From Candidatus Latescibacterota bacterium (GTDB lineage: Bacteria > JAAXHH01): DNA of 64,000 nucleotides. This document shows, piece after piece, positions 1-64,000 of the stretch; the first letter of the stretch is position 1; the number at the start of each line of letters is the position of its first letter. The position numbers and the translations under genes are program-made. The stretch lies in NCBI GenBank assembly GCA_022822725.1, contig JAJEAN010000007.1:1437045-1501044 (forward strand), read 5' to 3'. The notes beneath the pieces are model-generated. The model made no database searches. It was not told the origin of the DNA and worked only from the letters and a program-made list of their open reading frames with translations.

Positions 1-270
1 CGCCATTTCGGCGAACAGGGCAAGGTCTTCAAGGTCCACTACCGGAACGTGGACCAGCCCCTGCCCCATTTCGTGGAGACCTTCATCGACAACGGGTACT
101 TCGATATGTACAAGGCCGCGCGGGTCCTGGAGGAAACCGGTTTCTACGGGGTCATGATCCCCGACCACATCCCCGAGATGGCGGGAGACGGCCGGATCGG
201 TTACGCCTACTCGATCGCATACATGAAAGCGCATGCCGACCGGGCACGGGCGGAGTGCGCGGCCGCGTAA
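1..270 (+). CDS. uxuA: Mannonate dehydratase, C-terminal part (5' truncated by window)
   Basis: This is the C-terminal 89 residues of a mannonate dehydratase, the TIM-barrel enzyme that dehydrates D-mannonate to 2-keto-3-deoxy-D-gluconate in hexuronate breakdown. The frame is open from the first base. It contains the family's late strands: a VHYRNV motif, then ETFIDNGYFDM, and the PDHIPEM metal-site region followed by GRIGYAYSIAYMKA. The start lies outside the window, so the N-terminal metal ligands cannot be checked. A GTG at 49 is internal and is not the start. It ends 45 bases before xerD. Recognition rests on the conserved C-terminal pattern and is fairly secure. Confidence 0.85.
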   Translation, partial: RHFGEQGKVFKVHYRNVDQPLPHFVETFIDNGYFDMYKAARVLEETGFYGVMIPDHIPEMAGDGRIGYAYSIAYMKAHADRARAECAAA

Positions 271-315
271 GTGCGGCGGACAGGACCGGCGACCGGGGAA
301 GGACCGGCCTGCGTC

Positions 316-1200
316 ATGAATGAACTGAACGATTTCCTCACCCACCTGCTCATCGAACGGGGGCTGTCGCCGAACAGCCACGAGGCGTACCGCCGTGACC
401 TTACCTCCTACAAAAACCACCTTGCCCGGCGCGGGATCGCTTCCTTCCCGGACGCCACGCGCCAGGACGTCCAGGGGTTCATCGCCTACCTGCGTCGCCG
501 CGGGCTTGCGCCTTCGAGCATTGCGCGGCACGTATCGGCTGTACGGATCTTCCACCGTTTCCTCATCGGCGAGGGACTGGCCATGTCAGACCCCACCGAA
601 CACGTCAAGGTACCCAAGCAACCGCGCCGCCTCCCGGTCGTCCTGAACAGGGAGGAGATCAGGACGTTGCTCGAGCAGCCCGACCATACGACGTCGCTTG
701 GACTGCGCGACCGGGCGATCCTGGAGTTCATGTACGCCACCGGCCTGCGGGCGTCAGAGCTACTGGATTTCAGGCGGCCCGATCTCCTCTTCGAAACCGG
801 GCTGGCGCGCATCTTCGGGAAGGGCGGCAAAGAACGCCTGGTTCCCGTAGGCCGCCAGGCGATCAACGTGATCCGGAACTACCTGCACAAGGTGCGTCCC
901 GCCCTGGCATCGCCGAAAAGCGGCGAGGTGCTCTTCCTGAACGCCCGCGGCGGACGGCTGTCCCGCATGGGCCTGTGGAAGATCATGGATACCTACGTGG
1001 AACTGGCCGGCCTCGAAAAGAAAGTCAGTCCCCATACCATGCGTCATTCCTTCGCCACCCATCTCCTGGAAGGCGGCGCCGATCTGCGCGCCGTCCAGGA
1101 AATGCTGGGCCACGTGGACATCGCCACGACCCAGATCTACACGCACGTCGACCGCGAGTACCTCAAGGACGTGTACACCCGGTATCATCCCCGGGGGTAA
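316..1200 (+). CDS. xerD: Site-specific tyrosine recombinase XerD/XerC
   Basis: This 294-residue tyrosine recombinase probably resolves chromosome dimers at dif. Residues 1-90 form the SAM-like core-binding domain ([18 protein letters not shown]). Residues 105-290 form the catalytic domain with a complete active set: Arg145 (TGLRASELL), Lys172 (GKGGKERL), His240 and Arg243 ([12 protein letters not shown]), His266 ([10 protein letters not shown]) and Tyr275 (QIYTHV). I start at the ATG at 316 because family members begin just before this helix and length is then typical (about 295-300). A GTG at 271 in the same frame would add 15 unlike residues. No phage genes or attachment site are adjacent, so a housekeeping role fits better than a mobile integrase. 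The XerC/XerD choice is by overall similarity. Confidence 0.93.
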
Positions 1201-1231
1201 TGCCCGGTTCATAAAGAAGCTATTTAGCGGG

Positions 1232-2830
1232 TTAGCTGGAATTGCTTCCGCGGAAGCGTGGGGTCCGTCTGCCCGCCAGGGCCGCCGCGACAACGGCCAT
1301 CACACAGCAGAACAGGGCGAACACGTCGCCGTAACGGGTGTAGAACGTGAGGCCGCCCCGGTTGGGATGGACATTCGCGACGGTGGTCGTGGCGACCATC
1401 ATCGGCGTTGTGCCGTAGACGGTTCCCGTGGAGGAGATGAACCCCGAAATACCTGTATTCGCCGCGCGGATGATCGGGGTACCGTTTTCCACGGCGCGCA
1501 ACACCGCCATGGAGAAGTGCTGGGCGGGCGCCGACGTGGTCCCGAACCAGGCGTCGTTGGTCATGACCACGAGCACGTCGGCACCGTTCAGCGGAAATCT
1601 CCGGACCAGGTCCGGGAAAATGGATTCGTAGCAGATGACCGTGCCGATACGCATGTCCCGTCCGGTGAGCGGCATCACGGTCAGTTCGTCCCCGGGTGTC
1701 AGATCGCCAATCGCGCCGGTCAACCCGGATAGGAAGGAGAAAAGGCTCGGTATCGGCAGGTATTCACCGAAGGGCACCAGGTGCATTTTGCTGTAGGAGC
1801 TTACGATCCCCCGGTCGGGCAGCAACAGGAAGGCGCTGTTGTATATGTCGTCTTCACCGGACCGGTAACCCAGCGCGCCGGTTAGCAGCGGAACCCCCGC
1901 CTCCTCGGTCAACGCGCGCACCTGTTCGTTGTACGCTTCATAGGCCGGGCTTTCCAGCCAGAAGGTCATCGCCGTCTCGGGGAACACGATGAACTCGGGG
2001 TTCTGGGGCAGAATCGACCGCGTCAGGTCCCGGTAGACGTCCACGGTCCGCTGGACCTCCTCCTTCGACCACTTTATGCCCTGTTCCTTGCTGCCCTGGA
2101 CCACGGCCACCTTTACCGGGGGTGTCATCCGTTCCAGGGCGCGTGCCTGTGAAATCGACCACCATCCGTATCCCGTCGCGCCGATCACGGCCAGCCACGC
2201 CACCGCCATGGCGATCACCGGCGCGCGCCAGGCGGTGCGCTCGCGAAGGGCGATGAAGACCATGGCCAGTGTCGCGTTCACCAGCATGACCAGGAAGCTC
2301 ACGCCGTACACGCCCGTGAAATTCGCGATCTGTATGACGGGAAGGACCTGGTGCTGTGAGTATCCCAGCAATTCCCAGGGAAACCCCGTGAAAACATAGG
2401 TCTGGATGTATTCCAGCGCCGTCCACAGCGCGGCCGCGAACAACGGGAAAAGGGGGGACTTCCAGTCGGCCCGCGCCGCAAACAATCCGAAAATGAAGGC
2501 GTACAGGGCGACCACTGCTGCCACGCCCGCCATGCTGACCAGGCCCAGCGCCAGGTTCAGGCTGCCGTAATTCATGACGGTCTCCATGATCCAATACACC
2601 TTGGCGACGCCAGACACGAACGCGAATACAAGGGCGATCAATGCCACCCTGGTCAAGGTGCCGGAACGGCCCGCGTCGTGCAACGCGATCATGACCGGCA
2701 CGAAGGCGATCCAGGCCAGGGGCCACCAGTCGACCTTGGGTATGCTCAAGAAAATGAACAGGGCGGAACAGAGCGCGAGACCGTATCCGGCGATGGGCGA
2801 TGAGGCGTGGAGACGTTGCATCAGGGGCAT
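1232..2830 (-). CDS. lnt: Apolipoprotein N-acyltransferase
   Basis: Lnt adds the third acyl chain to the N-terminal cysteine of lipoproteins in the inner membrane. The 532-residue product has about seven hydrophobic segments in residues 10-230, followed by a periplasmic nitrilase (CN-hydrolase) domain at about 238-495. All catalytic residues are visible: Glu285 in VFPETAM, Lys348 in [14 protein letters not shown] and Cys400 in [12 protein letters not shown] further C-terminal membrane segment precedes the basic tail. The gene converges on xerD, 31 bases away. The exact start is uncertain: MPLMQRL offers Met1 or Met4. Its presence supports a diderm cell with triacylated lipoproteins, and several lipoprotein signals occur in this window. 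Confidence 0.95.
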
Positions 2831-3077
2831 CGGGGATTTCTCGGAGTTTGGACATCGCGTATTTACGTGACAGGAATCAACACATTTGACCGATGCCTGT
2901 CAACTTCAAGTAGTGGTTTGTGTCCGGCGTCCTGTGTTTCAAAGGGGTTGACCGTACACGGCGGCGGCGTCTACATTTCCGTCGTCGGCTCAAATGAAGA
3001 GTCTGATATGGGACGGTTGATCTGCAAGGTCGAATAGGTATGGGATACATCGATAGGATTACTATTGAGCGAAAACC

Positions 3078-3479
3078 ATGCTGACGGAGAACGAAGTAAT
3101 CTGCGCCGTGACCCGGCATCTGTGTGACAAAGGCTGGCACATCGAAAAAGTCAGTACTACAGGTCAACGTGGATTTGATATTCTGGCGAGAAAAGGGCGA
3201 AAATCTCTGGTTGTGGAAGCTAAGGGAGAGACTTCAAGTAAATGTGGGACCAAGCGATATGGTAAGCCCTTCACTCGAGGCCAAAAGAAGAGCCATGTGG
3301 CAGTCGCCCTTTTTAAAGCGTCGCACGTGATGAGCGGCGGCGAGCATGAGGTTGGAATTGCCTTGCCTTCCGATAATGACCACAGGGAATTGATAGACGT
3401 TATTTCCCCAGCCTTGAAGACGCTTGGTGTAGTCGTGTATTTGGTACATCCTGACCGAAGAGTAGAAGAGGTCAAATAA
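3078..3479 (+). CDS. Orphan PD-(D/E)XK nuclease-like protein
   Basis: This 133-residue protein has the core of a PD-(D/E)XK nuclease fold. There is a glutamate-bearing first helix (MLTENEVICAVTRHL), then RGFDILARKG (Asp34) and LVVEAKGE (Glu47, Lys49), a typical D...ExK metal site. The C-terminal half carries more strand/helix pattern, a histidine-rich turn and an AT-richer codon choice than the flanking genes, which hints at transfer. No methyltransferase or other restriction partner is next to it, so it is an orphan. It could be a restriction or defence nuclease, a Holliday-junction-type enzyme or a repair protein. Fold assignment is moderately secure; function is unknown. Confidence 0.6.
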   Translation: MLTENEVICAVTRHLCDKGWHIEKVSTTGQRGFDILARKGRKSLVVEAKGETSSKCGTKRYGKPFTRGQKKSHVAVALFKASHVMSGGEHEVGIALPSDNDHRELIDVISPALKTLGVVVYLVHPDRRVEEVK

Positions 3480-3581
3480 GGTTCCATAACACCGTAGAAA
3501 GATGCGACTTTAATAAAGTACTTCAAATGTTGTTGATACCATCGCGGATGCGTAGCAACTGCATGCGAGGAGGACCCTGGT

Positions 3582-4568
3582 TTGGACCTATTGCGAATAG
3601 CCGTAATCGGTGTCGGCCGGCTGGGTGAAGCCCATGCCAGGGTGCTGGCAGGCATGCCGGGTATTCATCTCAGTGGCGTGTACGACATTCGCAGCGAGCG
3701 GGCCGAGGAGATTGCCCATCGCTATCGTACGAGAACCTACGGCGGCCTGTCCGAACTCGCGGGGGACGCCGACGCCGTCACCGTGGTCGTGCCCACTACC
3801 GCCCACTGCGAGGTGGCTTCATTCACGCTGTCCCAGGGTCTGCACACCTTCGTGGAAAAACCGATCGCCGCAACCGTCGAAGAAGCCAAACGCCTCGTCG
3901 ATCTGTCGGAATCCCGGGGCCTCGTGCTTCAGGTCGGACATATCGAACGGTTCAACGGCGCTTTCCGGGCCCTGGAAGGCACGGCCGTAACTCCGGGGTT
4001 CATCGAATCGCACCGCCTGGCGTCCTTCGACCCCAGGGGAACGGACGTGTCCGTGGTCCACGACCTGATGATCCACGACATCGATTTGATCCGCTGCCTG
4101 GTCCGGTCGGACCTGGAAAGGGTGGACGCCACCGGGGTCGCAGTGATTTCAGACCAGGTGGATATCGCCAACGCCCGGTTGCAGTTCGCCGACGGTTGCG
4201 TAGCCAACGTCACGGCCAGTCGCATATCCCTTAAGCAGATGCGCAAGATGCGGGTCTTTCAGCGCGATCATTACATTTCGATGGATTTCCTGAAGGGGGA
4301 AAGCGAGATATACCGGTTGGTCGACGAGCCCGGTCCGGGCGGGATCCGGGGATTGAAGATTCCCATAAACACCGGTGACGGCCGCACGAGGCACATCCTG
4401 CGCCAGAAGACGGCGAAGGACAGGACCGAGCCGTTAAAGGCGGAACTCGCCTCCTTCGCCGACGCCGTGCAGAGCGGGTCTCCGCCGCCGGTGACCGGCC
4501 GCGATGGTCTGGAAGCCCTGCGCGTCTCTCTGGTGGTGATCAATCAGATCGACCAGGACCGCCGGTAG
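3582..4568 (+). CDS. Gfo/Idh/MocA oxidoreductase, UDP-GlcNAc 3-dehydrogenase (GnnA)-like
   Basis: This 328-residue NAD(P)-dependent oxidoreductase begins with a Rossmann motif (IAVIGVGRLGEAHARVL). It has the family EKP motif (HTFVEKPIAAT) and the second-domain segment VGHIERFNGAF. The VGHIERFN signature and the HDLMIHDIDL segment are typical of the subgroup that oxidises UDP-GlcNAc at C3 to make 3-amino lipid A precursors (GnnA). That subgroup call is inference, because no gnnB or lpxA is adjacent. The start is TTG at 3582, chosen because GCGAGGAGG lies 7-15 bases upstream and no ATG fits the Rossmann strand. A small envelope-sugar role would sit well beside lnt. Confidence 0.75.
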   Translation: MDLLRIAVIGVGRLGEAHARVLAGMPGIHLSGVYDIRSERAEEIAHRYRTRTYGGLSELAGDADAVTVVVPTTAHCEVASFTLSQGLHTFVEKPIAATVEEAKRLVDLSESRGLVLQVGHIERFNGAFRALEGTAVTPGFIESHRLASFDPRGTDVSVVHDLMIHDIDLIRCLVRSDLERVDATGVAVISDQVDIANARLQFADGCVANVTASRISLKQMRKMRVFQRDHYISMDFLKGESEIYRLVDEPGPGGIRGLKIPINTGDGRTRHILRQKTAKDRTEPLKAELASFADAVQSGSPPPVTGRDGLEALRVSLVVINQIDQDRR

Positions 4569-4660
4569 AATCAACCTGGTCGCCTACACATGTACCATGT
4601 AAGGATACAAGCTGAAAATCGTCCGGCAGACCCAACGGTGGAACACGACTCTCGGACTAG

Positions 4661-4700
4661 TAGCACGTTTCCCGAATAGGTAGCACGATTCACGATATGG
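4661..4700 (+). repeat. Degenerate tandem pair, 2 x 20 bp
   Basis: Two head-to-tail copies beginning TAGCACG match at 15 of 20 positions. The second copy contains the ATG (4697) of the downstream methyltransferase gene. It is one of many short tandem duplications in this window and is among the more diverged ones. Confidence 0.45.
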
Positions 4701-5266
4701 ATATCCGCACCGCCGTCTTCGCGTCCCGAAGCTATACACCCATCCCGCTCCTGATCGCGGTCCTGATCATGGCCGACCCCGGCCCGATGACCTTCGTTAC
4801 CGGCGGGCTGCTGGTGCTGATCGGGGAATCCATACGCCTGTGGGCGGTCGGTTACGCGGGCTCCGCCACCCGTACCCGTCACGTCGGAGCGCCGTCGCTC
4901 ATCACCAACGGCCCCTATGGCCGGGTACGCAATCCGCTGTATGTCGGCAATTTCGTGCTGAGTCTCGGCCTGTGTGTCATGGCCTGGGCCTGGATGCCTT
5001 ACATGATCGGGATCTTCGTCGCCGCCTTCGGCATTCAGTACGGTCTCATCGTATCGCTGGAGGAGGAAAGTCTGCGGAAAATCTTCGGGGCACCATACGA
5101 AGCATACCTCGCGGCGGTACCCCGTTTCCTGCCTCGATTCACCGAATACTCCGCGGGGCAACCGGCGCGGTATGATATCTGCGCCGCCCTGTGCAGCGAA
5201 AGACGGACCTTTCAGTCCACGGCCGTGGTAGTGGCCGCCATCGCTGCGCGCTGGTATTGGGGCTAG
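4697..5266 (+). CDS. ICMT-like membrane methyltransferase family protein
   Basis: This 189-residue membrane protein belongs to the isoprenylcysteine carboxyl methyltransferase / phospholipid methyltransferase-like family. It has hydrophobic segments at about 14-50 and 98-130. The SAM-binding hallmark is present as NGPYGRVRNPLYVGNF, followed by a conserved EEESLRKIFG..YEAY..AVPRFLP tail. In bacteria these enzymes methylate small membrane-associated acceptors; the substrate here is unknown. The C-terminal 30 residues (about 160-189) run on past the usual family end and look unrelated. There is no clear ribosome-binding site before the ATG, so the start is tentative. A second member of the family lies at 19072. 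Confidence 0.75.
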   Translation: MDIRTAVFASRSYTPIPLLIAVLIMADPGPMTFVTGGLLVLIGESIRLWAVGYAGSATRTRHVGAPSLITNGPYGRVRNPLYVGNFVLSLGLCVMAWAWMPYMIGIFVAAFGIQYGLIVSLEEESLRKIFGAPYEAYLAAVPRFLPRFTEYSAGQPARYDICAALCSERRTFQSTAVVVAAIAARWYWG

Positions 5267-5294
5267 CTGGGATCGGGATCGGGCCAGGCTGCTC

Positions 5295-5801
5295 TCAGGA
5301 TTTCGTTTCCACCCGGCCTACTCCGTTCAGGGTCCGTTCATGCGATGTGCACCGAAGGAGATCGCCGTTCTGTCCGGTCGGACCGGACGGATCCTGAAGG
5401 TCCGTCGAACCCGCCGAGCCCGTAGAGTCCGGGCGGTCCGTCGAGTTCGGGCGGTCCGGGCGGTCCGCTGAATCGGCAGAAGTGGCGCCTTTCTGCTTGT
5501 CGGGCCGCTTCTGTACGCTTACGCCCGAGGTCCCGTGCAGCAGGCTGAGCAATGCGACGAGCGCCACGAGAAGGACGACCGGCCACCAGGGTACGTTGGA
5601 CATCATCCGCACCGAGTCCGGTCCGGACTGGAACAGCAGTCCGTAGATCAGGACGGGACCGAGGATGATCAGCAAGGCGACTCCCACGACGCAAACCACC
5701 TGGGACCAGGCGGGATTGCGCTGAAGAAACCGCGTTATGCCGGACACTCCGTGTGCTCTTTTCATGGGTCGTTCCCGTGTAGCTAACGTGTACATTGGCA
5801 T
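5295..5801 (-). CDS. Small two-helix membrane protein with low-complexity Pro/Ser/Asp tail
   Basis: No family is recognised. The 168-residue frame has two hydrophobic segments (VVCVVGVALLIILGPVLIYG and PVVLLVALVALLSLLHG). A hydrophilic tail follows, made of repeated Asp-Arg-Pro, Ser-Thr-Asp and Gly-Ser units and encoded by a GC-rich 18-bp-period repeat at about 5425-5467. I place the start at the ATG at 5801 because GAGGTGGGAG stands 5-14 bases upstream; an ATG at 5765 is possible. The open frame continues far upstream through hisB, but that part is antisense shadow. It diverges from hisB. The membrane core looks real; the tail may be repeat-driven. Confidence 0.5.
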   Translation of the reverse strand: MPMYTLATRERPMKRAHGVSGITRFLQRNPAWSQVVCVVGVALLIILGPVLIYGLLFQSGPDSVRMMSNVPWWPVVLLVALVALLSLLHGTSGVSVQKRPDKQKGATSADSADRPDRPNSTDRPDSTGSAGSTDLQDPSGPTGQNGDLLRCTSHERTLNGVGRVETKS

Positions 5802-5907
5802 TCGTCTCCCACCTCTCACCGGGGTGGATGCACATAAGTTCAAAAAGGCAATCGTTAAGATCAGGTGAAGGTCCGCAGGAGCCTTTAAGCGCGACGATAC
5901 ACACGTC

Positions 5908-5955
5908 GGTACGCCGGCCTGTACGCAGGCTGGTACGCACGCTGGTACGCAGGCC
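5908..5955. repeat. Tandem repeat, 4 x 12 bp
   Basis: Four contiguous 12-bp units follow the pattern GGTACGCNNGCT (units at 5908, 5920, 5932 and 5944). They lie in the intergenic space between the reverse small membrane protein gene and hisB. Each unit contains GTACGC, giving regularly spaced self-complementary GTAC. It ends eight bases before the hisB -35 box, so it could affect promoter activity if copy number varies. Confidence 0.8.
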
Positions 5956-5963
5956 GGAACCTC

Positions 5964-5992
5964 TTGACAATCCCGGCCCCCGCGTCTACTGT
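5964..5992 (+). promoter_or_regulatory. Sigma-70-type promoter for hisB
   Basis: A perfect TTGACA (5964-5969) and TACTGT (5987-5992) are separated by 17 bases. Transcription would start near 6000, giving a leader of about 60 bases before the GTG start of hisB. Confidence 0.6.
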
Positions 5993-6059
5993 AACAGGTC
6001 GAACCTGACGCAAATCGCCAGAACGACTTCCGGCAACTCACCATCGCATTGGGGAATAC

Positions 6060-6647
6060 GTGCCTCGCACCGCCACGGTAACGCGCGAAACCCTGGAAAC
6101 CCGCATCGAACTGACCCTGAACCTCGAGGGCGACGGACGGCTCACCGGAGAAACCGGCATCGGTTTCTTCGACCACATGCTGGGCAGTTTCGTCAAACAC
6201 GGCGGGTTCGATCTCGAGCTTGCCTGCACCGGCGATTTGCATATAGACGATCATCACACGGTGGAAGACGTGGGGATCTGCCTGGGCCAGGCCATCGCCC
6301 AGGCGGTCGGCGACGGATCGGGCATTACGCGATTCGGCCACGCTTACGCCCCCCTGGACGAAGCGCTGGCGCGGGCGGTCTTCGATGTAAGTGGCCGCGC
6401 CCACCTGGCGTTCGACGCCGATTTCTCGCGTTCCTCGGTCGGTGATTTCAGCACGGAAATGGTGCGGGAGTTCTTCGGGGCCCTCGTGCATCACGGACGC
6501 GTCACCCTGCACATCGCCCTGCTCTCTGGCGTGAACGCCCATCACCAGGTCGAGGCGGTCTTCAAGGCGGCGGCCAGGGCGCTGCGCCAGGCTGTGGCCC
6601 TGGACGACCGGGTATCCGGCGTGCCGTCAACCAAGGGCAGTCTTTAG
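6060..6647 (+). CDS. hisB: Imidazoleglycerol-phosphate dehydratase
   Basis: HisB dehydrates imidazole-glycerol phosphate to imidazole-acetol phosphate in histidine synthesis. The 195-residue protein is the monofunctional type, without the N-terminal phosphatase found in E. coli HisB. Its duplicated metal sites are complete: FFDHML near the N-terminus, DDHHTVEDVG in the first repeat, and NAHHQVEAVFK in the second, plus the SGRAHLAFDA strand. The end KGSL is typical. The start is GTG at 6060, which begins the conserved first strand, with GGGGAA just upstream. It is isolated from other his genes except a hisC-like gene 2.7 kb downstream, and it heads a forward gene run. Confidence 0.96.
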   Translation: MPRTATVTRETLETRIELTLNLEGDGRLTGETGIGFFDHMLGSFVKHGGFDLELACTGDLHIDDHHTVEDVGICLGQAIAQAVGDGSGITRFGHAYAPLDEALARAVFDVSGRAHLAFDADFSRSSVGDFSTEMVREFFGALVHHGRVTLHIALLSGVNAHHQVEAVFKAAARALRQAVALDDRVSGVPSTKGSL

Positions 6648-6690
6648 CCGCACTACGAGAAATGTACCTACATAACACTCACGGGTAGTC

Positions 6691-7734
6691 ATGCGCATTG
6701 ACGAACTGGACACGCCGGCCTATACGGTCGACCTTGACGTGATGGAGCGGAACATCGCGTCGATGGCTCAGCACTGCCGCGATCTCGACATCGCCCTCCG
6801 CTGCCACACCAAAAGCCACAAGATTCCGGAAATCGCCCACCGCCAGGTCGGGGCCGGCGCGATCGGCATTTGCTGCCAGAAACTCGGCGAAGCGGAAGTC
6901 ATGGCCGCCGCGGGCATCGAGAATATCCTGGTCCCCTACAACATCGTGGGCGCCCGGAAGGTCGAACGCCTGACCCGCGTCGCCAGGCGTACCGAGATCA
7001 CCGTGGCCGTCGATGACGACATCACGGCACGGGGGATTTCGGACCGGGCCGAAATCGACGGCTGCCGCGTAAATGTGATCATCGAACTGGATACGGGCAC
7101 GAAACGGTGCGGCGTGCAGTCGCCCGAAGCGGCGGCAACGTTGGCCGAACGCATCATGGACCTGCGCGGCCTGGCATTCAAAGGCGTCATGGTCTTCCCC
7201 AGCCGTCCCGAGGCAAAGAGCTTCCTGCGGGAGACCGTGGAACGGATCACCGAAAAGGGCATCCCCATCGAGATCATCAGCGGAGGCGGTACCGGCGGCG
7301 AGCAGACCTCCAGGAACCTGGGCTGTACCGAGACCCGCAGCGGATCCTACATCTGGGAGGGAATGAGCCGTATCGGAAACTCCGACATGCTCAACGCCGA
7401 ACGTTGCGCCTGCCGCATGATCTGTACCGTGGTAAGTACTCCGACACCGGACCGCATTATCATCGACGGTGGCATGAAGACCTTCGCCAGCTATCCGCCC
7501 ACGCCCTACGGACATATCATCGAACATCCCGAGGCACAGATCAACGGGATGTCCGTGGAACACGGCCACGTGGACGTATCCCGCTGCGCGCACAGGTTCA
7601 AGGTCGGCGAGCGCCTGTCGGTGATTCCCCTGCACCAGGAGATGGCCCTCAACCTGCACGACGAGCTCAACGGCGTCCGGGGAGACCAGGTGGAAGTCAT
7701 CTGGCCCGTGGCCGGCCGGGGTAAAGTGAAATAG
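6691..7734 (+). CDS. D-threonine aldolase / D-serine dehydratase-like PLP enzyme
   Basis: This 347-residue protein is a fold-type III (alanine racemase N-domain) PLP enzyme of the D-threonine aldolase/DSD1 group, which cleaves or dehydrates D-hydroxy amino acids. It begins DELDTPAYTVDLDVMERNI. The PLP lysine is Lys41 in RCHTKSHK, the usual position of the family's KTHK. A glycine-rich phosphate loop ISGGGTGGE is present in the middle. The C-terminal segment MALNLHDELNG holds His and Asp equivalents of the divalent-metal site. The next gene is an NSS symporter 27 bases downstream, suggesting import and breakdown of an amino acid. The exact substrate cannot be read from the sequence. Confidence 0.85.
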   Translation: MRIDELDTPAYTVDLDVMERNIASMAQHCRDLDIALRCHTKSHKIPEIAHRQVGAGAIGICCQKLGEAEVMAAAGIENILVPYNIVGARKVERLTRVARRTEITVAVDDDITARGISDRAEIDGCRVNVIIELDTGTKRCGVQSPEAAATLAERIMDLRGLAFKGVMVFPSRPEAKSFLRETVERITEKGIPIEIISGGGTGGEQTSRNLGCTETRSGSYIWEGMSRIGNSDMLNAERCACRMICTVVSTPTPDRIIIDGGMKTFASYPPTPYGHIIEHPEAQINGMSVEHGHVDVSRCAHRFKVGERLSVIPLHQEMALNLHDELNGVRGDQVEVIWPVAGRGKVK

Positions 7735-7761
7735 CCGCCAGTAAACCGGAAGGAGTGCTTG

Positions 7762-9306
7762 ATGTCCGTAACGAAGGTAAGGGAAGTCTGGAAAAGCCGC
7801 CTGGGCCTGATCATGGCCATGGCGGGCAACGCCATCGGCCTGGGCAATTTCCTGCGGTTTCCCGTACAGGCAGCCGCCAATGGCGGCGGCGCCTTCATGA
7901 TCCCTTATTTCATCGCCTTCCTGGTCGTGGGCATCCCCATGATGTGGGTGGAATGGAGCGTGGGAAGGTTCGGCGGAAAGCACGGCCACGGCACCACACC
8001 GGGCATCATGTACCGGCTGTGGAAACACCCGGCCGCCAAGTACATCGGCGTGCTCGGTATCGCGGCGCCGGTGGCTTTCGCCCTCTACTACTCCTACGTG
8101 CAGTCCTGGACCCTGGCCTACAGCTTCTTCTCCCTGACCGGCCAGTACTTCGGCATCACTACCCAGGAGGAGATGGGCACTTTCCTGAGCAGCTTCCAGG
8201 GCATCACCGAGAGTTCCTACTTCAGCGGTCTCGGCACCGCGTACATCTTCTTCGTGATCAACCTGGGCATTGTGTTCTGGGTACTGTCCCGCGGCGTGGT
8301 CCGGGGCATAGAGACCCTGGCCAAGTTCGCCATGCCCATGCTGCTTGTATTCGCCATCATCCTGGTCGCAAGGGTGTTCACCCTGGGCACACCGGACCCG
8401 GCCTTTCCGGACCGCAGCGTCATGGCCGGCTTCGCCTGGATATGGAACCCGGACATCAGCCGCCTGTCCGAAGCCAGCGTGTGGCTCGCGGCGGCGGGAC
8501 AGATCTTCTTCTCGCTGGGTATCGGCATCGGCAGCATGCAGTGCTACGCGAGTTACGTCCGCGCCCGGCAGGACGTCGCCCTGACCGGACTCACGACCTC
8601 CATGAGCAACGGGTTCGCCGAGGTGGTGCTTGGCAGTTCCATCGCCATCCCGGTGGCCGTGGCCTTTTTCGGGGTCACCGCCACCGAAGCCATCGCGACG
8701 GGCGGCTCCTACGACCTTGGCTTCCAGTCCATGCCCCTGATCTTCCAGCAGCTGCCCTTCGGACAGTTCATCGGCACGCTCTGGTTCGGCCTGTTGTTCT
8801 TCGCCGGGATCACCTCGACCGTTGCCCTGACCCAGCCGCCCATGGCCTTCCTCCAGGACGAGATGGGATGGTCGCGCAAGAAGGCCGCGCTACTCGTTAT
8901 TTCCGTCCTGTTCATCTTTGGAAACTTCATCGCCTTCCACATCCAGCATGGCGTGATCGATGAATTCGATTTCTGGATCGGAACGGTGGGGCTGGTCGTC
9001 TTCTCCTTCCTCGAAGTCATCATCTTCGCCTGGATCTTCGGCATGGACAAAGCCTGGGACGAGATCACCGAAGGCGCGGCGATCCGGATCCCGCGCATTT
9101 TCTACTACATGATCAAGTACGTCACGCCCGTCTCGCTGGCGATCCTGCTGGTCGTGTGGACCTACCAGGCCGGATTCGACCTGCTCCTGCTTCGGAACGC
9201 GGACCCCGTTGATCTTCCCTATCTGCTGCTCACCCGCGGGATCATCGTGGCGCTGATTCTAGTGGGGATTTTCCAGGTGCGGCGCGTTTCGAAGAACTGG
9301 GACTGA
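7762..9306 (+). CDS. Sodium-dependent symporter of the NSS (SNF) family
   Basis: This 514-residue transporter belongs to the neurotransmitter:sodium symporter family (LeuT fold), which imports amino acids or related amines with sodium. The diagnostic TM1 motif is GNAIGLGNFLRFP, close to the family consensus, followed by TM2 with AFMIPYFIAFLVVGIPMMW. About 12 membrane segments are visible. TM6 and TM8 regions (FSLGIGIGSMQCYASYV and FAGITSTVALTQPP) fit the sodium-site pattern. I use the ATG at 7762, not the TTG before it, because GGAAGGAG sits 7-14 bases upstream. Its place between a D-amino-acid PLP enzyme and an aminotransferase suggests an amino-acid substrate. Confidence 0.9.
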   Translation: MSVTKVREVWKSRLGLIMAMAGNAIGLGNFLRFPVQAAANGGGAFMIPYFIAFLVVGIPMMWVEWSVGRFGGKHGHGTTPGIMYRLWKHPAAKYIGVLGIAAPVAFALYYSYVQSWTLAYSFFSLTGQYFGITTQEEMGTFLSSFQGITESSYFSGLGTAYIFFVINLGIVFWVLSRGVVRGIETLAKFAMPMLLVFAIILVARVFTLGTPDPAFPDRSVMAGFAWIWNPDISRLSEASVWLAAAGQIFFSLGIGIGSMQCYASYVRARQDVALTGLTTSMSNGFAEVVLGSSIAIPVAVAFFGVTATEAIATGGSYDLGFQSMPLIFQQLPFGQFIGTLWFGLLFFAGITSTVALTQPPMAFLQDEMGWSRKKAALLVISVLFIFGNFIAFHIQHGVIDEFDFWIGTVGLVVFSFLEVIIFAWIFGMDKAWDEITEGAAIRIPRIFYYMIKYVTPVSLAILLVVWTYQAGFDLLLLRNADPVDLPYLLLTRGIIVALILVGIFQVRRVSKNWD

Positions 9307-9341
9307 GATCGAAGTCATGGAGCTGATGGTGTGGAATCACT

Positions 9342-10421
9342 ATGTGCCCGGACAACGAAGCCTATAGGAGCATCGGACTGCCGCCCGGCGTCATCCGCCT
9401 GAGTCGGAACGAGAACCCCATCGGTCCTTCCCCGTCCGTCATTGAAGCCGTAAAGGCGCGGTGCGACCGGATCAACCGGTACGAGGATCCCGATCAGATC
9501 GCGCTCTTCCGCAAGCTGGCCGAACTGCACGGCGTACCTCACGATGAGACACTCGCCCTCCCCGGGGTTGATTCGGAAGGCGCCTGGATCCGCGTGGGCG
9601 ACGGTTCCGAACACCTGATGCACGCCATTGCCCGTGCCTTTCTGGCCCCGGGAGACGAACTCATCGAACCCCATCCATCCTTCGGGTTGATGTCCCGGTA
9701 CGCAGAGGAATCGGGTGCCCGTGTCGTGCGAACGTCGTTGACGGCCGACTACGTCTACGACCTGGATGCCATGGCCGCGGCCGTGAACGAACGCACGCGC
9801 ATGGCCGTCGTTACCAATCCCAACAATCCCACGGGAACCATCGTCACCCACGACGCGCTGGCACGCTTCGTCGCCGCCCTGCCGGAACGGGTGATCGTCC
9901 TGGTGGACGAGGCCTACGCGGATCTGGCGGAGGACGGAGCCTGCGCCGATGGCGCCGGGCTCGTGCGGGAATTCGAGAACGTCCTGGTAGTCCGCACTTT
10001 TTCCAAGGGTTACGGCCTGGCGGGCTTCCGCTTCGGCTACGGTCTGGCCCAGCCCCGAACGATGGAGCGCGTCCGTGCATTCCACGGAGGAACACCAAGC
10101 GCCATGGTCATGACCGCGGCCATCGCCGCCCTCGATGATCCGGATCACGTATCGCGCACCCGGGACACGGCAAGCGCATCCAAGAAACTGTACTACGCGG
10201 CGTGTGAGGAACTCGGACTCGAGCATATCCACAGCGAGGCGGCCTTCGTCCTGATCGAGGTGGGAGATGCCGCGGCCGTTACCGAGGCCCTGGCGGAACG
10301 AGGCATCCTGGTGAAAGACGCCGAGGCTTCCTGGGGTATACGGGGAATGATCAGGGTTTCGTACGGCAACGAGGCGGAAAGCCGGATATTCACTGGAGCC
10401 TTGCGGGATATACTCGGCTGA
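9342..10421 (+). CDS. hisC: Histidinol-phosphate aminotransferase-like class I/II aminotransferase
   Basis: This 359-residue fold-type I aminotransferase resembles HisC, which converts imidazole-acetol phosphate to histidinol phosphate. It shows the early RLSRNENPIGPSP segment of HisC, TNPNNPTGT for PLP and substrate carboxylate binding, VDEAYADL, and the PLP lysine Lys222 in RTFSKGYGLAGFRFGYG. The C-terminal half ends in MIRVSYGNEAE. HisC-family proteins also act on tyrosine, phenylalanine or other amino acids. Its position after an amino-acid symporter rather than inside a his operon leaves that open. The ribosome-binding site before the ATG at 9342 is weak. Confidence 0.82.
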   Translation: MCPDNEAYRSIGLPPGVIRLSRNENPIGPSPSVIEAVKARCDRINRYEDPDQIALFRKLAELHGVPHDETLALPGVDSEGAWIRVGDGSEHLMHAIARAFLAPGDELIEPHPSFGLMSRYAEESGARVVRTSLTADYVYDLDAMAAAVNERTRMAVVTNPNNPTGTIVTHDALARFVAALPERVIVLVDEAYADLAEDGACADGAGLVREFENVLVVRTFSKGYGLAGFRFGYGLAQPRTMERVRAFHGGTPSAMVMTAAIAALDDPDHVSRTRDTASASKKLYYAACEELGLEHIHSEAAFVLIEVGDAAAVTEALAERGILVKDAEASWGIRGMIRVSYGNEAESRIFTGALRDILG

Positions 10422-10535
10422 AGTTCCACCAATACACAAGGCCCGACCTCGCCACGCCCCATAGACCCGCGTCCCGGTCAACGGCCGAAAACACGTAGAT
10501 TCTGCCAGATCGATACAAAACCAGAAAGGCGCGCG

Positions 10536-11957
10536 ATGCCCGTATCCGAACTGTGCTTCACCCCGGCGACCGAACTGGTCCGCATGATCCGCCGCAAGGA
10601 CGTTTCCGTTACGGAGGTCATGGAGGCCCACCTGGCCCAGGTCGACCGGGTGAATCCCGCCGTGAACGCCATCGTCACCTATCATCCCGACCAGGCGCTG
10701 GACGGCGCCCGCAAGGCCGACGAGGCCATTGCGCGAAACGAAGCGCGGGGGCCCCTCTTCGGCCTGCCCATCGCCCACAAGGACCTGGTTCTGACCAAAG
10801 GCGTCCGGACTACCTACGGTTCGCCGATCTTCCGCGATTTCATCCCGGGCCAGGACGAGTTGATCGTGGAGCGGTTGAAGAAGGCAGGGGCGATCTCCTT
10901 CGGCAAGACCAACGTGCCGGAATTCGGCGCGGGATCCCAGACCTTCAACCCGGTCTTCGGCGCTACGCTGAATCCATACGACACGTCCCGGACCTGCGGC
11001 GGCAGCAGCGGTGGCGCCGCCGTGGCGCTGGCCTGCGGTATGCTGCCCATCGCCGACGGCAGCGACATGGGCGGTTCGCTGCGCAACCCGGCCAACTTCT
11101 GCAACGTGGTGGGGCTGCGGTCCGCGCCGGGCCGGGTACCGCGATGGCCGTCCGTCAACGCCTGGGGCAGGCTCAGCGTTCAGGGTCCCATGGCCCGGAC
11201 GGTGGCGGACGCCGCGCTCATGCTCAGTGCCATAGCGGGGCCAGATCCACGCGCGCCGCTTGCCATTCGAGAGCCGGGACCGTCCTTCGCCATGCCGCTG
11301 GAGCGCGACTTCAAGGGCGTGAGCGTCGCCTGGAGCATGGACTTCGGCGGCCTGCCCGTGGATCCCGATGTCACCACGGCCATCGAGGCGAAGCGCGGGG
11401 TGTTCGAGGATCTGGGCATGACCGTCAAGGCCGGCCAGCCCGATTTCGCCGAAGCCGACGAGGTATTCAAGACGCTACGGGCGTGGAGCTTCATCCAGGG
11501 ATACGGCGACCTTCTCGAGACGCACCGCGATCAGATCAAGGACACGGTCATCTGGAACCTCGAAGCCGGATTCGCCCTTACGGGGCCGCAGATCGCCCGC
11601 GCGGAGGTGGACCGGACCACCCTGTACCACCGGGTCCGCCGGTTCATGGAACACCACGATTTCATGATCTTCCCCGTCAGCCAGGTCCCGCCATTCGACG
11701 TGAATACGCCCTACCCCACGGAGATCGACGGCGTGCGGATGGAGACCTACATCGACTGGATGAAGTCGTGTTACTACGTCACCGTCACAGGCCTGCCGGC
11801 CATATCCGTTCCATGCGGATTCACTTCCTCGGGCCTGCCCGTGGGACTGCAGATCGTCGGACGGCACGAGGACGAACTGGGCGTACTGCAACTCGCCCAC
11901 GCCTTCGAACAGGCGACGCAGACCTGGAAAAGGCGTCCGACCGTGGCCGGGGTTTGA
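10536..11957 (+). CDS. Amidase (amidase-signature family)
   Basis: This 473-residue amidase hydrolyses a carboxamide to acid and ammonia. The Ser-cisSer-Lys triad is complete: Lys82 in PIAHKDLVLTKG, the Ser157/Ser158 pair in CGGSSGGAAVALA, and the nucleophile Ser181 in SDMGGSLRNPA. The C-terminal part (GLPAISVPCGF, GLPVGLQIVGRHEDE) is also typical. No gatB or gatC is adjacent, so it is a catabolic amidase and not the tRNA-dependent GatA. AAAGG lies upstream of the ATG. The stop codon falls inside the first copy of a 29-bp repeat (11942-12035), so the last residues may have been shaped by that repeat. Confidence 0.9.
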   Translation: MPVSELCFTPATELVRMIRRKDVSVTEVMEAHLAQVDRVNPAVNAIVTYHPDQALDGARKADEAIARNEARGPLFGLPIAHKDLVLTKGVRTTYGSPIFRDFIPGQDELIVERLKKAGAISFGKTNVPEFGAGSQTFNPVFGATLNPYDTSRTCGGSSGGAAVALACGMLPIADGSDMGGSLRNPANFCNVVGLRSAPGRVPRWPSVNAWGRLSVQGPMARTVADAALMLSAIAGPDPRAPLAIREPGPSFAMPLERDFKGVSVAWSMDFGGLPVDPDVTTAIEAKRGVFEDLGMTVKAGQPDFAEADEVFKTLRAWSFIQGYGDLLETHRDQIKDTVIWNLEAGFALTGPQIARAEVDRTTLYHRVRRFMEHHDFMIFPVSQVPPFDVNTPYPTEIDGVRMETYIDWMKSCYYVTVTGLPAISVPCGFTSSGLPVGLQIVGRHEDELGVLQLAHAFEQATQTWKRRPTVAGV

Positions 11958-12035
11958 GCACGTTGGCACCGTACGTGGCCGGGGCTTGAGCACGTTGGCA
12001 CCCACCCGTGGCCGGGGTTTGAGCACGTTGGCGCC
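11942..12035. repeat. Three 29-bp direct repeats with 3-4 bp spacers
   Basis: Three near-identical 29-bp copies start at 11942, 11974 and 12007. The core is CGTGGCCGGGG followed by TTGAGCACGTTGGC. Copy 1 includes the TGA stop of the amidase gene (11955-11957), and copy 3 ends 30 bases before the next start. The spacers are far too short for a CRISPR array. Copies differ at one or two positions, so they arose by recent duplication. Confidence 0.9.
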
Positions 12036-12065
12036 GCCTGACACCCATTTCCGAAGAGCACATCG

Positions 12066-13460
12066 ATGCCCACCAAAGCGGAAATCGTCATCTGCGGCGC
12101 GGGCATAGCCGGGGTCGCCGCCGCGTATCACCTCGCCGTTCGCCGCGGCGTGCGAAACGTCGTGCTCGTCGACGAAAGACCCCCGCTCTCGCTGACCAGC
12201 GCCGCCGGTACCGAAGCCTATCGTAACTGGTGGCCCGACCTCCCCATGTTCCGGTTTGTGGACCGGAGCATCGACCTGATGGAGGAACTGGCGTGGGAGA
12301 GCGGCAACGCTTTCCTGATGAACCGAAGGGGCTACGTATTCCTCACCGGCAACCCGGACCGCGTTCCGGAACTGAAAAAAGAGGCGGAGGAGGTCTCCAA
12401 CCTGGGCGGAGGCGCCTTGCGCGTGCATCGCGAAGGCGGGTCCTACGTACCTTCGCGGCCGGAGGGACTCGCGCGGCCGAAGGGGCTTGCCCGGCCGGAG
12501 GAACTGGAACCCGATCTGGCCGGTGCCGATCTCTTGCTCGATGGCGATGCGATAATGGAACTGTTCCCGTTTCTGACGAACGATACCGCCGCCATGTTGC
12601 ACGTGCGCCGCTGCGGCTGGCTGGACCTTCCGTCGCTCGGTCGCTGGATGATCGACCGCATAGCGTCCAGTGGCGGCATGCTCCTGCAGGACAGGATTTC
12701 GAAGGTCGACGCTCGGAACAATCGGGTCAGAGGCGTAACGCTGGCGTCGGGATCGCACATCGAAACCGGCAGACTCGTACTTGCTGCCGGACCCCTGATA
12801 CCGGAAGCAGGCCGGATGCTGGGACTGGATATCCCGGTCTTCATGGAGTTGCACGGAAAGATCATCGCGGAAGACCATGCATGCGTACTGCCGCCCGACG
12901 CGCCCATGCTGATCTGGACGGACCCGGTCGAACTGGTCTGGAGCGAAGAAGAAAAGCGGCGGCTTTCCGCCGGCGCCGACACCCGCTACCTCACCGAACC
13001 TTTTCCTGCGGGGCTTCACATCCGTCCGCGGTTCCGGGACGGAAAACAGACCTTTCTGGGTATCTGGACCTACGACGTCACGCCGCGAGAGGCGGTGTTC
13101 CCGCTCGAATTCGACCCGGCCTACCCGGTGATCGTCCTGCGAGGCCTCGCTCGGATGATTCCGGGTATGCGGGGATATTTCGAAGCGGCCGATGCACCGG
13201 CGGTGGACGGCGGATACTATTGCAAGGCGCCGGACAACCGTCCGCTGATCGGACCATTGCCGGTAGAAGGCGCGTATATCGTCGGCGCGCTCTCCGGCTA
13301 CGGCGCCATGGGTTCCCAGGCCGCAGGAGAATTGGTCGCCGCCCACGTCACCGGCGGGGCCTTGCCGGACTATGCGCAGGCCTTCCTGTTCAGCCGATTC
13401 GACGGGGTATCGGACGCCGATATGCTGGGAATGCGCGATGCGACGCGCGGGCAACTGTAG
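12066..13460 (+). CDS. FAD-dependent amine/amino-acid oxidoreductase (DAO family)
   Basis: This 464-residue flavoprotein is of the D-amino-acid oxidase/sarcosine oxidase type. The dinucleotide-binding motif is at residues 7-20 (IVICGAGIAGVAAAYH), followed by a VLVDE acidic strand end. The C-terminal FAD-contact region reads PDNRPLIGPLP and then GALSGYGAMGSQAAGELVA, a strong family signature. Such enzymes oxidise secondary or primary amino acids to imino or keto acids. Residues about 131-148 are three imperfect six-residue units (RPEGLA, RPKGLA, RPEELE) encoded by an 18-bp tandem repeat, probably a surface-loop insertion. Neighbours (amidase, aminotransferase, D-amino-acid enzyme) support a role in amino-acid breakdown; the substrate is unknown. 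Confidence 0.82.
   Translation: MPTKAEIVICGAGIAGVAAAYHLAVRRGVRNVVLVDERPPLSLTSAAGTEAYRNWWPDLPMFRFVDRSIDLMEELAWESGNAFLMNRRGYVFLTGNPDRVPELKKEAEEVSNLGGGALRVHREGGSYVPSRPEGLARPKGLARPEELEPDLAGADLLLDGDAIMELFPFLTNDTAAMLHVRRCGWLDLPSLGRWMIDRIASSGGMLLQDRISKVDARNNRVRGVTLASGSHIETGRLVLAAGPLIPEAGRMLGLDIPVFMELHGKIIAEDHACVLPPDAPMLIWTDPVELVWSEEEKRRLSAGADTRYLTEPFPAGLHIRPRFRDGKQTFLGIWTYDVTPREAVFPLEFDPAYPVIVLRGLARMIPGMRGYFEAADAPAVDGGYYCKAPDNRPLIGPLPVEGAYIVGALSGYGAMGSQAAGELVAAHVTGGALPDYAQAFLFSRFDGVSDADMLGMRDATRGQL
12456..12509. repeat. In-frame tandem repeat, 3 x 18 bp
   Basis: Three 18-bp units (starting at 12456, 12474 and 12492), each opening CGGCCG, lie inside the FAD oxidoreductase gene and keep its frame. 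They encode six-residue repeats. The period matches other 18-bp tandem repeats in this window although the sequence does not. Confidence 0.85.
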
Positions 13461-13533
13461 GTGGCGTATACGCGCGCCGGATTCATCCCAGAACAAACTC
13501 GCTTCGGTTCTATTCACTCATTTAGGCAAGCCG

Positions 13534-14991
13534 ATGAATGCTTTGATGATCCAGGGCACGGCGTCAGGGGTCGGTAAATCCCTGCTCGTCGCGGGGTTGT
13601 GCCGGCTGCTCGCACGTTCCGGCGTTCAGGTCGCTCCATTCAAACCGCAAAACATGAGCAACGCGTCCTCCGCCTGCCCCTCCGGCGGTGAAATTGGTCG
13701 CGCCCAGGCGCTGCAGGCCTTTGCCGCCGGAATCGAACCCACCGTGGACATGAATCCTGTCCTGCTCAAGCCCGAGGCCGACAATGCGGCGCAACTCGTC
13801 GTGTGCGGCAAGGTACGCGGACGGCTCATGGCCGGTCGATTCAAGGAAGACCGAGGCGCGTTGATGCACGAGGTGCTGGGGGCATTCAACCGGCTTCGCG
13901 ATTCGTATGACTGGATAGTCGTGGAAGGCGCGGGATCGCCGGCGGAACCCAACCTGCGCGAGGGAGATATCGCCAACATGGGCTTCGCCCGGGCGGCCGG
14001 CATTCCGGTATGGCTGGTGGGCGACATAGATCGAGGAGGCGTTTTCGCCGCGCTGCTCGGAACGATGGAGACCCTCGCGGCCCCCGACCGCAGGCGCGTG
14101 CAGGCGGTGATCGTCAATCGATTCCGGGGCGAGGCTTCCCTGCTGGGCGACGTATTCGAGTGGCTGGAAAATCGTTCGGGCACGCCTGTACTCGGCTGGT
14201 TGCCCTATTTTCCGGATCTCGTGCTTCCCGATGAAGACATCCCCTATACGGGCATGGACCGCTCAGGGGCAGCCGTGAAACCCGTGGGCGGACATAAACT
14301 GCGGGTCGGTGCCATACAATATCCGCGGGCAAGCAATACGACCGACCTGGACCCCTTCCTGGCCGATACGGACGTGGAATTCGCCTGGTTGCGCGATCCA
14401 TCGGAAATGACCGGTTGGGACCTCGTGGTACTGCCCGGCTCGAAGTCCACCTCTGCGGACCTCTCCTGGCTGAGAGCGCGTGGCTGGCCGCTTTCTCTTG
14501 AACGGCACCTCCGATACGGGGGTCGCGTGCTGGGCATCTGCGGTGGTGCACAGATGCTCGGGCGCCGTATCCTGGACCCCGAAGGGATCGAGGGACCGCC
14601 CGCTGCCGAAGGCCTGGCCTGGATCCCGATCGAGACCGAAATGCTGCCGGACAAGCGGGTACGTCCAGTGACGGCCCGGTCAAGATGGCCGGCCGACCTG
14701 TCATTCACCGGTTATGAGATCCGTCACGGACTGAGCAGTGAGGATCCAGAAGTGTACCCCTTCTGCGCTCGCTCCGACGACGGACAGGTGATGGGCACGT
14801 TTATCCACGGGCTGTTCGACGACGGGCGGTACCGCTGCGCCGTGCTCGAAGCCTGGCTGAACTGGAAGAGCGCCACGGAAGAAGACATCACCGAGCGGTG
14901 GACACGGGACTTGGACCGGATAGCCGACGCCATGGCCGCTAATCTGGATCTCTCTATTCTTGAAAGCAGAATCGGAGTCCGTTTGCATTGA
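13534..14991 (+). CDS. cobQ: Adenosylcobyric acid synthase
   Basis: CobQ amidates adenosylcobyrinic acid a,c-diamide at four side chains to give adenosylcobyric acid in B12 synthesis. The 485-residue protein has an N-terminal P-loop-like ATP domain (IQGTASGVGKS, residues 6-16; FKPQNMSN) and a C-terminal class I glutamine amidotransferase domain. That domain carries Cys336 in GICGGAQMLG and His425 in FIHGLFDD. The ATG at 13534 is chosen because the family starts right at this strand; the frame is open further upstream. No other cobalamin-synthesis gene is in the window, but a B12 riboswitch controls a receptor gene at 29.5 kb. The enzyme may therefore serve salvage or a pathway encoded elsewhere. 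Confidence 0.95.
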   Translation: MNALMIQGTASGVGKSLLVAGLCRLLARSGVQVAPFKPQNMSNASSACPSGGEIGRAQALQAFAAGIEPTVDMNPVLLKPEADNAAQLVVCGKVRGRLMAGRFKEDRGALMHEVLGAFNRLRDSYDWIVVEGAGSPAEPNLREGDIANMGFARAAGIPVWLVGDIDRGGVFAALLGTMETLAAPDRRRVQAVIVNRFRGEASLLGDVFEWLENRSGTPVLGWLPYFPDLVLPDEDIPYTGMDRSGAAVKPVGGHKLRVGAIQYPRASNTTDLDPFLADTDVEFAWLRDPSEMTGWDLVVLPGSKSTSADLSWLRARGWPLSLERHLRYGGRVLGICGGAQMLGRRILDPEGIEGPPAAEGLAWIPIETEMLPDKRVRPVTARSRWPADLSFTGYEIRHGLSSEDPEVYPFCARSDDGQVMGTFIHGLFDDGRYRCAVLEAWLNWKSATEEDITERWTRDLDRIADAMAANLDLSILESRIGVRLH

Positions 14992-15015
14992 ATCGGAAGA
15001 CAGAAGAGGTTTTTG

Positions 15016-15045
15016 TTGGTCCTGTTCAAGGGGCTGTGGTATAAT
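15016..15045 (+). promoter_or_regulatory. Sigma-70-type promoter with perfect TATAAT
   Basis: TTGGTC (15016-15021) and a consensus TATAAT (15040-15045) are separated by 18 bases. This gives a predicted start near 15052 and a leader of about 68 bases before the amidohydrolase gene. It probably drives the forward run 15120-19626. Confidence 0.65.
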
Positions 15046-15119
15046 CACGCTGTTCCTTTAAGCCCGTTAAAATCCCTGTGCTTTATTGATCAAAGTGACC
15101 AGCCTGTACCGGAGTTCCC

Positions 15120-16238
15120 ATGCCCACGCCTGACTACGACCTGCTCATCCGCGCGGGACGCGTTTTCTGTGCGGAATCCGGCCTCGACGGATCGGGCGCC
15201 GTGGCGGTGAAAGACGGACGCATAGCGGCGTCGGGACCCGGAGTCGATGGATCCGCCGCCATGACCTTCGAGTTTCCCGACGGCCTGATGCTGCCGGGAC
15301 TGGTGGACCTGCACGCCCATCCCGCGCGCGGCGGCTCGCGTTACGGTGTCGATCCCGACGCCCACTTCCTGTCCCGGGGCGTCACGACCGTCATGTCCCA
15401 GGGCGACGCCGGCGCCGGCAACTGGCCGGCTTACCGCGATCGGGTGATCCGGGCATGCAGGACGCGGGTGATCATGGCGATCAACCTCTCAATTCACGGC
15501 GAATCTCATCCGGACGGCTGTTTCCCCGACCTGGATGCCGCGGACGTGGACGCCTGCCTTTCCGCCATCGAATCGGGAGGAGACGCCATATGGGGTATCG
15601 CGGCCAACACGGGTCCGAGCAATCCCACCCCGCCCAGGGAGATCATGCGCCGCGCCCTGGAGGCCGCCGAACGTTCTGGCAAGCCGCTCCTGGTCGGCAC
15701 GCGCCTGTCCAGCGACTGGTCCCTCGACGACCAGTTGCCGCTGCTGCGTTCCGGAGACGTGGTCACCTACTGTTTCAACGATTTCCCCGAGAGCGTCGTG
15801 AAGGATGGACGGATCCGCACCAGTGTCCGCGAAGCCCGCGAAAGGGGCGTCCGCTTCGACATCGGCCATGGCATGCGGTCCTTCAGCTTCATGGTCGCCG
15901 AGGCCGCCATCGCCGACGGGTTCCTGCCCGATACGATTTCCACCGACCAGTACAGCCGCCATGTCGGTGGCAATCCGCAGCACGACCTGCCCCGGACGAT
16001 GTCCAAGCTGATCGCGGCCGGCATGTCGGAACGCGACGCGTTGCCAAGGGTGACGAGCCGTCCGGCGGAAGTCCTCGGATTGAAAGGCGAAATCGGTACC
16101 CTGCGCGCCGGCGCCTGCGGCGACGTGGCGGTGCTGCGCTGGAACGAAGACGCACCGCCGCTGTGCGACGTGGACGGCGTGGAACGGCCCGGAGGCTGCT
16201 GGGAACCCGTGCTCGCCGCTCGGGCGGGCATCGTGTGA
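15120..16238 (+). CDS. Amidohydrolase / dihydroorotase-like deacetylase family protein
   Basis: This 372-residue protein is a metal-dependent amidohydrolase. It begins with the family beta-sandwich strand (DYDLLIRAGRVFCAE), followed by LPGLVDLHAHPARGG carrying the HxH metal motif. Later are a GHGMRSFSF segment and the Asp-containing STDQYSRH. The C-terminal sandwich (GEIGTLRAGACGDVAVL) is a strong signature of imidazolonepropionase/dihydroorotase-type enzymes. The usual hydrolysed bond is a C-N amide or cyclic imide. No specific substrate is apparent. It is the first gene after a good promoter and precedes a beta-propeller gene. The CCGGAG six bases before the ATG is a plausible ribosome-binding site. 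Confidence 0.8.
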   Translation: MPTPDYDLLIRAGRVFCAESGLDGSGAVAVKDGRIAASGPGVDGSAAMTFEFPDGLMLPGLVDLHAHPARGGSRYGVDPDAHFLSRGVTTVMSQGDAGAGNWPAYRDRVIRACRTRVIMAINLSIHGESHPDGCFPDLDAADVDACLSAIESGGDAIWGIAANTGPSNPTPPREIMRRALEAAERSGKPLLVGTRLSSDWSLDDQLPLLRSGDVVTYCFNDFPESVVKDGRIRTSVREARERGVRFDIGHGMRSFSFMVAEAAIADGFLPDTISTDQYSRHVGGNPQHDLPRTMSKLIAAGMSERDALPRVTSRPAEVLGLKGEIGTLRAGACGDVAVLRWNEDAPPLCDVDGVERPGGCWEPVLAARAGIV

Positions 16239-16341
16239 AATCGGCCTGCGCGGCACAGATCGATTGACTTCTATCGAATCGGCTGGCGATCTGAAGTCGG
16301 TTACGCACTTCAGGTCCATGCTCAACCGGGGAGATCCCAAT

Positions 16342-17199
16342 ATGGTTTACGGTTCGGGAGATTACACCTACGAACGCGTCGACGGCTGGGGCGGCGGAGA
16401 TGCCGGCCGGGACCTCGGCGTGGTATCTTCCATGGCCTGTGATTCCCAGGACCGCGTGCACGTCATCGACCGGGAACCCGATCCGGCGGTCGTCGTCTAC
16501 GACCGCGACGGGCGATTCCTGTACGACTGGGGGCAGGATGTCTTCAAGGTGCCCCATTCCATCTGGATCAGCGACGACGATATCATCTACATGACCGACG
16601 TCGAGTTGCATACGGTAATGGCCTTCACCCTCGAAGGCAAGATGCTCTCCATACTCGGCACGCCTGACAGGCCGGGCGGCCCCGGCCAACCATTCAATGC
16701 ACCCACCTGGGCGGTACTCGGCCAGGACGACGACCTGTACGTGACCGACGGCTACGGCCAGCATTACGCACACCGCTTCACGACGGACGGGAAGCTGCGC
16801 TGTACCTGGGGTGGGCACGGCAGCGACGCGGGGCAGTTCGATACGCCCCACTGCGTCCGCGTCGACAAGGACGGCCGGGTCCTGATCGTGGACCGGGGGA
16901 ACGCGCGGGTGCAGATTTTCGATGCCGAGGGCCGGTACCTCGCATCATGGGACCATCTGCTGGCCGCGAACGACCTGTATATCGACCGGGATGACATCGT
17001 TTATCTCGCCGAAGCGCCGGGAAGGGTCAGCATCCTCAAGCTGGACGGCGAGGTTCTGTCGCAATGGGGTAACCGGGACGAAAAAGACGGGTCGTTCGTG
17101 GACGCGCCTCACGGGATCTGGGTGGATTCTCACGGGGACGTCTACGTGTGCGAAGTACCCTTCGCGCATAACCGGATCCAGAAGTTCCGCCGGGTGTAG
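16342..17199 (+). CDS. NHL-repeat six-bladed beta-propeller (peptidylamidoglycolate-lyase-like)
   Basis: This 285-residue protein is built of NHL-type repeats. Successive units read as D-x-x-x-VYVTDG, FDTPHCVRVDKDGRVLIVDR and DAPHGIWVDSHGDVYVCE, giving about six blades. It resembles the lyase domain of peptidylglycine alpha-amidating enzymes, and bacterial relatives are mostly uncharacterised. There is no signal peptide. I start at the ATG at 16342 because GGGGAG stands eight bases upstream; a TTG at 16264 would add 26 unlike residues. It may be a sugar- or lactone-processing enzyme or a binding scaffold. Neighbours are a hydrolase and a sialidase-like gene. Confidence 0.75.
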   Translation: MVYGSGDYTYERVDGWGGGDAGRDLGVVSSMACDSQDRVHVIDREPDPAVVVYDRDGRFLYDWGQDVFKVPHSIWISDDDIIYMTDVELHTVMAFTLEGKMLSILGTPDRPGGPGQPFNAPTWAVLGQDDDLYVTDGYGQHYAHRFTTDGKLRCTWGGHGSDAGQFDTPHCVRVDKDGRVLIVDRGNARVQIFDAEGRYLASWDHLLAANDLYIDRDDIVYLAEAPGRVSILKLDGEVLSQWGNRDEKDGSFVDAPHGIWVDSHGDVYVCEVPFAHNRIQKFRRV

Positions 17200-17292
17200 C
17201 TGGTCCGCTTGCTCCGGCCTTCGGATCTGTGATCCGCCACCAAAGGGCGGGACCAAAGGCCTCACGCCACGTTCAGTAAAAGGAATATCGAC

Positions 17293-17805
17293 ATGAAGGA
17301 CCTCGGTCCACTGCTATTGAACCTGATCGTCACCTGTGCGATGACGTGCGGGATGGCCTGCGGGAACGGCGAGGACAACCACGTTTTCAAAACGTCCGCA
17401 CCAGACTCGCCCGACTACGGCAGTACAGCAGGTAACGTCGTCTTCAGTCCCGGAGACGTCCGGTCCACCACGCGATGGGGCACGGATGACTATGAACTGA
17501 ACGCAGCCGCCGTCAAGGGTGATACACTCGCGGTTACCCTGTCGTACAGCGGCGGATGCAGATTGCACCGGTTCACACTGGTTGCCTCCGAAGCCTTCAT
17601 GGAGTCCGATCCCGTACAGCTCGAAGTGGCCATAGCCCACGACGCCGACGGCGACCCGTGCGAGGCATATCCTACGGAAGACTACCACTTCATCCTCGAC
17701 CCGATCATGGCGCGGTACAAGGCTTCGTACGGGGCCGGACCGGGCACCATCGTCCTCAGGCTCGACCGTGCCCCGGGCGGACCGCTAAACTATAAGTTCG
17801 ATTAG
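17293..17805 (+). CDS. Putative lipoprotein of unknown function
   Basis: The 170-residue product opens with MKDLGPLLLNLIVTC and a hydrophobic stretch ending in GMACGNG. This looks like a lipoprotein signal with Cys23 or Cys18 as lipid site, although the lipobox is not ideal. The mature part is acidic, with SYSGGCRLHRFTLVA and AIAHDADGDPCEAY, a Cys-His/His-Cys spacing that suggests a disulfide or metal site. I do not recognise a characterised family, though similar small lipoproteins occur in other diderms. AAAAGGAA lies upstream of the ATG. It is followed by a 2 x 33-bp repeat and then the sialidase-like gene. Confidence 0.65.
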   Translation: MKDLGPLLLNLIVTCAMTCGMACGNGEDNHVFKTSAPDSPDYGSTAGNVVFSPGDVRSTTRWGTDDYELNAAAVKGDTLAVTLSYSGGCRLHRFTLVASEAFMESDPVQLEVAIAHDADGDPCEAYPTEDYHFILDPIMARYKASYGAGPGTIVLRLDRAPGGPLNYKFD

Positions 17806-17810
17806 CCGGG

Positions 17811-17876
17811 TCCGGGGTGGCGCATAGCGGGGAGGCGTCGACGTCCGGGGTGGCGCATAGCGGCGAGGCGTCGACG
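17811..17876. repeat. Tandem repeat, 2 x 33 bp
   Basis: Two contiguous 33-bp copies (17811-17843 and 17844-17876), opening TCCGGGGTGGCGCATAGCGG, differ at a single position. A partial third copy (TCCGGCGGGGCGAG) follows. It lies between the lipoprotein stop codon and the sialidase-like gene. Confidence 0.9.
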
Positions 17877-17969
17877 TCCGGCGGGGCGAGTTCCAGCCCA
17901 GCGGACGGGCCGTCTGTGGTTTCATCGACCGACTTTCCGGCATCCGACAACCACTGAGAGGTATACACC

Positions 17970-19067
17970 ATGTCATTCGAAATATTGGACAAGGGCATGA
18001 TCGCCCGGCAGCCGTCGACCGGACCCGACGCGGTGGCTGCCTGCTCCCGTTGCGTGGTCACCGGAGATGGCGGACTGGTGTGTTCCTTCGCCGTCCAGGA
18101 AGCACTCGGCCGAAACGATTTCAAGCAGGTCATCGTCCGCTCCGAAGACGGCGGCAGAACGTGGACGAAGCCGGCCTACCTGTGGCCCCATCTGCATGGC
18201 GATTTCGCCCACATCGGGTCGATCAGCCGGGCGCCCGACGGGACCTGCTTCATCAAGGGCATCCGCGTACCCATCGATGAACCCGGCGAATCGTTCTGGC
18301 GGGAGGAGACCCACGGCATCAAGCAGAACGCCATGTTCCGGGCATCCTCGGCGGACCAGGGACTGACCTGGACCGATCCGGTGCCTATCGTCCTGCCCGC
18401 CTCCGGTTCGGCGGAGGCCCCCGGGGCGCTCACGGTTACGCGCGACGGGACCTGGATCTGCTGTTATTCGCCCTACAATACCTTCGATCCCGCCGTACAG
18501 GTGGACCGAAACCGGGTGGTTTACCTTCGCAGTACAGACCGGGGCGCCACGTGGTCCCATGGTTCCATGCTGCGTTTCGACGACGCCGGATCGACGGCCG
18601 CCGAGGCCTGGGTCGTGGAACTGGCCGACGGACGGCTCCTCGGCGCGTGCTGGCATATTGCCCCGCACGGCAAGCCAGATTATCCCAACGCGTACGCGCT
18701 GTCCCGCGACGGGGGGCTGACCTGGACGCCGACCCGCTCCACGGGCACGCTCGGCCAGTCCATCTCGCTGACCGCCCTGGAGGACGGACGGGCGCTGATG
18801 GCGTACAACCAGCGGCAGCACGGCGAACCCGGCATCCGCCTCGCCGTCGCCCGGCCCACGGACGATGATTTCGGCGTGGAAGCGGACGAACTCGTCTGGA
18901 AGGCCGAAGTCCGGACCCAGAGCGATACGTCCGGCGATCACGATGACTGGCAGGACTACTCTTTCGGCGAACCCGCGGTGACGGTCCTCCCGGACGGCGC
19001 GTTCCTGGTCGTGTTCTGGCTCATCCAGCCCGATGTCCGGGGCATCGGCTACGTGAAGGTGAGGTAG
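17970..19067 (+). CDS. Sialidase-family (Asp-box, BNR) protein
   Basis: This 365-residue six-bladed propeller protein carries four Asp-box motifs (SEDGGRTW, SADQGLTW, STDRGATW, SRDGGLTW), the hallmark of the sialidase superfamily. There is no signal peptide, so it may act in the cytoplasm or be exported by another route. Family members hydrolyse sialic-acid linkages, but many environmental relatives act on other glycans or are uncharacterised, so the substrate is open. GAGAGG is seven bases before the ATG. The gene abuts the next (4 bases), suggesting cotranscription with the membrane methyltransferase. Confidence 0.8.
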   Translation: MSFEILDKGMIARQPSTGPDAVAACSRCVVTGDGGLVCSFAVQEALGRNDFKQVIVRSEDGGRTWTKPAYLWPHLHGDFAHIGSISRAPDGTCFIKGIRVPIDEPGESFWREETHGIKQNAMFRASSADQGLTWTDPVPIVLPASGSAEAPGALTVTRDGTWICCYSPYNTFDPAVQVDRNRVVYLRSTDRGATWSHGSMLRFDDAGSTAAEAWVVELADGRLLGACWHIAPHGKPDYPNAYALSRDGGLTWTPTRSTGTLGQSISLTALEDGRALMAYNQRQHGEPGIRLAVARPTDDDFGVEADELVWKAEVRTQSDTSGDHDDWQDYSFGEPAVTVLPDGAFLVVFWLIQPDVRGIGYVKVR

Positions 19068-19071
19068 CGCC

Positions 19072-19626
19072 TTGTCCGGCGCCCGGATGATGCTGGCCCC
19101 GCTGTTCGCGGCGCTGGTCCGGCACGCCCTCTTCGCGGTCGCCCTCCCCTGGCTGATCCTGTACCGTACCACGGGCATGGAGGAGATGCGGTTCGATGCA
19201 GGCTATCCTGCCATCGGATCGGCGCTCATCGTCCTGGGCGCGGCACTCTACATCCGCGCCTTCGCCGAACGGCTCCGCATGGCGGCCCTGGTGACCGCTG
19301 CCGACGACGCGCCGGGGCTCCCCGCGACCGCCGCGGACGGCTCGCTCCCCACAGGAGATGCCCGGCCAATCTGGTCGACCGGGGTCCATGGCTGGTCCCG
19401 CAACCCCCTTCAGCTCGGTGTCTTCCTCATCCTGACCGGTGAATGCCTGGCCTTCGAATCACTTGCGCTGCTCGTATACGCGGCGCTGTGCTGGACCGGA
19501 CTGACGCTGTACCTTGTCCTTGTGGAGGAGCCCGCCCTTAGGCGCACTCTAGGTGACGAATACCTCCGCTACTGCCGCCAGGTGCCGCGTTGGTTTCTGC
19601 CTATTCGGTTCCGTAAACCGTCCTGA
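19072..19626 (+). CDS. ICMT-like membrane methyltransferase family protein
   Basis: This 184-residue membrane protein has four to five hydrophobic segments and the family core GVHGWSRNPLQLGVFL, followed by LVEEPALRRTLGDEYLRYCRQVPRW. The latter is the C-terminal SAM/quinone-pocket region of isoprenylcysteine carboxyl methyltransferase-like proteins. The start is TTG at 19072, supported by GAAGGTGAGG upstream and by tight spacing to the sialidase-like gene. The hydrophilic insert at about 78-100 is longer than usual. It is the second such protein in the window; the acceptor substrate is unknown. Confidence 0.75.
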   Translation: MSGARMMLAPLFAALVRHALFAVALPWLILYRTTGMEEMRFDAGYPAIGSALIVLGAALYIRAFAERLRMAALVTAADDAPGLPATAADGSLPTGDARPIWSTGVHGWSRNPLQLGVFLILTGECLAFESLALLVYAALCWTGLTLYLVLVEEPALRRTLGDEYLRYCRQVPRWFLPIRFRKPS

Positions 19627-19723
19627 TCGGTCCGATACGCCGAGCTGATTCTAACCTTCCTCTCCCAAACCTGTCCACTTCGGCGTACCCAAACGGCCTG
19701 GTTCAGTAGCACAAGACTGTCAT

Positions 19724-19754
19724 TTTGGCAGATATGCCAATTTGGCAGATATGC
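19724..19754. promoter_or_regulatory. Candidate operator upstream of clpB (TTGGCA/TGCCAA sites)
   Basis: The 14-base sequence TTTGGCAGATATGC occurs twice with a 17-base period (19724 and 19741). The first copy extends to a perfect inverted repeat, TTGGCA-GATA-TGCCAA (19725-19740). Overlapping it is a second palindrome, TGCCAA-T-TTGGCA. Three half-sites in 31 bases is a good operator layout. It is neither CIRCE nor HAIR, the known heat-shock elements. The rest of the 311-base gap 19627-19937 shows no gene. Confidence 0.5.
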
Positions 19755-19937
19755 ATCATGCCCGTCCCTGTTTCGCGGGCAGAAACGGCAATGACACACA
19801 CCGATACGCCTGGAATCGCAGATCGAAATCGCCCGCATCGTGGCTGAAACATCAATGGCACACGTTTTGCGATTTAATGGGATGGGTATGCGATGAAACA
19901 GGACCATATCAGGATAGAACAGGCGAGGAGGGACCTC

Positions 19938-22535
<2,598 letters not shown>

Positions 22536-22564
22536 GGATTGGGGCCCGTCTTTCGATGCAGTCC

Positions 22565-22604
22565 GGGCCGGCGACGGATCCGATGAGATCCCGCCGGCCC
22601 TTTT
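22565..22604 (+). terminator. Rho-independent terminator after clpB
   Basis: A perfect 8-bp GC stem (GGGCCGGC at 22565-22572, GCCGGCCC at 22593-22600) with a 20-base loop is followed by TTTT. It begins 29 bases after the clpB stop. Confidence 0.75.
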
Positions 22605-22764
22605 GGTGCGGGTCCACGTTACCGGCTTCGTCCTGCGTACACGCGCCTACAATTGAATTGACTGCGGATGGCCGATTGTTCATCTTGATCTGGCGGAAAC
22701 CGCATACCCAGACGGGTCTCGCGGGCGATCCATCACCACGGTGCTTCATCTGCCGCCACTCGAA

Positions 22765-23868
22765 ATGAACAGACGATCCTTTCTGCGAAAATCCGCCGGG
22801 GTGACCGGCGTGGGCGTCCTGGCGGGACTGGGCTCCCTGCCCGAGTCCGCCGCCGGCCAGACGAACGACCCCTACGGGCCATCCGGGTCCATCACGGACG
22901 TTGAGGGGATCAAGGCCGGTCACTTCACCGACCCGCGGCGTCCTACAGGCTGCACGGTGATCATGGCCGAGGAAGGGGCCGTGGGCGGCGTCGACGTGCG
23001 CGGCGGCGCGCCGGGCACCCGGGAAACCGACCTGCTCGATCCCGTCAACATGGTGCAGCAGGTCCACGCCGTCGTCCTATCCGGCGGCAGCGCCTTCGGC
23101 CTGGACACGGCCACGGGCGTAATGCGCTACCTCGAGGAACGATCCATCGGTTTCAACGTACGCGTCGCCCGGGTCCCTATCGTTCCCGCCGCGATCCTCT
23201 TCGATCTCGGCATCGGCGGCAAACCGGAGATCCGCCCCGACGCGGAAGCCGGCTACCGGGCCTGCCAGGCCGCGACGTCGGATCCGGTCACCGAGGGCAG
23301 CATCGGGGCAGGTGCCGGCGCCACGGTAGGCAAGATGTCCGTCGGCGCGCCAGGCATGCGCACGGCCATGAAGGGCGGCATCGGCAATGCCTGCTTCACT
23401 ACGCCCGACGGGCTTCGGGTCGGCGCCATCGTTGCGGTGAATGCCGTGGGTGACGTGTACGATCCAGATTCGGGTCGCGTACTCGCCGGCGCCAGGATGC
23501 CGGATGGGTCGGGGTTCGTCTACGTGGCCCGGCGGATTCGCGAGACCGGGTCGCTTCGCCTGGAAGCGCCGCCCGGGAACACGACCATCGGCGTCATCGT
23601 GACCAACGCCGGTTTGACCAAGACCCAGGCCAACCGGGTTGCCCAGGTCGGGCACGACGGGTTGGCCCGCGCCATCAATCCTGCCCACCTGCAGGCGGAC
23701 GGGGACACCCTCTTCACCATGGCCACCGGGACCTGGGAGGGTGGCGTGAACCTGTCCCTGGTGTCCATCCTTGCGGCGGAAGCCGTCACGCGGGCCATCA
23801 TCCGCGCCGTCGTCACCGCCGAAGGCCTGCCCGGCTATCCCTCCTGTTCGGACCTGGACAGCGGATGA
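22765..23868 (+). CDS. P1-family aminopeptidase (DmpA/L-aminopeptidase-like), Tat-exported
   Basis: This 367-residue N-terminal-nucleophile peptidase is of the P1 (DmpA/ThnT-like) family, which self-cleaves to expose a Ser or Thr nucleophile and removes N-terminal residues or hydrolyses amides. The N-terminus is a twin-arginine signal (MNRRSFLRKSAGVTGVGVLA). The family core SITDVEGIKAGHFTD is followed by HAVVLSGGSAFGLD and IGAGAGATVGK. GGIGNACFTTPDGL-VGAIVAVNAVGD is the region holding the scissile bond; Thr in CFTT is the likely nucleophile, by analogy with ThnT-like members. I chose the ATG at 22765, where the Tat motif begins, over an upstream GTG. It may supply amino acids to the downstream symporter. 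Confidence 0.88.
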   Translation: MNRRSFLRKSAGVTGVGVLAGLGSLPESAAGQTNDPYGPSGSITDVEGIKAGHFTDPRRPTGCTVIMAEEGAVGGVDVRGGAPGTRETDLLDPVNMVQQVHAVVLSGGSAFGLDTATGVMRYLEERSIGFNVRVARVPIVPAAILFDLGIGGKPEIRPDAEAGYRACQAATSDPVTEGSIGAGAGATVGKMSVGAPGMRTAMKGGIGNACFTTPDGLRVGAIVAVNAVGDVYDPDSGRVLAGARMPDGSGFVYVARRIRETGSLRLEAPPGNTTIGVIVTNAGLTKTQANRVAQVGHDGLARAINPAHLQADGDTLFTMATGTWEGGVNLSLVSILAAEAVTRAIIRAVVTAEGLPGYPSCSDLDSG

Positions 23869-24019
23869 CCCCCGGCGCGGAGGACCACGGAGTGCCCCTC
23901 GTCAGAAATGGCCCCGTGCCCATGCGGCCTGCGGTCAGTCTCGTTTTCGTGCGACCTACCGCGAACCCGAATCCGCATCCGAACCCGAACCGGAACCTGT
24001 ACCCGTACTCTGAAGCGCT

Positions 24020-25414
24020 ATGTCCCCTTACGTAACCGCCCTCCTCGTCTATTCCGTTTTCCTCATGGTGATCGGCTGGTGGACGTCGCGGTCGGTACGT
24101 CGCGCCGAGGACTTCTTCGTGGCCGGCCGGCGGCTGTCTCCCGCGCTGCTTTTTTCCACGCTGCTGGCCGCCAACCTGGGCGCGGGATCGACGGTCGGAG
24201 CCACCGGCATAGGATACACCCATGGGCTTTCCGCGTGGTGGTGGGTGGGATCCGCGGGCATCGGCAGCCTCATCCTGGGACTGACCGTGGGGCCCCGCAT
24301 GTGGCGCGTGGCCAGGGACCACAACCTCTACACGGTCGGGGATTACCTGGAACACCGTTACAGCCGCAGTGTGCGCGGTTTCATCGCCGTGCTGTTGTGG
24401 TTCGGTTCCCTGGCGATCCTGGCCGGCCAGTTCATCCCCCTGGCCTGGATTCTCAACCTGGTCCTGGGCATCCCAAAATACGTCGCCTGCCTGGCCGGCG
24501 GCGCCGTGGTGGTCGTGTATTTCACCTTCGGGGGCCTGACGTCCACCGCCCGGGTCAACATGGTCCAACTGGTCGTAAAGCTGTCCGGTTTCATCCTGGC
24601 CTTTCTCCTGATCGTCTCGGGGGGCGATCTCCTGTCCGGGGAAGGGGTGGCGAAGGCAGGTTTCACGAACTGGTTCGGGGACGATCCGTCCCGAATCTGG
24701 GCCTACTTCATCGTCCTGGTACCTGCGTTTATCATCTCGCCGGGTCTTTTGCAGAAGATCTACGGCGCACGGGACGCCCGGGCGGTCCGGCAGGGCGTAA
24801 GCGTGAACGCGGTCGCCCTCATGCTGTTCGCTTTCATTCCCGCTCTCCTCGGCATGGCGGCCTATCACGCCTTCCCGTCTCTGGATTCCCCGGACCTTGC
24901 GCTGCCCCGCCTGCTGATGGACGCCCTGCCCTTCTGGATCGGCGGACTGACCCTGGCGGCGGTGTTCTCCGCGGAGATCAGTTCCGCAGACGCCGTGCTT
25001 TTCATGCTGACGACGTCCCTGAGCCGGGACCTGTACCAGACCTACATCGAACCCGGCGCCTCCGAACAGCGCATGCTGACCGTCAGCAGAATCACGGCCG
25101 TGGTCGCTGGACTCGCCGGCGTCGCCCTTGCGGTCGTGCTGCCGGACGTCATCACGGCCCTGACCATTTTCTACAGCATACTCTCCGTGGCCCTGTTCGT
25201 ACCCCTGATCGCGGGACTCTATTCCGCCAGGCCCAGTGCGAACGGCGCCCTCATGACGATCGCCGGTTCCGTCCTGGTGATGATCCTCGTTCATATGTCC
25301 ACGAACGGAAGCGGAATGGGCGGCGTATCTCCGGCGACCTGGGGTATCGGCACGGCGGTAGTCATCATGGCACTGCACATGATGTCCCGGCGCGATGAGA
25401 AACCGGCGCGATGA
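24020..25414 (+). CDS. Sodium:solute symporter (SSS family)
   Basis: This 464-residue transporter has about 13 membrane segments with a LeuT-like fold. The opening VRRAEDFFVAGRRLSPALL is the family's TM1-TM2 junction. AANLGAGSTVGATGIGYTHG carries the sodium-site helix, and the central GGLTSTARVNMVQLVVK is typical SSS. Substrates range over sugars, proline, pantothenate and carboxylates. With a DapA-family and an Ldh2-family enzyme immediately downstream, a carboxylate or imino acid such as a hydroxyproline derivative is plausible (inference). The start region is preceded by a degenerate CGAACC hexamer repeat (23961-24008). Confidence 0.9.
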   Translation: MSPYVTALLVYSVFLMVIGWWTSRSVRRAEDFFVAGRRLSPALLFSTLLAANLGAGSTVGATGIGYTHGLSAWWWVGSAGIGSLILGLTVGPRMWRVARDHNLYTVGDYLEHRYSRSVRGFIAVLLWFGSLAILAGQFIPLAWILNLVLGIPKYVACLAGGAVVVVYFTFGGLTSTARVNMVQLVVKLSGFILAFLLIVSGGDLLSGEGVAKAGFTNWFGDDPSRIWAYFIVLVPAFIISPGLLQKIYGARDARAVRQGVSVNAVALMLFAFIPALLGMAAYHAFPSLDSPDLALPRLLMDALPFWIGGLTLAAVFSAEISSADAVLFMLTTSLSRDLYQTYIEPGASEQRMLTVSRITAVVAGLAGVALAVVLPDVITALTIFYSILSVALFVPLIAGLYSARPSANGALMTIAGSVLVMILVHMSTNGSGMGGVSPATWGIGTAVVIMALHMMSRRDEKPAR

Positions 25415-25473
25415 CGTGGGAACCTGCCGGATGAAGTCGAAACATCAACCTTAACCAATCGAAGGAGGAAGAC

Positions 25474-26364
25474 ATGCTCAACGACCTGAGGGGCGTAATC
25501 CCCCCTGCGACCACACCCTTCTCCCGGGACGGCGCCGTGGATCTCGGGGCCATGAAAGAACAGGTCAACTGGCTGATCGACCAGGGTGCGCACGGCATCG
25601 CGGTGGGCGGCAGCACCGGGGAAGGCCATACGATCGACGTCGATGAGTTCAGGGGGCTTGTGGACACGACCCTGGACGCGGCGGCGGGACGCGTGCCGGT
25701 CGTCGCCGGCATCATCGTAGACAGCACCCGCGATGCGGTCCGAAGGGGCCAGGCCATCGCCGATCTCGACGTGGCGGCGCTCCAGGTGACCCCGGTCCAC
25801 TATCTCTTCCGCCCGGACGACGATGCCATGCAGGAGCATTTCAGGGTGATGGGCGAGGAAGTGGATCAGCCCATCATCATCTACAACGTGGTGCCCTGGA
25901 GCTACCTCTCGCCGGAGTTACTGTGCCGGATCATGGACAGGGTGCCCGGCGTGGTCGGCGTCAAGCAGAGCGCCGGGGACCTGAAGCTGTTCGCCGACCT
26001 GATGATCATGGCCGACCCGGAACACCTGCTCTTCTGTGCCGTGGACGCCCTGATGTACCCGGCCTATACCCTGGGCGCCCGCGGATCGATCGCGGCCATT
26101 CTGACGGCGGCGCCCCGAGCCTCGGTGGATGTATGGGACGCGGTACAGGCGGGCGATCACGCGCGGGCCCTCGATCTGCACCGAAAACTCCTGCGACTCT
26201 GGAACGCCATGGCGGGGACGAACCTGCCGGCCTGCACCAAGTACGCCCAGACGCTGCAGGGCTGTCCCGGCCGATTTCCCCGCGCCCCCATGCAGGATGC
26301 CACCGACGAACAGAAGCAAGGTATCGAGGAAGCACTCGCGCTGCTGGGCGCACTAGACGGTTAG
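25474..26364 (+). CDS. Dihydrodipicolinate synthase/N-acetylneuraminate lyase family protein
   Basis: This 296-residue class I aldolase-fold protein has the family features: GGSTGEGHTI at 45-54, Tyr137 in IIIYNVVPW, and the Schiff-base Lys164 in VVGVKQSAGDLK. The family includes DapA, sialic-acid lyase, keto-deoxy-sugar aldolases and hydroxyproline-pathway dehydratases. The Tyr and Lys are conserved in all, so the substrate is not decided by sequence. AAGGAGGAAG precedes the ATG. It lies between an SSS symporter and an Ldh2-type dehydrogenase, a context more suited to catabolism than to lysine synthesis. Confidence 0.88.
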   Translation: MLNDLRGVIPPATTPFSRDGAVDLGAMKEQVNWLIDQGAHGIAVGGSTGEGHTIDVDEFRGLVDTTLDAAAGRVPVVAGIIVDSTRDAVRRGQAIADLDVAALQVTPVHYLFRPDDDAMQEHFRVMGEEVDQPIIIYNVVPWSYLSPELLCRIMDRVPGVVGVKQSAGDLKLFADLMIMADPEHLLFCAVDALMYPAYTLGARGSIAAILTAAPRASVDVWDAVQAGDHARALDLHRKLLRLWNAMAGTNLPACTKYAQTLQGCPGRFPRAPMQDATDEQKQGIEEALALLGALDG

Positions 26365-26403
26365 CACGACAAGTACCGCACAGGATGGAGGAATACTTCA
26401 AGC

Positions 26404-27540
26404 ATGTCCGCCTCGGATCGCAAGCCGACAACGGATCGCAGGCCCGCTTCGGATCGCAAGCCCGTTCCCGACCCGCGTCCCGTCCGCATCGAACCGGACC
26501 GGCTGGCCCGGCTCATGGACCGTATCTTCGAACGCCTGGGTCTTGAAGACGACGAAAGACAGGTGGTCGTCGAGCGGCTCATGGAGGCCTCGCTCTCCGG
26601 CTACCATTCCCACGGCGTCATGCGGATCATCATGTACACGGAGGGTATCCGAGCGGGGAACATGATCTCGGGCGCACCGCTGGACGTTCTGGGTGAGACC
26701 GTCTCCACCGTGCGCCTGGACGCCAACATGGGGATGGGCCCCTGGACGGCCACCGAGGCCATGAAGCGCGCCGTCGGCAAGGCCGCGGCGACGGGCGTCG
26801 GATGTGCGAGCGTCGTGAACGCCAACGACATCGCCCGGCTGGGGGGATACGTGGAACAGCCGGCACAAGACGGTTACATCGCGCTGCTCATGGCCAACGA
26901 CGCCGGGGGCAATCCCTGCGTGGCGCCGTGGGGCGCGACCTCGCCCCTGATGAGCACCAATCCCATGGCCGTCGGTATCCCCCGGGAAAGCGGCGACCCG
27001 GTACTCATCGACATCTCCACGGGCGTTACGTCCGAGGGCGGGTTGAAGATGCTGCGCAACAAGGGCCATGCGGTGCCCGAGGGCTGGCTTATCGACGGCG
27101 ACGGGCGGACCACGACGGATGGCGAGGCCTATTTCGCAACGCCCAGACAGGCGGCGATCCTGCCTCTGGGCAGCCTGGTTGCGGGACACAAGGGCTTTGC
27201 GCTGAGCATGCTGGTCGACGTGTTGACCGGCGGCCTGAGCGGCGCCGGCTGCAGCGGCCGATCCCCGGAGGACCTCGATCAGAACGCCCTGTTCATCCTC
27301 GTCATCGACCCGGAAATGTTCGTTTCAAGGGCTGCCCTCTCCGCCGAAGTGGATCGGCTCGTGGATAGCATCAAGGGTGCGCGCAAGGCGCCCGGCGTGG
27401 ACGAAATCCGGGTGCCGGGTGAAGGCGCCCGCCGTGAACGTGAGCGGCAACGCAGGCAGGGCATCGAAATCGATCCGCCCGTCTGGTCCGCCATTCAGGA
27501 CATCATGGACGAACTGGGCATCGGGCGGGACAGCGTGTAG
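26404..27540 (+). CDS. Malate/L-lactate dehydrogenase (Ldh2/YlbC) family oxidoreductase
   Basis: This 378-residue NAD(P)-dependent oxidoreductase has the Ldh2 fold. The catalytic histidine motif is GYHSHGVMR. MGPWTATEAMKRA and NANDIARLGGYVEQ match the family, and APWGATSPLMSTNPMAVGIP plus AGHKGFALSMLVDVLTGGLSGA bind the cofactor. Members reduce keto acids or cyclic imino acids such as pyrroline-2-carboxylate. The first 24 residues (SDRKPTTDRRPASDRKP) are repetitive and come from an 18-bp tandem repeat; the conserved domain starts at about residue 28. It completes a symporter-lyase-dehydrogenase set. The start at ATG 26404 is tentative because of the repeat. Confidence 0.88.
   Translation: MSASDRKPTTDRRPASDRKPVPDPRPVRIEPDRLARLMDRIFERLGLEDDERQVVVERLMEASLSGYHSHGVMRIIMYTEGIRAGNMISGAPLDVLGETVSTVRLDANMGMGPWTATEAMKRAVGKAAATGVGCASVVNANDIARLGGYVEQPAQDGYIALLMANDAGGNPCVAPWGATSPLMSTNPMAVGIPRESGDPVLIDISTGVTSEGGLKMLRNKGHAVPEGWLIDGDGRTTTDGEAYFATPRQAAILPLGSLVAGHKGFALSMLVDVLTGGLSGAGCSGRSPEDLDQNALFILVIDPEMFVSRAALSAEVDRLVDSIKGARKAPGVDEIRVPGEGARRERERQRRQGIEIDPPVWSAIQDIMDELGIGRDSV
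26413..26466. repeat. In-frame tandem repeat, 3 x 18 bp
   Basis: Three 18-bp units (26413, 26431, 26449) with the core CGGATCGCA lie at the 5' end of the Ldh2-family gene and preserve the frame, encoding repeated SDRKP-like residues. Any change in unit number would change only the N-terminal tail. Confidence 0.85.
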
Positions 27541-27624
27541 CCAGGCCACTCGCCGGCTACTTCTCCGCGCCTCGGTCTCAGCACAGTCGCGGTCTCGATT
27601 CTCGCATTCTCAACTACCGCGATC

Positions 27625-29553
27625 TCAGTCGCCGATGTTCGCCACCCGGATGCCCAGGTATCCCGCAATGCCCACGGTCCCGTATCCCAGGACCTCCTCG
27701 TACTCCGCGTTTAGTAGATTGTCGATCCGGCCGAACAGTTGAATGTTCGGCGTGATCTCCCAGTTGGCGGCGACATTCACGATCCCGAAGCCGCCCAACG
27801 TAACCGGCGTCGCAGGCCAGGTGGAAAAGTCGTTATCCCGCCGATCACCCGAGTACCTGAAACCCAGGTTCAGGTCGATTCCCGGCCGTATCCGCTGATC
27901 CAGCACGATCCCGCCGCTGTGCCGCGGCCGCCGCAGCAACTGCTCATCCGTTTCATGGTCCTTCGAATCGGTGAAGGTGTAGTAGGCCCGCAGGGACGTT
28001 CCCGCGATCCCCACGTACCGGCCGGTCAACTCCAATCCCCTGCTGGTCGCCTTGACGACGTTCTTGTAACTGGAGGTCGCGCTGTCCCATCCGACCATGT
28101 TATCGTAGGTATTGTCGAAATACGTCACGCCGGCCATGAGCCGCTGGCCGGCCAGGTACTGCTCGATCCCCGCTTCCCAGCTCGTGCTCGATCCCGCCTG
28201 AAGCGTGGAATCACCAAAGGATGAATACAGTTGGAACAGCGAAGGGGCCTTGTAACCCGTACCGTAAGCGCCCTTTATCCTGGTTCCCGCCTCCTCGAGG
28301 AAAACGTTGGGCGCGAAATTGTAGGTGACTTCGGACCCGAACCGGTCATGGTGATCGAGCCGGACTCCCGCGGCGGCGAACAATGCGTCGCCAGACTGCA
28401 ACAACTCCTGCAGGTAGACGCCCGTCATCCTCGCGGTCCGCCGGTCGAACTTGCTCGAAAACGGCCCTCTGGATTCCGATTCTCCCTGTTCCGTCTCGGT
28501 TTCCGCTCCGAACACGACGGTATTCCCTTCGGACAGTAACAGCGTGTGCTGCCAGTCCACTTTGTGCAACCGGGCGTCGAACGTGGAATGCGAGGCCGTC
28601 TCCTGGTTGGCGTCCACCGGATTGTCGTCTTCTCTGCTATGGTCGACCAGGCTGTAGCCCAGCGTCTGCTTCCATCGCTGCGACCAGCGCTCGAGGGTCG
28701 CGGAGGGCCGGACAAACAGCTGCCTGGATGTGCTAATCCGATTGGGATCGTCTCCATTGGGTCCGACCCCGTTGTCGATATCTGCGCGGCCGTCCGTGTA
28801 CCGGACGTTGAGATCGACCGAAACGCCAGCGGAAGGCGTCGCCCCGAAACGGCCACCCAGCGTGGAATTCCGGTATCCATCTTCTTCCATGTTTCCCAGG
28901 GCGTTCGCCGAAATGCCCCTCGTGTTGAGGAACGATCCGTCGATCGCATACCGGTAGTCTGCTGCGCCACCGCTCAGTCCCGCCCGGCTACGAAACGTGC
29001 CCAGCGCGCCGCCCTCGATGGTGGCATCGATCTTCGGTGGGCCTTCCCCCTGTTTGGTGATGATATTCACCACACCCGCGATGGCGTCCGATCCGTAGAG
29101 CGTGCTCTGGGATCCATACAGAATCTCGATGCGCTCAACCTGGTCGACGGTCAGATGCGCCGGAGTGTAGCTGCGTCCGGGAGACATGGGATCGTTCACT
29201 TCGACGCCGTCGATCAGAAACAGGGTGTAGGCCGATTCGGCGCCGCGAAGGAAAACAGACGCGTTTGTACCTGTCCCTCCGTTCTGCGCCACGCTCAGCC
29301 CGCCCACATCGCGCAGCACGTCGGCGACCGTGTTCCGGCTGCTGAGTTCGATATCTTCGGCAGTGATAACGGCGATCGAACTCGAGACCTGCCGCAAGGG
29401 CGTTTCGATCCTGTTGCCCGTCACGACTACGGTGTCCAGCGTGTATCTGGGCGCCTGGTCCGCCGAATCCTGCGTGTTCTGGGCGAAGCCTGGCATGGCG
29501 GTAAGCAGGATAAGACAGAACGCGGGTTTGAGTGTGCAATGCAGGTATTTCAT
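27625..29553 (-). CDS. btuB: TonB-dependent cobalamin receptor, BtuB-like
   Basis: This 642-residue outer-membrane receptor imports a corrinoid using TonB energy. It has a signal peptide ending near PGFAQ, a TonB box (LDTVVVTG), the plug domain at about 50-150 (VFLRGAESAYTLFLIDGVEVND; IEILYGSQSTLYGSDAIAGVVNI), then a 22-strand barrel with alternating aromatic residues. The C-terminal strand ends GYLGIRVANIGD. The assignment to B12 rests mainly on the cobalamin riboswitch directly upstream, because receptors of this type are otherwise hard to tell apart. The start is supported by AGGAGACC just before the ATG. No btuFCD transport genes are adjacent. Confidence 0.9.
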   Translation of the reverse strand: MKYLHCTLKPAFCLILLTAMPGFAQNTQDSADQAPRYTLDTVVVTGNRIETPLRQVSSSIAVITAEDIELSSRNTVADVLRDVGGLSVAQNGGTGTNASVFLRGAESAYTLFLIDGVEVNDPMSPGRSYTPAHLTVDQVERIEILYGSQSTLYGSDAIAGVVNIITKQGEGPPKIDATIEGGALGTFRSRAGLSGGAADYRYAIDGSFLNTRGISANALGNMEEDGYRNSTLGGRFGATPSAGVSVDLNVRYTDGRADIDNGVGPNGDDPNRISTSRQLFVRPSATLERWSQRWKQTLGYSLVDHSREDDNPVDANQETASHSTFDARLHKVDWQHTLLLSEGNTVVFGAETETEQGESESRGPFSSKFDRRTARMTGVYLQELLQSGDALFAAAGVRLDHHDRFGSEVTYNFAPNVFLEEAGTRIKGAYGTGYKAPSLFQLYSSFGDSTLQAGSSTSWEAGIEQYLAGQRLMAGVTYFDNTYDNMVGWDSATSSYKNVVKATSRGLELTGRYVGIAGTSLRAYYTFTDSKDHETDEQLLRRPRHSGGIVLDQRIRPGIDLNLGFRYSGDRRDNDFSTWPATPVTLGGFGIVNVAANWEITPNIQLFGRIDNLLNAEYEEVLGYGTVGIAGYLGIRVANIGD

Positions 29554-29643
29554 TTTGGTCTCCTGACCTGGTGAATGGTCCGCGGCATTGAAATCGGCGA
29601 CACATATCGGGTAACTTGCGGATGCTGGATCAGGTTGTTTTTA

Positions 29644-29657
29644 CAAGGTGACCTCCT
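29644..29657 (-). promoter_or_regulatory. Strong Shine-Dalgarno followed by a start-stop (TTG TAA)
   Basis: On the reverse strand a near-perfect AAAGGAGG is followed by TCACC and then TTG TAA. Spacing from AGGAGG to TTG is five bases, ideal for initiation, but the next codon is a stop. It sits just after the terminator T-run and about 90 bases before the btuB start. Confidence 0.4.
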
Positions 29658-29662
29658 TTAAA

Positions 29663-29702
29663 TAAAAAATCCCCGTACCTGAACGATGTCAGATACGGGG
29701 AT
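29663..29702 (-). terminator. Rho-independent terminator in the btuB leader (riboswitch platform)
   Basis: On the reverse strand, ATCCCCGTATCTGA pairs with TCAGGTACGGGGAT (one mismatch/wobble) around a short loop, then ATTTTTTA. The hairpin occupies 29669-29702 and the T-run 29663-29669. It lies between the cobalamin aptamer and btuB, so it is most likely the OFF-state terminator. Confidence 0.85.
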
Positions 29703-29844
29703 GCCGTATGTCATCCTCGGTGCATGGCCGGGCAAACCACGCTTCCGATACTACCAATCGGAGCGCTTATGCCGGATGGCCACGCTTACCAATTTCCATG
29801 TACACCGGATGTCTTCAGTCCACGGAAGTTCCGGAGAATGCTAT

Positions 29845-30020
29845 GGCGCAGGTCGGTCTTCTGGCTTCCGGATCGTTCTACTCACCGCGCCTTCCCATTC
29901 CTTTCGGAACAGTGGCTCGAGCCCTGATGGCTCATGATGCGGCTTTCGTCCCCGGTTACAGCGACGGGTCCGCGACGGATTCGCACCGTCTTCCCTACTT
30001 CTCACCTGCTTCTTTCAAAG
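29845..30020 (-). promoter_or_regulatory. Cobalamin riboswitch
   Basis: On the reverse strand the aptamer shows the conserved GGTGCGAATCC segment near 29974-29990. It then has the GTCGCTGTAACCGGGGACGA-type core and GCCACTG, and ends with the B12 box AGCCAGAAGACC (about 29852-29866). A leading AGGTGAGAAGTAGGGAAGACGG arm is present. Adenosylcobalamin or another corrinoid binding would favour the downstream terminator and shut off btuB. The boundaries are by eye. The region 29554-30160 holds this element, the terminator and the start-stop site, with no protein gene. Confidence 0.92.
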
Positions 30021-30160
30021 TAATGCCGACGCAACGCCAACGCAACATGAGATCAAAAGAATGGTGTGATTTTTCTTGAGGTATCCATCGGTCCGTGACT
30101 TATTTCCCATGCGCCGTAATTAGAAAACGCCAATGGGTATATAGAACGAATGGGACTGGC

Positions 30161-30994
30161 ATGACGAAGAACCGCACAAAAGTCGGCCTGCTGGGCGTCG
30201 GATTCGATGCAAACTCGACTTTTCGCCGCGGCCCGGCCGCCGCACCGTCCGAAATCAGGGCCGCGCTCGGATCGGAGTCCGGCAATCCCTACGCCGAGAC
30301 GGGTGTGCGCGTGTGGCCGAGCGACAGCGTGCTCGACCACGGCGATCTCGACGTCCCCGATGAAATGGGCACGCGCGAACCCGTCGATATCATCGAGAAC
30401 GGGGTAAGACGGGCACTGGGCGAAACCCCTCGGCTTGTCGTCCTGGGCGGTGACCATGCGGTTTCCTATCCCGTGGTCCGGGCTTTCGCCGCGACGCACG
30501 GCCGGATCAGCCTGCTGCACTTTGACGCGCACCCGGATCTGTACCCCGACTTCGAAGGCAATCGGTTTTCGCACGCCTGCCCCATGGCCCGCATCCTGGA
30601 AGACGGCCTGGTCGAGCGTCTGGTCCAGGTCGGCATCCGAAGCTTCACGCCCGCGCAGCACGACGCGGCGAAGCGACACAACGTCGAGGTCATCCCGGCC
30701 TACTCGGCCGGACCGGTTCCCGCGCTGGCGTTCGACACGCCGGTCTACATCTCGATGGACCTGGATGCGCTCGACCCTGGTTACGCACCGGGTGTTTCCC
30801 ATCCCGAACCGGGCGGACTGAGTGTTCGCCAGGTGCTCGAGGTCGTTGCCGCGACGCGGGCGCCGTACGTGGTCGGCGGCGATGTGGTCGAGCTCAATCC
30901 GAAGCTGGATCGGGACGGTATCACGGCGATCGTCGCCGCGAAACTGGCCTGTGAACTACTGGGGCGGATTATCCTCGATGGACGGGCAGATTGA
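30161..30994 (+). CDS. Agmatinase/arginase (ureohydrolase) family protein
   Basis: This 277-residue ureohydrolase would split a guanidino compound to urea and an amine, using two manganese ions. The metal ligands are complete: Gly-Gly-Asp98-His99 (LGGDHAVSYP), Asp122-Ala-His124 (HFDAHPDL), and Asp200 and Asp202 (SMDLDALDPGYAPG). The order and spacing fit agmatinase best. The start at ATG 30161 gives the first conserved strand at residue 7; an in-frame GTG at 30095 would add 22 residues without family likeness. It diverges from the riboswitch-controlled btuB gene. No speA or other polyamine gene is adjacent. Confidence 0.88.
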   Translation: MTKNRTKVGLLGVGFDANSTFRRGPAAAPSEIRAALGSESGNPYAETGVRVWPSDSVLDHGDLDVPDEMGTREPVDIIENGVRRALGETPRLVVLGGDHAVSYPVVRAFAATHGRISLLHFDAHPDLYPDFEGNRFSHACPMARILEDGLVERLVQVGIRSFTPAQHDAAKRHNVEVIPAYSAGPVPALAFDTPVYISMDLDALDPGYAPGVSHPEPGGLSVRQVLEVVAATRAPYVVGGDVVELNPKLDRDGITAIVAAKLACELLGRIILDGRAD

Positions 30995-31006
30995 TCTTGC
31001 CGCGAC

Positions 31007-31279
31007 CTAAGGCTTGTCATCAAAGAACGGAGAGCAGTTCTGTTTCCAGACCAGCCAGGACCGGTTACCGTCCGATGCAACCACTATGTGATCTTTGAAC
31101 TTGTCCGGTATATTCGTACGATTCCCTTGGGGGCCTTCGTCGTTTACGAACAGCTCGTCTAGTGTAGTCCTGTCATGAAACAGTCTGGTCTTTCCTTCAT
31201 GCACGGCGTCCTTGATATCTGAAATCACCTGTCTGAATTCTGCTTCTAAATCATCGGTTGGGGCTTGTTTTTCCGACAT
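31007..31279 (-). CDS. Small hypothetical protein, 90 residues
   Basis: No family is recognised. The protein is hydrophilic with a predicted N-terminal helix (EAEFRQVISDIKDAVHEG) and a C-terminal part rich in Asn, Trp and Lys. An excellent ribosome-binding site (AGGAGG, 9 bases before the ATG) supports translation. A 32-codon open frame ends directly before its ATG (TAAATG), suggesting coupling. Base composition is AT-richer than the flanking agmatinase-family gene, which it meets head to head. It could be a small regulatory or antitoxin-like protein, but nothing in the sequence shows this. Confidence 0.55.
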   Translation of the reverse strand: MSEKQAPTDDLEAEFRQVISDIKDAVHEGKTRLFHDRTTLDELFVNDEGPQGNRTNIPDKFKDHIVVASDGNRSWLVWKQNCSPFFDDKP

Positions 31280-31378
31280 TTACCCGGCCTCCTGATTTGG
31301 TTCCCACAACCACTTGAGTTGTTTGACATACTTTGTATACTTCGCAAGCTCCATTAACAGTTCGAGGAATTCGGTCAT
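31280..31378 (-). CDS. Possible 32-residue peptide, translationally coupled
   Basis: ATG at 31378 opens a 32-codon frame, MTEFLELLMELAKYTKYVKQ then LKWLWEPNQEAG. It is an amphipathic helix-like peptide whose TAA is immediately followed by the ATG of the 90-residue gene. The AGGAGG of that gene lies inside its last codons. A stop codon ten codons upstream shows it is not the end of a long gene. Its own ribosome-binding site is weak. It overlaps a competing 70-residue frame (31251-31463) that looks less protein-like. Confidence 0.35.
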   Translation of the reverse strand: MTEFLELLMELAKYTKYVKQLKWLWEPNQEAG

Positions 31379-31492
31379 GCACTGCCATACCTGTCTTAAA
31401 GAATACTAAATGTTGCTCCGGACTTAAAGTTATTCCTGATGACATTCGTACTGCATTCCACATTCGGACAAAATGGCAAGTTCATGTCTTCA

Positions 31493-33196
31493 TCACCACC
31501 GGGCATTCAGCTGCAGCACCCAGCGTGTTTCGACGAGGGGCACCTTGAGTTGATCATAACGGGTCTGGCGGGTCCGCGTGTACCGAACAAGGGTCGAAAC
31601 GCCCGGTCCGACCGGTCCGTACAGCAGGAAAACCCACCTCTCGCGGTGATTCGTTCTGAACAGGGATGCCGAGGTCTCCGGACCGAAAACCTCAGCCAGT
31701 GTGTCCTCCTGCCCGGGGAACCCGGACAGCCTGTATTCCCACTGCGCGGACAGGCTGAAGCGATCCCTGGACCGGTACCGCATGTACAGACGCAGATCGT
31801 TTTCGGGATCCAAACCGGACCGGCCGTGCCGCTCATAGCGGGCCCGCCACTGCACCCGGTCCGGCACCCGCCAGGCCACCTGCCCCTGCCAGGTATCCAG
31901 CACGGCCGATCCGGTGGCCTGCCGCTCATCCATTTCACGGCGCCACACCCCCGAGACGATGAGGCCGCCATGCATTCTGCGGCGAAATCGTAAGGTGCTG
32001 CGCCGGTACAGTTCCAGGTAGGTCAACCGGGGTTCGATGCTCAGTTGTATCGTAGTCCGGCGATCCGGCCGCCAGCGCAGAAGCAGGCTCTGCCATACCC
32101 TTTCGGTTTTCTCGATGAACCTGGCATCCGACTGGCGGTGGAAAGTCAGCCCGCCTTCCACGTCCTCCATGCTCCAGACCATGCCGCCCTGAACGGTCCG
32201 GTATCCCTCGCCGTCAATGGCCATTTCACCAAACAGGTTCGTGCCGCCGTAGAGGTAGTCCAGGTCCGCGCCAACGCGCAGGCTACCTTCCGATTGCAGG
32301 ACCGATATACCGAACAGGCCGTTATTCCGGTTCCAGCCCAGGCGGCCTCCCGGTTCCCATATGCCCGGGCCGGGCCGCGAGAGGATCCCCGTCAGGTTGA
32401 AACCCCGGCGTTCGATCTGCAGCGCCACGCCACGCCGGGCGCCGGATGCATAGGTCGTCCGCACGGGCCGCAGGCCACGGATGCGACGTTTGACCGACGC
32501 GCTGAGACTGGCCGTGGAGGGCCTTATCGAATGGCTGCGCCACACCAACCCCTGGCCGAAATCCATTTCATAGTATCCAAGGATCAGCCTGCGGGAAGCG
32601 CCCGCCCCGCCGATTTCCACGTATCCGGACCGCCACCTGGTTTCGCCGGCCCGTTCCCGGCGTTCTCCCCGGCCCCCCAGCTTGAATCCGCTGCCCAGTC
32701 CAATATCCGCCTGCACACCCAGGATCCCGTTTCCCGGTGCGTCGGGACGGTCGGTGCGGCTTCGCGCCAGGCGAAGGCGCCCGGTGGTATCGAAACTGCG
32801 ATCGTCCCCCGCGCGAACGTCATCCCCCGCACGTACGAAGGGACTGATCCGAGATACCAGGGCAGGCGAGAATCCCTGCACCCGCGCGAGATCCCCGGTA
32901 TTGTCGAAGGGGCCGTGTCTCATGCGCCAGTCCACGAGCGCGCCGGCGAGAGCGGGCGTGATCCACGGAAGCTGTTCCAGCTCGGTACGGCCCGCCCGGT
33001 TGATATCGAGCGGGTCGCGCCGCAGCGATACCAGCAGCGCGATGTCCTCGGGATCGATATCGGCGGCTTCCCGGTCGATCAGCGCATCGATCGAGTAGTC
33101 GAGATCCTGGGCCGCCCGCTCTTCAGGCAGGCCCATTATCGCCAAAAGGAACGCGGCGGCCAGTATCCTCCTTGTTGGTTTCGTGAACAGACACAT
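31493..33196 (-). CDS. Helix-hairpin-helix protein with predicted outer-membrane barrel
   Basis: This 567-residue protein has a signal peptide (hydrophobic RILAAAFLLAIMGLP), then a ComEA-like double helix-hairpin-helix DNA-binding unit at about 60-125 (DINRAGRTELEQLPWITPAL; GPFDNTGDLARVQGFSPALV). After it come about 400 residues of alternating hydrophobic and charged residues with many Arg/Trp/Tyr, typical of a beta-barrel. It ends RWVLQLNARW, a C-terminal barrel signature. It starts one base after the stop of the PorV/PorQ-like gene, so the two are co-translated. The HhH unit outside the cytoplasm plus a barrel suggests DNA handling at the outer membrane (inference). Similar proteins exist in other diderms but have no assigned job. 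Confidence 0.75.
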   Translation of the reverse strand: MCLFTKPTRRILAAAFLLAIMGLPEERAAQDLDYSIDALIDREAADIDPEDIALLVSLRRDPLDINRAGRTELEQLPWITPALAGALVDWRMRHGPFDNTGDLARVQGFSPALVSRISPFVRAGDDVRAGDDRSFDTTGRLRLARSRTDRPDAPGNGILGVQADIGLGSGFKLGGRGERRERAGETRWRSGYVEIGGAGASRRLILGYYEMDFGQGLVWRSHSIRPSTASLSASVKRRIRGLRPVRTTYASGARRGVALQIERRGFNLTGILSRPGPGIWEPGGRLGWNRNNGLFGISVLQSEGSLRVGADLDYLYGGTNLFGEMAIDGEGYRTVQGGMVWSMEDVEGGLTFHRQSDARFIEKTERVWQSLLLRWRPDRRTTIQLSIEPRLTYLELYRRSTLRFRRRMHGGLIVSGVWRREMDERQATGSAVLDTWQGQVAWRVPDRVQWRARYERHGRSGLDPENDLRLYMRYRSRDRFSLSAQWEYRLSGFPGQEDTLAEVFGPETSASLFRTNHRERWVFLLYGPVGPGVSTLVRYTRTRQTRYDQLKVPLVETRWVLQLNARW

Positions 33197-33197
33197 A

Positions 33198-34007
33198 TCA
33201 TCCGAACTCCATGGAAAGGGAAAACCGGTGCGTGATGCCCAGCAGGGCGTGGGACGACAGGGCGTAGTCCGTTTTGACCCGTCCCTTCTCCAGGCCCAGG
33301 CCGACGTAGAAAAGCGAAGGATCGGTGCTCAGACCGGCCCGGATCGTAACGGACCCGGCCAGGCGGAATTCCTGGCCTACTCTGGTGGTGTAGCCATAAC
33401 GCGGGTGGCGGTCGAACTGGATGGAAACCGTCAGCCGGTCGCCCGTCCTGCTCAAGCCCGCCTGGATGATGCGGGGGTTCTCCGCCGCGGGACCGGTTTC
33501 CGAGAAGCGGCCGACGGCATGGGCCATCGTGCCGAGACGAAGATCGTAGGGGAGATCCAGGAGGATGCCCGCATCCATCGCAAGGGCGGAAGCGCCTTCG
33601 TAGTTTTTAATGGAAAGGCTCAATCGGCGGAGGGTGAGTCCCGCATGGAACCGCCTGCCGATGGAACGACCGTAGGAGAGACCGAGCACACCCTCCCGGT
33701 ACAACGCGCTTCCCATTCCGTGGTAAAACAGGCCGAAGTGCCCCAGGCCGGTCGGCGTGACGGCGGAAAAGGCCACCTGGGCCAGTTCCTTCATGCCGAA
33801 GAGTCTCGTGTAGTAGCTCGTCAGGGCAAGGTGGCCGACCCTGGGCGTACCGCCCGGGTTCAGGAAGGACGCTTCGGCGTCGTCCGCGACGGCCACGAAA
33901 GCACCGGCCATACCCGTGGGTCTGGCACCGGCGAAGACCGGTTCGAAAGCGCTCCATGCCGTAGCCGGCGTCGCAAGCAACAACAATAACGGTAGAATAC
34001 GTTTCAT
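33198..34007 (-). CDS. PorV/PorQ-like outer-membrane protein
   Basis: This 269-residue protein has a clean signal peptide (LPLLLLLATPATAWSA). It then has the PorV/PorQ opening ARPTGMAGAFVAVADDAEAS followed by FLNPGG, where an alpha/beta segment precedes a FadL-like barrel. Alternating strands continue to the C-terminal ITHRFSLSMEFG, ending in aromatic-glycine. In Bacteroidota such proteins belong to type IX secretion, but relatives occur in many phyla without it. It is cotranscribed with the HhH-barrel gene. No type IX core gene is in the window. Confidence 0.75.
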   Translation of the reverse strand: MKRILPLLLLLATPATAWSAFEPVFAGARPTGMAGAFVAVADDAEASFLNPGGTPRVGHLALTSYYTRLFGMKELAQVAFSAVTPTGLGHFGLFYHGMGSALYREGVLGLSYGRSIGRRFHAGLTLRRLSLSIKNYEGASALAMDAGILLDLPYDLRLGTMAHAVGRFSETGPAAENPRIIQAGLSRTGDRLTVSIQFDRHPRYGYTTRVGQEFRLAGSVTIRAGLSTDPSLFYVGLGLEKGRVKTDYALSSHALLGITHRFSLSMEFG

Positions 34008-34175
34008 CTTGGCTCCCAGGTGAAAGTGAACTGTTGACTGACTGCCTCAATGCGGCATACCTCAACAGTCGGAAGCCGTTTTTGAAATCTCGTTTTCTAC
34101 CGCTGAAAGTCGACCCGGGGCCGCCCCACTCTCGTGTTGACAGCAACCCCCGATCCCGTATATTGAAGGTGGTGC

Positions 34176-34249
34176 GCCCCAGTAGCTCAGTTGGACAGAG
34201 CATCGGACTTCTAATCCGAGGGTCGCAGGTTCGAATCCTGCCTGGGGTA
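34176..34249 (+). tRNA. tRNA-Arg (anticodon TCT)
   Basis: A full cloverleaf is present. The acceptor arm is GCCCCAG with CTGGGGT. The D arm is GCTCAGTTGGACAGAGC. The anticodon stem TCGGA/TCCGA has loop CTTCTAA, giving anticodon TCT at 34210-34212. The T arm is GCAGG-TTCGAAT-CCTGC, with discriminator A at 34249. No CCA is encoded. It is a lone tRNA with a nuclease-like gene 150 bases downstream. Confidence 0.95.
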
Positions 34250-34401
34250 TACCGACCCATGCACCGTCCCGCCAAATGCCATGCCCGGTTTAAATCGATT
34301 CATCCTGAAACCATGTCCCTGAGTGTCCAGCCCAAGGATTTTCCTGCAATGGGAACCGAAACGGGAAACCACCTTGGAACTCTTCATCAGGAGATTCACT
34401 G

Positions 34402-35517
34402 ATGTTCAAGGTAGATTCTTCAGAAAACCGCCTCATCCAGCTAGATGAACCAAGGTTCAGCGAACTGAATCTGAGAGAGCGGGAGCACCTGCAGGAATGG
34501 TTGGTGAAAACGCCGGAGGTGCTTGGCGAGGATCTCCTGGTAATCCAGAAGGAATTCGACGGCTTCAAGGACACCAGGGAAAGACTCGATCTACTTGCGC
34601 TCGATAAGGAAGGCAGGCTAGTAGTTATTGAGAACAAACTCGACGATTCGGGACGCGACGTCGTATGGCAGGCACTCAAGTACGTCGCCTATTGCTCTAG
34701 TTTGAAGAAAGCGGAGATCGTCGAAATCTATCAGAAGTATCTGGACAACTGGACTGAAGGGGAAAATGCGGTAACGAACCTGTGTGAATTCCTTGAAGTT
34801 GACGATCTCGACGACATCGTGCTGAATGCGCGCAATGATCAAAGACTAATACTGGTCGCGGCAAACTTCCGCAAGGAGGTCACGTCGACCGCTCTCTGGC
34901 TGATCGGACACGGAATCAGAGCTCAGTGTTTCAGGGTTGTGCCATACAATACTGGACAGGAACTTCTGATCGACCTGCGACAGATTATACCCACGCCCGA
35001 GGCCGCGGATTATATGATCGGGATGGCCGACAAGGAATTTGAGGAGAAGTCCATCCACCGTACTCAAACGCGACGCCACGAATTGCGGCAAGCGTTCTGG
35101 ACCAGAACATTGAAGGAACTTCGCGCCCGTGGCGTTTCCCGGTACGAGAATATCAGTCCGTCACGAGAATACTGGCTTGCGAGTCCTACGGGTGTTTCAG
35201 GATGCGGGTATAACATGATCTTTGGAAAAAACCTGGCGCGTGTGGAACTCTACCTGAATCGCTCCCGCGCGGCCGAGAATAAACGGATTTATGACCAACT
35301 TGAACAGCAAAGGCAGAATATCGAAGGTCGTTTCGGAGCAGAACTACAGTGGCAAAGATTGGATGAAAAAAGGGCATGTCGGGTTAGCTATCGGCACCCG
35401 TTCGATGGCTATGACGACGAAAACTGGCCAGAGATGACCAATTGGCTGTGCAAGTACATTGTCAAGCTGGAAGAGGCGTTATCGGAACCGCTGGACCGAC
35501 TGAACCGGGAGATGTAG
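34402..35517 (+). CDS. DUF4268-like protein with PD-(D/E)XK nuclease domain
   Basis: This 371-residue protein has an N-terminal PD-(D/E)XK domain: Asp63 in RLDLLALDKEG, Glu77 and Lys79 in VVIENKL, and a downstream Gln90 (WQALKYVAYCSSL), the full D-ExK-Q set seen in RecB-type and NucS-like nucleases. The C-terminal half (about 225-365) resembles the DUF4268 domain, with FWTRTLKELRARG and RVELYLNRSRAAENKRIYDQ. Such proteins are often found near defence and mobile genes, but their action is not established. CAGGAG stands eight bases before the ATG. The gene is visibly AT-richer than its surroundings and follows a tRNA, which suggests horizontal acquisition. Confidence 0.78.
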   Translation: MFKVDSSENRLIQLDEPRFSELNLREREHLQEWLVKTPEVLGEDLLVIQKEFDGFKDTRERLDLLALDKEGRLVVIENKLDDSGRDVVWQALKYVAYCSSLKKAEIVEIYQKYLDNWTEGENAVTNLCEFLEVDDLDDIVLNARNDQRLILVAANFRKEVTSTALWLIGHGIRAQCFRVVPYNTGQELLIDLRQIIPTPEAADYMIGMADKEFEEKSIHRTQTRRHELRQAFWTRTLKELRARGVSRYENISPSREYWLASPTGVSGCGYNMIFGKNLARVELYLNRSRAAENKRIYDQLEQQRQNIEGRFGAELQWQRLDEKRACRVSYRHPFDGYDDENWPEMTNWLCKYIVKLEEALSEPLDRLNREM

Positions 35518-35654
35518 TCCCGTGGCAATTAATGGGTTGGTGTAGAGTACTACCTCTCCTGAATTTGAACGCTGAATGCGTATTATACCGATTCAATCGG
35601 TGTAGGTTGATGTTTTCCCAGGACGCCGCCGAGGGACGCAAGCCTTCGCGAATC

Positions 35655-36662
35655 CTACAATTCACTGTCATCATACTCCCGAACTGTGCGTTTCCTGGTA
35701 TCGCGTATGGAAACGACCCGGGTTCCGTTGACCGATTCATTATTCGGAAGCGCCGTTTCGCCTTTCTCCTTGCCGATCTGCGCCACACTCTTCACCGCCT
35801 TCAGGATTTCGCTGCCCGATACGACCTCGTTATCGGCGTCGTAATAGTCGTACCAGGGCAGGCCGGCTTCGGTGTAGTGTCTGGCCGTAGGCGGTACAAT
35901 TGGCGGACGCTCGCCGGTAATCGCCATCCACTGGGTCGAATTGGCGATGGTAACGAAACACCGGGCGGGATGGCGCTGATCCCAGACATCCAGGCCGTAA
36001 TCGTCCTCGTAGATTTCCTGCCGCATCCGGCCGCCGGGCGCCAGGCCCATGTCAGCCTCCGCAGGACTGTGCAAAATCATCGAATCCACGCTCATTTCTT
36101 TATGACGTCCTGCCATCATCTCTTCAAACTTCTCCGCCTTCATGGGATAGGCCGTGATCTGCAGTCCGCCGTGTTGCGCTTCGCCTGACAACTGCTCCTC
36201 GACGGTATATCCTTCACCCAGCGGCATGGCCACGAACTGGCGAATCACGCCCTCCTCTACGCAGTACCCATCGAGCCACGGCTGATCGGGCAACACGATG
36301 TAGTCCTGCGGATCGGTATTCAGATGGTTTACCCAGTTTTCTCCCGTGATCGCGCAGATCTTACCGGTCGCTATCTTCAATGCGAATGGATAGGGACTGA
36401 AACCGCCGAAGTTCAGCCACATCGCCTCGGCCTGGAACATGGGCATGATCACTCCACCCCTGCGGACACGCCCTTCCGGCAGGCGTTCCGCGTAGTCGTC
36501 CAGGTGTCGCAGCGGGAAATCACCCAGGCCTGGCGGCAGGGGATATTCCCTCCCGTCGTCCGGGATGCGCAAGGTACGCTGAAACGAGATCGAACACCGG
36601 GCATGGTCATGTACTTCCGGGCAATGAATTTCCAACTGGTCGTCTTCGAGGTAAATCATCAC
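35655..36662 (-). CDS. Conserved uncharacterised protein paired with an XRE regulator
   Basis: This 335-residue soluble protein has no signal or membrane segment and no catalytic motif I can name. The central region looks strongly conserved: MPMFQAEAMWLNF, YPFALKIATGKICAITGE, DYIVLPDQPWLDGYCVEEG, then QHGGLQITAYPMK. Similar proteins are widespread in bacteria as hypotheticals. It lies 29 bases downstream of the XRE regulator on the same strand, in a likely two-gene operon read from the promoter at 37052-37080. A toxin, a metabolic enzyme or a stress protein are all possible. An ACCTTCCTCC stretch upstream on the plus strand provides GGAGG on the coding strand. Confidence 0.7.
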   Translation of the reverse strand: MMIYLEDDQLEIHCPEVHDHARCSISFQRTLRIPDDGREYPLPPGLGDFPLRHLDDYAERLPEGRVRRGGVIMPMFQAEAMWLNFGGFSPYPFALKIATGKICAITGENWVNHLNTDPQDYIVLPDQPWLDGYCVEEGVIRQFVAMPLGEGYTVEEQLSGEAQHGGLQITAYPMKAEKFEEMMAGRHKEMSVDSMILHSPAEADMGLAPGGRMRQEIYEDDYGLDVWDQRHPARCFVTIANSTQWMAITGERPPIVPPTARHYTEAGLPWYDYYDADNEVVSGSEILKAVKSVAQIGKEKGETALPNNESVNGTRVVSIRDTRKRTVREYDDSEL

Positions 36663-36691
36663 CTTCCTCCTTACTGTTTACCGCACGCCTG

Positions 36692-37045
36692 TTACCATTC
36701 ACCGTCCCGCACTTCGCGAACGATCCTTAGTATGGCGTGGTCGGGGGCCTCCTTCATCTTTCGGATCAGGTCCGCGAACAACTTCGGTCGCTTGCGGATG
36801 ATTTCCTGCAGATCGCTCGACACCTTGCCCGCCAGGGCCAGCAGCACGTCCGGGTCCTCGCCCAGGTCCCGTGCCAGCTTTAGCGTTGTGGCCTCGGAAG
36901 GCGGTGGAACGTCGCCACGCTCGATCTTGCTCAGGTAGGCGGGCTCGACCTCGATTCGTTGCGCCACCTGGCGCAGGGAGAACCGCTTGTCTTGCTTCCG
37001 TAGGTCTTCGCGGCGGGATCTGATGTGTTTGCCGAAATGTGTCAT
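36692..37045 (-). CDS. XRE-family transcriptional regulator
   Basis: This 117-residue DNA-binding protein has an HTH_XRE domain at about 7-72: FSLRQVAQRIEVEPAYLSKIERGD is the helix-turn-helix, followed by PPPSEATTLKLARDLGEDPD. The C-terminal 40 residues (IIRKRPKLFADLIRKMKEAP) form a second helical part typical of regulators sensing partner proteins. The start ATG at 37045 falls exactly where transcription should begin from the strong promoter upstream, and no ribosome-binding site is present, so the mRNA is probably leaderless. Overlapping direct repeats (TATGACA twice) at the promoter may be its own operator. It heads an operon with the 335-residue protein. Confidence 0.85.
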   Translation of the reverse strand: MTHFGKHIRSRREDLRKQDKRFSLRQVAQRIEVEPAYLSKIERGDVPPPSEATTLKLARDLGEDPDVLLALAGKVSSDLQEIIRKRPKLFADLIRKMKEAPDHAILRIVREVRDGEW

Positions 37046-37051
37046 ATGTCA

Positions 37052-37080
37052 TATATAGTACACATTAAATGTTTTGTCAA
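37052..37080 (-). promoter_or_regulatory. Consensus sigma-70 promoter, leaderless XRE operon
   Basis: On the reverse strand a perfect TTGACA (37080-37075) and TATATA (37057-37052) are 17 bases apart. The expected start, about seven bases on, coincides with the A of the XRE start codon at 37045. TATGACATATGACA, a direct repeat, overlaps the -10 box and start. Confidence 0.75.
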
Positions 37081-37307
37081 GACCCTCTGCAAAAAAGATT
37101 GAAAGGACATCATCTTCACTTAAAGGTTGTTCTGTTTTTCTCGAAGGCGTAGTATTGATCCATCCGGGTTTCCACGAAGGTTTTCGCCGAAAACGGCCGC
37201 ATCTTTCATGATACAGATGGAGTGATTCGGATAGAGGCGGTCAGCAATATACGACATCACGGTTGGAATCAAGTACCAGGATTGGTTCATACTTGAAATA
37301 TCCTGGA

Positions 37308-38147
37308 ATGCTGAAAACCACGCAAACCGAGTTGCGGATCAGGCCATCAGCGTCTGCCCGGCCAGCCACCGTGCGGGGCGGTTGGCGGCGGAGTGGTTGG
37401 CGTGTGTTTGCTCCGGCACTCGTTTTTCTGCTCACCGTCGCGGGTAACACGCAAGCCCAGGACAAAGCGACCGGATTCTACATAGGGGCATTCTCGGGTC
37501 CCGGCGTATTGGACGTTCAATCGACCGATGTCGACGGTTTTACCGGTTCGCAAGGCGTCCCCGGCCAGACGTTCGGTTACGACGGCACTGGATTCCCGGC
37601 CGGTGTCGTGGCGGGACGGCACTTTCATCTGGGGCGCGTGCCGATACGGTTCGAAATGGACGGCGCCTTTGTCGGGCTTCCGTCGGCCTCCAGGCAGATG
37701 GATCCCGTCGGAATGGACGAAACGGCGACGGCGGAACTGCGTTGGACAGGGACGGCGCGCATCGGCGTTCGGAAGTCTCTAGGGCGAGTCGGCGTAAGTC
37801 TTGACGGCGGCGTGGCGGTTGCCGGAATATCGAACTCGTTCACCGATCTCGATCCGGGCGCAAACGTACAAATGGATGTGGACCACGACGATTCATTCGA
37901 CGACCGGCTGACGCGAATCGGGTGGGTCGTGGGCACAGGGATCGATCTGCCGGTGACCGGCGCCTGGAACATCCGATTCGAAGGTCTGTACATTGATACG
38001 GAAGAGACCGACCACCAGGCACCGAACCGGCTTGGCGTCAACGCCGGCATCTGCGGACCAGCCGGACTCCCTAGCCCTTGCCGCTATGGCATCGATCACC
38101 GATTCGCCCTCCTCCGTCTGGTCATCGTTCGCAGTCTTGGCCGGTGA
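37308..38147 (+). CDS. Outer-membrane beta-barrel (porin-like) protein
   Basis: This roughly 279-residue exported protein has an N-terminal basic region and a hydrophobic signal ending AGNTQAQD (residues near 50). Eight or so amphipathic strands follow, including TGFYIGAFSGPGVLDV, PIRFEMDGAFVGL and IRFEGLYIDTEETD. It finishes FALLRLVIVRSLGR, an atypical basic end. It resembles the OmpA-like or porin-like barrel family; the cargo is unknown. The start is uncertain: the ATG at 37308 lacks a good ribosome-binding site and a TTG at 37263 extends the frame. The stop lies about 55 bases upstream of a tRNA-like fragment. Confidence 0.6.
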   Translation: MLKTTQTELRIRPSASARPATVRGGWRRSGWRVFAPALVFLLTVAGNTQAQDKATGFYIGAFSGPGVLDVQSTDVDGFTGSQGVPGQTFGYDGTGFPAGVVAGRHFHLGRVPIRFEMDGAFVGLPSASRQMDPVGMDETATAELRWTGTARIGVRKSLGRVGVSLDGGVAVAGISNSFTDLDPGANVQMDVDHDDSFDDRLTRIGWVVGTGIDLPVTGAWNIRFEGLYIDTEETDHQAPNRLGVNAGICGPAGLPSPCRYGIDHRFALLRLVIVRSLGR

Positions 38148-38201
38148 GTAGACGCTTGATTTCGTTGACATCGAACCGTTCAATGGGTATATCGGTCTCT
38201 T

Positions 38202-38229
38202 GTCGGGGGTTCGAATCCCTCCGGGCGTA
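38202..38229 (+). pseudogene. tRNA 3'-end-like fragment
   Basis: The sequence GTC-GGGGG-TTCGAAT-CCCTC-CGGGCGT-A has a complete T arm plus the 3' acceptor strand of a tRNA and a discriminator A. No complementary CGCCCG acceptor strand lies at the right distance upstream, and no normal anticodon arm can be drawn. It looks like a tRNA remnant left by recombination or decay. Confidence 0.5.
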
Positions 38230-38256
38230 TTCTCTTCATCGACTTCCCCATCTCTT

Positions 38257-38294
38257 GCATCGATTCCAGGGCATCGATTCCAGCTCATCGATTG
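38257..38294. repeat. Tandem repeat, 14-bp units
   Basis: Two nearly identical 14-bp units (GCATCGATTCCAGG at 38257, GCATCGATTCCAGC at 38271) and a partial third (TCATCGATTG at 38285) lie just before the ribosome-binding site of the oxidoreductase gene that opens the polyol operon. Confidence 0.8.
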
Positions 38295-38310
38295 CCGGAA
38301 AGGCATATCC

Positions 38311-39408
38311 ATGGACCGCATCAGGATCGGCGTGGTCGGTTGCGGCGCGATCGCCCAGATCCAGCATCTGCCCCATATCGCAGAGCTCCGTGACCGCTAC
38401 GAACTGACCGGACTCTGCGACGCGTCCGCGAAACTCGTCGACTGCATCGGCGAGCTCTACCATGTGCCCAAACGCAACCGCGTCACCCGGCACGAGGACC
38501 TCCTGGCGCTGGACCTGGACGCCGTGCTGCTCTGTTTCGCCGACCCCAAGACCGATGCGGCCGTCGCCGCACTGGACGCGGGCAAGCACGTATTCATCGA
38601 AAAACCCATGTGCTACTCGGTGCAGGAAGCGGACCGGATCATCGGGGCCGCCGAAGCTTCGGACAAGACGCTGATGGTGGGGTACATGAAGCAGCACGAT
38701 CCAGGATACCAGTTCGCCCGTGACGAGGTGCTGGCCATGCCCGACATCCGCTTCATTCAGGCCAACCACCTCCACTGCGGCAATGACCGACATCTGAGTG
38801 AATACACGCTGTACGCCTTCGATGACATTCCGAGCGAGGTAACCGAGGATACGGCGCTGCGAAGGGAGCGCGCCGTCCAGGAGGCCATCGGCGACGTGCC
38901 GGAGGCCGCGCGAAGGATCTTCTTCTCGCTCTCCGGAAGCATGATTCACGACATCAGCAGCCTGCGGGGCCTTTTCGGTCCGCCGGACCGGGTGGTCAGC
39001 GCCGAAGTCTGGCGCGGCGGAACGAGCGTCACTGCGCTGCTGGCCTACGAGAACGACGCGCGGTGCGTGGCGACGTGGACCAGCCTGCCCGAACTGTACG
39101 ATTTCAAAGAGACCCTGGAAGTCTTCGGCGCGGGGCGGCGCGTGGGCATCCGGTTCCCCACGGGGTTCGACCGGGGACTGCCGTCGCCCGTCACGGTGCA
39201 GGGTATGGACGGCGAACAGCCCTGGAAGAAGGAACTCGTCGTCAACAAGCAGAACGCCTTCAAGCTGGAACTGATCCATTTCCACGATTGTGTCGTGAAC
39301 GGGAAACCACCCATCACCGACGGATACGGCGCGCGGCAGGACCACGCCCTGTGCCGCGACATCGTCAACGCCTACCTGCGGGCCAATGACCCGCACGCAG
39401 GCGTATGA
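38311..39408 (+). CDS. Gfo/Idh/MocA family oxidoreductase
   Basis: This 365-residue NAD(P)-dependent sugar or polyol dehydrogenase-like protein has a Rossmann motif IGVVGCGAIAQIQHLPHI, the EKP cofactor/active site motif HVFIEKPMCYS, and a MKQHDPGYQFARDEV second-domain segment. The ATG at 38311 is chosen because GGAAAGG lies 8-14 bases upstream and the Rossmann strand starts at residue 5; the longer open frame runs into the tRNA fragment. It opens a forward run of isomerase, NRAMP-like transporter, a second Gfo/Idh, iolD and iolE. Oxidation of an inositol or rare sugar is the likely role; the exact substrate is unknown. Confidence 0.85.
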   Translation: MDRIRIGVVGCGAIAQIQHLPHIAELRDRYELTGLCDASAKLVDCIGELYHVPKRNRVTRHEDLLALDLDAVLLCFADPKTDAAVAALDAGKHVFIEKPMCYSVQEADRIIGAAEASDKTLMVGYMKQHDPGYQFARDEVLAMPDIRFIQANHLHCGNDRHLSEYTLYAFDDIPSEVTEDTALRRERAVQEAIGDVPEAARRIFFSLSGSMIHDISSLRGLFGPPDRVVSAEVWRGGTSVTALLAYENDARCVATWTSLPELYDFKETLEVFGAGRRVGIRFPTGFDRGLPSPVTVQGMDGEQPWKKELVVNKQNAFKLELIHFHDCVVNGKPPITDGYGARQDHALCRDIVNAYLRANDPHAGV

Positions 39409-39433
39409 CCTGTATGAAACGGGCCAACCCATC

Positions 39434-40366
39434 ATGAAAATCGTCTTCTGTACCCTCACGCTGAGTGGCTATCGTTCACCTGAAGCCGCGGAGCGGGGCT
39501 ATCCCCTGGCCGAAGAGCGAAAGCCCGTATGGGACTGGCTCGTCCGCCACGGATTCGACGGGATCGACCTGGGCGAGACCTGGTTCAATTTCTACGACGC
39601 GCCGGACGATGCGCTCGTCGAACTGGGCGAGGAGGCGCGCGGCCACGGTCTCGAAATCGGCGGGCTGACCGTGCTGCGGAAGATCATCACCTGGCCGGCG
39701 CCCGAAGAGGTCCGGGCGACGAACCGGGGGCTGCTGTCCAGGGCGGTGAAAGCGGCCCAGCTCGCCGGCGCGCCGCTGGTCAACATGTCCATCTCGCCCC
39801 AGCCCTGGGAGGTGGGCGTGCGCGAGCAGGATCTGAGGGGACAGTCCGACCCCGTGGGCAGCAGCTTGCAGGCACGGGACGAGGACTACGAAGAAGCCGC
39901 CGGCGTACTGCGGTCGCTGGCGCGGGAAGCCGAACCGGCGGGTACCGAACTGACCCTGGAACTCCACCAGAACAGCATCGTTGACACCCCGGAGGGCATG
40001 CTTCGGCTGATCGACCTGGTCGGCCATCCCCTGATCAAGGCGAATCCGGACCTCGGCAATTTCTACTTCGCCTACGCGACGCCCAGGGGCGGCTGGGACG
40101 ACGTGTGCCGCATGCTCGCGCCCCATACCAACTTCTGGCACGTCAAGAACATCCAGCGGATCTACTTCCAGGAAGAAGACCGCGCGCAGCACATCAACGC
40201 GCCCCTCGGCGAGGGCATGATCGACTATCGCCGGGCGCTTCGGATCATGCGGGACGGCGGCTTCGACGGGTATATCAGCATCGAGCTGGCCACGGGCGCC
40301 GATCCCTTCAACGCGATCCTTTCCGGCAAGCGGTACCTGGAAGAAATGATGCGGGACGGGATATGA
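39434..40366 (+). CDS. Sugar phosphate isomerase/epimerase family (TIM barrel)
   Basis: This 310-residue protein of the AP-endonuclease-2-like TIM-barrel family includes xylose-isomerase-like and inosose enzymes. Visible elements are VRHGFDGIDLGETWFNF near the N-terminus, ELTLELHQNSIVDTPEG with a metal-binding Glu, LIKANPDLGNFYFAYA, and FDGYISIELATGADP near the end. The metal-ligand pattern Glu/Asp/His is typical. I start at the ATG at 39434; an ATG at 39386 in the same frame overlaps the previous gene. Its stop overlaps the next start by four bases (ATGA), so the two are translationally coupled. Substrate unknown, probably a keto-inositol or keto-sugar from the neighbouring dehydrogenase. 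Confidence 0.8.
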   Translation: MKIVFCTLTLSGYRSPEAAERGYPLAEERKPVWDWLVRHGFDGIDLGETWFNFYDAPDDALVELGEEARGHGLEIGGLTVLRKIITWPAPEEVRATNRGLLSRAVKAAQLAGAPLVNMSISPQPWEVGVREQDLRGQSDPVGSSLQARDEDYEEAAGVLRSLAREAEPAGTELTLELHQNSIVDTPEGMLRLIDLVGHPLIKANPDLGNFYFAYATPRGGWDDVCRMLAPHTNFWHVKNIQRIYFQEEDRAQHINAPLGEGMIDYRRALRIMRDGGFDGYISIELATGADPFNAILSGKRYLEEMMRDGI

Positions 40367-41595
40367 AACTGAACTTCTTCCAGATGCTCGCACTGATGGG
40401 GCCGGGGATCGCCGTAGCGGCCACGGGGGTCGGCGCCGGGGACATGATTTCGGCCACCAACGCCGGCGCGAAGTTCGGCACGGTGCTGCTGTGGGCTCTC
40501 GTCTGGGGCGCCGTGCTCAAGTTCGCCTTGAACGAAGGGGTCGGACGCTGGCAGCTCGCGACGGGCACCACGCTCCTGGAAGGCTGGGTGAAGCGCCTCG
40601 GCAGGCCCGTACAGTATTTCTTCCTGCTCTATCTCCTCATCTGGTCCTTCCTGGTCGGCGGGGGACTGCTTTCGGCCTCCGGTATCGCCGGCCACACGGT
40701 ATTCCCGGGGCTTTCGGTGGCGCAGTGGGGGGTCATCCACGCCCTGGCCGCGTGCGTCATGGTTTGGGCGGGCCGTTTCGGATTCTTTCTGACCGTCATG
40801 AAGGTGCTCGTCGGACTGATGTTCGCAAGCTTCCTGATCAGCGCCTGGGCCCTCCGGCCGGACATGGGCGACATCGTGCGCGGCATCGCCCTGCCGAGTG
40901 CGCCGTCGGGTTCGGTGGTCGCCGTATTGAGCGTCCTGGGCGGCGTGGGCGGCAGCCTGTCGGTCATGTGCTACGGCTACTGGATCCGGGAAGCCGGGCG
41001 AAATGGCGGCGAGTGGCTCAGGGGCATTCGGATCGATCTCGGCGGCGCCTATCTCCTGACGGGATTCTTCGGCATAGCCGTCATGATCCTCGGCGCGCAG
41101 ATACGTCCCGAGGCGGTGGGCATCGATATCGTCCTGGGCATGGCGGACCGGCTGGAAGCGGCGATGGGACCTTTCGGGCGGTGGTCCCTCTACCTGGGTT
41201 TCTGGGCCGCGGTCATCACCTCGGTGCTGGGCGTCTGGCAGGGCATCCCCTACCTGTTCGCCGATTTCATGGCGCTGTTCAAAAAGGCCTCCAGCGAGGC
41301 TCGCGAGGCCATGGTCCGGACCGACTCACGGTACTACCGCGGGTTCCTGCTGTTCCTGACCTTTCCGACCATGGCCCTGCTGCTTTTCGACCGGCCGGTA
41401 TCCATCGTCATCATCTACACGGTGGTCGGCGCTTTCTTCATGCCGTTCCTGGCCGGCACACTGCTGTACATGAACTCGAAACGGGACTGGGTCGGAAACC
41501 TGAAGACGGGATGGTTGCTGAACGCGCTCCTCGTCCTCGCGCTGGTCCTTTTCCTGTATCTCGGCGTCCATCAGTTGATCGACGCCCTGGGTTGA
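40363..41595 (+). CDS. NRAMP-like membrane transporter lacking the metal-site motifs
   Basis: This 410-residue protein has about 11 hydrophobic segments and overall resembles the NRAMP family (LeuT/APC fold), which normally carries Mn2+ and Fe2+. The TM1 metal motif DPGN is replaced (TGVGAGDMISATNAG) and the TM6 MPH motif is replaced (SVMCYGYWIREAG). That makes metal transport doubtful. It overlaps the upstream isomerase by four bases and lies in the middle of an inositol-type catabolic operon with no other transporter, so a polyol, sugar or their acids is a more likely cargo (inference). Fold recognition is good; function is open. Confidence 0.78.
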   Translation: MKLNFFQMLALMGPGIAVAATGVGAGDMISATNAGAKFGTVLLWALVWGAVLKFALNEGVGRWQLATGTTLLEGWVKRLGRPVQYFFLLYLLIWSFLVGGGLLSASGIAGHTVFPGLSVAQWGVIHALAACVMVWAGRFGFFLTVMKVLVGLMFASFLISAWALRPDMGDIVRGIALPSAPSGSVVAVLSVLGGVGGSLSVMCYGYWIREAGRNGGEWLRGIRIDLGGAYLLTGFFGIAVMILGAQIRPEAVGIDIVLGMADRLEAAMGPFGRWSLYLGFWAAVITSVLGVWQGIPYLFADFMALFKKASSEAREAMVRTDSRYYRGFLLFLTFPTMALLLFDRPVSIVIIYTVVGAFFMPFLAGTLLYMNSKRDWVGNLKTGWLLNALLVLALVLFLYLGVHQLIDALG

Positions 41596-41636
41596 CCCCG
41601 GCGATCGTCAAGGTCTGATGAACCGGAGCGGCGGAA

Positions 41637-42800
41637 TTGGCCTCGAAAATCGGCATCGGCATCATCGGCATGGGCTGGATGGGCATGGTCCACGGCCGGG
41701 CATACCACCAGGTCCGGCAGCGGTTTCCCGAAAGCGGGCTCATACCTGAACTGGTCGTCTGCGCCGACGACGTGGCGGTCCGGAGCGCGCAGGCCCGGGA
41801 CATGCTGGGATTCGCCAGGACCACCACGGACTGGCAGGAGGTCGTGGACGACCCGGACGTCTCCGTGGTCAACATCACCGCGCCCAATCATCTCCACCTG
41901 GACATGGTCCGCGCCGCCGCGGCGGCTGGCAAGCACATCTTCTGCGAGAAACCCGTGGGGCGCTCCCCCTCGGAAACGGCCGAGATCGCCCGGGCGGCCG
42001 CCGAAGCCGGCGTGCTGACCTGGGTCGGTTACAACTACCGGTGGGCGCCACTGGTGCAGCATACGCGCAGTCTCGTTTCCAGCGGCGCACTGGGCGACCT
42101 CACCCATTACCGCGGCCGGTTCTTCGCGGGGTACGCGAGCCATCCCGACGGCGTGCTCTCCTGGCGATTTCGTCGAGAGGATGCCGGAAGCGGCGCCCTG
42201 GGCGACCTCATGTCCCACGTCGTCGACATGGCCCACATGCTCGCGGGACCTATCAGGCGCGTGGTCGGGCAGCAGGCGCTGATCATCGAAGACCGGCCCG
42301 TCGCGCCGGCGGGCGAAGGCACGCACTTTTCTGTCGGAACCGGAGGATCGCGGGAAGCCGTGACCAACGAAGACTACGCCGGTGCGCTGGTGGAGTTCGA
42401 GCACGGCGCACGGGGTTCCTTCGAAGTCGACCGCGTGATCCAGGGGACGAAATGCCAGATGGCCTTCGAGATCCACGGCACGAATGGTGCGGTCCGGTGG
42501 GATTTCGAGCGGATGAACGAATTGCAGTGGTACACGGCCGACGGTCCGCAGGACGGGTTTGTCACGTTGCAAAGCGGTCCGGCGTATCCGGGGCACGTCC
42601 ACTTCAACCCGGGCCCGGCCGTGGGACTGGGATACGACGATCTCAAGGCGATCGAGACCTTTCACTTCCTGCAGTCCATCGCGGCGGGCAGGCAGGGCGA
42701 GCCGGGATTCGACGAAGCGCTGGCCGTCGCAGGCGTGCTTTCGGCCATCGAACGTTCCTGGTCGTCCGACCGATGGGAAACGGTGCGGGAAATCGGCTGA
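41637..42800 (+). CDS. Gfo/Idh/MocA oxidoreductase, inositol dehydrogenase-like
   Basis: This 387-residue NAD(P)-dependent dehydrogenase has a Rossmann motif IGIGIIGMGWMGMVHG, EKP motif HIFCEKPVGRS, and the second-domain catalytic region GYNYRWAPLVQH and LMSHVVDMAHML (Asp and His). It is the best candidate for the IolG role, oxidising myo-inositol or an isomer to a keto-inositol, because iolD and an iolE-like gene follow. The assignment is contextual; Gfo/Idh proteins are not distinguishable by eye at this level. The start is TTG at 41637, supported by GGAGCGGCGGAA just upstream. Confidence 0.83.
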   Translation: MASKIGIGIIGMGWMGMVHGRAYHQVRQRFPESGLIPELVVCADDVAVRSAQARDMLGFARTTTDWQEVVDDPDVSVVNITAPNHLHLDMVRAAAAAGKHIFCEKPVGRSPSETAEIARAAAEAGVLTWVGYNYRWAPLVQHTRSLVSSGALGDLTHYRGRFFAGYASHPDGVLSWRFRREDAGSGALGDLMSHVVDMAHMLAGPIRRVVGQQALIIEDRPVAPAGEGTHFSVGTGGSREAVTNEDYAGALVEFEHGARGSFEVDRVIQGTKCQMAFEIHGTNGAVRWDFERMNELQWYTADGPQDGFVTLQSGPAYPGHVHFNPGPAVGLGYDDLKAIETFHFLQSIAAGRQGEPGFDEALAVAGVLSAIERSWSSDRWETVREIG

Positions 42801-42862
42801 GTTACCAGGCGCCGGGCATGGATGCCCTTCAGGCCCGTGCCGCGCTATCGAAGGAGTGAACC

Positions 42863-44752
42863 ATGGCATATCCCCACGATAAAGTCCGCCTGACCACGGC
42901 GCAGGCGGTGGTCAAGTACCTGTCCGTGCAATACAGCGAGCGCGACGGCGCGGAGCGTCGTTTCATCCCGGCCATATTCGGCATATTCGGCCACGGGAAC
43001 GTGGCCGGGCTGGGGCAGGCCCTTTTCGAGTACGGACAGGACCTGCCCTACCACCAGCCCTGCAACGAGCAGTCCATGGTGCACACGGCCTCGGGTTACG
43101 CCAAGGTGAGCCACCGCATGGCCACCATCGCGTGTACGGCGTCGATCGGACCGGGTTCGACCAACATGCTGTCCGGCGCGGCCACGGCCACGATCAACCG
43201 CCTGCCCGTGCTCCTGTTGCCGTCCGACTACTATGCCACCCGGTACCAGGGCCCGGTGCTGCAGGAACTCGAGCACCCGGTGTCCGCCGAAGTGAGCGTC
43301 AACGACTGCTTCCGGCCGGTCAGCCGGTTCTTCGACCGGATCAACCGGCCTGAACAACTGCTCACCGCCCTGCCGGAGGCCATGCGCGTGCTCACCGATC
43401 CGGCCGACACGGGCGCCGTGACGATCTCCCTGCCCCAGGACGTGCAGGCCCACGCCTACGACTATCCGGCCCACTTCTTCGAGAAACGGGTCTGGCGCGT
43501 AGAGCGCAGGCCGCCAACGAAAGCGCGTATCGCCGAGGCGATCGAGCTGCTGAAAGCGGCGAAGCGGCCGATGATCATCGCGGGCGGTGGCGTCCACTAC
43601 TCGGAAGCCTGGGACGCCCTCGCGGAATTCGCAGAGACCTGCGGCATCCCCGTGGGAGAGACCTTCGGCGGCAAGGGCGCCATGCGCGCATCCTCGGATT
43701 GGGCGATCGGCGCGTTCGGCGTGACCGGCACGCCGGCCGGCGCCGGCATAGCCGCCGAGGCCGACCTGGTCATCGCCGTGGGCACCCGGCTGACCGACTT
43801 CTCCACGGGCTCTCAGACCGCATTTCCCAATCCCGACGTCCGGTTCATCGGCATCAACGTGTCCGGACACGACGCCTACAAGCAGGGCGCCCTGCCGGTC
43901 ACGGCCGACGCCCGCGAAGCACTGACCGCCCTGGCGGCATCCGCGCGGGAGGCCGGTATCCGGACCAGTTCGTCCTACCGGGAAGAGGTCCGGCGCCACA
44001 TGGACGCCTACCAACGGACGCTGAAAGAAGAAGTATACGTCGACCATCCCGGCGAGGCCATGAGCCAGGCCCGGCTCATCCAGACCCTGAACGGCGAGGC
44101 CCGGGAAGGCGACTGCGTCATCGCCGCCGCCGGCAGCCCGCCGGGCGATCTGCACCGGCTCTGGGACGTTACGGGCGGCGCGGCCTGCTACCTGGAATTC
44201 GGCTATTCGTGCATGGGCTGGGAACTGCCGGCCGGCCTGGGAACCCGCATGGCCGGGAAACACAACGAGATCTTCGTCTACATCGGCGACGGCACCTACC
44301 TGATGAATCCGACCGAACTCATGACCGCCATGCAGGAGGGCCTGAAGGTGACCGTCGTCATCTCGGAGAACCACGGTTACCAGATCATCCGGGCCCTGCA
44401 GATGGGCCGGGCGGGCCGATCCTTCGGCAACGAGTTCCGGAGGCGGGATACCGGTTCGGGCCGTCTCGAAGGCGAATACCTGGAGATCGATTTCGCCGCC
44501 AACGCCAGGAGCTTCGGCGCACGGGCGTGGCACGTCAAGTCACCGGACGAGTTGCGACAGGCGCTCCGTGAAGCCCGGTCGGAGACGCGGGCCTGCGTGA
44601 TCGTGTGCGAGACCGAGAAACACCGCTACCTGCCGCCTTCCGACGTATGGTGGGACATCGCCTCGGCCGAGGCGACCAACGATCCCATGACGCGAAAGCT
44701 GCGCGAAGGATACGAGGCCGAACGGCGCACGAGCCAGCGGTTTCACTACTAG
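42863..44752 (+). CDS. iolD: 3D-(3,5/4)-trihydroxycyclohexane-1,2-dione acylhydrolase
   Basis: IolD opens the six-membered ring of the diketo-inositol by hydrolysis, giving 5-deoxy-glucuronate, and uses thiamine pyrophosphate. The 629-residue size is as expected. Near the N-terminus are FGIFGHGNVAGLGQAL and the TPP glutamate region HQPCNEQSMVHTASGYAK. The middle domain has GGGVHYSEA and GETFGGKGAM. The C-terminal TPP-binding motif is GDGTYLMNPTEL, with the partner Asn in ISENHGYQII. It is the clearest inositol gene in the window. GAAGGAG precedes the ATG by six bases. Neighbours are an IolG-like dehydrogenase and an IolE-like gene; iolB, iolC, iolA and iolJ are not here. Confidence 0.93.
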   Translation: MAYPHDKVRLTTAQAVVKYLSVQYSERDGAERRFIPAIFGIFGHGNVAGLGQALFEYGQDLPYHQPCNEQSMVHTASGYAKVSHRMATIACTASIGPGSTNMLSGAATATINRLPVLLLPSDYYATRYQGPVLQELEHPVSAEVSVNDCFRPVSRFFDRINRPEQLLTALPEAMRVLTDPADTGAVTISLPQDVQAHAYDYPAHFFEKRVWRVERRPPTKARIAEAIELLKAAKRPMIIAGGGVHYSEAWDALAEFAETCGIPVGETFGGKGAMRASSDWAIGAFGVTGTPAGAGIAAEADLVIAVGTRLTDFSTGSQTAFPNPDVRFIGINVSGHDAYKQGALPVTADAREALTALAASAREAGIRTSSSYREEVRRHMDAYQRTLKEEVYVDHPGEAMSQARLIQTLNGEAREGDCVIAAAGSPPGDLHRLWDVTGGAACYLEFGYSCMGWELPAGLGTRMAGKHNEIFVYIGDGTYLMNPTELMTAMQEGLKVTVVISENHGYQIIRALQMGRAGRSFGNEFRRRDTGSGRLEGEYLEIDFAANARSFGARAWHVKSPDELRQALREARSETRACVIVCETEKHRYLPPSDVWWDIASAEATNDPMTRKLREGYEAERRTSQRFHY

Positions 44753-44829
44753 CGCGGGCACCATGACGCCGCGCCTGGGACGCGCTCGCGACGCCGCGCT
44801 CGAAGGGAGAAGGAAATGAGGAGGATTCC

Positions 44830-45714
44830 GTGAACATCCGCATCGGCAGCGCGCCGGATTCCTGGGGCGTCTGGTTTCCTGACGATCCGAAGCAGACGCC
44901 GTGGCAACGGTTCATGGACGAGGTGGCCGAAGCCGGCTACCGGTGGATTGAGCTGGGACCTTTTGGGTATCTGCCGACAGATATCGACCGGTTGCAACGG
45001 GAACTGGCGGCGCGGGACCTGAAGGTGACCAGTGCGTTCGCCATGGGGAACCTCGAGGATCCGGACCGCTGGCCCGAATTGGAACAGCAGGTGGTGGGCG
45101 CGGGAGCACTGCTGGCCGCCACCGGCGCCGGATTTCTCGTCCTGATCGACGGGACCTACTCCGACTTGTTCACCGGCGAATTGATCGAGCCCCGGACCCT
45201 GGACGACGATAACTGGCGGCGCCTGGTCGACACGACTCACCGTGTCGCCGATCTCGCCCGGGAGGCCCATGGGCTCCATCTCGTGTTCCACCCCCACGCG
45301 GAGACCCACGTCGAATACGAGGAGCAGATCGAGCGATTCCTGGCGGACACCGACCCCGGACGGGTGTCGCTGTGTTTCGACGTGGGCCACCACGCCTACC
45401 GCGGCGGCGATCCGGTAGCCTTCCTCGATAGACACCGCGACCGGATCCCCTACCTGCATCTCAAGAGCGTGGATCCGGTGAAACAGCAGAAGGTGGAAGC
45501 CGAGCACATTCCCTTTGCCGACGCGGTGGCCATGGACATGTTCTGCGAACCCTCGTCGGGCCTGGTCGACTTTCCTGCGCTGCTCGGGCTGTTGAAGCGG
45601 ATCGACTACGACGGTTACGCCATCGTGGAACAGGACATGTATCCGGCGCCTTTCGACAAACCCTTCCCGATCGCGAAGCGGACGCTGGAGTATCTGCGGG
45701 CCATCGGATTTTAA
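44830..45714 (+). CDS. iolE: Inosose dehydratase-like TIM-barrel protein (IolE-like)
   Basis: This 294-residue TIM-barrel protein starts IGSAPDSWGVWFPDDPKQTP, the family hallmark of IolE (2-keto-myo-inositol dehydratase). It contains the metal-ligand stretch VFHPHAETHVEYEEQ, CFDVGHHAYRGGD, YLHLKSVDP and YAIVEQDMYP, giving Glu/Asp/His ligands. IolE makes the diketone that IolD uses, so its place after iolD is logical. IolH and other isomerases of this fold are alternatives. The start is GTG at 44830 with AGGAGGA four bases upstream; an overlapping out-of-frame ATG is ignored. It is the last gene of the polyol run. Confidence 0.86.
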   Translation: MNIRIGSAPDSWGVWFPDDPKQTPWQRFMDEVAEAGYRWIELGPFGYLPTDIDRLQRELAARDLKVTSAFAMGNLEDPDRWPELEQQVVGAGALLAATGAGFLVLIDGTYSDLFTGELIEPRTLDDDNWRRLVDTTHRVADLAREAHGLHLVFHPHAETHVEYEEQIERFLADTDPGRVSLCFDVGHHAYRGGDPVAFLDRHRDRIPYLHLKSVDPVKQQKVEAEHIPFADAVAMDMFCEPSSGLVDFPALLGLLKRIDYDGYAIVEQDMYPAPFDKPFPIAKRTLEYLRAIGF

Positions 45715-45792
45715 AGGACGCGACGGCCTGGCGAACGGTGGTTTCAGGTACGCGACGGGCTTCACCCACGGCGTCGATCCCCTCGGTCCCGA

Positions 45793-46269
45793 TCACCCGG
45801 TTCGAGCCTGCCGCCGGCGCATCGCCCCGGGCAGCCAGATGAACAGCGTGCCCAGCGAGACACTCCAGACCGAACCCGCGAGAAACGTTCCTCCAGCGAC
45901 CATGCCGCCGTTCAGTATCGTCATGAGCGGCCCCGCACCATCGAGTATCCTGACGGAGTTCGCCGGTGAGAACCGGCCATGCTCCAGGCCGACGTAGAAT
46001 GCGGTCGTATAAGAAACCAGGTTCGGAATGAACCAGACCAGGAACACGACGGCGACCAGCGATCCCGCCACCCGCTGCCAGGGCAGGTGGTCCCATTTGC
46101 CCTTCAGGCCATAATAAAGGTACGCGAGCGGCATCAGGAAGTAGACGCCGATGAACATGGACTGTTCCGGCGCGACGAAATCTAGCAGCAGGCGCGTCGC
46201 CGCGATGATCCAGCCAAAGATCACGAGTCCGCGGATGTCCGACCAGAGTGACGGTTGATCCGATGTCAT
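45793..46269 (-). CDS. Four-helix membrane protein, unknown function
   Basis: No family is recognised. The 158-residue product has four hydrophobic segments (GLVIFGWIIAATRLLLDFV; SMFIGVYFLMPLAYLYYGL; VAGSLVAVVFLVWFIPNLVS; GMVAGGTFLAGSVWSVSLG plus a further short one) and a basic C-terminal tail (MRRRQARTG). I prefer the ATG at 46269 because GGGAGA stands about eight bases before it; the ATG at 46284 would put that element inside the coding sequence. It lies tail-to-tail with the iolE-like gene and shares its direction with rfbC upstream. No functional clue is visible. Confidence 0.6.
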   Translation of the reverse strand: MTSDQPSLWSDIRGLVIFGWIIAATRLLLDFVAPEQSMFIGVYFLMPLAYLYYGLKGKWDHLPWQRVAGSLVAVVFLVWFIPNLVSYTTAFYVGLEHGRFSPANSVRILDGAGPLMTILNGGMVAGGTFLAGSVWSVSLGTLFIWLPGAMRRRQARTG

Positions 46270-46323
46270 TAAAGTTTCTCCCATTGAAAAATCGTATACT
46301 GAAATGGCGATTATGCGGGGTGT

Positions 46324-46953
46324 TCAATACGTAAAGTTCGAGGATCGTTCATCCGCAAGCCAGCCGTTTATTGAGAAGGCGTCCCGGTCCTTCCCGGACA
46401 GGATGACTTCTCCCATGACGATCTCGTCGAATGCGCGCTTCAACGCGGGATCACAAAGCGACCAGTCCAGGTCGGCGGACAGGGGCGAGATGCCGGCCTC
46501 ATTGCCGGGGTTGTACTCCCCGCTGCACAGGTACTCCAGGATGCAGTCGGTCGTGCAGAAGAAGCCGTGGGCGAAACCCGGCGGCACCCAGATCCACTCG
46601 GCGTGGCCGGCGCCGGGATCCTCCGAAATATCCCGTGCGACGATCTTGCCCAGGGTGGGCGAACCCAGGCGGATATCGAGCGCCAGGTCCACGATACGTC
46701 CCCGGACGGCGCGGACCAGCTTTCCCATGTGGGGGTCCCACTGGAAATGGAGGCCTCGGACCACGCCGGCGCGGGAAAAACTCTCGTTGATCTGTAGAAA
46801 CCGGACATCACGAAGAAACGCCGTCTCCGGGTTGCGGGAAAGGTCTCCCAGCCGGTAGGATTCGGTGAAGTATCCCCGGTCATCCCTGAATCGGCCGAAG
46901 CGAATCACTTTCAATTCGGGGATCGCGAGGGATTCCACGGCTTCGATCTTCAA
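46324..46953 (-). CDS. rfbC: dTDP-4-dehydrorhamnose 3,5-epimerase
   Basis: RfbC (RmlC) epimerises dTDP-4-keto-6-deoxyglucose in rhamnose synthesis for cell-surface polysaccharide. The 209-residue cupin contains DDRGYFTESY, the catalytic His in GVVRGLHFQWDPHMGK, VPPGFAHGFFC, and the catalytic Tyr in CSGEYNPGNEAGI. Length is a little above the usual 180-185. No other rhamnose gene (rfbA, B, D) is in the window, so it is isolated. The gene is reverse and diverges from a PhyH-family gene. AAGGAGAAACG is placed well before the ATG. Confidence 0.9.
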   Translation of the reverse strand: MKIEAVESLAIPELKVIRFGRFRDDRGYFTESYRLGDLSRNPETAFLRDVRFLQINESFSRAGVVRGLHFQWDPHMGKLVRAVRGRIVDLALDIRLGSPTLGKIVARDISEDPGAGHAEWIWVPPGFAHGFFCTTDCILEYLCSGEYNPGNEAGISPLSADLDWSLCDPALKRAFDEIVMGEVILSGKDRDAFSINGWLADERSSNFTY

Positions 46954-47129
46954 GCGTTTCTCCTTTCACGAAGGGTCGTGCGCACGCTGAAGATAGGCCG
47001 TTGAGGAAGAGCGGGGCAAGGAGGAAATACCGCGGGGACCGCCGTCGCGCTTGACACCGCCGAACCGTTTCTGTTGATTTTGGTTTATACCATACGCCGC
47101 CCTTTGAACCAACAAGAAAGAAGTCCCGA

Positions 47130-47852
47130 ATGACTATGGATTCCGGTCCCACCCCGGCGGAATGGAAACAGTGGGAGGAAGAGGGTTATCTCGTCTTCGA
47201 GGACGCGATCCGGGGCGAGATGCTGGATCGCCTGCAGAAAGCCTTCGACCACTGGTCCGCCGCCTGCAAGGAAGAGTGGCTCGACAGGATAGCCCGTGGC
47301 GAAGCCGCGGCGACCTTTTACGATATCCCGAACACCCTCGAGAAAGACGATGTGTTTATCGACATTCTCGACCAGCCTCGATACTTCCAGTACGTGAAAG
47401 CGTTCACGGGGGACGACGTGATCGTCATCGGCGAGCAGGTCAGGACCGCCCCGCTCTGGCCCACGAGCTACACGGGTTGGCACCCCGACGTCCCGCACAG
47501 CCACCCGCTCCACATCAAGGTGCAGGTCTACGTGAACGACGTGGAACCCGGCGGGGGTGAATTCGCCTTCGTTCCCGGCAGCCACCGGCCGGACGCGGGA
47601 CCCTATCACCGCGTGAAGAACCTGGCGGCCATGCCCGGCCACAAGCGGTTCGCCGGCAAGGCCGGCACGGCGGTCATGTTCAATACCTACGGCTGGCATG
47701 TAGCCATGGAGAATCACACACGAACGCCGCGCAAATCGATTATCCTCATCTACGAGAAACGCACGCCGGATCGCATCGCCGAGGGCCGGTTCGCATCCAT
47801 TGCGAAATCGTTGGACACCCCGGAGCGACAGCGGATTTTCGGACTGGCCTAG
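47130..47852 (+). CDS. Phytanoyl-CoA dioxygenase (PhyH) family protein
   Basis: This 240-residue Fe(II)/2-oxoglutarate-dependent oxygenase has the jelly-roll pattern. WEEEGYLVFEDAIRGEMLDR begins the fold. The iron motif HxD appears in GWHPDVPHSHPLH, and VEPGGGEFAFVPGSHRPD is typical. The distal histidine lies in YGWHVAMENHT, followed by RTPRKSI with the 2-oxoglutarate-binding Arg. PhyH proteins hydroxylate diverse small molecules in marine heterotrophs, and the substrate is unknown. The amidohydrolase gene starts 13 bases after its stop, so they likely act together. Confidence 0.85.
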   Translation: MTMDSGPTPAEWKQWEEEGYLVFEDAIRGEMLDRLQKAFDHWSAACKEEWLDRIARGEAAATFYDIPNTLEKDDVFIDILDQPRYFQYVKAFTGDDVIVIGEQVRTAPLWPTSYTGWHPDVPHSHPLHIKVQVYVNDVEPGGGEFAFVPGSHRPDAGPYHRVKNLAAMPGHKRFAGKAGTAVMFNTYGWHVAMENHTRTPRKSIILIYEKRTPDRIAEGRFASIAKSLDTPERQRIFGLA

Positions 47853-47865
47853 ACCAGGAGATATC

Positions 47866-48765
47866 ATGCCGCGCATTGATGCCCATGGCCATGTTTTTAC
47901 GAGGGTGTCCCCGGAATTCCCGAGGGAAACGGGCGGGAACACGCCGCCGGACCGGGAAGAAACGGTCGAGAAGCTGATGGCCTACATGGCCTCCAGTGAG
48001 ATCGACCAGGCCATGCTCGTCCAGATGGGCGGCGCAACCCCGGCCCATCACGCTTACGTACTGCACTGCCTCGGGACCTATCCCGACCGGTTCCTGGGCA
48101 TCGGCCTGATCCCCGAGGATGTTCTCCCGTCACCACAGGAGCACATGGACCGGTTGACGGATGGCACGGGCATCGTGGGGTTCCGGCTCGGACTGGTCGG
48201 CGGTCCGAGGGACCCCTTCGAAAAAGCGGACGTCCGTACCTTCCGTACTTACCCGGTTTGGAAACACGCGGCGGAGAAAGACCTCGTGCTCTGGCTGTAT
48301 GTGCGCGCGGCGGACGCACACCTGATTGCCTACCTGGTTGACGCTTTTCCCCAGGTCCGGGTGGTGCTCAACCACATGGGCATCTGTCCCGGAGAAGGCA
48401 AGGGTACCCATGACCGGTGGGGCCGGCCCCAGATCGACACGCCGTCGTATAATCCCGCCTTCCACACCACCATCCGCCTGTGTAAATACGAGAACGTGAC
48501 GGCGAAGCTGTCGGGCCATTACGCTTTCAGCAAGAAACCTTACCCCTATCAGGATCTGGATGGATGGAACAGGGCGCTGCTCACGTCCTTCGGCGCGGAC
48601 CGCATCATGTGGGCGACCGACTTTCCATGGATTTACGAAGAACCGGGATACGACAAGCTGGCGAAACTGGTCGAGGAGTCCATGCCCGATCTTAAGCCCC
48701 ACGAGTACGAGGCGATCATGGGCGGCACGGCCAAGCGGTTCCTGCGCTTTCCGGATCTGAAATGA
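47866..48765 (+). CDS. Amidohydrolase-2 family metal-dependent hydrolase
   Basis: This 299-residue TIM-barrel hydrolase/decarboxylase has the HxH metal motif at the start (MPRIDAHGHVF), a third metal ligand in VVLNHMGICPG, and the catalytic Asp in MWATDFPWIYEEPG. GTAKRFLRFP near the end is typical of the family (isoorotate decarboxylase, 2-pyrone-4,6-dicarboxylate hydrolase and similar). CAGGAG precedes the ATG. It is cotranscribed with the PhyH-type dioxygenase, suggesting a two-step conversion. The substrate is unknown. Confidence 0.83.
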   Translation: MPRIDAHGHVFTRVSPEFPRETGGNTPPDREETVEKLMAYMASSEIDQAMLVQMGGATPAHHAYVLHCLGTYPDRFLGIGLIPEDVLPSPQEHMDRLTDGTGIVGFRLGLVGGPRDPFEKADVRTFRTYPVWKHAAEKDLVLWLYVRAADAHLIAYLVDAFPQVRVVLNHMGICPGEGKGTHDRWGRPQIDTPSYNPAFHTTIRLCKYENVTAKLSGHYAFSKKPYPYQDLDGWNRALLTSFGADRIMWATDFPWIYEEPGYDKLAKLVEESMPDLKPHEYEAIMGGTAKRFLRFPDLK

Positions 48766-48858
48766 TGTCTGGCGCATTCGCACCCGGATTCCTGTATGGT
48801 GCCACAATGGTGATTGAACCTGGAGTTTCATGCGTCCGCGTTCCGATCGGAGACCACA

Positions 48859-49944
48859 ATGAGCGAAAAATATAAAGGTTTACTGACCAGCGCACACATC
48901 CAGGGCCTGGTGCAACGGATGGGAGAAGCGGCCGTCGATTTCACGGCGGTCCTGGCGTCGGATCAGCGGGCGAAAGCGCTCTTTCCCTTCGAAGACGATG
49001 ACGCACGCACTTTCTGGGACTACGTGCCCCTGGCTCGAAAAGGCCTGCCGCTCGGCGAGATGGACCGGGAACAGCGGCGGCGGGTCCTGAAGCTCGTGGC
49101 CTCGGGACTGAGCGACACAGGTTACGCCACCACGACGACCATCATGGGTCTGGAAGCCACGCTGGATGCCCGGGAGGGCTGGTCATCGGGCAACTGGCGG
49201 GATCCTTCCGACTACTACGTCTCCATATTCGGTACGCCTTCGGACAATGATCCCTGGGGATGGAAATTCGAGGGACATCACGTTTCCATCAACTATACCA
49301 TCGCCGGGGGAAGGATCGTCGCGCCCACGCCTTTCTTCTTCGGGGCGAACCCGGCATCGGCCGCGCTCAACGGCGTGAGTGCGTTGCGGCCCCTGGGCAA
49401 CGTGGAAGATCTGGCGCGGGAACTGGTGCGCGCCCTGGACGAGGAACAGCGGCACAGTGCGCTGATCGCATCGGTGCCGCCGGGGGACATCGTCACGGTG
49501 AATCAGCGATATATACGGGAAAGCAGCGAGAAGCCGGACCGGCTGGCCCGGACGGGCGTGCCCTATGACGCGGTACGCTACACGGAAACGCCTCGCGGCC
49601 TTTCCGGGGCAGGCATGAACGACGGACAGCGGGAGATGCTGGAAGCCCTCATCGGCGAGTATATCCACCGTATGCCCGACGCCGTCGCCGAGATCGAATC
49701 CGACCTGTTGAGAAGGCACGGTGTGGGCGACGTCCACCTGGCCTGGGCGGGCGGGCTGGAGGCCCGGCAACCCCACTACTACCGCCTGCAGGGCGGCCGG
49801 TTCCTGGTGGAATACGATAACGTGCAGAACGACGCCAACCACGTGCACACGGTTTGGCGCAACCCGACGAACGATTTCGGCGCGGACCTGCTCGCCCACC
49901 ACTACCACACCGCGCACGACCACAGGGTGGAACACCGGCACTGA
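48859..49944 (+). CDS. DUF3500 family protein
   Basis: This 361-residue protein matches the DUF3500 family, with FPFEDDDARTFWDYVPL near the N-terminus and REQRRRVLKLVASGLSDTGY. The central GHHVSINYTI and APTPFFFGANPA are strong family marks, and VEYDNVQNDANHVHTVWRNP lies near the C-terminus. The His/Asp-rich end (LAHHYHTAHDHRVEHRH) could bind metal. DUF3500 has no established activity. I start at ATG 48859, with CGGAGA upstream. It lies downstream of the PhyH/amidohydrolase pair on the same strand. Confidence 0.85.
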   Translation: MSEKYKGLLTSAHIQGLVQRMGEAAVDFTAVLASDQRAKALFPFEDDDARTFWDYVPLARKGLPLGEMDREQRRRVLKLVASGLSDTGYATTTTIMGLEATLDAREGWSSGNWRDPSDYYVSIFGTPSDNDPWGWKFEGHHVSINYTIAGGRIVAPTPFFFGANPASAALNGVSALRPLGNVEDLARELVRALDEEQRHSALIASVPPGDIVTVNQRYIRESSEKPDRLARTGVPYDAVRYTETPRGLSGAGMNDGQREMLEALIGEYIHRMPDAVAEIESDLLRRHGVGDVHLAWAGGLEARQPHYYRLQGGRFLVEYDNVQNDANHVHTVWRNPTNDFGADLLAHHYHTAHDHRVEHRH

Positions 49945-49995
49945 GCGGTTGGGAATTCCACCGGACGAGACCTGCATATGCCCGAGTGTATCGGC

Positions 49996-50031
49996 CCGGC
50001 GGATCCAGGCGCCCCGGCGGAACCAGGCGCC
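49996..50031. repeat. Tandem repeat, 2 x 18 bp
   Basis: Two 18-bp copies (CCGGCGGATCCAGGCGCC and CCGGCGGAACCAGGCGCC) differ at a single base and are followed by a partial third. They lie between the convergent DUF3500 and D-2-hydroxyacid dehydrogenase genes. Confidence 0.88.
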
Positions 50032-50047
50032 ACGGCGGGGCGAGTAT

Positions 50048-50992
50048 CTAGTATCCCTTGTGCTTGTCGATCACGCTCATTAGCGGCCGGCCGTCCCGGT
50101 AGCGGCGCAGGTTTTCGCAGAACAGGGCCACGCAACGGCCGTCCCGGTTAGGAGAACCCCCGGCGGTATGGGGCGTGATCACCACGTTGTCCATCTTCCA
50201 CAGCGGGTGATCGTCGGGCAGAGGCTCCTGCGGCACCACGTCCAGACCCGCGCCGCCGATCAGATTGCCTTCCAGCGCTTCCAGCAGGGCCGTTTCGTCG
50301 ACGATCCCGCCCCTGGTCACGTTGATCAGCAGTGCATGGTCCGGCATTCGGGCGAAGGCCTCCCGGTCGAACAGCCCCTCGGTTTCCGCCGTCAGCGGCG
50401 CGCAGATGGCCACGACGTCCGACCGTTCCAGTAGCGCATGGAACCGGTCCATGCCCCAGCAGGCTTCCACGTCGGGCGGCACCTCTACGTCCTCCGAGTC
50501 CACGGCGACGACGCGCATGCCGAAGGCGGCCGCCCGCCTGGACAATTCACGGCCGGTTCCCCCCAGTCCCACGATGCCCATGGTCCGGTCCACCAGTTCC
50601 CACGAGGCTTCGCGGATAGGCCAGCGCAGATCCCAGCCCGGATTGCGGATCGCGGTGTGGATTCCCCGGGTCAGCGCGAGCAAAAGCGCCATGCCGTGGT
50701 CGGCCAGGTGCACGCCCACGAAACCCTTCGCGCTGCAGAGCACCACGTCGCTCTCCACCAGTTCGGGATAGAGCAGTCCGTCCACGCCGGCGCCCCAGCT
50801 CTGGATCCAGGCGAGTTTCCTCCTGCGCGCGAAGAGGGCCCGCGTGATCTCGCCGCAGACTACTTCGATCTCCGGCATGACGGCCAGCGCCTCCTCCTCC
50901 GAGTCCACCCTTACCACGCGTACTTTCTCGTCGACCTGGCGGATCTCGTCGACGAGGGATTCGATCAGATTCATCCTCAGCAGGACGTTCAT
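50048..50992 (-). CDS. D-2-hydroxyacid dehydrogenase family protein
   Basis: This 314-residue NAD-dependent dehydrogenase of the phosphoglycerate/D-lactate type has the cofactor motif GIVGLGGTGRELSRRA. Its active-site residues are Arg in NVTRGGIVDE, Glu in DVVPQEPLPDDHPLW, and His in VITPHTAGGSP. The N-terminal substrate domain includes the conserved IQSWGAGVDGLLYP. The substrate is not visible. The gene is on the reverse strand with a thioredoxin-like and an alcohol-dehydrogenase gene upstream in the same direction. Confidence 0.9.
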   Translation of the reverse strand: MNVLLRMNLIESLVDEIRQVDEKVRVVRVDSEEEALAVMPEIEVVCGEITRALFARRRKLAWIQSWGAGVDGLLYPELVESDVVLCSAKGFVGVHLADHGMALLLALTRGIHTAIRNPGWDLRWPIREASWELVDRTMGIVGLGGTGRELSRRAAAFGMRVVAVDSEDVEVPPDVEACWGMDRFHALLERSDVVAICAPLTAETEGLFDREAFARMPDHALLINVTRGGIVDETALLEALEGNLIGGAGLDVVPQEPLPDDHPLWKMDNVVITPHTAGGSPNRDGRCVALFCENLRRYRDGRPLMSVIDKHKGY

Positions 50993-51070
50993 GGCGGCAC
51001 CTCGAGGCAGACGGACATCAGGTTCGTTTCTTGAGATAGGACGCGCAAACCGCTGTAACGGGTCGAACCG

Positions 51071-51673
51071 CTATTCGAGGAGATTGGCGCCGCCGTCGTC
51101 CATCTTCCCGGGCTGGCGCCAGTACCGGTATTGCGGGGTCCATTCTTCTTCGCCGAGACCCGCAAGGCCCAGCAGGCTCCAGACGGAGCAGTACAGGTCG
51201 CCGGGGCCGAATACGCAGCTGTTCTTACGAAGCACCTGGTCGCCCTGCCGTTCGTAGAGCACCGCACCGGGCATGTTCTCCACGCCTTGCATTACCGTCT
51301 GTTCCACGATGTACGCGCCGCCACCGTGGGATGCGAGTCGAAAGCGCCAGTTCCGCGAATTGGCGAAATCACGCTGCAAGGCGGGAGGATCGCTGGACAG
51401 GAGCACGACGGACATGGCGTCCTCGAGATGAGCCAGCATGCCGTTGAACCCGTCCGCCCAGAGCGTACAGTACCGGCAGCCCTGCCCCATGTTGTGGATG
51501 GCCAGCAGACGGTCGCGGCCGGCGAACAGGTCGAGCAGGTCGACCTCGCCGGTCAGGGTGTCGAACCGGTAGTTCGGCACCGGCTGGGGAACACTGCTTC
51601 GCCGCAACTCGTTCAACTTCGCGGTGAGTTCGAATATCTGCCTTTCGAGCGCGACGATGTCATTCTCGGCCAT
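51071..51673 (-). CDS. DUF899/thioredoxin-like fold protein
   Basis: This 200-residue protein has a thioredoxin-like fold of the DUF899 type: a helical start (ALERQIFELTAKLNELRRSS), then the family opening VPNYRFDTLTGEVDLLDLF, and a CxxC centre in GQGCRYCTLWADGFN. These proteins are thought to be redox-linked, without a firm function. I start at ATG 51673, with GAAAGG upstream; the open frame extends 16 codons further. It is on the same strand as, and 34 bases from, the alcohol dehydrogenase stop. Confidence 0.72.
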   Translation of the reverse strand: MAENDIVALERQIFELTAKLNELRRSSVPQPVPNYRFDTLTGEVDLLDLFAGRDRLLAIHNMGQGCRYCTLWADGFNGMLAHLEDAMSVVLLSSDPPALQRDFANSRNWRFRLASHGGGAYIVEQTVMQGVENMPGAVLYERQGDQVLRKNSCVFGPGDLYCSVWSLLGLAGLGEEEWTPQYRYWRQPGKMDDGGANLLE

Positions 51674-51707
51674 GCGTATGCCTTTCGTAAGAAGCGGTCC
51701 AGGATCG

Positions 51708-52748
51708 TCAGAACCGATCAATAACCGTCACGCCGGTCTGGCTGAAACGGCCCATGGCCTCCAGCTCCGCACCGGCCTCCTCGAGGGTGACTGTCTTTCC
51801 GACCAGGCGTCCGGGCTGAAGCACGCCGGACGTGATCATGTGCAGCAGGTCGGCGTACCGGTGGCCCGGCATGCCGTGGCTGCCCACGATTTCGAGTTCT
51901 TTGGCGATTACAGTGTTCATGGGGATCAAGACGTCGGCCTCGTCCGCCAGGGTTAGGCCGATCTGCACGTGACGACCGCGCTTGCGAAGGCTTCGGATGG
52001 AGTTTCGGCTGGTGACCTGGCTTCCCAGGGCATCGATCGAGACGTGGGCGCCTCCGCCCGTCCTTTCCAGGATTTCATCGACCACGTCCGGACTCGACCG
52101 GGCGTTCACCGTCATGCCGGCCCCAAAGTTCCTGGCCAGCTGCAGCCGTTCGTCATCTATATCCACTGCGATCACCTCGGCGCCATGGGCTGCCGCGATC
52201 ATGGTCGCCGACAGGCCCACACCGCCGCATCCGTGGATGGCAACGTAATCACCGCCGGTCACCCGGCCCTGGTCCACCACGCCTCGATATGCCGTCATGA
52301 ACCGGCAACCCAGGCTGGCCGCTTCGACGTAGTCCACTTCATCCGGCAGGCGCACGAGATTCACGTCCGCGTACGGCATGGCCACGTACTGGGCGAAAGC
52401 GCCCCAGCCGGTGAACCCCGGTTGGTATTCATGGTCACAGATATGGTGATTGCCGGCCAGGCACTGCGCACAGGTGCCGCATCCTCCGCAGAAGGGCAAG
52501 GTCACCCGGTCTCCGACCCGCCAGTTATGAACCAGGCCGCCCTTTTCGGCAACCACGCCTGCTATTTCGTGGCCCAGAACGTGGGGCAATCGGATAGAGG
52601 GATCGTGCCCCATCCATCCGTGCCAGTCGCTTCGGCAGATCCCGTTGGCCCGCACCTCGATCACGACGCCGTCGTCGGATGGCACGGGATCGGGAACTTC
52701 CCGTACCTCGAGAGGTGATCCGAAGGCGTCCATTACGGCGGCTTTCAT
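51708..52748 (-). CDS. Zinc-dependent alcohol dehydrogenase family protein
   Basis: This 346-residue medium-chain dehydrogenase has the catalytic zinc region GICRSDWHGWMGHD and HVLGHEIAGVVAEKG. It has the structural zinc Cys cluster CGGCGTCAQCLAG, and the cofactor motif CGGVGLSATMIAAAHGAEVIAV. It oxidises an alcohol or polyol with NAD(P). The start is taken at ATG 52748 (MKAAVMDAFG), typical of the family; a TTG at 52760 is possible. Substrate unknown. Confidence 0.9.
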   Translation of the reverse strand: MKAAVMDAFGSPLEVREVPDPVPSDDGVVIEVRANGICRSDWHGWMGHDPSIRLPHVLGHEIAGVVAEKGGLVHNWRVGDRVTLPFCGGCGTCAQCLAGNHHICDHEYQPGFTGWGAFAQYVAMPYADVNLVRLPDEVDYVEAASLGCRFMTAYRGVVDQGRVTGGDYVAIHGCGGVGLSATMIAAAHGAEVIAVDIDDERLQLARNFGAGMTVNARSSPDVVDEILERTGGGAHVSIDALGSQVTSRNSIRSLRKRGRHVQIGLTLADEADVLIPMNTVIAKELEIVGSHGMPGHRYADLLHMITSGVLQPGRLVGKTVTLEEAGAELEAMGRFSQTGVTVIDRF

Positions 52749-52853
52749 CAGGCTGTCCAATGGCTTGGCCGGCGTTCCAGGGACCGAAGGGCCGCCGGAG
52801 GCACCCGCCTCGTGAAAGGGTGGTCGACTATGGGTTTGGCACGTCGGGCTGTC

Positions 52854-53657
52854 CTAGAGACGCCAGACCACCAGAAACTGGATGGTGTTCTCGTCGTCGT
52901 CGGTGCCGACTTTGTTTCTCCAGTACTGGTATTCGAATCCGAACATCAATTGATTGGGTTCGTCGGCCGCGGCCCGTCCGATGTCCCAGACGAACTGCGG
53001 CTGCGCGAGAATCGATGCGTCATTCCGGCTGCCAAGTTCGTTGGACCGGCTTCCGATATACTCCGCGTGGCCCATGATTGCAAAGGACTGGCTGCCGATT
53101 TCAAACGGTGCGGCCCAGTTGACGTCGAACATGAAACTGTGCCCTTCCTTCGGCGCACCGCTCTTTGCCACGCCGTAATTCTGGTCGATATACGCCGTGA
53201 GATCGGTGTTCAGGAAGAGGAACCCAGGGATATCCCAGGACGCCCGGAACCCCGGCAGGAACTTCAAAACCTTGGCGTCGCCGCCCATGTTGATTCCCGC
53301 GATGATCGCCAGATCGGAAATGAGCCCCAGACTGGCATCGGACTGTTGCATTTTTCCGATACTGAGCGTTGGATACCACTCGGCGTAGAAATCACGGTCG
53401 TTGAATCCGTCCGTCTCCCGGTCGATCACATAGTCAAGAAAGAAGAAACTGTCCCCGAGCTTCCATTGTGAGGCCTGCTGCACGGTGAGCACCAGGGACT
53501 GCACGCTCTTTTGCGCGAAGGGATTTCTCAGCTTCCCCGCCTGCAGGTGGAATTCGGTCTGGGCGAAGGCGGTGGACGACGCGGCGGTCAACGCTACGGT
53601 CAGTAAGGCGATTCGTACGAGACAGGAGACGAGACAGGCGACAGGTGATTTCGACAT
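52854..53657 (-). CDS. Tsx/OmpK-like outer-membrane channel protein
   Basis: This 267-residue exported barrel protein has a signal peptide ending SSTAFAQ, then strands resembling the Tsx/OmpK nucleoside-channel family: DSFFFLDYVIDRETDGFNDR, DFYAEWYPTLSIGKM, and the C-terminal NTIQFLVVWRL, a family-like last strand. Tsx channels let nucleosides through. Here the specificity is not known and the match is by pattern only. It lies on the reverse strand between an alcohol dehydrogenase and a PhyH-type gene. Confidence 0.62.
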   Translation of the reverse strand: MSKSPVACLVSCLVRIALLTVALTAASSTAFAQTEFHLQAGKLRNPFAQKSVQSLVLTVQQASQWKLGDSFFFLDYVIDRETDGFNDRDFYAEWYPTLSIGKMQQSDASLGLISDLAIIAGINMGGDAKVLKFLPGFRASWDIPGFLFLNTDLTAYIDQNYGVAKSGAPKEGHSFMFDVNWAAPFEIGSQSFAIMGHAEYIGSRSNELGSRNDASILAQPQFVWDIGRAAADEPNQLMFGFEYQYWRNKVGTDDDENTIQFLVVWRL

Positions 53658-53784
53658 CCGGGATCTTTCGTTTGAATGGTTGTATTCGGATTTTCCTTGC
53701 CGGGAATTTGCGGCCCGGTTACCAGGAGAGCACGTAGATCAGAAGTCTCTTTCCGCAGGGACAGTTACCTGCTTCGATTTCAAA

Positions 53785-54666
53785 TTACCGTCCATCTCCC
53801 CATCGGTCGGGGTTTATACCGGGCGCTTCGCTCTTCATCCCGCTGGGTTTGTGCGGTTGCTGCCACTCCAGGCCGGTCGTGTTCAGGCTCTTCAGGAAGG
53901 GTCTGGCCTGTGCGTGCGCGGCGGCCACGTCCCCTGGATCCCACTCCTCCATGGGTTGAACGGGTCCGGACCAGGCCGGCCGGTAACCGAACTGGATCAA
54001 TTCTCTCGGTACCGTGTCGCGGTTGGGATGGGTACCGTGAAAGACGTCCTTGGGAATGACCAGGGCCGACCCCGCTTTCGCGCACAGGGTCACCTCCTGG
54101 GGATGAGACTTGTAGCGCACGTAAGGATTGCCATGGGCATGAAAGGACAGGTGCGAACGCGGCAGGACCCGGAACGGCGCCCTATCCGGGGGCAGATCGT
54201 CCAGATAGTACAGCACGCGCACCAGCCGCGGGGAACTGCCCTCGTAGCTGAAAAGGGAGGAGCCGTAGGGCTGGCCGTCCGTATGCATGGAAATGGGCGG
54301 CGAACCGGAAAGGGTCCGCGTGAACAGGCCGCGCGTAAACACGATGTCCGGCCCCATCAGCGCTTCGAGGAACTCGATCATGGGCGGATGCCCGATCAGG
54401 GCGCACATCGCCGGACTGTGCCACTGGGCCTCCAGGCAGTAGGTCTGGCAGTCGCTGTAGTCCTTGCATTCCATGGGCACATCGGCCAGTTCGGTCTTCA
54501 GCCGGGTGATGTGGCCGGCATCGAGCAGGTCCGGAAGAAGCACATAGCCTTCGACTTCAAGGTGACGGATGCACTGGGCCGTCGTGAACGACCCGAAATC
54601 CGTCTCGTCGACGTGCATAAATCCGATCTCTTCCCGGGGATCGATTTGTACCGTGGCGCTTTCCAT
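53785..54666 (-). CDS. Phytanoyl-CoA dioxygenase (PhyH) family protein
   Basis: This 293-residue Fe(II)/2-oxoglutarate oxygenase is the second PhyH-type protein in the window. It has HLEVEGYVLLPDLLDAGHI at the start, the HxD iron motif in ISMHTDGQPYGSS, RAPFRVLPRSHLSFH in the middle, and the distal His/Arg segment VFHGTHPNRDTVPREL. The start ATG at 54666 has AAGGAGCGC upstream; a longer open frame runs to 54822 but lacks family likeness. Substrate unknown; no obvious partner gene overlaps it. Confidence 0.85.
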   Translation of the reverse strand: MESATVQIDPREEIGFMHVDETDFGSFTTAQCIRHLEVEGYVLLPDLLDAGHITRLKTELADVPMECKDYSDCQTYCLEAQWHSPAMCALIGHPPMIEFLEALMGPDIVFTRGLFTRTLSGSPPISMHTDGQPYGSSLFSYEGSSPRLVRVLYYLDDLPPDRAPFRVLPRSHLSFHAHGNPYVRYKSHPQEVTLCAKAGSALVIPKDVFHGTHPNRDTVPRELIQFGYRPAWSGPVQPMEEWDPGDVAAAHAQARPFLKSLNTTGLEWQQPHKPSGMKSEAPGINPDRWGDGR

Positions 54667-54828
54667 GATGCGCTCCTTGATAACCGGCTGCGGTCTAACC
54701 TGAAATCCTGAGGTAACTATACGAACTGCCGGGGCGTTTTCAAGGATTTTCCGCGCGTAAGCCGAGACCGGGGAACTGCCAGGCTGCGTGCTTTGCCTGG
54801 GTGCGAATGTAGTTTCGGACATTCCTGA

Positions 54829-55965
54829 TCAGGCCCGTGCACCGAAATGCCGGCGCACGAAATCCCAGGCCGGCGTCTTGTAGAACCGGTGTCCGCCTTC
54901 TCCGACGGCCAACTCGCATTTGTCCGAGGCGCCGGCGACCGCGTAGATGGCCTTGAGCCGGTCGAAGGCGGCGTGGACTTGGTCGATGGGGAAGATGGGG
55001 TCGTGCCGGCCGGCAATGGCGCAGAAGGGTCGGGGGGCGATCAAACCGGCCACGTCGTACATTTCTCCCAGCCGCAGCAAACCGGGCACGTAGTTGCATT
55101 CACAGTGGTGGATCGTCCCGATGCTGCCCACGAACGTGCAGAAATAACACCCCGGCATGGAAAGCGCGATCCTGGTGTCGCAAGCCGAGGCGAATAGCGA
55201 TATCGTACCGCCGCCCGAGTTGCCCGTGATGGCAATGCGGCTGGCGTCGATGGGCAGATTGTCAACGGCCCAGTCGATCAGGCGGGACGTGTCCCACACG
55301 CGTTCGCCGATGGGTGTTCTCCCGAGCAGCAGGTCGTGTACGAGCTGGTCGCGGCAGGAGTGTATCTTGTCGGCCTCGATGTCTTTCGCGGTGCGCGTTT
55401 CCCCGAAGGCCCGCGTGGTCGGCGCGATGACGATGTAACCTTCCTCGGCGGCCGCCTGCCGGGCGATGTCGCGATCGCCCTCCATCATGTGCGCTTCTTC
55501 TGCCGCGTCCCGGGCAATGCCGACGTAAATGTGTGGATGATTGTGGCCATGGGGCACGAGGACCAGGGGGAGCGCGTCGTCACGGCCCGTCCCTTCTTTG
55601 CCTGCGTCTCCGAGATTCACCCCTTTCGGCAGCAGGAGGTAGAACGGCAGTGGCACCGTCGGTTCGACCCAGAGATACCAGCGTTCCCGGACATGACTGC
55701 CCAGGTCGGCCGATTCAAGCCGCTCCGCCTTCGGCACGAAACCCGAAAGGTCCGATGCCATGTTGTCCAGGCCAAGTGCTTCCCGCAGTTTCGGACGAAA
55801 GGCGGCCTGCCAGTCGGCCAGGCCTTCCGGATCCGACGACCTGAAGGCGTACGTACCGGAGACGTTTTCGTACAGGGTTCGTAAGTGTACCTCATTATCG
55901 AAAGGCTTGACCGTATCGAAGGGCGTGACCTTGCCGGCCGCCGGCTCTCCTGTCCGTATATCCAT
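54829..55965 (-). CDS. Acetylxylan esterase / dienelactone hydrolase-like alpha/beta hydrolase
   Basis: This roughly 378-residue alpha/beta hydrolase has the nucleophile elbow ITGNSGGGTISLFA, the Asp in AIAGRHDPIFPID, and the His in VGEGGHRFYKTPAW. A conserved LPLVLVPHGHNH oxyanion region precedes them. It resembles acetylxylan-esterase-like (AXE1) and dienelactone hydrolase families, which deacetylate sugars or open lactones. No signal peptide. The start is uncertain among ATGs at 55977, 55968 and 55965; GGAG lies suitably before the last. It is on the reverse strand behind a membrane-protein gene. Confidence 0.78.
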   Translation of the reverse strand: MDIRTGEPAAGKVTPFDTVKPFDNEVHLRTLYENVSGTYAFRSSDPEGLADWQAAFRPKLREALGLDNMASDLSGFVPKAERLESADLGSHVRERWYLWVEPTVPLPFYLLLPKGVNLGDAGKEGTGRDDALPLVLVPHGHNHPHIYVGIARDAAEEAHMMEGDRDIARQAAAEEGYIVIAPTTRAFGETRTAKDIEADKIHSCRDQLVHDLLLGRTPIGERVWDTSRLIDWAVDNLPIDASRIAITGNSGGGTISLFASACDTRIALSMPGCYFCTFVGSIGTIHHCECNYVPGLLRLGEMYDVAGLIAPRPFCAIAGRHDPIFPIDQVHAAFDRLKAIYAVAGASDKCELAVGEGGHRFYKTPAWDFVRRHFGARA

Positions 55966-56016
55966 CATGAACTCCATTGTTAACCGTGAAGACCTGATCC
56001 GCGGTGTGCGTGTGGC

Positions 56017-56050
56017 GCGCGCCCTGGTGTGGTGCGTGCCCTGGTGTGCT
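56017..56050. repeat. Tandem repeat, 2 x 17 bp
   Basis: Two 17-bp copies, GCGCGCCCTGGTGTGGT and GCGTGCCCTGGTGTGCT, lie in the gap between the esterase-like gene and the membrane-protein gene. Two further GTGTGGCGCG pieces nearby look like older copies. Confidence 0.75.
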
Positions 56051-56081
56051 GTGAGCCGAATCGCGGTGGGCGTGTGGCGCG

Positions 56082-57590
56082 TCAACGATACCCGAAGATC
56101 AGCGGAAATACGGCCATGACGAACGCCGCCCACGCGGAGAACACGGGAAGATAGTCCGTCTGCCAGCGTTCCACGGCGGAGAACGGCGACCGCCTTCGCA
56201 GGAATCCGATGTAAAGGCGGGCCGTCCACGCCAGGTTGACGAACAGGATGATGTTCAGCCCCATGGCCCACATTCGGTTCGGCGTGACCCCGAATTCGCT
56301 GATGCGCGCCGTCATGGCCGCCAGCACGAGGACGTCTACGACCAGTGCGGCCGAAATGAGCGCAATCTGCAGGCCGTCAAAGACACCCGGCGGCGCCACG
56401 GGGTCTCTTGCAGAGACCGAATACAGCACGAGACCCAGGACGACGATGAGCAGCGCATCGAAGGCGATCAGCATTTCGCGCTGCACGTCGATCCCTTTTC
56501 CGGTCCACACCAGGACCGCGAGAAAAGACAGCAGCATCAACGTAAACAGCGGCGTGAAAATGCGCGTGAGCACCGGCGCCACCTGCTCGATGGCACCCTG
56601 CCCGGATTCCACGAGCCAGGCCGCTACGATGATCGCGCCCATCGCCCCGCACGGAATGATCCAAGACGCGACGGCCCATCGCAGGTCCGCGCCCAACGCA
56701 CTGAATACCGTCAGCGTAATGCCGGTAAGCACGCCGCCGCCCAGGGCGATGAGCACGTACAGGATGAAAAGCTGCCCGCTGAACCGCACGAAATCCATGC
56801 GCAGTCCGCGCGTCCGCCAGTCACCCCCGGCGTATGCGAAGCCCACGACGAGCCACAGGGCGATGGGCGCATGCAAGGTGGTAAGTACCGCCGTGTCGCC
56901 GTCCGGCTCGAAGGGAAAGACGTTGCACAGCAGCATGGCCACGAAGAAAGGCGGAATCAACAAGCCCCACCGGGCGAATTCCATCCCGCGTTTCCACGCG
57001 AAATACGCGGTCACGAACGGAAACGCGAAGAAGCTGATGTTCAACGCATAGAACTGGTTGACGTCATCGTCGTCGAATGCGTATCCGAACAGCGCGGGGA
57101 TCTTGATCGCCAGCGCCGCGCCTGCGCCCAGGCACAGGACGAAGACGAACTCCGTCAGCCTGGACCTGGCGGTCCCGGTATCGGTGGGAGTTGTGCCTGT
57201 TTCCGGTCGTGAAACAGATCCCTGCGTATCTACGTTGTATACACCGGCTGCATCGTCTTTACCGGCTGGGTCGACTTTACCGGCTTCGTCGATTTTATCG
57301 GCTGCATCGTCTGTATCGGCTGCGTCCGCGGCAGGCTCGTCCGATGGCGCGCCCATCAATTCCGCCGCGTGGTCCCGGACGAAAGCACGCGTCGCCGCGT
57401 CGTCGCGGCCGATACGCCCCGCCGCGACCTGGAAGGATTCTTCGGCCGAGAGACCGAGCCGCAGCAGGCCGCCTGCCTGGATCCTCAGCCGTTCTTCGAG
57501 CTCATCCAGTTCGGTCGCCGGAAGCGATCCATGCCGTTCAACGGAGGCCCGCCACCGCGCGATTGCATTTTCAATCAGGGGTTCGTTCAA
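56082..57590 (-). CDS. Permease-prefix-domain membrane protein, unknown function
   Basis: This 502-residue protein starts with a permease-prefix (HAAS-like) helical domain at about 20-65 (LDELEERLRIQAGGLLRLGL, SAEESFQVAAGRIG), as found before permeases controlled by PadR-type regulators. A linker at about 85-120 made of five six-residue units (encoded by an 18-bp tandem repeat) follows. Then come about ten hydrophobic segments, with VFVLCLGAGAALAIKIPALF first and SAWAAFVMAVFPLIFGYR last. No transport motif is visible. No PadR gene is in view. The rest is described from hydrophobicity only. Confidence 0.65.
   Translation of the reverse strand: MNEPLIENAIARWRASVERHGSLPATELDELEERLRIQAGGLLRLGLSAEESFQVAAGRIGRDDAATRAFVRDHAAELMGAPSDEPAADAADTDDAADKIDEAGKVDPAGKDDAAGVYNVDTQGSVSRPETGTTPTDTGTARSRLTEFVFVLCLGAGAALAIKIPALFGYAFDDDDVNQFYALNISFFAFPFVTAYFAWKRGMEFARWGLLIPPFFVAMLLCNVFPFEPDGDTAVLTTLHAPIALWLVVGFAYAGGDWRTRGLRMDFVRFSGQLFILYVLIALGGGVLTGITLTVFSALGADLRWAVASWIIPCGAMGAIIVAAWLVESGQGAIEQVAPVLTRIFTPLFTLMLLSFLAVLVWTGKGIDVQREMLIAFDALLIVVLGLVLYSVSARDPVAPPGVFDGLQIALISAALVVDVLVLAAMTARISEFGVTPNRMWAMGLNIILFVNLAWTARLYIGFLRRRSPFSAVERWQTDYLPVFSAWAAFVMAVFPLIFGYR
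57243..57332. repeat. In-frame tandem repeat, 5 x 18 bp
   Basis: Five contiguous 18-bp units (starting at 57243, 57261, 57279, 57297 and 57315), each opening ACCGGCT or ATCGGCT, encode six-residue repeats in the linker of the membrane protein. The frame is preserved. This is the longest 18-bp array seen here. Confidence 0.88.
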
Positions 57591-57618
57591 GATCCCGGTC
57601 CGAAGTTTCAGGGTTGTC

Positions 57619-57654
57619 CGTAGTCATGCAAAACGCCGTAGTTATGCGAAACGC
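57619..57654. repeat. Tandem repeat, 2 x 18 bp
   Basis: Two 18-bp copies, CGTAGTCATGCAAAACGC and CGTAGTTATGCGAAACGC, are followed by CGTA. They lie just upstream of the reverse membrane-protein gene (start 57590) and so overlap its likely control region. Confidence 0.85.
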
Positions 57655-57701
57655 CGTATTGGATACTAACGCGGAACGCAGTGCAATGTTCCGGAACGGT
57701 G

Positions 57702-58928
57702 TCAATCTGCGGCCGGCGGATCGCCGAGATCCGGCACGGGAAGTAGCGCGCCGCCGTGGAGCGCGGATTCATGGGCCGTCAGTCCGGGCAGCATGTACCT
57801 GGCTGCGTCCCAGGCGCTGTTGGGCGGCGTCGTACCGTTCACGCAGGCCATCACGAAGTCGTCGACGAGGAACTGATGGCTGCCCGCATGGCCGTTGGGC
57901 AACCCGGCGAAAGCCTCCGGCAGTCGTTCGACCGGGTGCACGGCGGAGACGCCGAGATGGGTGCCGTCGGATGCGGTCACCTTGCCCATCGGGTCGCTTC
58001 CCTTCGGATCGCTTCCCTTCGAATCGCTTCCAGGCTGGCCAGACCGGCCGGTGCAGGCGAGCAGGTCGTCGAGGGATTCCACGCGGGTCCCGTCCTTTCG
58101 AAGCCAGGACGCCCCGGCGGCGGTCTGTTCGAAACCGCCCTCGGTGCCCTGCAGACCCATGCGTACGCATCCCGGATGGCCCACGCGCCGGAACTCGTTG
58201 ATGCGGCAGACGCTGCCATCGGACATGCTGTACAGCGCGCTCTGGTTGCTGAAGGGATTGTCCCAGTCATTGCCTGCGTAGATCCCGTCCTCGTGTACGT
58301 CCCTGAATCCCTGGCAGGAGACCCGGGTCATCCGCGCGCCGGTGACGGATATGATCTGGCTCGTTGAATGCGTCGGATAGTACATGGGCGGAATCCCGGC
58401 CGTCTCCCGCCAGTTTTCGCCGCCACGCCAGCGCGCCACGTCGTAAAGGCCGTGGTCCCAGTCGTGGTAGTATTCCGCCTGACCGTAGACGATGCGGCCG
58501 AAGTCGCCCTTTGCAAACCGCTTCCGGCAATAAAGCACGCCGGGATAATAGTAGCTGGTCTCGCCGAGCATGTAGACGGCGTCCGAGACCGCGGCTGCAG
58601 CCACCAGTTTCTCGATTTCATCCACGCTGATCCCGGGCGGCACGGCCGAGTACACGTGTTTTCCGGCTTCCAGTGCCTGGACGGCCTGGGGACCGTGAAG
58701 CCAGTTCTGGGTAAAGAGGCACACGGCGTCTACGCCGGATTCACACAGGGCATCGAGGGAGGGGCTGGTGTCGCTGATCTGGAAACGGGCGGCCGCAAGC
58801 GACCGTTTATCGGCGTCCAGATCGCAAAGCACGACCCGGTCCACGAGCGGATGTGCAATGAACAGTGGAGCAAAAGACTGTGAGAAAGCACCCGCGCCTA
58901 CGATTCCGACCTGGATCCCCATGTTCAC
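57702..58928 (-). CDS. Gfo/Idh/MocA family oxidoreductase, divergent
   Basis: This 408-residue protein has a Rossmann motif VGIVGAGAFSQSFAPLF and the family's C-terminal domain (DVHEDGIYAGNDWDNPFSN). It lacks the usual EKP motif: the corresponding site reads HVYSAVPPGIS. The change could alter the catalytic lysine or cofactor handling, so activity may differ. Residues near 299-313 are three five-residue units (GSDSK, GSDPK, GSDPM) from a 15-bp tandem repeat. The product may still act on a sugar, but no partner gene indicates which. No ribosome-binding site strong enough to fix the start is visible. Confidence 0.8.
   Translation of the reverse strand: MNMGIQVGIVGAGAFSQSFAPLFIAHPLVDRVVLCDLDADKRSLAAARFQISDTSPSLDALCESGVDAVCLFTQNWLHGPQAVQALEAGKHVYSAVPPGISVDEIEKLVAAAAVSDAVYMLGETSYYYPGVLYCRKRFAKGDFGRIVYGQAEYYHDWDHGLYDVARWRGGENWRETAGIPPMYYPTHSTSQIISVTGARMTRVSCQGFRDVHEDGIYAGNDWDNPFSNQSALYSMSDGSVCRINEFRRVGHPGCVRMGLQGTEGGFEQTAAGASWLRKDGTRVESLDDLLACTGRSGQPGSDSKGSDPKGSDPMGKVTASDGTHLGVSAVHPVERLPEAFAGLPNGHAGSHQFLVDDFVMACVNGTTPPNSAWDAARYMLPGLTAHESALHGGALLPVPDLGDPPAAD
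57991..58035. repeat. In-frame tandem repeat, 3 x 15 bp
   Basis: Three 15-bp units (GGGTCGCTTCCCTTC at 57991, GGATCGCTTCCCTTC at 58006, GAATCGCTTCCAGGC at 58021) inside the Gfo/Idh gene encode the repeated Gly-Ser-Asp residues. Confidence 0.85.
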
Positions 58929-59024
58929 CTCATTTCTTGCGAATCACGCTCAAGGGGTCTTCATGGGCGCGCCGCTAGACGCCCTCCGGCACCGTCATAA
59001 TCACCATGTAGCCCTCTGCCCGGC

Positions 59025-60440
59025 CTATTCGCCATCGAGACCGAGGAGACCGCGCAGGAATGCCAATCCGTGGGGAATGGCCTGCGGCATGGAAGTGATA
59101 TCGTGCGTTCCGCCCGGGTAGATATAGGCCTCGAACTCCGGCGCTCCGCGTCCGATCTCTTCCATGGCCCGGATCATGGATTCAGCCTGGGTGACGGAAA
59201 CCACCCCGTCCGCATCGCCGTGGTGTACCTGCAACGGAGGCATGTCCTCGACGAACAGGACGGGGGACCGGCGGATGAGCGCCAGCCGCGCATCCTGAAG
59301 CGAAACCTCCCCGGCCCACCAGGGTACGATATACGAGGTGCGCAGATATTCGACACCGGGCAGGTCTACGGTCACGCCCCTCACCAGGAGACTGGCAATG
59401 TCGCGCGCCCATTCATTCTGGAAATCCGTCGGCCCGAAGAAGGTGATGACCCCCGCGATCCGAGGGTCCCGTATCCCCATCAGCATCGCCACACCGCCGC
59501 CTCTGCTGGCGCCTACCACGAAGTACCGGTCGTTCTGGGCTTGCGGGATCGTCTCCATGGCGAGATTGACCAGCGCCAGGGCGTCGTCCACGTCGCGGTC
59601 CCATGGACTGGCCGGACCGTCCGACCTCCAGGCCCGATCCCCGTATTCGAGCGGTTCGTCCCGGAACGAGGGAATCACGTAGACGAAGTCGTCCCGCATT
59701 TCTCCAAGAGCGATGGTCAATATAAACAGCGTTTCTTCCACCGACACCCCGTCGTCGCCGCCGTGGGCGAATACCATGATGGGAAGGCGATCCGCATCGT
59801 CACGATCAGGCACTATGATCGCGCCGTAATGGCGAATGCCCTCGACCAGGTGCGAGACGACGCTCAGGGTGGTCGGAATTCCGCCCAGGCTGAAGGGTTC
59901 TTCAAGCTCAACCATGCCGCCGGCCGCAGAGAAGTCCCGTGAGGCCCAGTCGGCGCGGACGGCCGACAATTCGGCATCATCGGCCGGCGCGAAGAGGACG
60001 TCGAGGGAGTCTTCCACGGAAACCGCATGGCCGCGGACATTGATGGATGCACCGGAAGCGGTGACGGCCAGCGTTTGCAGTCCGGAAACCGATCCGAGCG
60101 TCCAGTGCGTTGCGGCCCTGCCGTCCGGGCCCGTTCCTACGGTTGTCGGCACCGTTACACCGTGGTCGGGTATGAACAGGACGAGCACGCCGGACAAGGG
60201 TTGTTCCTGCTCGTCGAGCACCTGGACTACGACCGGTTCCCGCAGACGAGAACCGGCAAGCGCGCGCTGCCCGTCGCCTGAGACAACGTCTATCCTGGCG
60301 GCTCGGGGCGGGTCCGCGGGTACGGGTGTGGTTGGTCCTTCCCCGCCGCAGGAAACCAAAACAGCCATGGAAAGGAGCAGCGTGGTCAGGGCGTATAGTT
60401 GGCGGCAACACCTGCGATGCACGGCTGGTCGTGGTATCAT
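59025..60440 (-). CDS. Lipoprotein with Ig-like domain and prolyl-oligopeptidase-like hydrolase
   Basis: This 471-residue exported lipoprotein has a signal ending LVSCGGEG, with the lipid cysteine at about residue 31. Residues about 50-135 form an Ig-like (Big-1 type) beta-sandwich (VVQVLDEQEQPLSGVLVLF). Residues about 180-470 form an alpha/beta hydrolase of the S9 type. Ser lies in VVGASRGGGVAM, Asp in HHGDADGVVSV, His in YPGGTHDITSM, and an oxyanion HGGDDG precedes. Peptidase or esterase activity on an outside substrate is likely. No close family match is claimed. Confidence 0.78.
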   Translation of the reverse strand: MIPRPAVHRRCCRQLYALTTLLLSMAVLVSCGGEGPTTPVPADPPRAARIDVVSGDGQRALAGSRLREPVVVQVLDEQEQPLSGVLVLFIPDHGVTVPTTVGTGPDGRAATHWTLGSVSGLQTLAVTASGASINVRGHAVSVEDSLDVLFAPADDAELSAVRADWASRDFSAAGGMVELEEPFSLGGIPTTLSVVSHLVEGIRHYGAIIVPDRDDADRLPIMVFAHGGDDGVSVEETLFILTIALGEMRDDFVYVIPSFRDEPLEYGDRAWRSDGPASPWDRDVDDALALVNLAMETIPQAQNDRYFVVGASRGGGVAMLMGIRDPRIAGVITFFGPTDFQNEWARDIASLLVRGVTVDLPGVEYLRTSYIVPWWAGEVSLQDARLALIRRSPVLFVEDMPPLQVHHGDADGVVSVTQAESMIRAMEEIGRGAPEFEAYIYPGGTHDITSMPQAIPHGLAFLRGLLGLDGE

Positions 60441-60649
60441 CTTATTCGCGGTATCGTTGGAATTTGCTCGAAGAAGCTGGTCGATAAACCGAGATGCCAG
60501 GAAGCATCTCTTCCTTGCGCCTGTCCCGTATGTTCAGCGCGACAGCATATAATGTACAGTGCGGATATAAAGATTGGAAGTCCCGATTTTCCTCGCCCGT
60601 TCGCCAGGTAGTTTGTGTGCGTAAATCCGGCCTTCCAACGGTCGTTTTA
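60441..60649. other. Intergenic region with no gene or clear element
   Basis: This is the first part of a 404-base gap between the hydrolase gene (reverse, start 60440) and the MFS gene. It contains no credible gene on either strand and no strong hairpin. It should hold the hydrolase promoter, but I find no good -35/-10 pair. Confidence 0.6.
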
Positions 60650-60860
60650 CCTGGTGATTTACACGGCGAACTACCCGGTGCGATCTACACGGCGCGATCT
60701 ACGCGGCGATCAATCTGGCGATCTACGTGGCGATCACTCTGGCGATCGATCTAATCCGGCGATCTACCCGGCGCGACCTACACGGCGCGACCTACACGGC
60801 GCGACCTTCCCGGCGATTCTCGAGGCCGGTGGTCACTCGGCGATCTACCCAGTGATTCTC
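60650..60860. repeat. Degenerate tandem array of 12-14 bp units
   Basis: About fifteen head-to-tail units of 12 or 14 bases follow patterns such as ACACGGCGCGATCT, ACGCGGCGATCA and ATCTGGCGATCT. Three adjacent units near 60768-60809 are nearly identical. The array continues into the 3' end of the MFS gene, whose stop codon (60845-60847) lies inside it. It is the largest repeat in the window. Confidence 0.9.
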
Positions 60861-62176
60861 AGGAGCGGTACTCGCCGGAGCCATATCAGGCACGCTATAC
60901 CAGCCAGGGCCAGGACGCCGTTGAAACTGAATACCAGTATCCACGCCGACTGCACGGTGGCATAGTCGAGAATCGATCCCGCCAGAACAGGCGCACCGGT
61001 TCCCGCCACGAATCCGATGAAGGACTGCAGAGCCTGCGCGGAACCAACCAGGTTTCTCGGGGCGAGTTCCGTGACGGCGGTCGAGTAGATGGCGGAATCG
61101 GCGGCCGTAAAGAATCCGTATAGAAATCCCAGCACGACGAGGTACGTAAACGGCAATCCAACCAGCCAGCCGGCCAGGAATGAACAGATCCCGCTGACTG
61201 TGAAAATAAGCGTCGCGGTCCGGGTTCTTCCGAAGCGATCCGACGCCCAGCCGCCGAGCAGCACGCTGAGAATGCCGGTCATGAACATCAGGCCGGCCAG
61301 CGTGGCGGCACGCGAAGCCGCGTTGTCCGGATCAACTCCTCCCAGCATGAGCGCGGCGCCGAGAAGCAGCGGCAGCCACAGGCGCGCCAGGAAGAGCTCG
61401 GCTGTGTGCAGCGCGTACGCCACGATTACCAGAACCAGCCGGCGGTCTCGGAGCGGCGCCAGGCTCAGCCAGCCGCCGTTCCCGGAGACTTCGGCCTTCC
61501 CGGAGCCATCGGCGTCCCCGCGATCGTTTACGTTGCTGAGTCCGTCGCCGCGTCCGAGGCTATCCACCACGCTCGGTGACCGTGCAATTCGCCCAGACGC
61601 AAGAAACGCGGCAATACCAATGCTCGCCAGGCCAGGCAACGTGGTCACCAGAAAAGCCGGCTCCCATCCGTCTATCCTTCCCAGGAGTATGCCCATGAAA
61701 AGGTACGATACCGTCGTGCCGGCGTAACCCGAGCCCACGAAGACGCTTACGGCCGTCGCCCTGCGCCCTCCGGCAAACCGGTGCGACACCAGGCGGATGC
61801 CCGTGATGTAAACACACACATGGCCGACACCATAAATGAATCGCAACAGGGAAGCAGTCCAAAGTCCCTCCGCCAGCAGGGGAAACAGGAACCCGCTGCA
61901 TGCCGTCAGCACAACGCCGATGATCAGGATACCAAATGGACTGAATCGGTCGGTGAAGGGTACGAGTACCAGGGACGAAACGGCATATCCTGCCAGGTAC
62001 GCGGAAAAGATCAGGCCGGACTGGGTGTTGTTCAGTCCCCATTCCGAGCGGATGAACGGAAGGGACGCGACATAACTCGAGGAGGACAGCAGGATGAGAA
62101 ACAGCACGCCGCTCAACCCGGCGAGCCAGGCTATGTCGGACCAGGAGGTCTGTGCGGCGCCGCTTCGATGGTTCAT
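60845..62176 (-). CDS. Major facilitator superfamily transporter
   Basis: This 443-residue protein has 12 predicted membrane segments and MFS signatures: the loop 2-3 motif VLVPFTDRFSPFG, and the repeat motif WASDRFGRTRTA between TM8 and TM9. An interdomain loop at about 205-235 is rich in Gly/Asp (DGLSNVNDRGDADGSGKAEVSGN). The substrate is not indicated. The last residues (RRVPLLRITG) are read within the repeat array, so the C-terminus may vary between strains. Confidence 0.85.
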   Translation of the reverse strand: MNHRSGAAQTSWSDIAWLAGLSGVLFLILLSSSSYVASLPFIRSEWGLNNTQSGLIFSAYLAGYAVSSLVLVPFTDRFSPFGILIIGVVLTACSGFLFPLLAEGLWTASLLRFIYGVGHVCVYITGIRLVSHRFAGGRRATAVSVFVGSGYAGTTVSYLFMGILLGRIDGWEPAFLVTTLPGLASIGIAAFLASGRIARSPSVVDSLGRGDGLSNVNDRGDADGSGKAEVSGNGGWLSLAPLRDRRLVLVIVAYALHTAELFLARLWLPLLLGAALMLGGVDPDNAASRAATLAGLMFMTGILSVLLGGWASDRFGRTRTATLIFTVSGICSFLAGWLVGLPFTYLVVLGFLYGFFTAADSAIYSTAVTELAPRNLVGSAQALQSFIGFVAGTGAPVLAGSILDYATVQSAWILVFSFNGVLALAGIACLIWLRRVPLLRITG

Positions 62177-62369
62177 CTCGTCGTTTTGAGGGGAATCGGA
62201 GTGGTTCGAAGGAAGCGACAGGATAGTACCTGCTGCAATTGGGACCCGGTAGCCACCGATATCTTGCTCAGAGTGAATCCCTCAGAAACTTCACGTGCAC
62301 GGTAGTCTTAGTTCGGATACTATATTGGGGGTCGTTACAAGATTGACATTACAAAACTCAGCCGGCCTT

Positions 62370-63470
62370 CTACCCGCTGGAAACGTCACCGACGCTGTTG
62401 TGAATCAGTTCCGCTACGATACGAATCTTCTCCGTTACGGAGTTCAGTACCGCGTCAAATTCGACTTCGGTGGGCAAAAGAATTGGGACGAGTAAGGTGG
62501 AGCCTTCATCGAAACATTCGGGAGGGTCCTTTTGCATCAAGGGCCTCAGAACCTCCCGAGTACGGTCTATCGGAACCGAATTGATCTCTGTCCACTGTTC
62601 AAAGTGCAACCAGAGCGGAGTATCGGGATATTCACCCCGGGCCCAACTGCCGGAATCTATACCGAACCACGTACCAGTACCGGCAATACGCAAGTATCGT
62701 CCGTAACCCCTGTACTTCGGGGTGATCCGCAAACCGTCGATATCTGCGCATCCGTACTCAACCGCCCGCGTTGTTGAGTCGTCGACCAGTTGCCTAAGTC
62801 CATTCAGGCGCCGTGGAAACCTGGGCGCCAATTCCTCTGGACCAATCGGTGGAAATTCACTTTCATCTATTCTTTTAACAAAACCCTTGAGTTGTTTGAT
62901 CTCGTCGATCATTTCCGAGTCGACAGCGTTATCGAGGCGATTTAGTAGATCCGGCCAACTGGTTAACATCAGGTACTTTGGCCGGGAATCCTCTACAATT
63001 ACGCTGGTACTCTTGAATTCTGTATTGACTAAACTACGGATCGTACCGACAGCACCTGCCAGGCGCTGCAGTTCTGCCCAAAGCGTTTCGGTCCTGGAGA
63101 CAGGCGCGACGAACAATAAGGTTTTTGCTTTATCTGTTTCACTTGCCTCCAGTCGTTCAAGATATGCATTCGGCTGATTTCCGGTAAGTCCGGCCCAGAA
63201 CTTCGCTTCGATGATCAGGCACTCGTTGCTATTTCGATCAAATCCGACCAGATCGGGTCGCGTCCCGTCCTCGCCACCTACTTGTGTCAGGACACTACTT
63301 ATTTCCCCTATATCCGCGCCGCCGACTCTTGCCAACTCCCCCAAGACCTTCCGAGCGGCAGCGGACTTCAAAATGTACCCAAGTGCTTCCACAGCGACAT
63401 CTTCGTGCCGCGACGAAAGCATCCAGGCAAGATGAGCAAGCAATGAATCATCTTTCGTGTTTTTTATCAC
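62370..63470 (-). CDS. Large orphan PD-(D/E)XK nuclease-like protein
   Basis: This 366-residue protein has an N-terminal PD-(D/E)XK domain: a glutamate helix (HEDVAVEALGYIL, Glu28), Asp73 in TRPDLVGFDRN, Glu88 and Lys90 in CLIIEAKFWAG, and a following Gln99 (TGNQPNAYLERL). These fit the Q-containing variant seen in restriction-like and virus-defence proteins. The C-terminal part (about 215-366) is of unknown fold with a WFGIDSGSWARGEYPDTPLW aromatic cluster. Codon use is AT-richer than the neighbouring MFS gene. The start is GTG at 63470, with AAAGGA eight bases upstream. No partner gene is visible. Confidence 0.68.
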   Translation of the reverse strand: MIKNTKDDSLLAHLAWMLSSRHEDVAVEALGYILKSAAARKVLGELARVGGADIGEISSVLTQVGGEDGTRPDLVGFDRNSNECLIIEAKFWAGLTGNQPNAYLERLEASETDKAKTLLFVAPVSRTETLWAELQRLAGAVGTIRSLVNTEFKSTSVIVEDSRPKYLMLTSWPDLLNRLDNAVDSEMIDEIKQLKGFVKRIDESEFPPIGPEELAPRFPRRLNGLRQLVDDSTTRAVEYGCADIDGLRITPKYRGYGRYLRIAGTGTWFGIDSGSWARGEYPDTPLWLHFEQWTEINSVPIDRTREVLRPLMQKDPPECFDEGSTLLVPILLPTEVEFDAVLNSVTEKIRIVAELIHNSVGDVSSG

Positions 63471-63600
63471 TTTCCAATTCCTTTCGTGGTATTAGACATG
63501 GTTGCATCCAACGAACATTCAGCCAATTAAAAGCGTTCTTACCGGACTTATCAACGATTACATTTCATGAATTGGTTCAAACGAAGAAGGGGGGCGGACC

Positions 63601-64000
63601 ATAAGTACTCAAAAAAGCCAGGACAAAACCTACCTGGCCCTGCTGCGCGGAATCAATGTCGGTGGCAAGAACGTCATCAAGATGGCGGACCTGCGGGAAT
63701 GTTTCGAGGCTGAAGGCTTCCGCGATGTCGTCACCTACATCCAGAGCGGGAACGTGATCTTCCGTGCGCCTTCCTCCGGACTGAGGACCTTGACGAACCA
63801 GATCGAGAAGATGCTGGCCGCGGCGTTCGATTACGAAGCGAGTGTGGTGATGCGCTCTCGGAAGCAGATGCGGGCAGTGGTTTCCGATGCGCCGGCGGGG
63901 TTTGGCGAACAACCGGAGACGTACCGCTACGACGTCATTTTCCTGAAGGCCCCTCTTACGGCAACGGCCGCCATGGAGGGCGTCCCTGCCAGGTCAGGCG
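63601..64000 (+). CDS. DUF1697 family protein, 3' truncated by window; unusual ATA/ATT start
   Basis: The reading frame from 63601 encodes a DUF1697-family protein: YLALLRGINVGGKN near the N-terminus and VTYIQSGNVIFRA are the family's diagnostic strands. It is open to the last base. DUF1697 proteins have no established function. The family normally begins just before the first strand, but here the frame has only ATA (63601) or ATT (63571) between the upstream stop at 63568-63570 and the conserved motif. The first in-frame ATG (63682) is inside the domain. AGAAGGGGGGCGG stands right before the ATA. Confidence 0.78.
   Translation, partial: MSTQKSQDKTYLALLRGINVGGKNVIKMADLRECFEAEGFRDVVTYIQSGNVIFRAPSSGLRTLTNQIEKMLAAAFDYEASVVMRSRKQMRAVVSDAPAGFGEQPETYRYDVIFLKAPLTATAAMEGVPARSG

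Follow-up and report, generated by a model that had tools for sequence, protein, structure and literature searches.

An outgroup of proteins without the metal ligands is regarded as the stock from which the NRAMP metal carriers arose. Where such proteins have catabolic neighbours their substrate becomes directly testable, with a bearing on how a LeuT-fold carrier turned into a metal carrier. One such case is found in a stretch of 64,000 nucleotides (the window) from contig JAJEAN010000007.1 of a Latescibacterota MAG (GCA_022822725.1), whose closest named matches, with 90-95% identity, are MAGs labelled either Candidatus Latescibacterota or Gemmatimonadetes. The initial annotation described an NRAMP-fold transporter devoid of metal ligands inside a polyol catabolic operon, and suggested that it may carry an inositol or sugar instead of a metal ion. 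What, then, does this protein transport?

The open reading frame at 40363-41595 (+) is uninterrupted and encodes a full-length PF01566 member of 410 aa, as established by Pfam, NCBIfam, alignment and tree analyses. The Pfam Nramp profile matched residues 30-383 with 120.9 bits (gathering cut-off 29.8; E=8.6e-35); with 155 bits, the protein also exceeded the 50-bit cut-off of NF037982, the NCBIfam model for 'Nramp family divalent metal transporter'. The profile of the clade to which this protein belongs, here referred to as the GAGD clade, was aligned to Slc11 by hhalign with 99.2% probability over 386 columns, and NRAMP-family chains were the sole matches in PDB searches with the protein; on these two grounds, the NRAMP fold assignment is sound. 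An AlphaFold2 model built from seven sequences had a pLDDT of 45.7, too low for it to be used.

Metal-site residues were compared in an alignment of the protein with E. coli MntH and 92 further PF01566 proteins, in which 35 sequences from several phyla represented the GAGD clade. The MntH TM1 ligands D and N correspond to G24 and D27, and the TM6 ligands A, M and H to G194, G197 and L199. Consequently, TM1 reads GVGAGDM instead of the IDPGN of MntH, the motif G24-A25-G26-D27 (40432-40443, +) replacing DPGN; in TM6, the segment G194-L199 (GVGGSL, 40942-40959, +) stands where MntH has A(TI)MPH, so that G194, G197, S198 and L199 do not conform to the A..MPH pattern of Slc11, and GSL takes the place of MPH. 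The annotated absence of both DPGN and MPH is therefore confirmed. Every known NRAMP metal ligand is replaced, and the replacements are nearly fixed clade-wide: G24 and D27 were present in 34/34 members and G194 and G197 in 34/35, and the position of the MntH His was hydrophobic in 34 of 34-35. The first TM1 Asp, kept in all 13 NRMT-type sequences, is a Gly in the GAGD clade. Conversely, D27, E58, Y204, Y206 and W207 are invariant or nearly so within the clade and E210 is found in most members, the TM6 residues composing the motif Y204-G-Y206-W207-I-R-E210 (40972-40992, +). The TM6 cysteine C203 was considered as a metal ligand and discarded, this position being A or S in relatives outside Latescibacterota.

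Trees built from 75 and 76 PF01566 sequences placed the protein outside the Slc11 clade, together with homologues from a KSB1 bacterium, Bacilli, Alphaproteobacteria and Actinobacteria displaying 51 to 31% identity. A branch with 100% support (FastTree 0.999) separates the GAGD clade from Slc11, from NRMT and from the two PxpA-linked NRAMPs sampled, which are located on Klebsiella and Lactiplantibacillus plasmids; the same branch also sets off the ligand-less clades with TM1 types GSGE, SHLVQST, GTGS and GPGS. No further relatives were found in the scan of viral contigs. A search of the source genome revealed no Slc11 protein of the canonical DPGN/MPH type, and two further ligand-less PF01566 proteins are encoded there. 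One of them (TM1 GSGELIATT) adjoins HyuB/HyuA hydantoinase/oxoprolinase genes (G000:C9:261001-278000; L050 7868-13059), an arrangement that recurs in another genome (G008, L056); the other, PF01566-like, has GSGELIWW in TM1 and LSYWMRDKG in TM6 (G000:C4:8000-17000; L203 3410-5005, minus strand).

The gene had been annotated as lying between iolD and iolE; instead, the actual order, all on the plus strand, is GfoA, isoB, NRAMP, GfoC, iolD and iolE. GfoA (38308-39408) is a Gfo/Idh/MocA oxidoreductase identified by profile match and as a conserved neighbour; isoB (39434-40366, with an assumed start codon in a frame that opens at 39386) encodes a xylose-isomerase-like TIM barrel (AP_endonuc_2); GfoC (41637-42800) is, by profile match, a second Gfo/Idh/MocA oxidoreductase, levoglucosan-dehydrogenase-like below the cut-off; IolD (42863-44752), a trihydroxycyclohexane-1,2-dione hydrolase, scored 815.6 bits with TIGR04377 (cut-off 715); and an IolE-like protein of the inosose dehydratase family (44830-45714) reached 172 of the 290 bits set for TIGR04379. 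Twelve genomes of the genus (two of them with incomplete contigs) share this order from GfoA to iolE, as do other genera as far as their contigs extend, with NRAMP identity down to 64%; the arrangement thus spans three families of Latescibacterota. In one genome, a gene that by eye is phytanoyl-CoA-dioxygenase-like lies between NRAMP and GfoC. The translational coupling to the isomerase that had been noted is seen here as a 4-bp overlap of the NRAMP ATG with the isomerase TGA (ATGA, 40363-40366); as a conserved trait it was rejected, such an overlap occurring in just 4 of 12 other Latescibacterota loci with both genes.

The surroundings of the operon contain little that points elsewhere. The claim that no other transporter is present is borne out between 38308 and about 50 kb but not for the window at large, where the nearest other carriers seen are a sodium:solute symporter (24020-25414) and an MFS carrier (60845-62176). 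The symporter belongs to a second catabolic string (24020-27540), with a DHDPS-family aldolase/lyase and a member of the malate/L-lactate dehydrogenase family. Elsewhere in the window, a DUF4268 protein (34402-35517) has an N-terminal half that by eye is nuclease-like, and a similar-looking protein is encoded at 62370-63470. No metal riboswitch was detected between 34 and 50 kb, a tRNA being the sole Rfam RNA there; no metal genes were found near the NRAMP-like gene, and no MgtE_N gene beside it.

Regarding the pathway itself, the IolB family (PF04962) is absent from 16/16 Latescibacterota genomes, the source genome included, and DUF2090, a domain that is part of only some IolC proteins, is absent from 15 of the 16. 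The pathway is therefore not the textbook version: the idea that the classical inositol pathway is complete was dropped for want of IolB, and for the same reason 'myo-inositol' as the substrate is unproven. IolD is intact in these genomes despite the missing IolB, which leaves a gap in the pathway after IolD; a candidate stand-in for IolB is isoB, as a second barrel of the xylose-isomerase-like type. The description 'polyol operon' is accordingly upheld by IolD, which exceeds its cut-off, and weakened by the IolE-like protein, which falls under its own, and by the absence of IolB from the genome.

Outside Latescibacterota, neighbouring genes were counted with a simple gene caller in ~290 diverse genomes, with 25 of 80 families listed, so that the counts are indicative rather than exhaustive. 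In canonical and NRMT groups, MgtE_N plus CBS proteins made up 12/33 partners among the matches listed; since this reproduces the published link between NRMT and MgtE_N (PMC4072509), it serves as a positive control for the procedure. No GAGD-clade member was found beside metal-homeostasis genes, the setting that the initial annotation had named as contrary to its proposal, and no pxp genes were found near GAGD-clade loci. Neither were iol genes found beside clade members outside Latescibacterota in the loci searched, and the notion of the GAGD clade as generally inositol-linked was discarded. Of 10 loci fetched from one actinobacterial family, 8 have a gamma-glutamyltranspeptidase gene close to the clade gene, with HyuB/HyuA adjacent as well in one of these; the clade members on Mesobacillus and Rhodococcus plasmids are located, respectively, beside CoA-transferase and thiolase genes, and beside an amidase gene accompanied by an Lrp-type regulator; and many other clade genes stand alone. 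In actinobacterial family f227 (L174-L187), the clade NRAMP gene shares an operon with, or lies close to, genes for gamma-glutamyltranspeptidase and a QueT transporter, and L174 also has a QueF-like gene. These loci may be connected with the breakdown of glutathione or with queuosine salvage.

For the other ligand-less PF01566 clades, partners among the matches listed were mostly catabolic, including AP_endonuc_2, HyuA/HyuB, GH2, GH20, GH28, GH77, alpha-L-fucosidase, 3-keto-disaccharide hydrolase, enolase-type and sugar-acid enzymes, SDR and amidase. At one locus (L111 3-4583), HyuA and HyuB come immediately after a GPGT-type PF01566 gene within a single operon. The lone metal-type neighbour among the matches listed for ligand-less clades is a FeoB-like GTPase gene that adjoins a GSGE-type gene (L112 2-595).

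Because the metal ligands are lost and the gene shares a conserved operon with genes for the breakdown of inositol, import of a sugar-like compound rather than a metal is the probable function. Our working proposal, which we consider more likely than not, is that the ligand-less NRAMP imports, in a cation-coupled manner, an organic substrate of its operon, probably a cyclitol or sugar. That the substrate is organic is quite likely; that it belongs to this particular operon is reasonably probable; that it is myo-inositol itself is doubtful. As a secondary transporter of the NRAMP/LeuT fold, from a bacterial clade without the metal site, the protein would use H+ or Na+ to drive the import of a polyhydroxylated substrate, either an inositol or other cyclitol or else a related sugar or a derivative of one, which would then be oxidised by GfoA/GfoC, dehydrated by the IolE-like protein and hydrolysed by IolD. 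D27 in TM1, E58 in TM2 and the Y-G-Y-W motif in TM6 may form a new substrate site. The annotated idea of an inositol or sugar carrier thus gains from the clade-wide loss of ligands and from the iolD/iolE linkage over three families, and is tempered by the missing IolB and by the lack of iol genes at the clade loci searched outside Latescibacterota. More broadly, and only tentatively, several ligand-less PF01566 clades, GAGD included, might form a sector of the NRAMP superfamily that does not transport metals and might carry sugars, cyclitols, sugar acids, hydantoins and 5-oxoproline, in which case the Latescibacterota protein would be the first NRAMP-fold cyclitol importer.

Metal supply has to be weighed against this proposal, namely that Mn2+ or another divalent ion is imported via a remodelled site (D27 and others) for metal-dependent enzymes of the operon. 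A requirement for Mn2+ or Co2+ is common among IolE-type inosose dehydratases and xylose-isomerase-like barrels, Mn-dependence being frequent among TIM-barrel isomerases in general, and the operon encodes two AP_endonuc_2 proteins, with more of them beside other outgroup NRAMPs. Moreover, no canonical Slc11 was found in the genome, so another kind of Mn importer would be needed, and the FeoB-like neighbour at one outgroup locus weighs against our proposal. There are also precedents in YcsG, for which Mn2+ import has been claimed although its operon is catabolic (PMC10448178), and in A. capsulatum NrmT, which restored Mn uptake (PMC4072509). Nevertheless, we regard metal supply as unlikely, given that all known ligands have been lost, even the Asp that the NRMT-type group retains, that clade relatives occur beside enzymes without an obvious Mn need (gamma-glutamyltranspeptidase, thiolase, amidase), and that no metal-responsive RNA was found upstream of the NRAMP-like gene.

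The substrate could also be organic without being the ring compound of this operon: an amino-acid-like compound or carboxylate of the 5-oxoproline, hydantoin or keto acid type, or else a product of the pathway that is exported, with the position among iol genes reflecting co-regulation. The relatives beside gamma-glutamyltranspeptidase, HyuA/HyuB (one genome), CoA-transferase/thiolase, and amidase with an Lrp-type regulator speak for such a carrier, as do the second PF01566 protein of the source genome next to HyuA/HyuB and the precedent of PxpT (PMC13274462). Yet in Latescibacterota the iol linkage is stable down to 64% identity with the NRAMP gene inside the gene string, where no gamma-glutamyl or oxoproline genes were found, and a non-ring substrate consequently appears improbable. 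Finally, loss of the known ligands would also be expected of a protein that is no longer a transporter and acts as a membrane sensor or scaffold; the full-length PF01566 domain, the conserved polar residues in TM1 and TM6 and the lack of any extra domain render this very improbable. Import of a cyclitol or sugar thus remains our preferred reading. If the ligand-less sector does consist of organic carriers, many 'divalent metal transporter' annotations would be misnamed, and the passing on of the name 'Nramp family divalent metal transporter' to proteins without a metal site is in itself a warning.

Earlier work has already covered the fold, the existence of an orphan outgroup and an organic function in one NRAMP relative. 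Conversely, a literature search with thin coverage of subscription papers yielded no earlier report of an inositol- or sugar-linked NRAMP, of an iol-type operon with a ligand-less NRAMP as a fixed member, or of a repeated catabolic context of several ligand-less clades. The 'unusual use of the fold' put forward in the initial annotation must be qualified, since an organic substrate has precedent in PxpT (PMC13274462) and the orphan outgroup has been described (PMC10606218, PMC9606685). According to the parts of Cellier's work available to us, PF01566 has a ligand-less 'orphan' outgroup of Slc11 that lacks the Slc11 metal and proton residues, was defined from few sequences and has no substrate assigned (PMC10606218, PMC9606685). 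The Latescibacterota protein falls in this outgroup by its features (PF01566, no Slc11 ligands, not NRMT) rather than by a match to published sequences; the GAGD clade shares with it the family and the ligand loss, and the tie to iol genes is its own.

Among characterized relatives, C. glutamicum needs PxpT, a member of the NRAMP family, in order to grow on 5-oxoproline (PMC13274462). PxpT and YcsG resemble our case as NRAMP-family proteins of a catabolic operon, PxpT being one on which growth on an organic substrate depends. The B. subtilis homologue YcsG, in turn, is reported to raise cellular Mn and to have a promoter bound by MntR and was renamed MntG, and the same authors considered that earlier 5-oxoproline work was possibly affected by polar effects (PMC10448178). 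The two PxpA-linked NRAMPs sampled differ from our protein in their ~23-26% identity, separate branch and TM1 (GPGF vs GAGD); the partner genes of PxpT are those of 5-oxoprolinase whereas the Latescibacterota partners are iol genes, and our protein neither clusters with pxpA-linked NRAMPs nor lies beside pxpABC. The Slc11/MntH Mn2+/Fe2+:H+ symporters have the same fold by profile, E. coli MntH being ~29% identical locally, but their ligands are intact whereas all are replaced in the GAGD clade, and the clades are separate. The NRMT Mg2+ transporters (PMC4072509) likewise share PF01566 and an altered TM1 and TM6; however, the NRMT-type group keeps the TM1 Asp and pairs with MgtE_N genes, neither of which applies to the GAGD clade, and the combination of a DNDAGG-type TM1 motif, an MgtE_N-domain partner and an M-box is not displayed by our locus. 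As for the iol operons of Bacillus and Proteobacteria, the Latescibacterota locus does not hold the full classical set of IolG, IolE, IolD, IolB, IolC and IolJ, of which IolD is confirmed; it resembles them in its true IolD, IolE-like protein and Gfo/Idh dehydrogenases, and differs from them in lacking IolB, in the absence of the DUF2090 domain from 15 of the 16 genomes and in that a PF01566 carrier replaces the MFS, SSF or ABC carrier.
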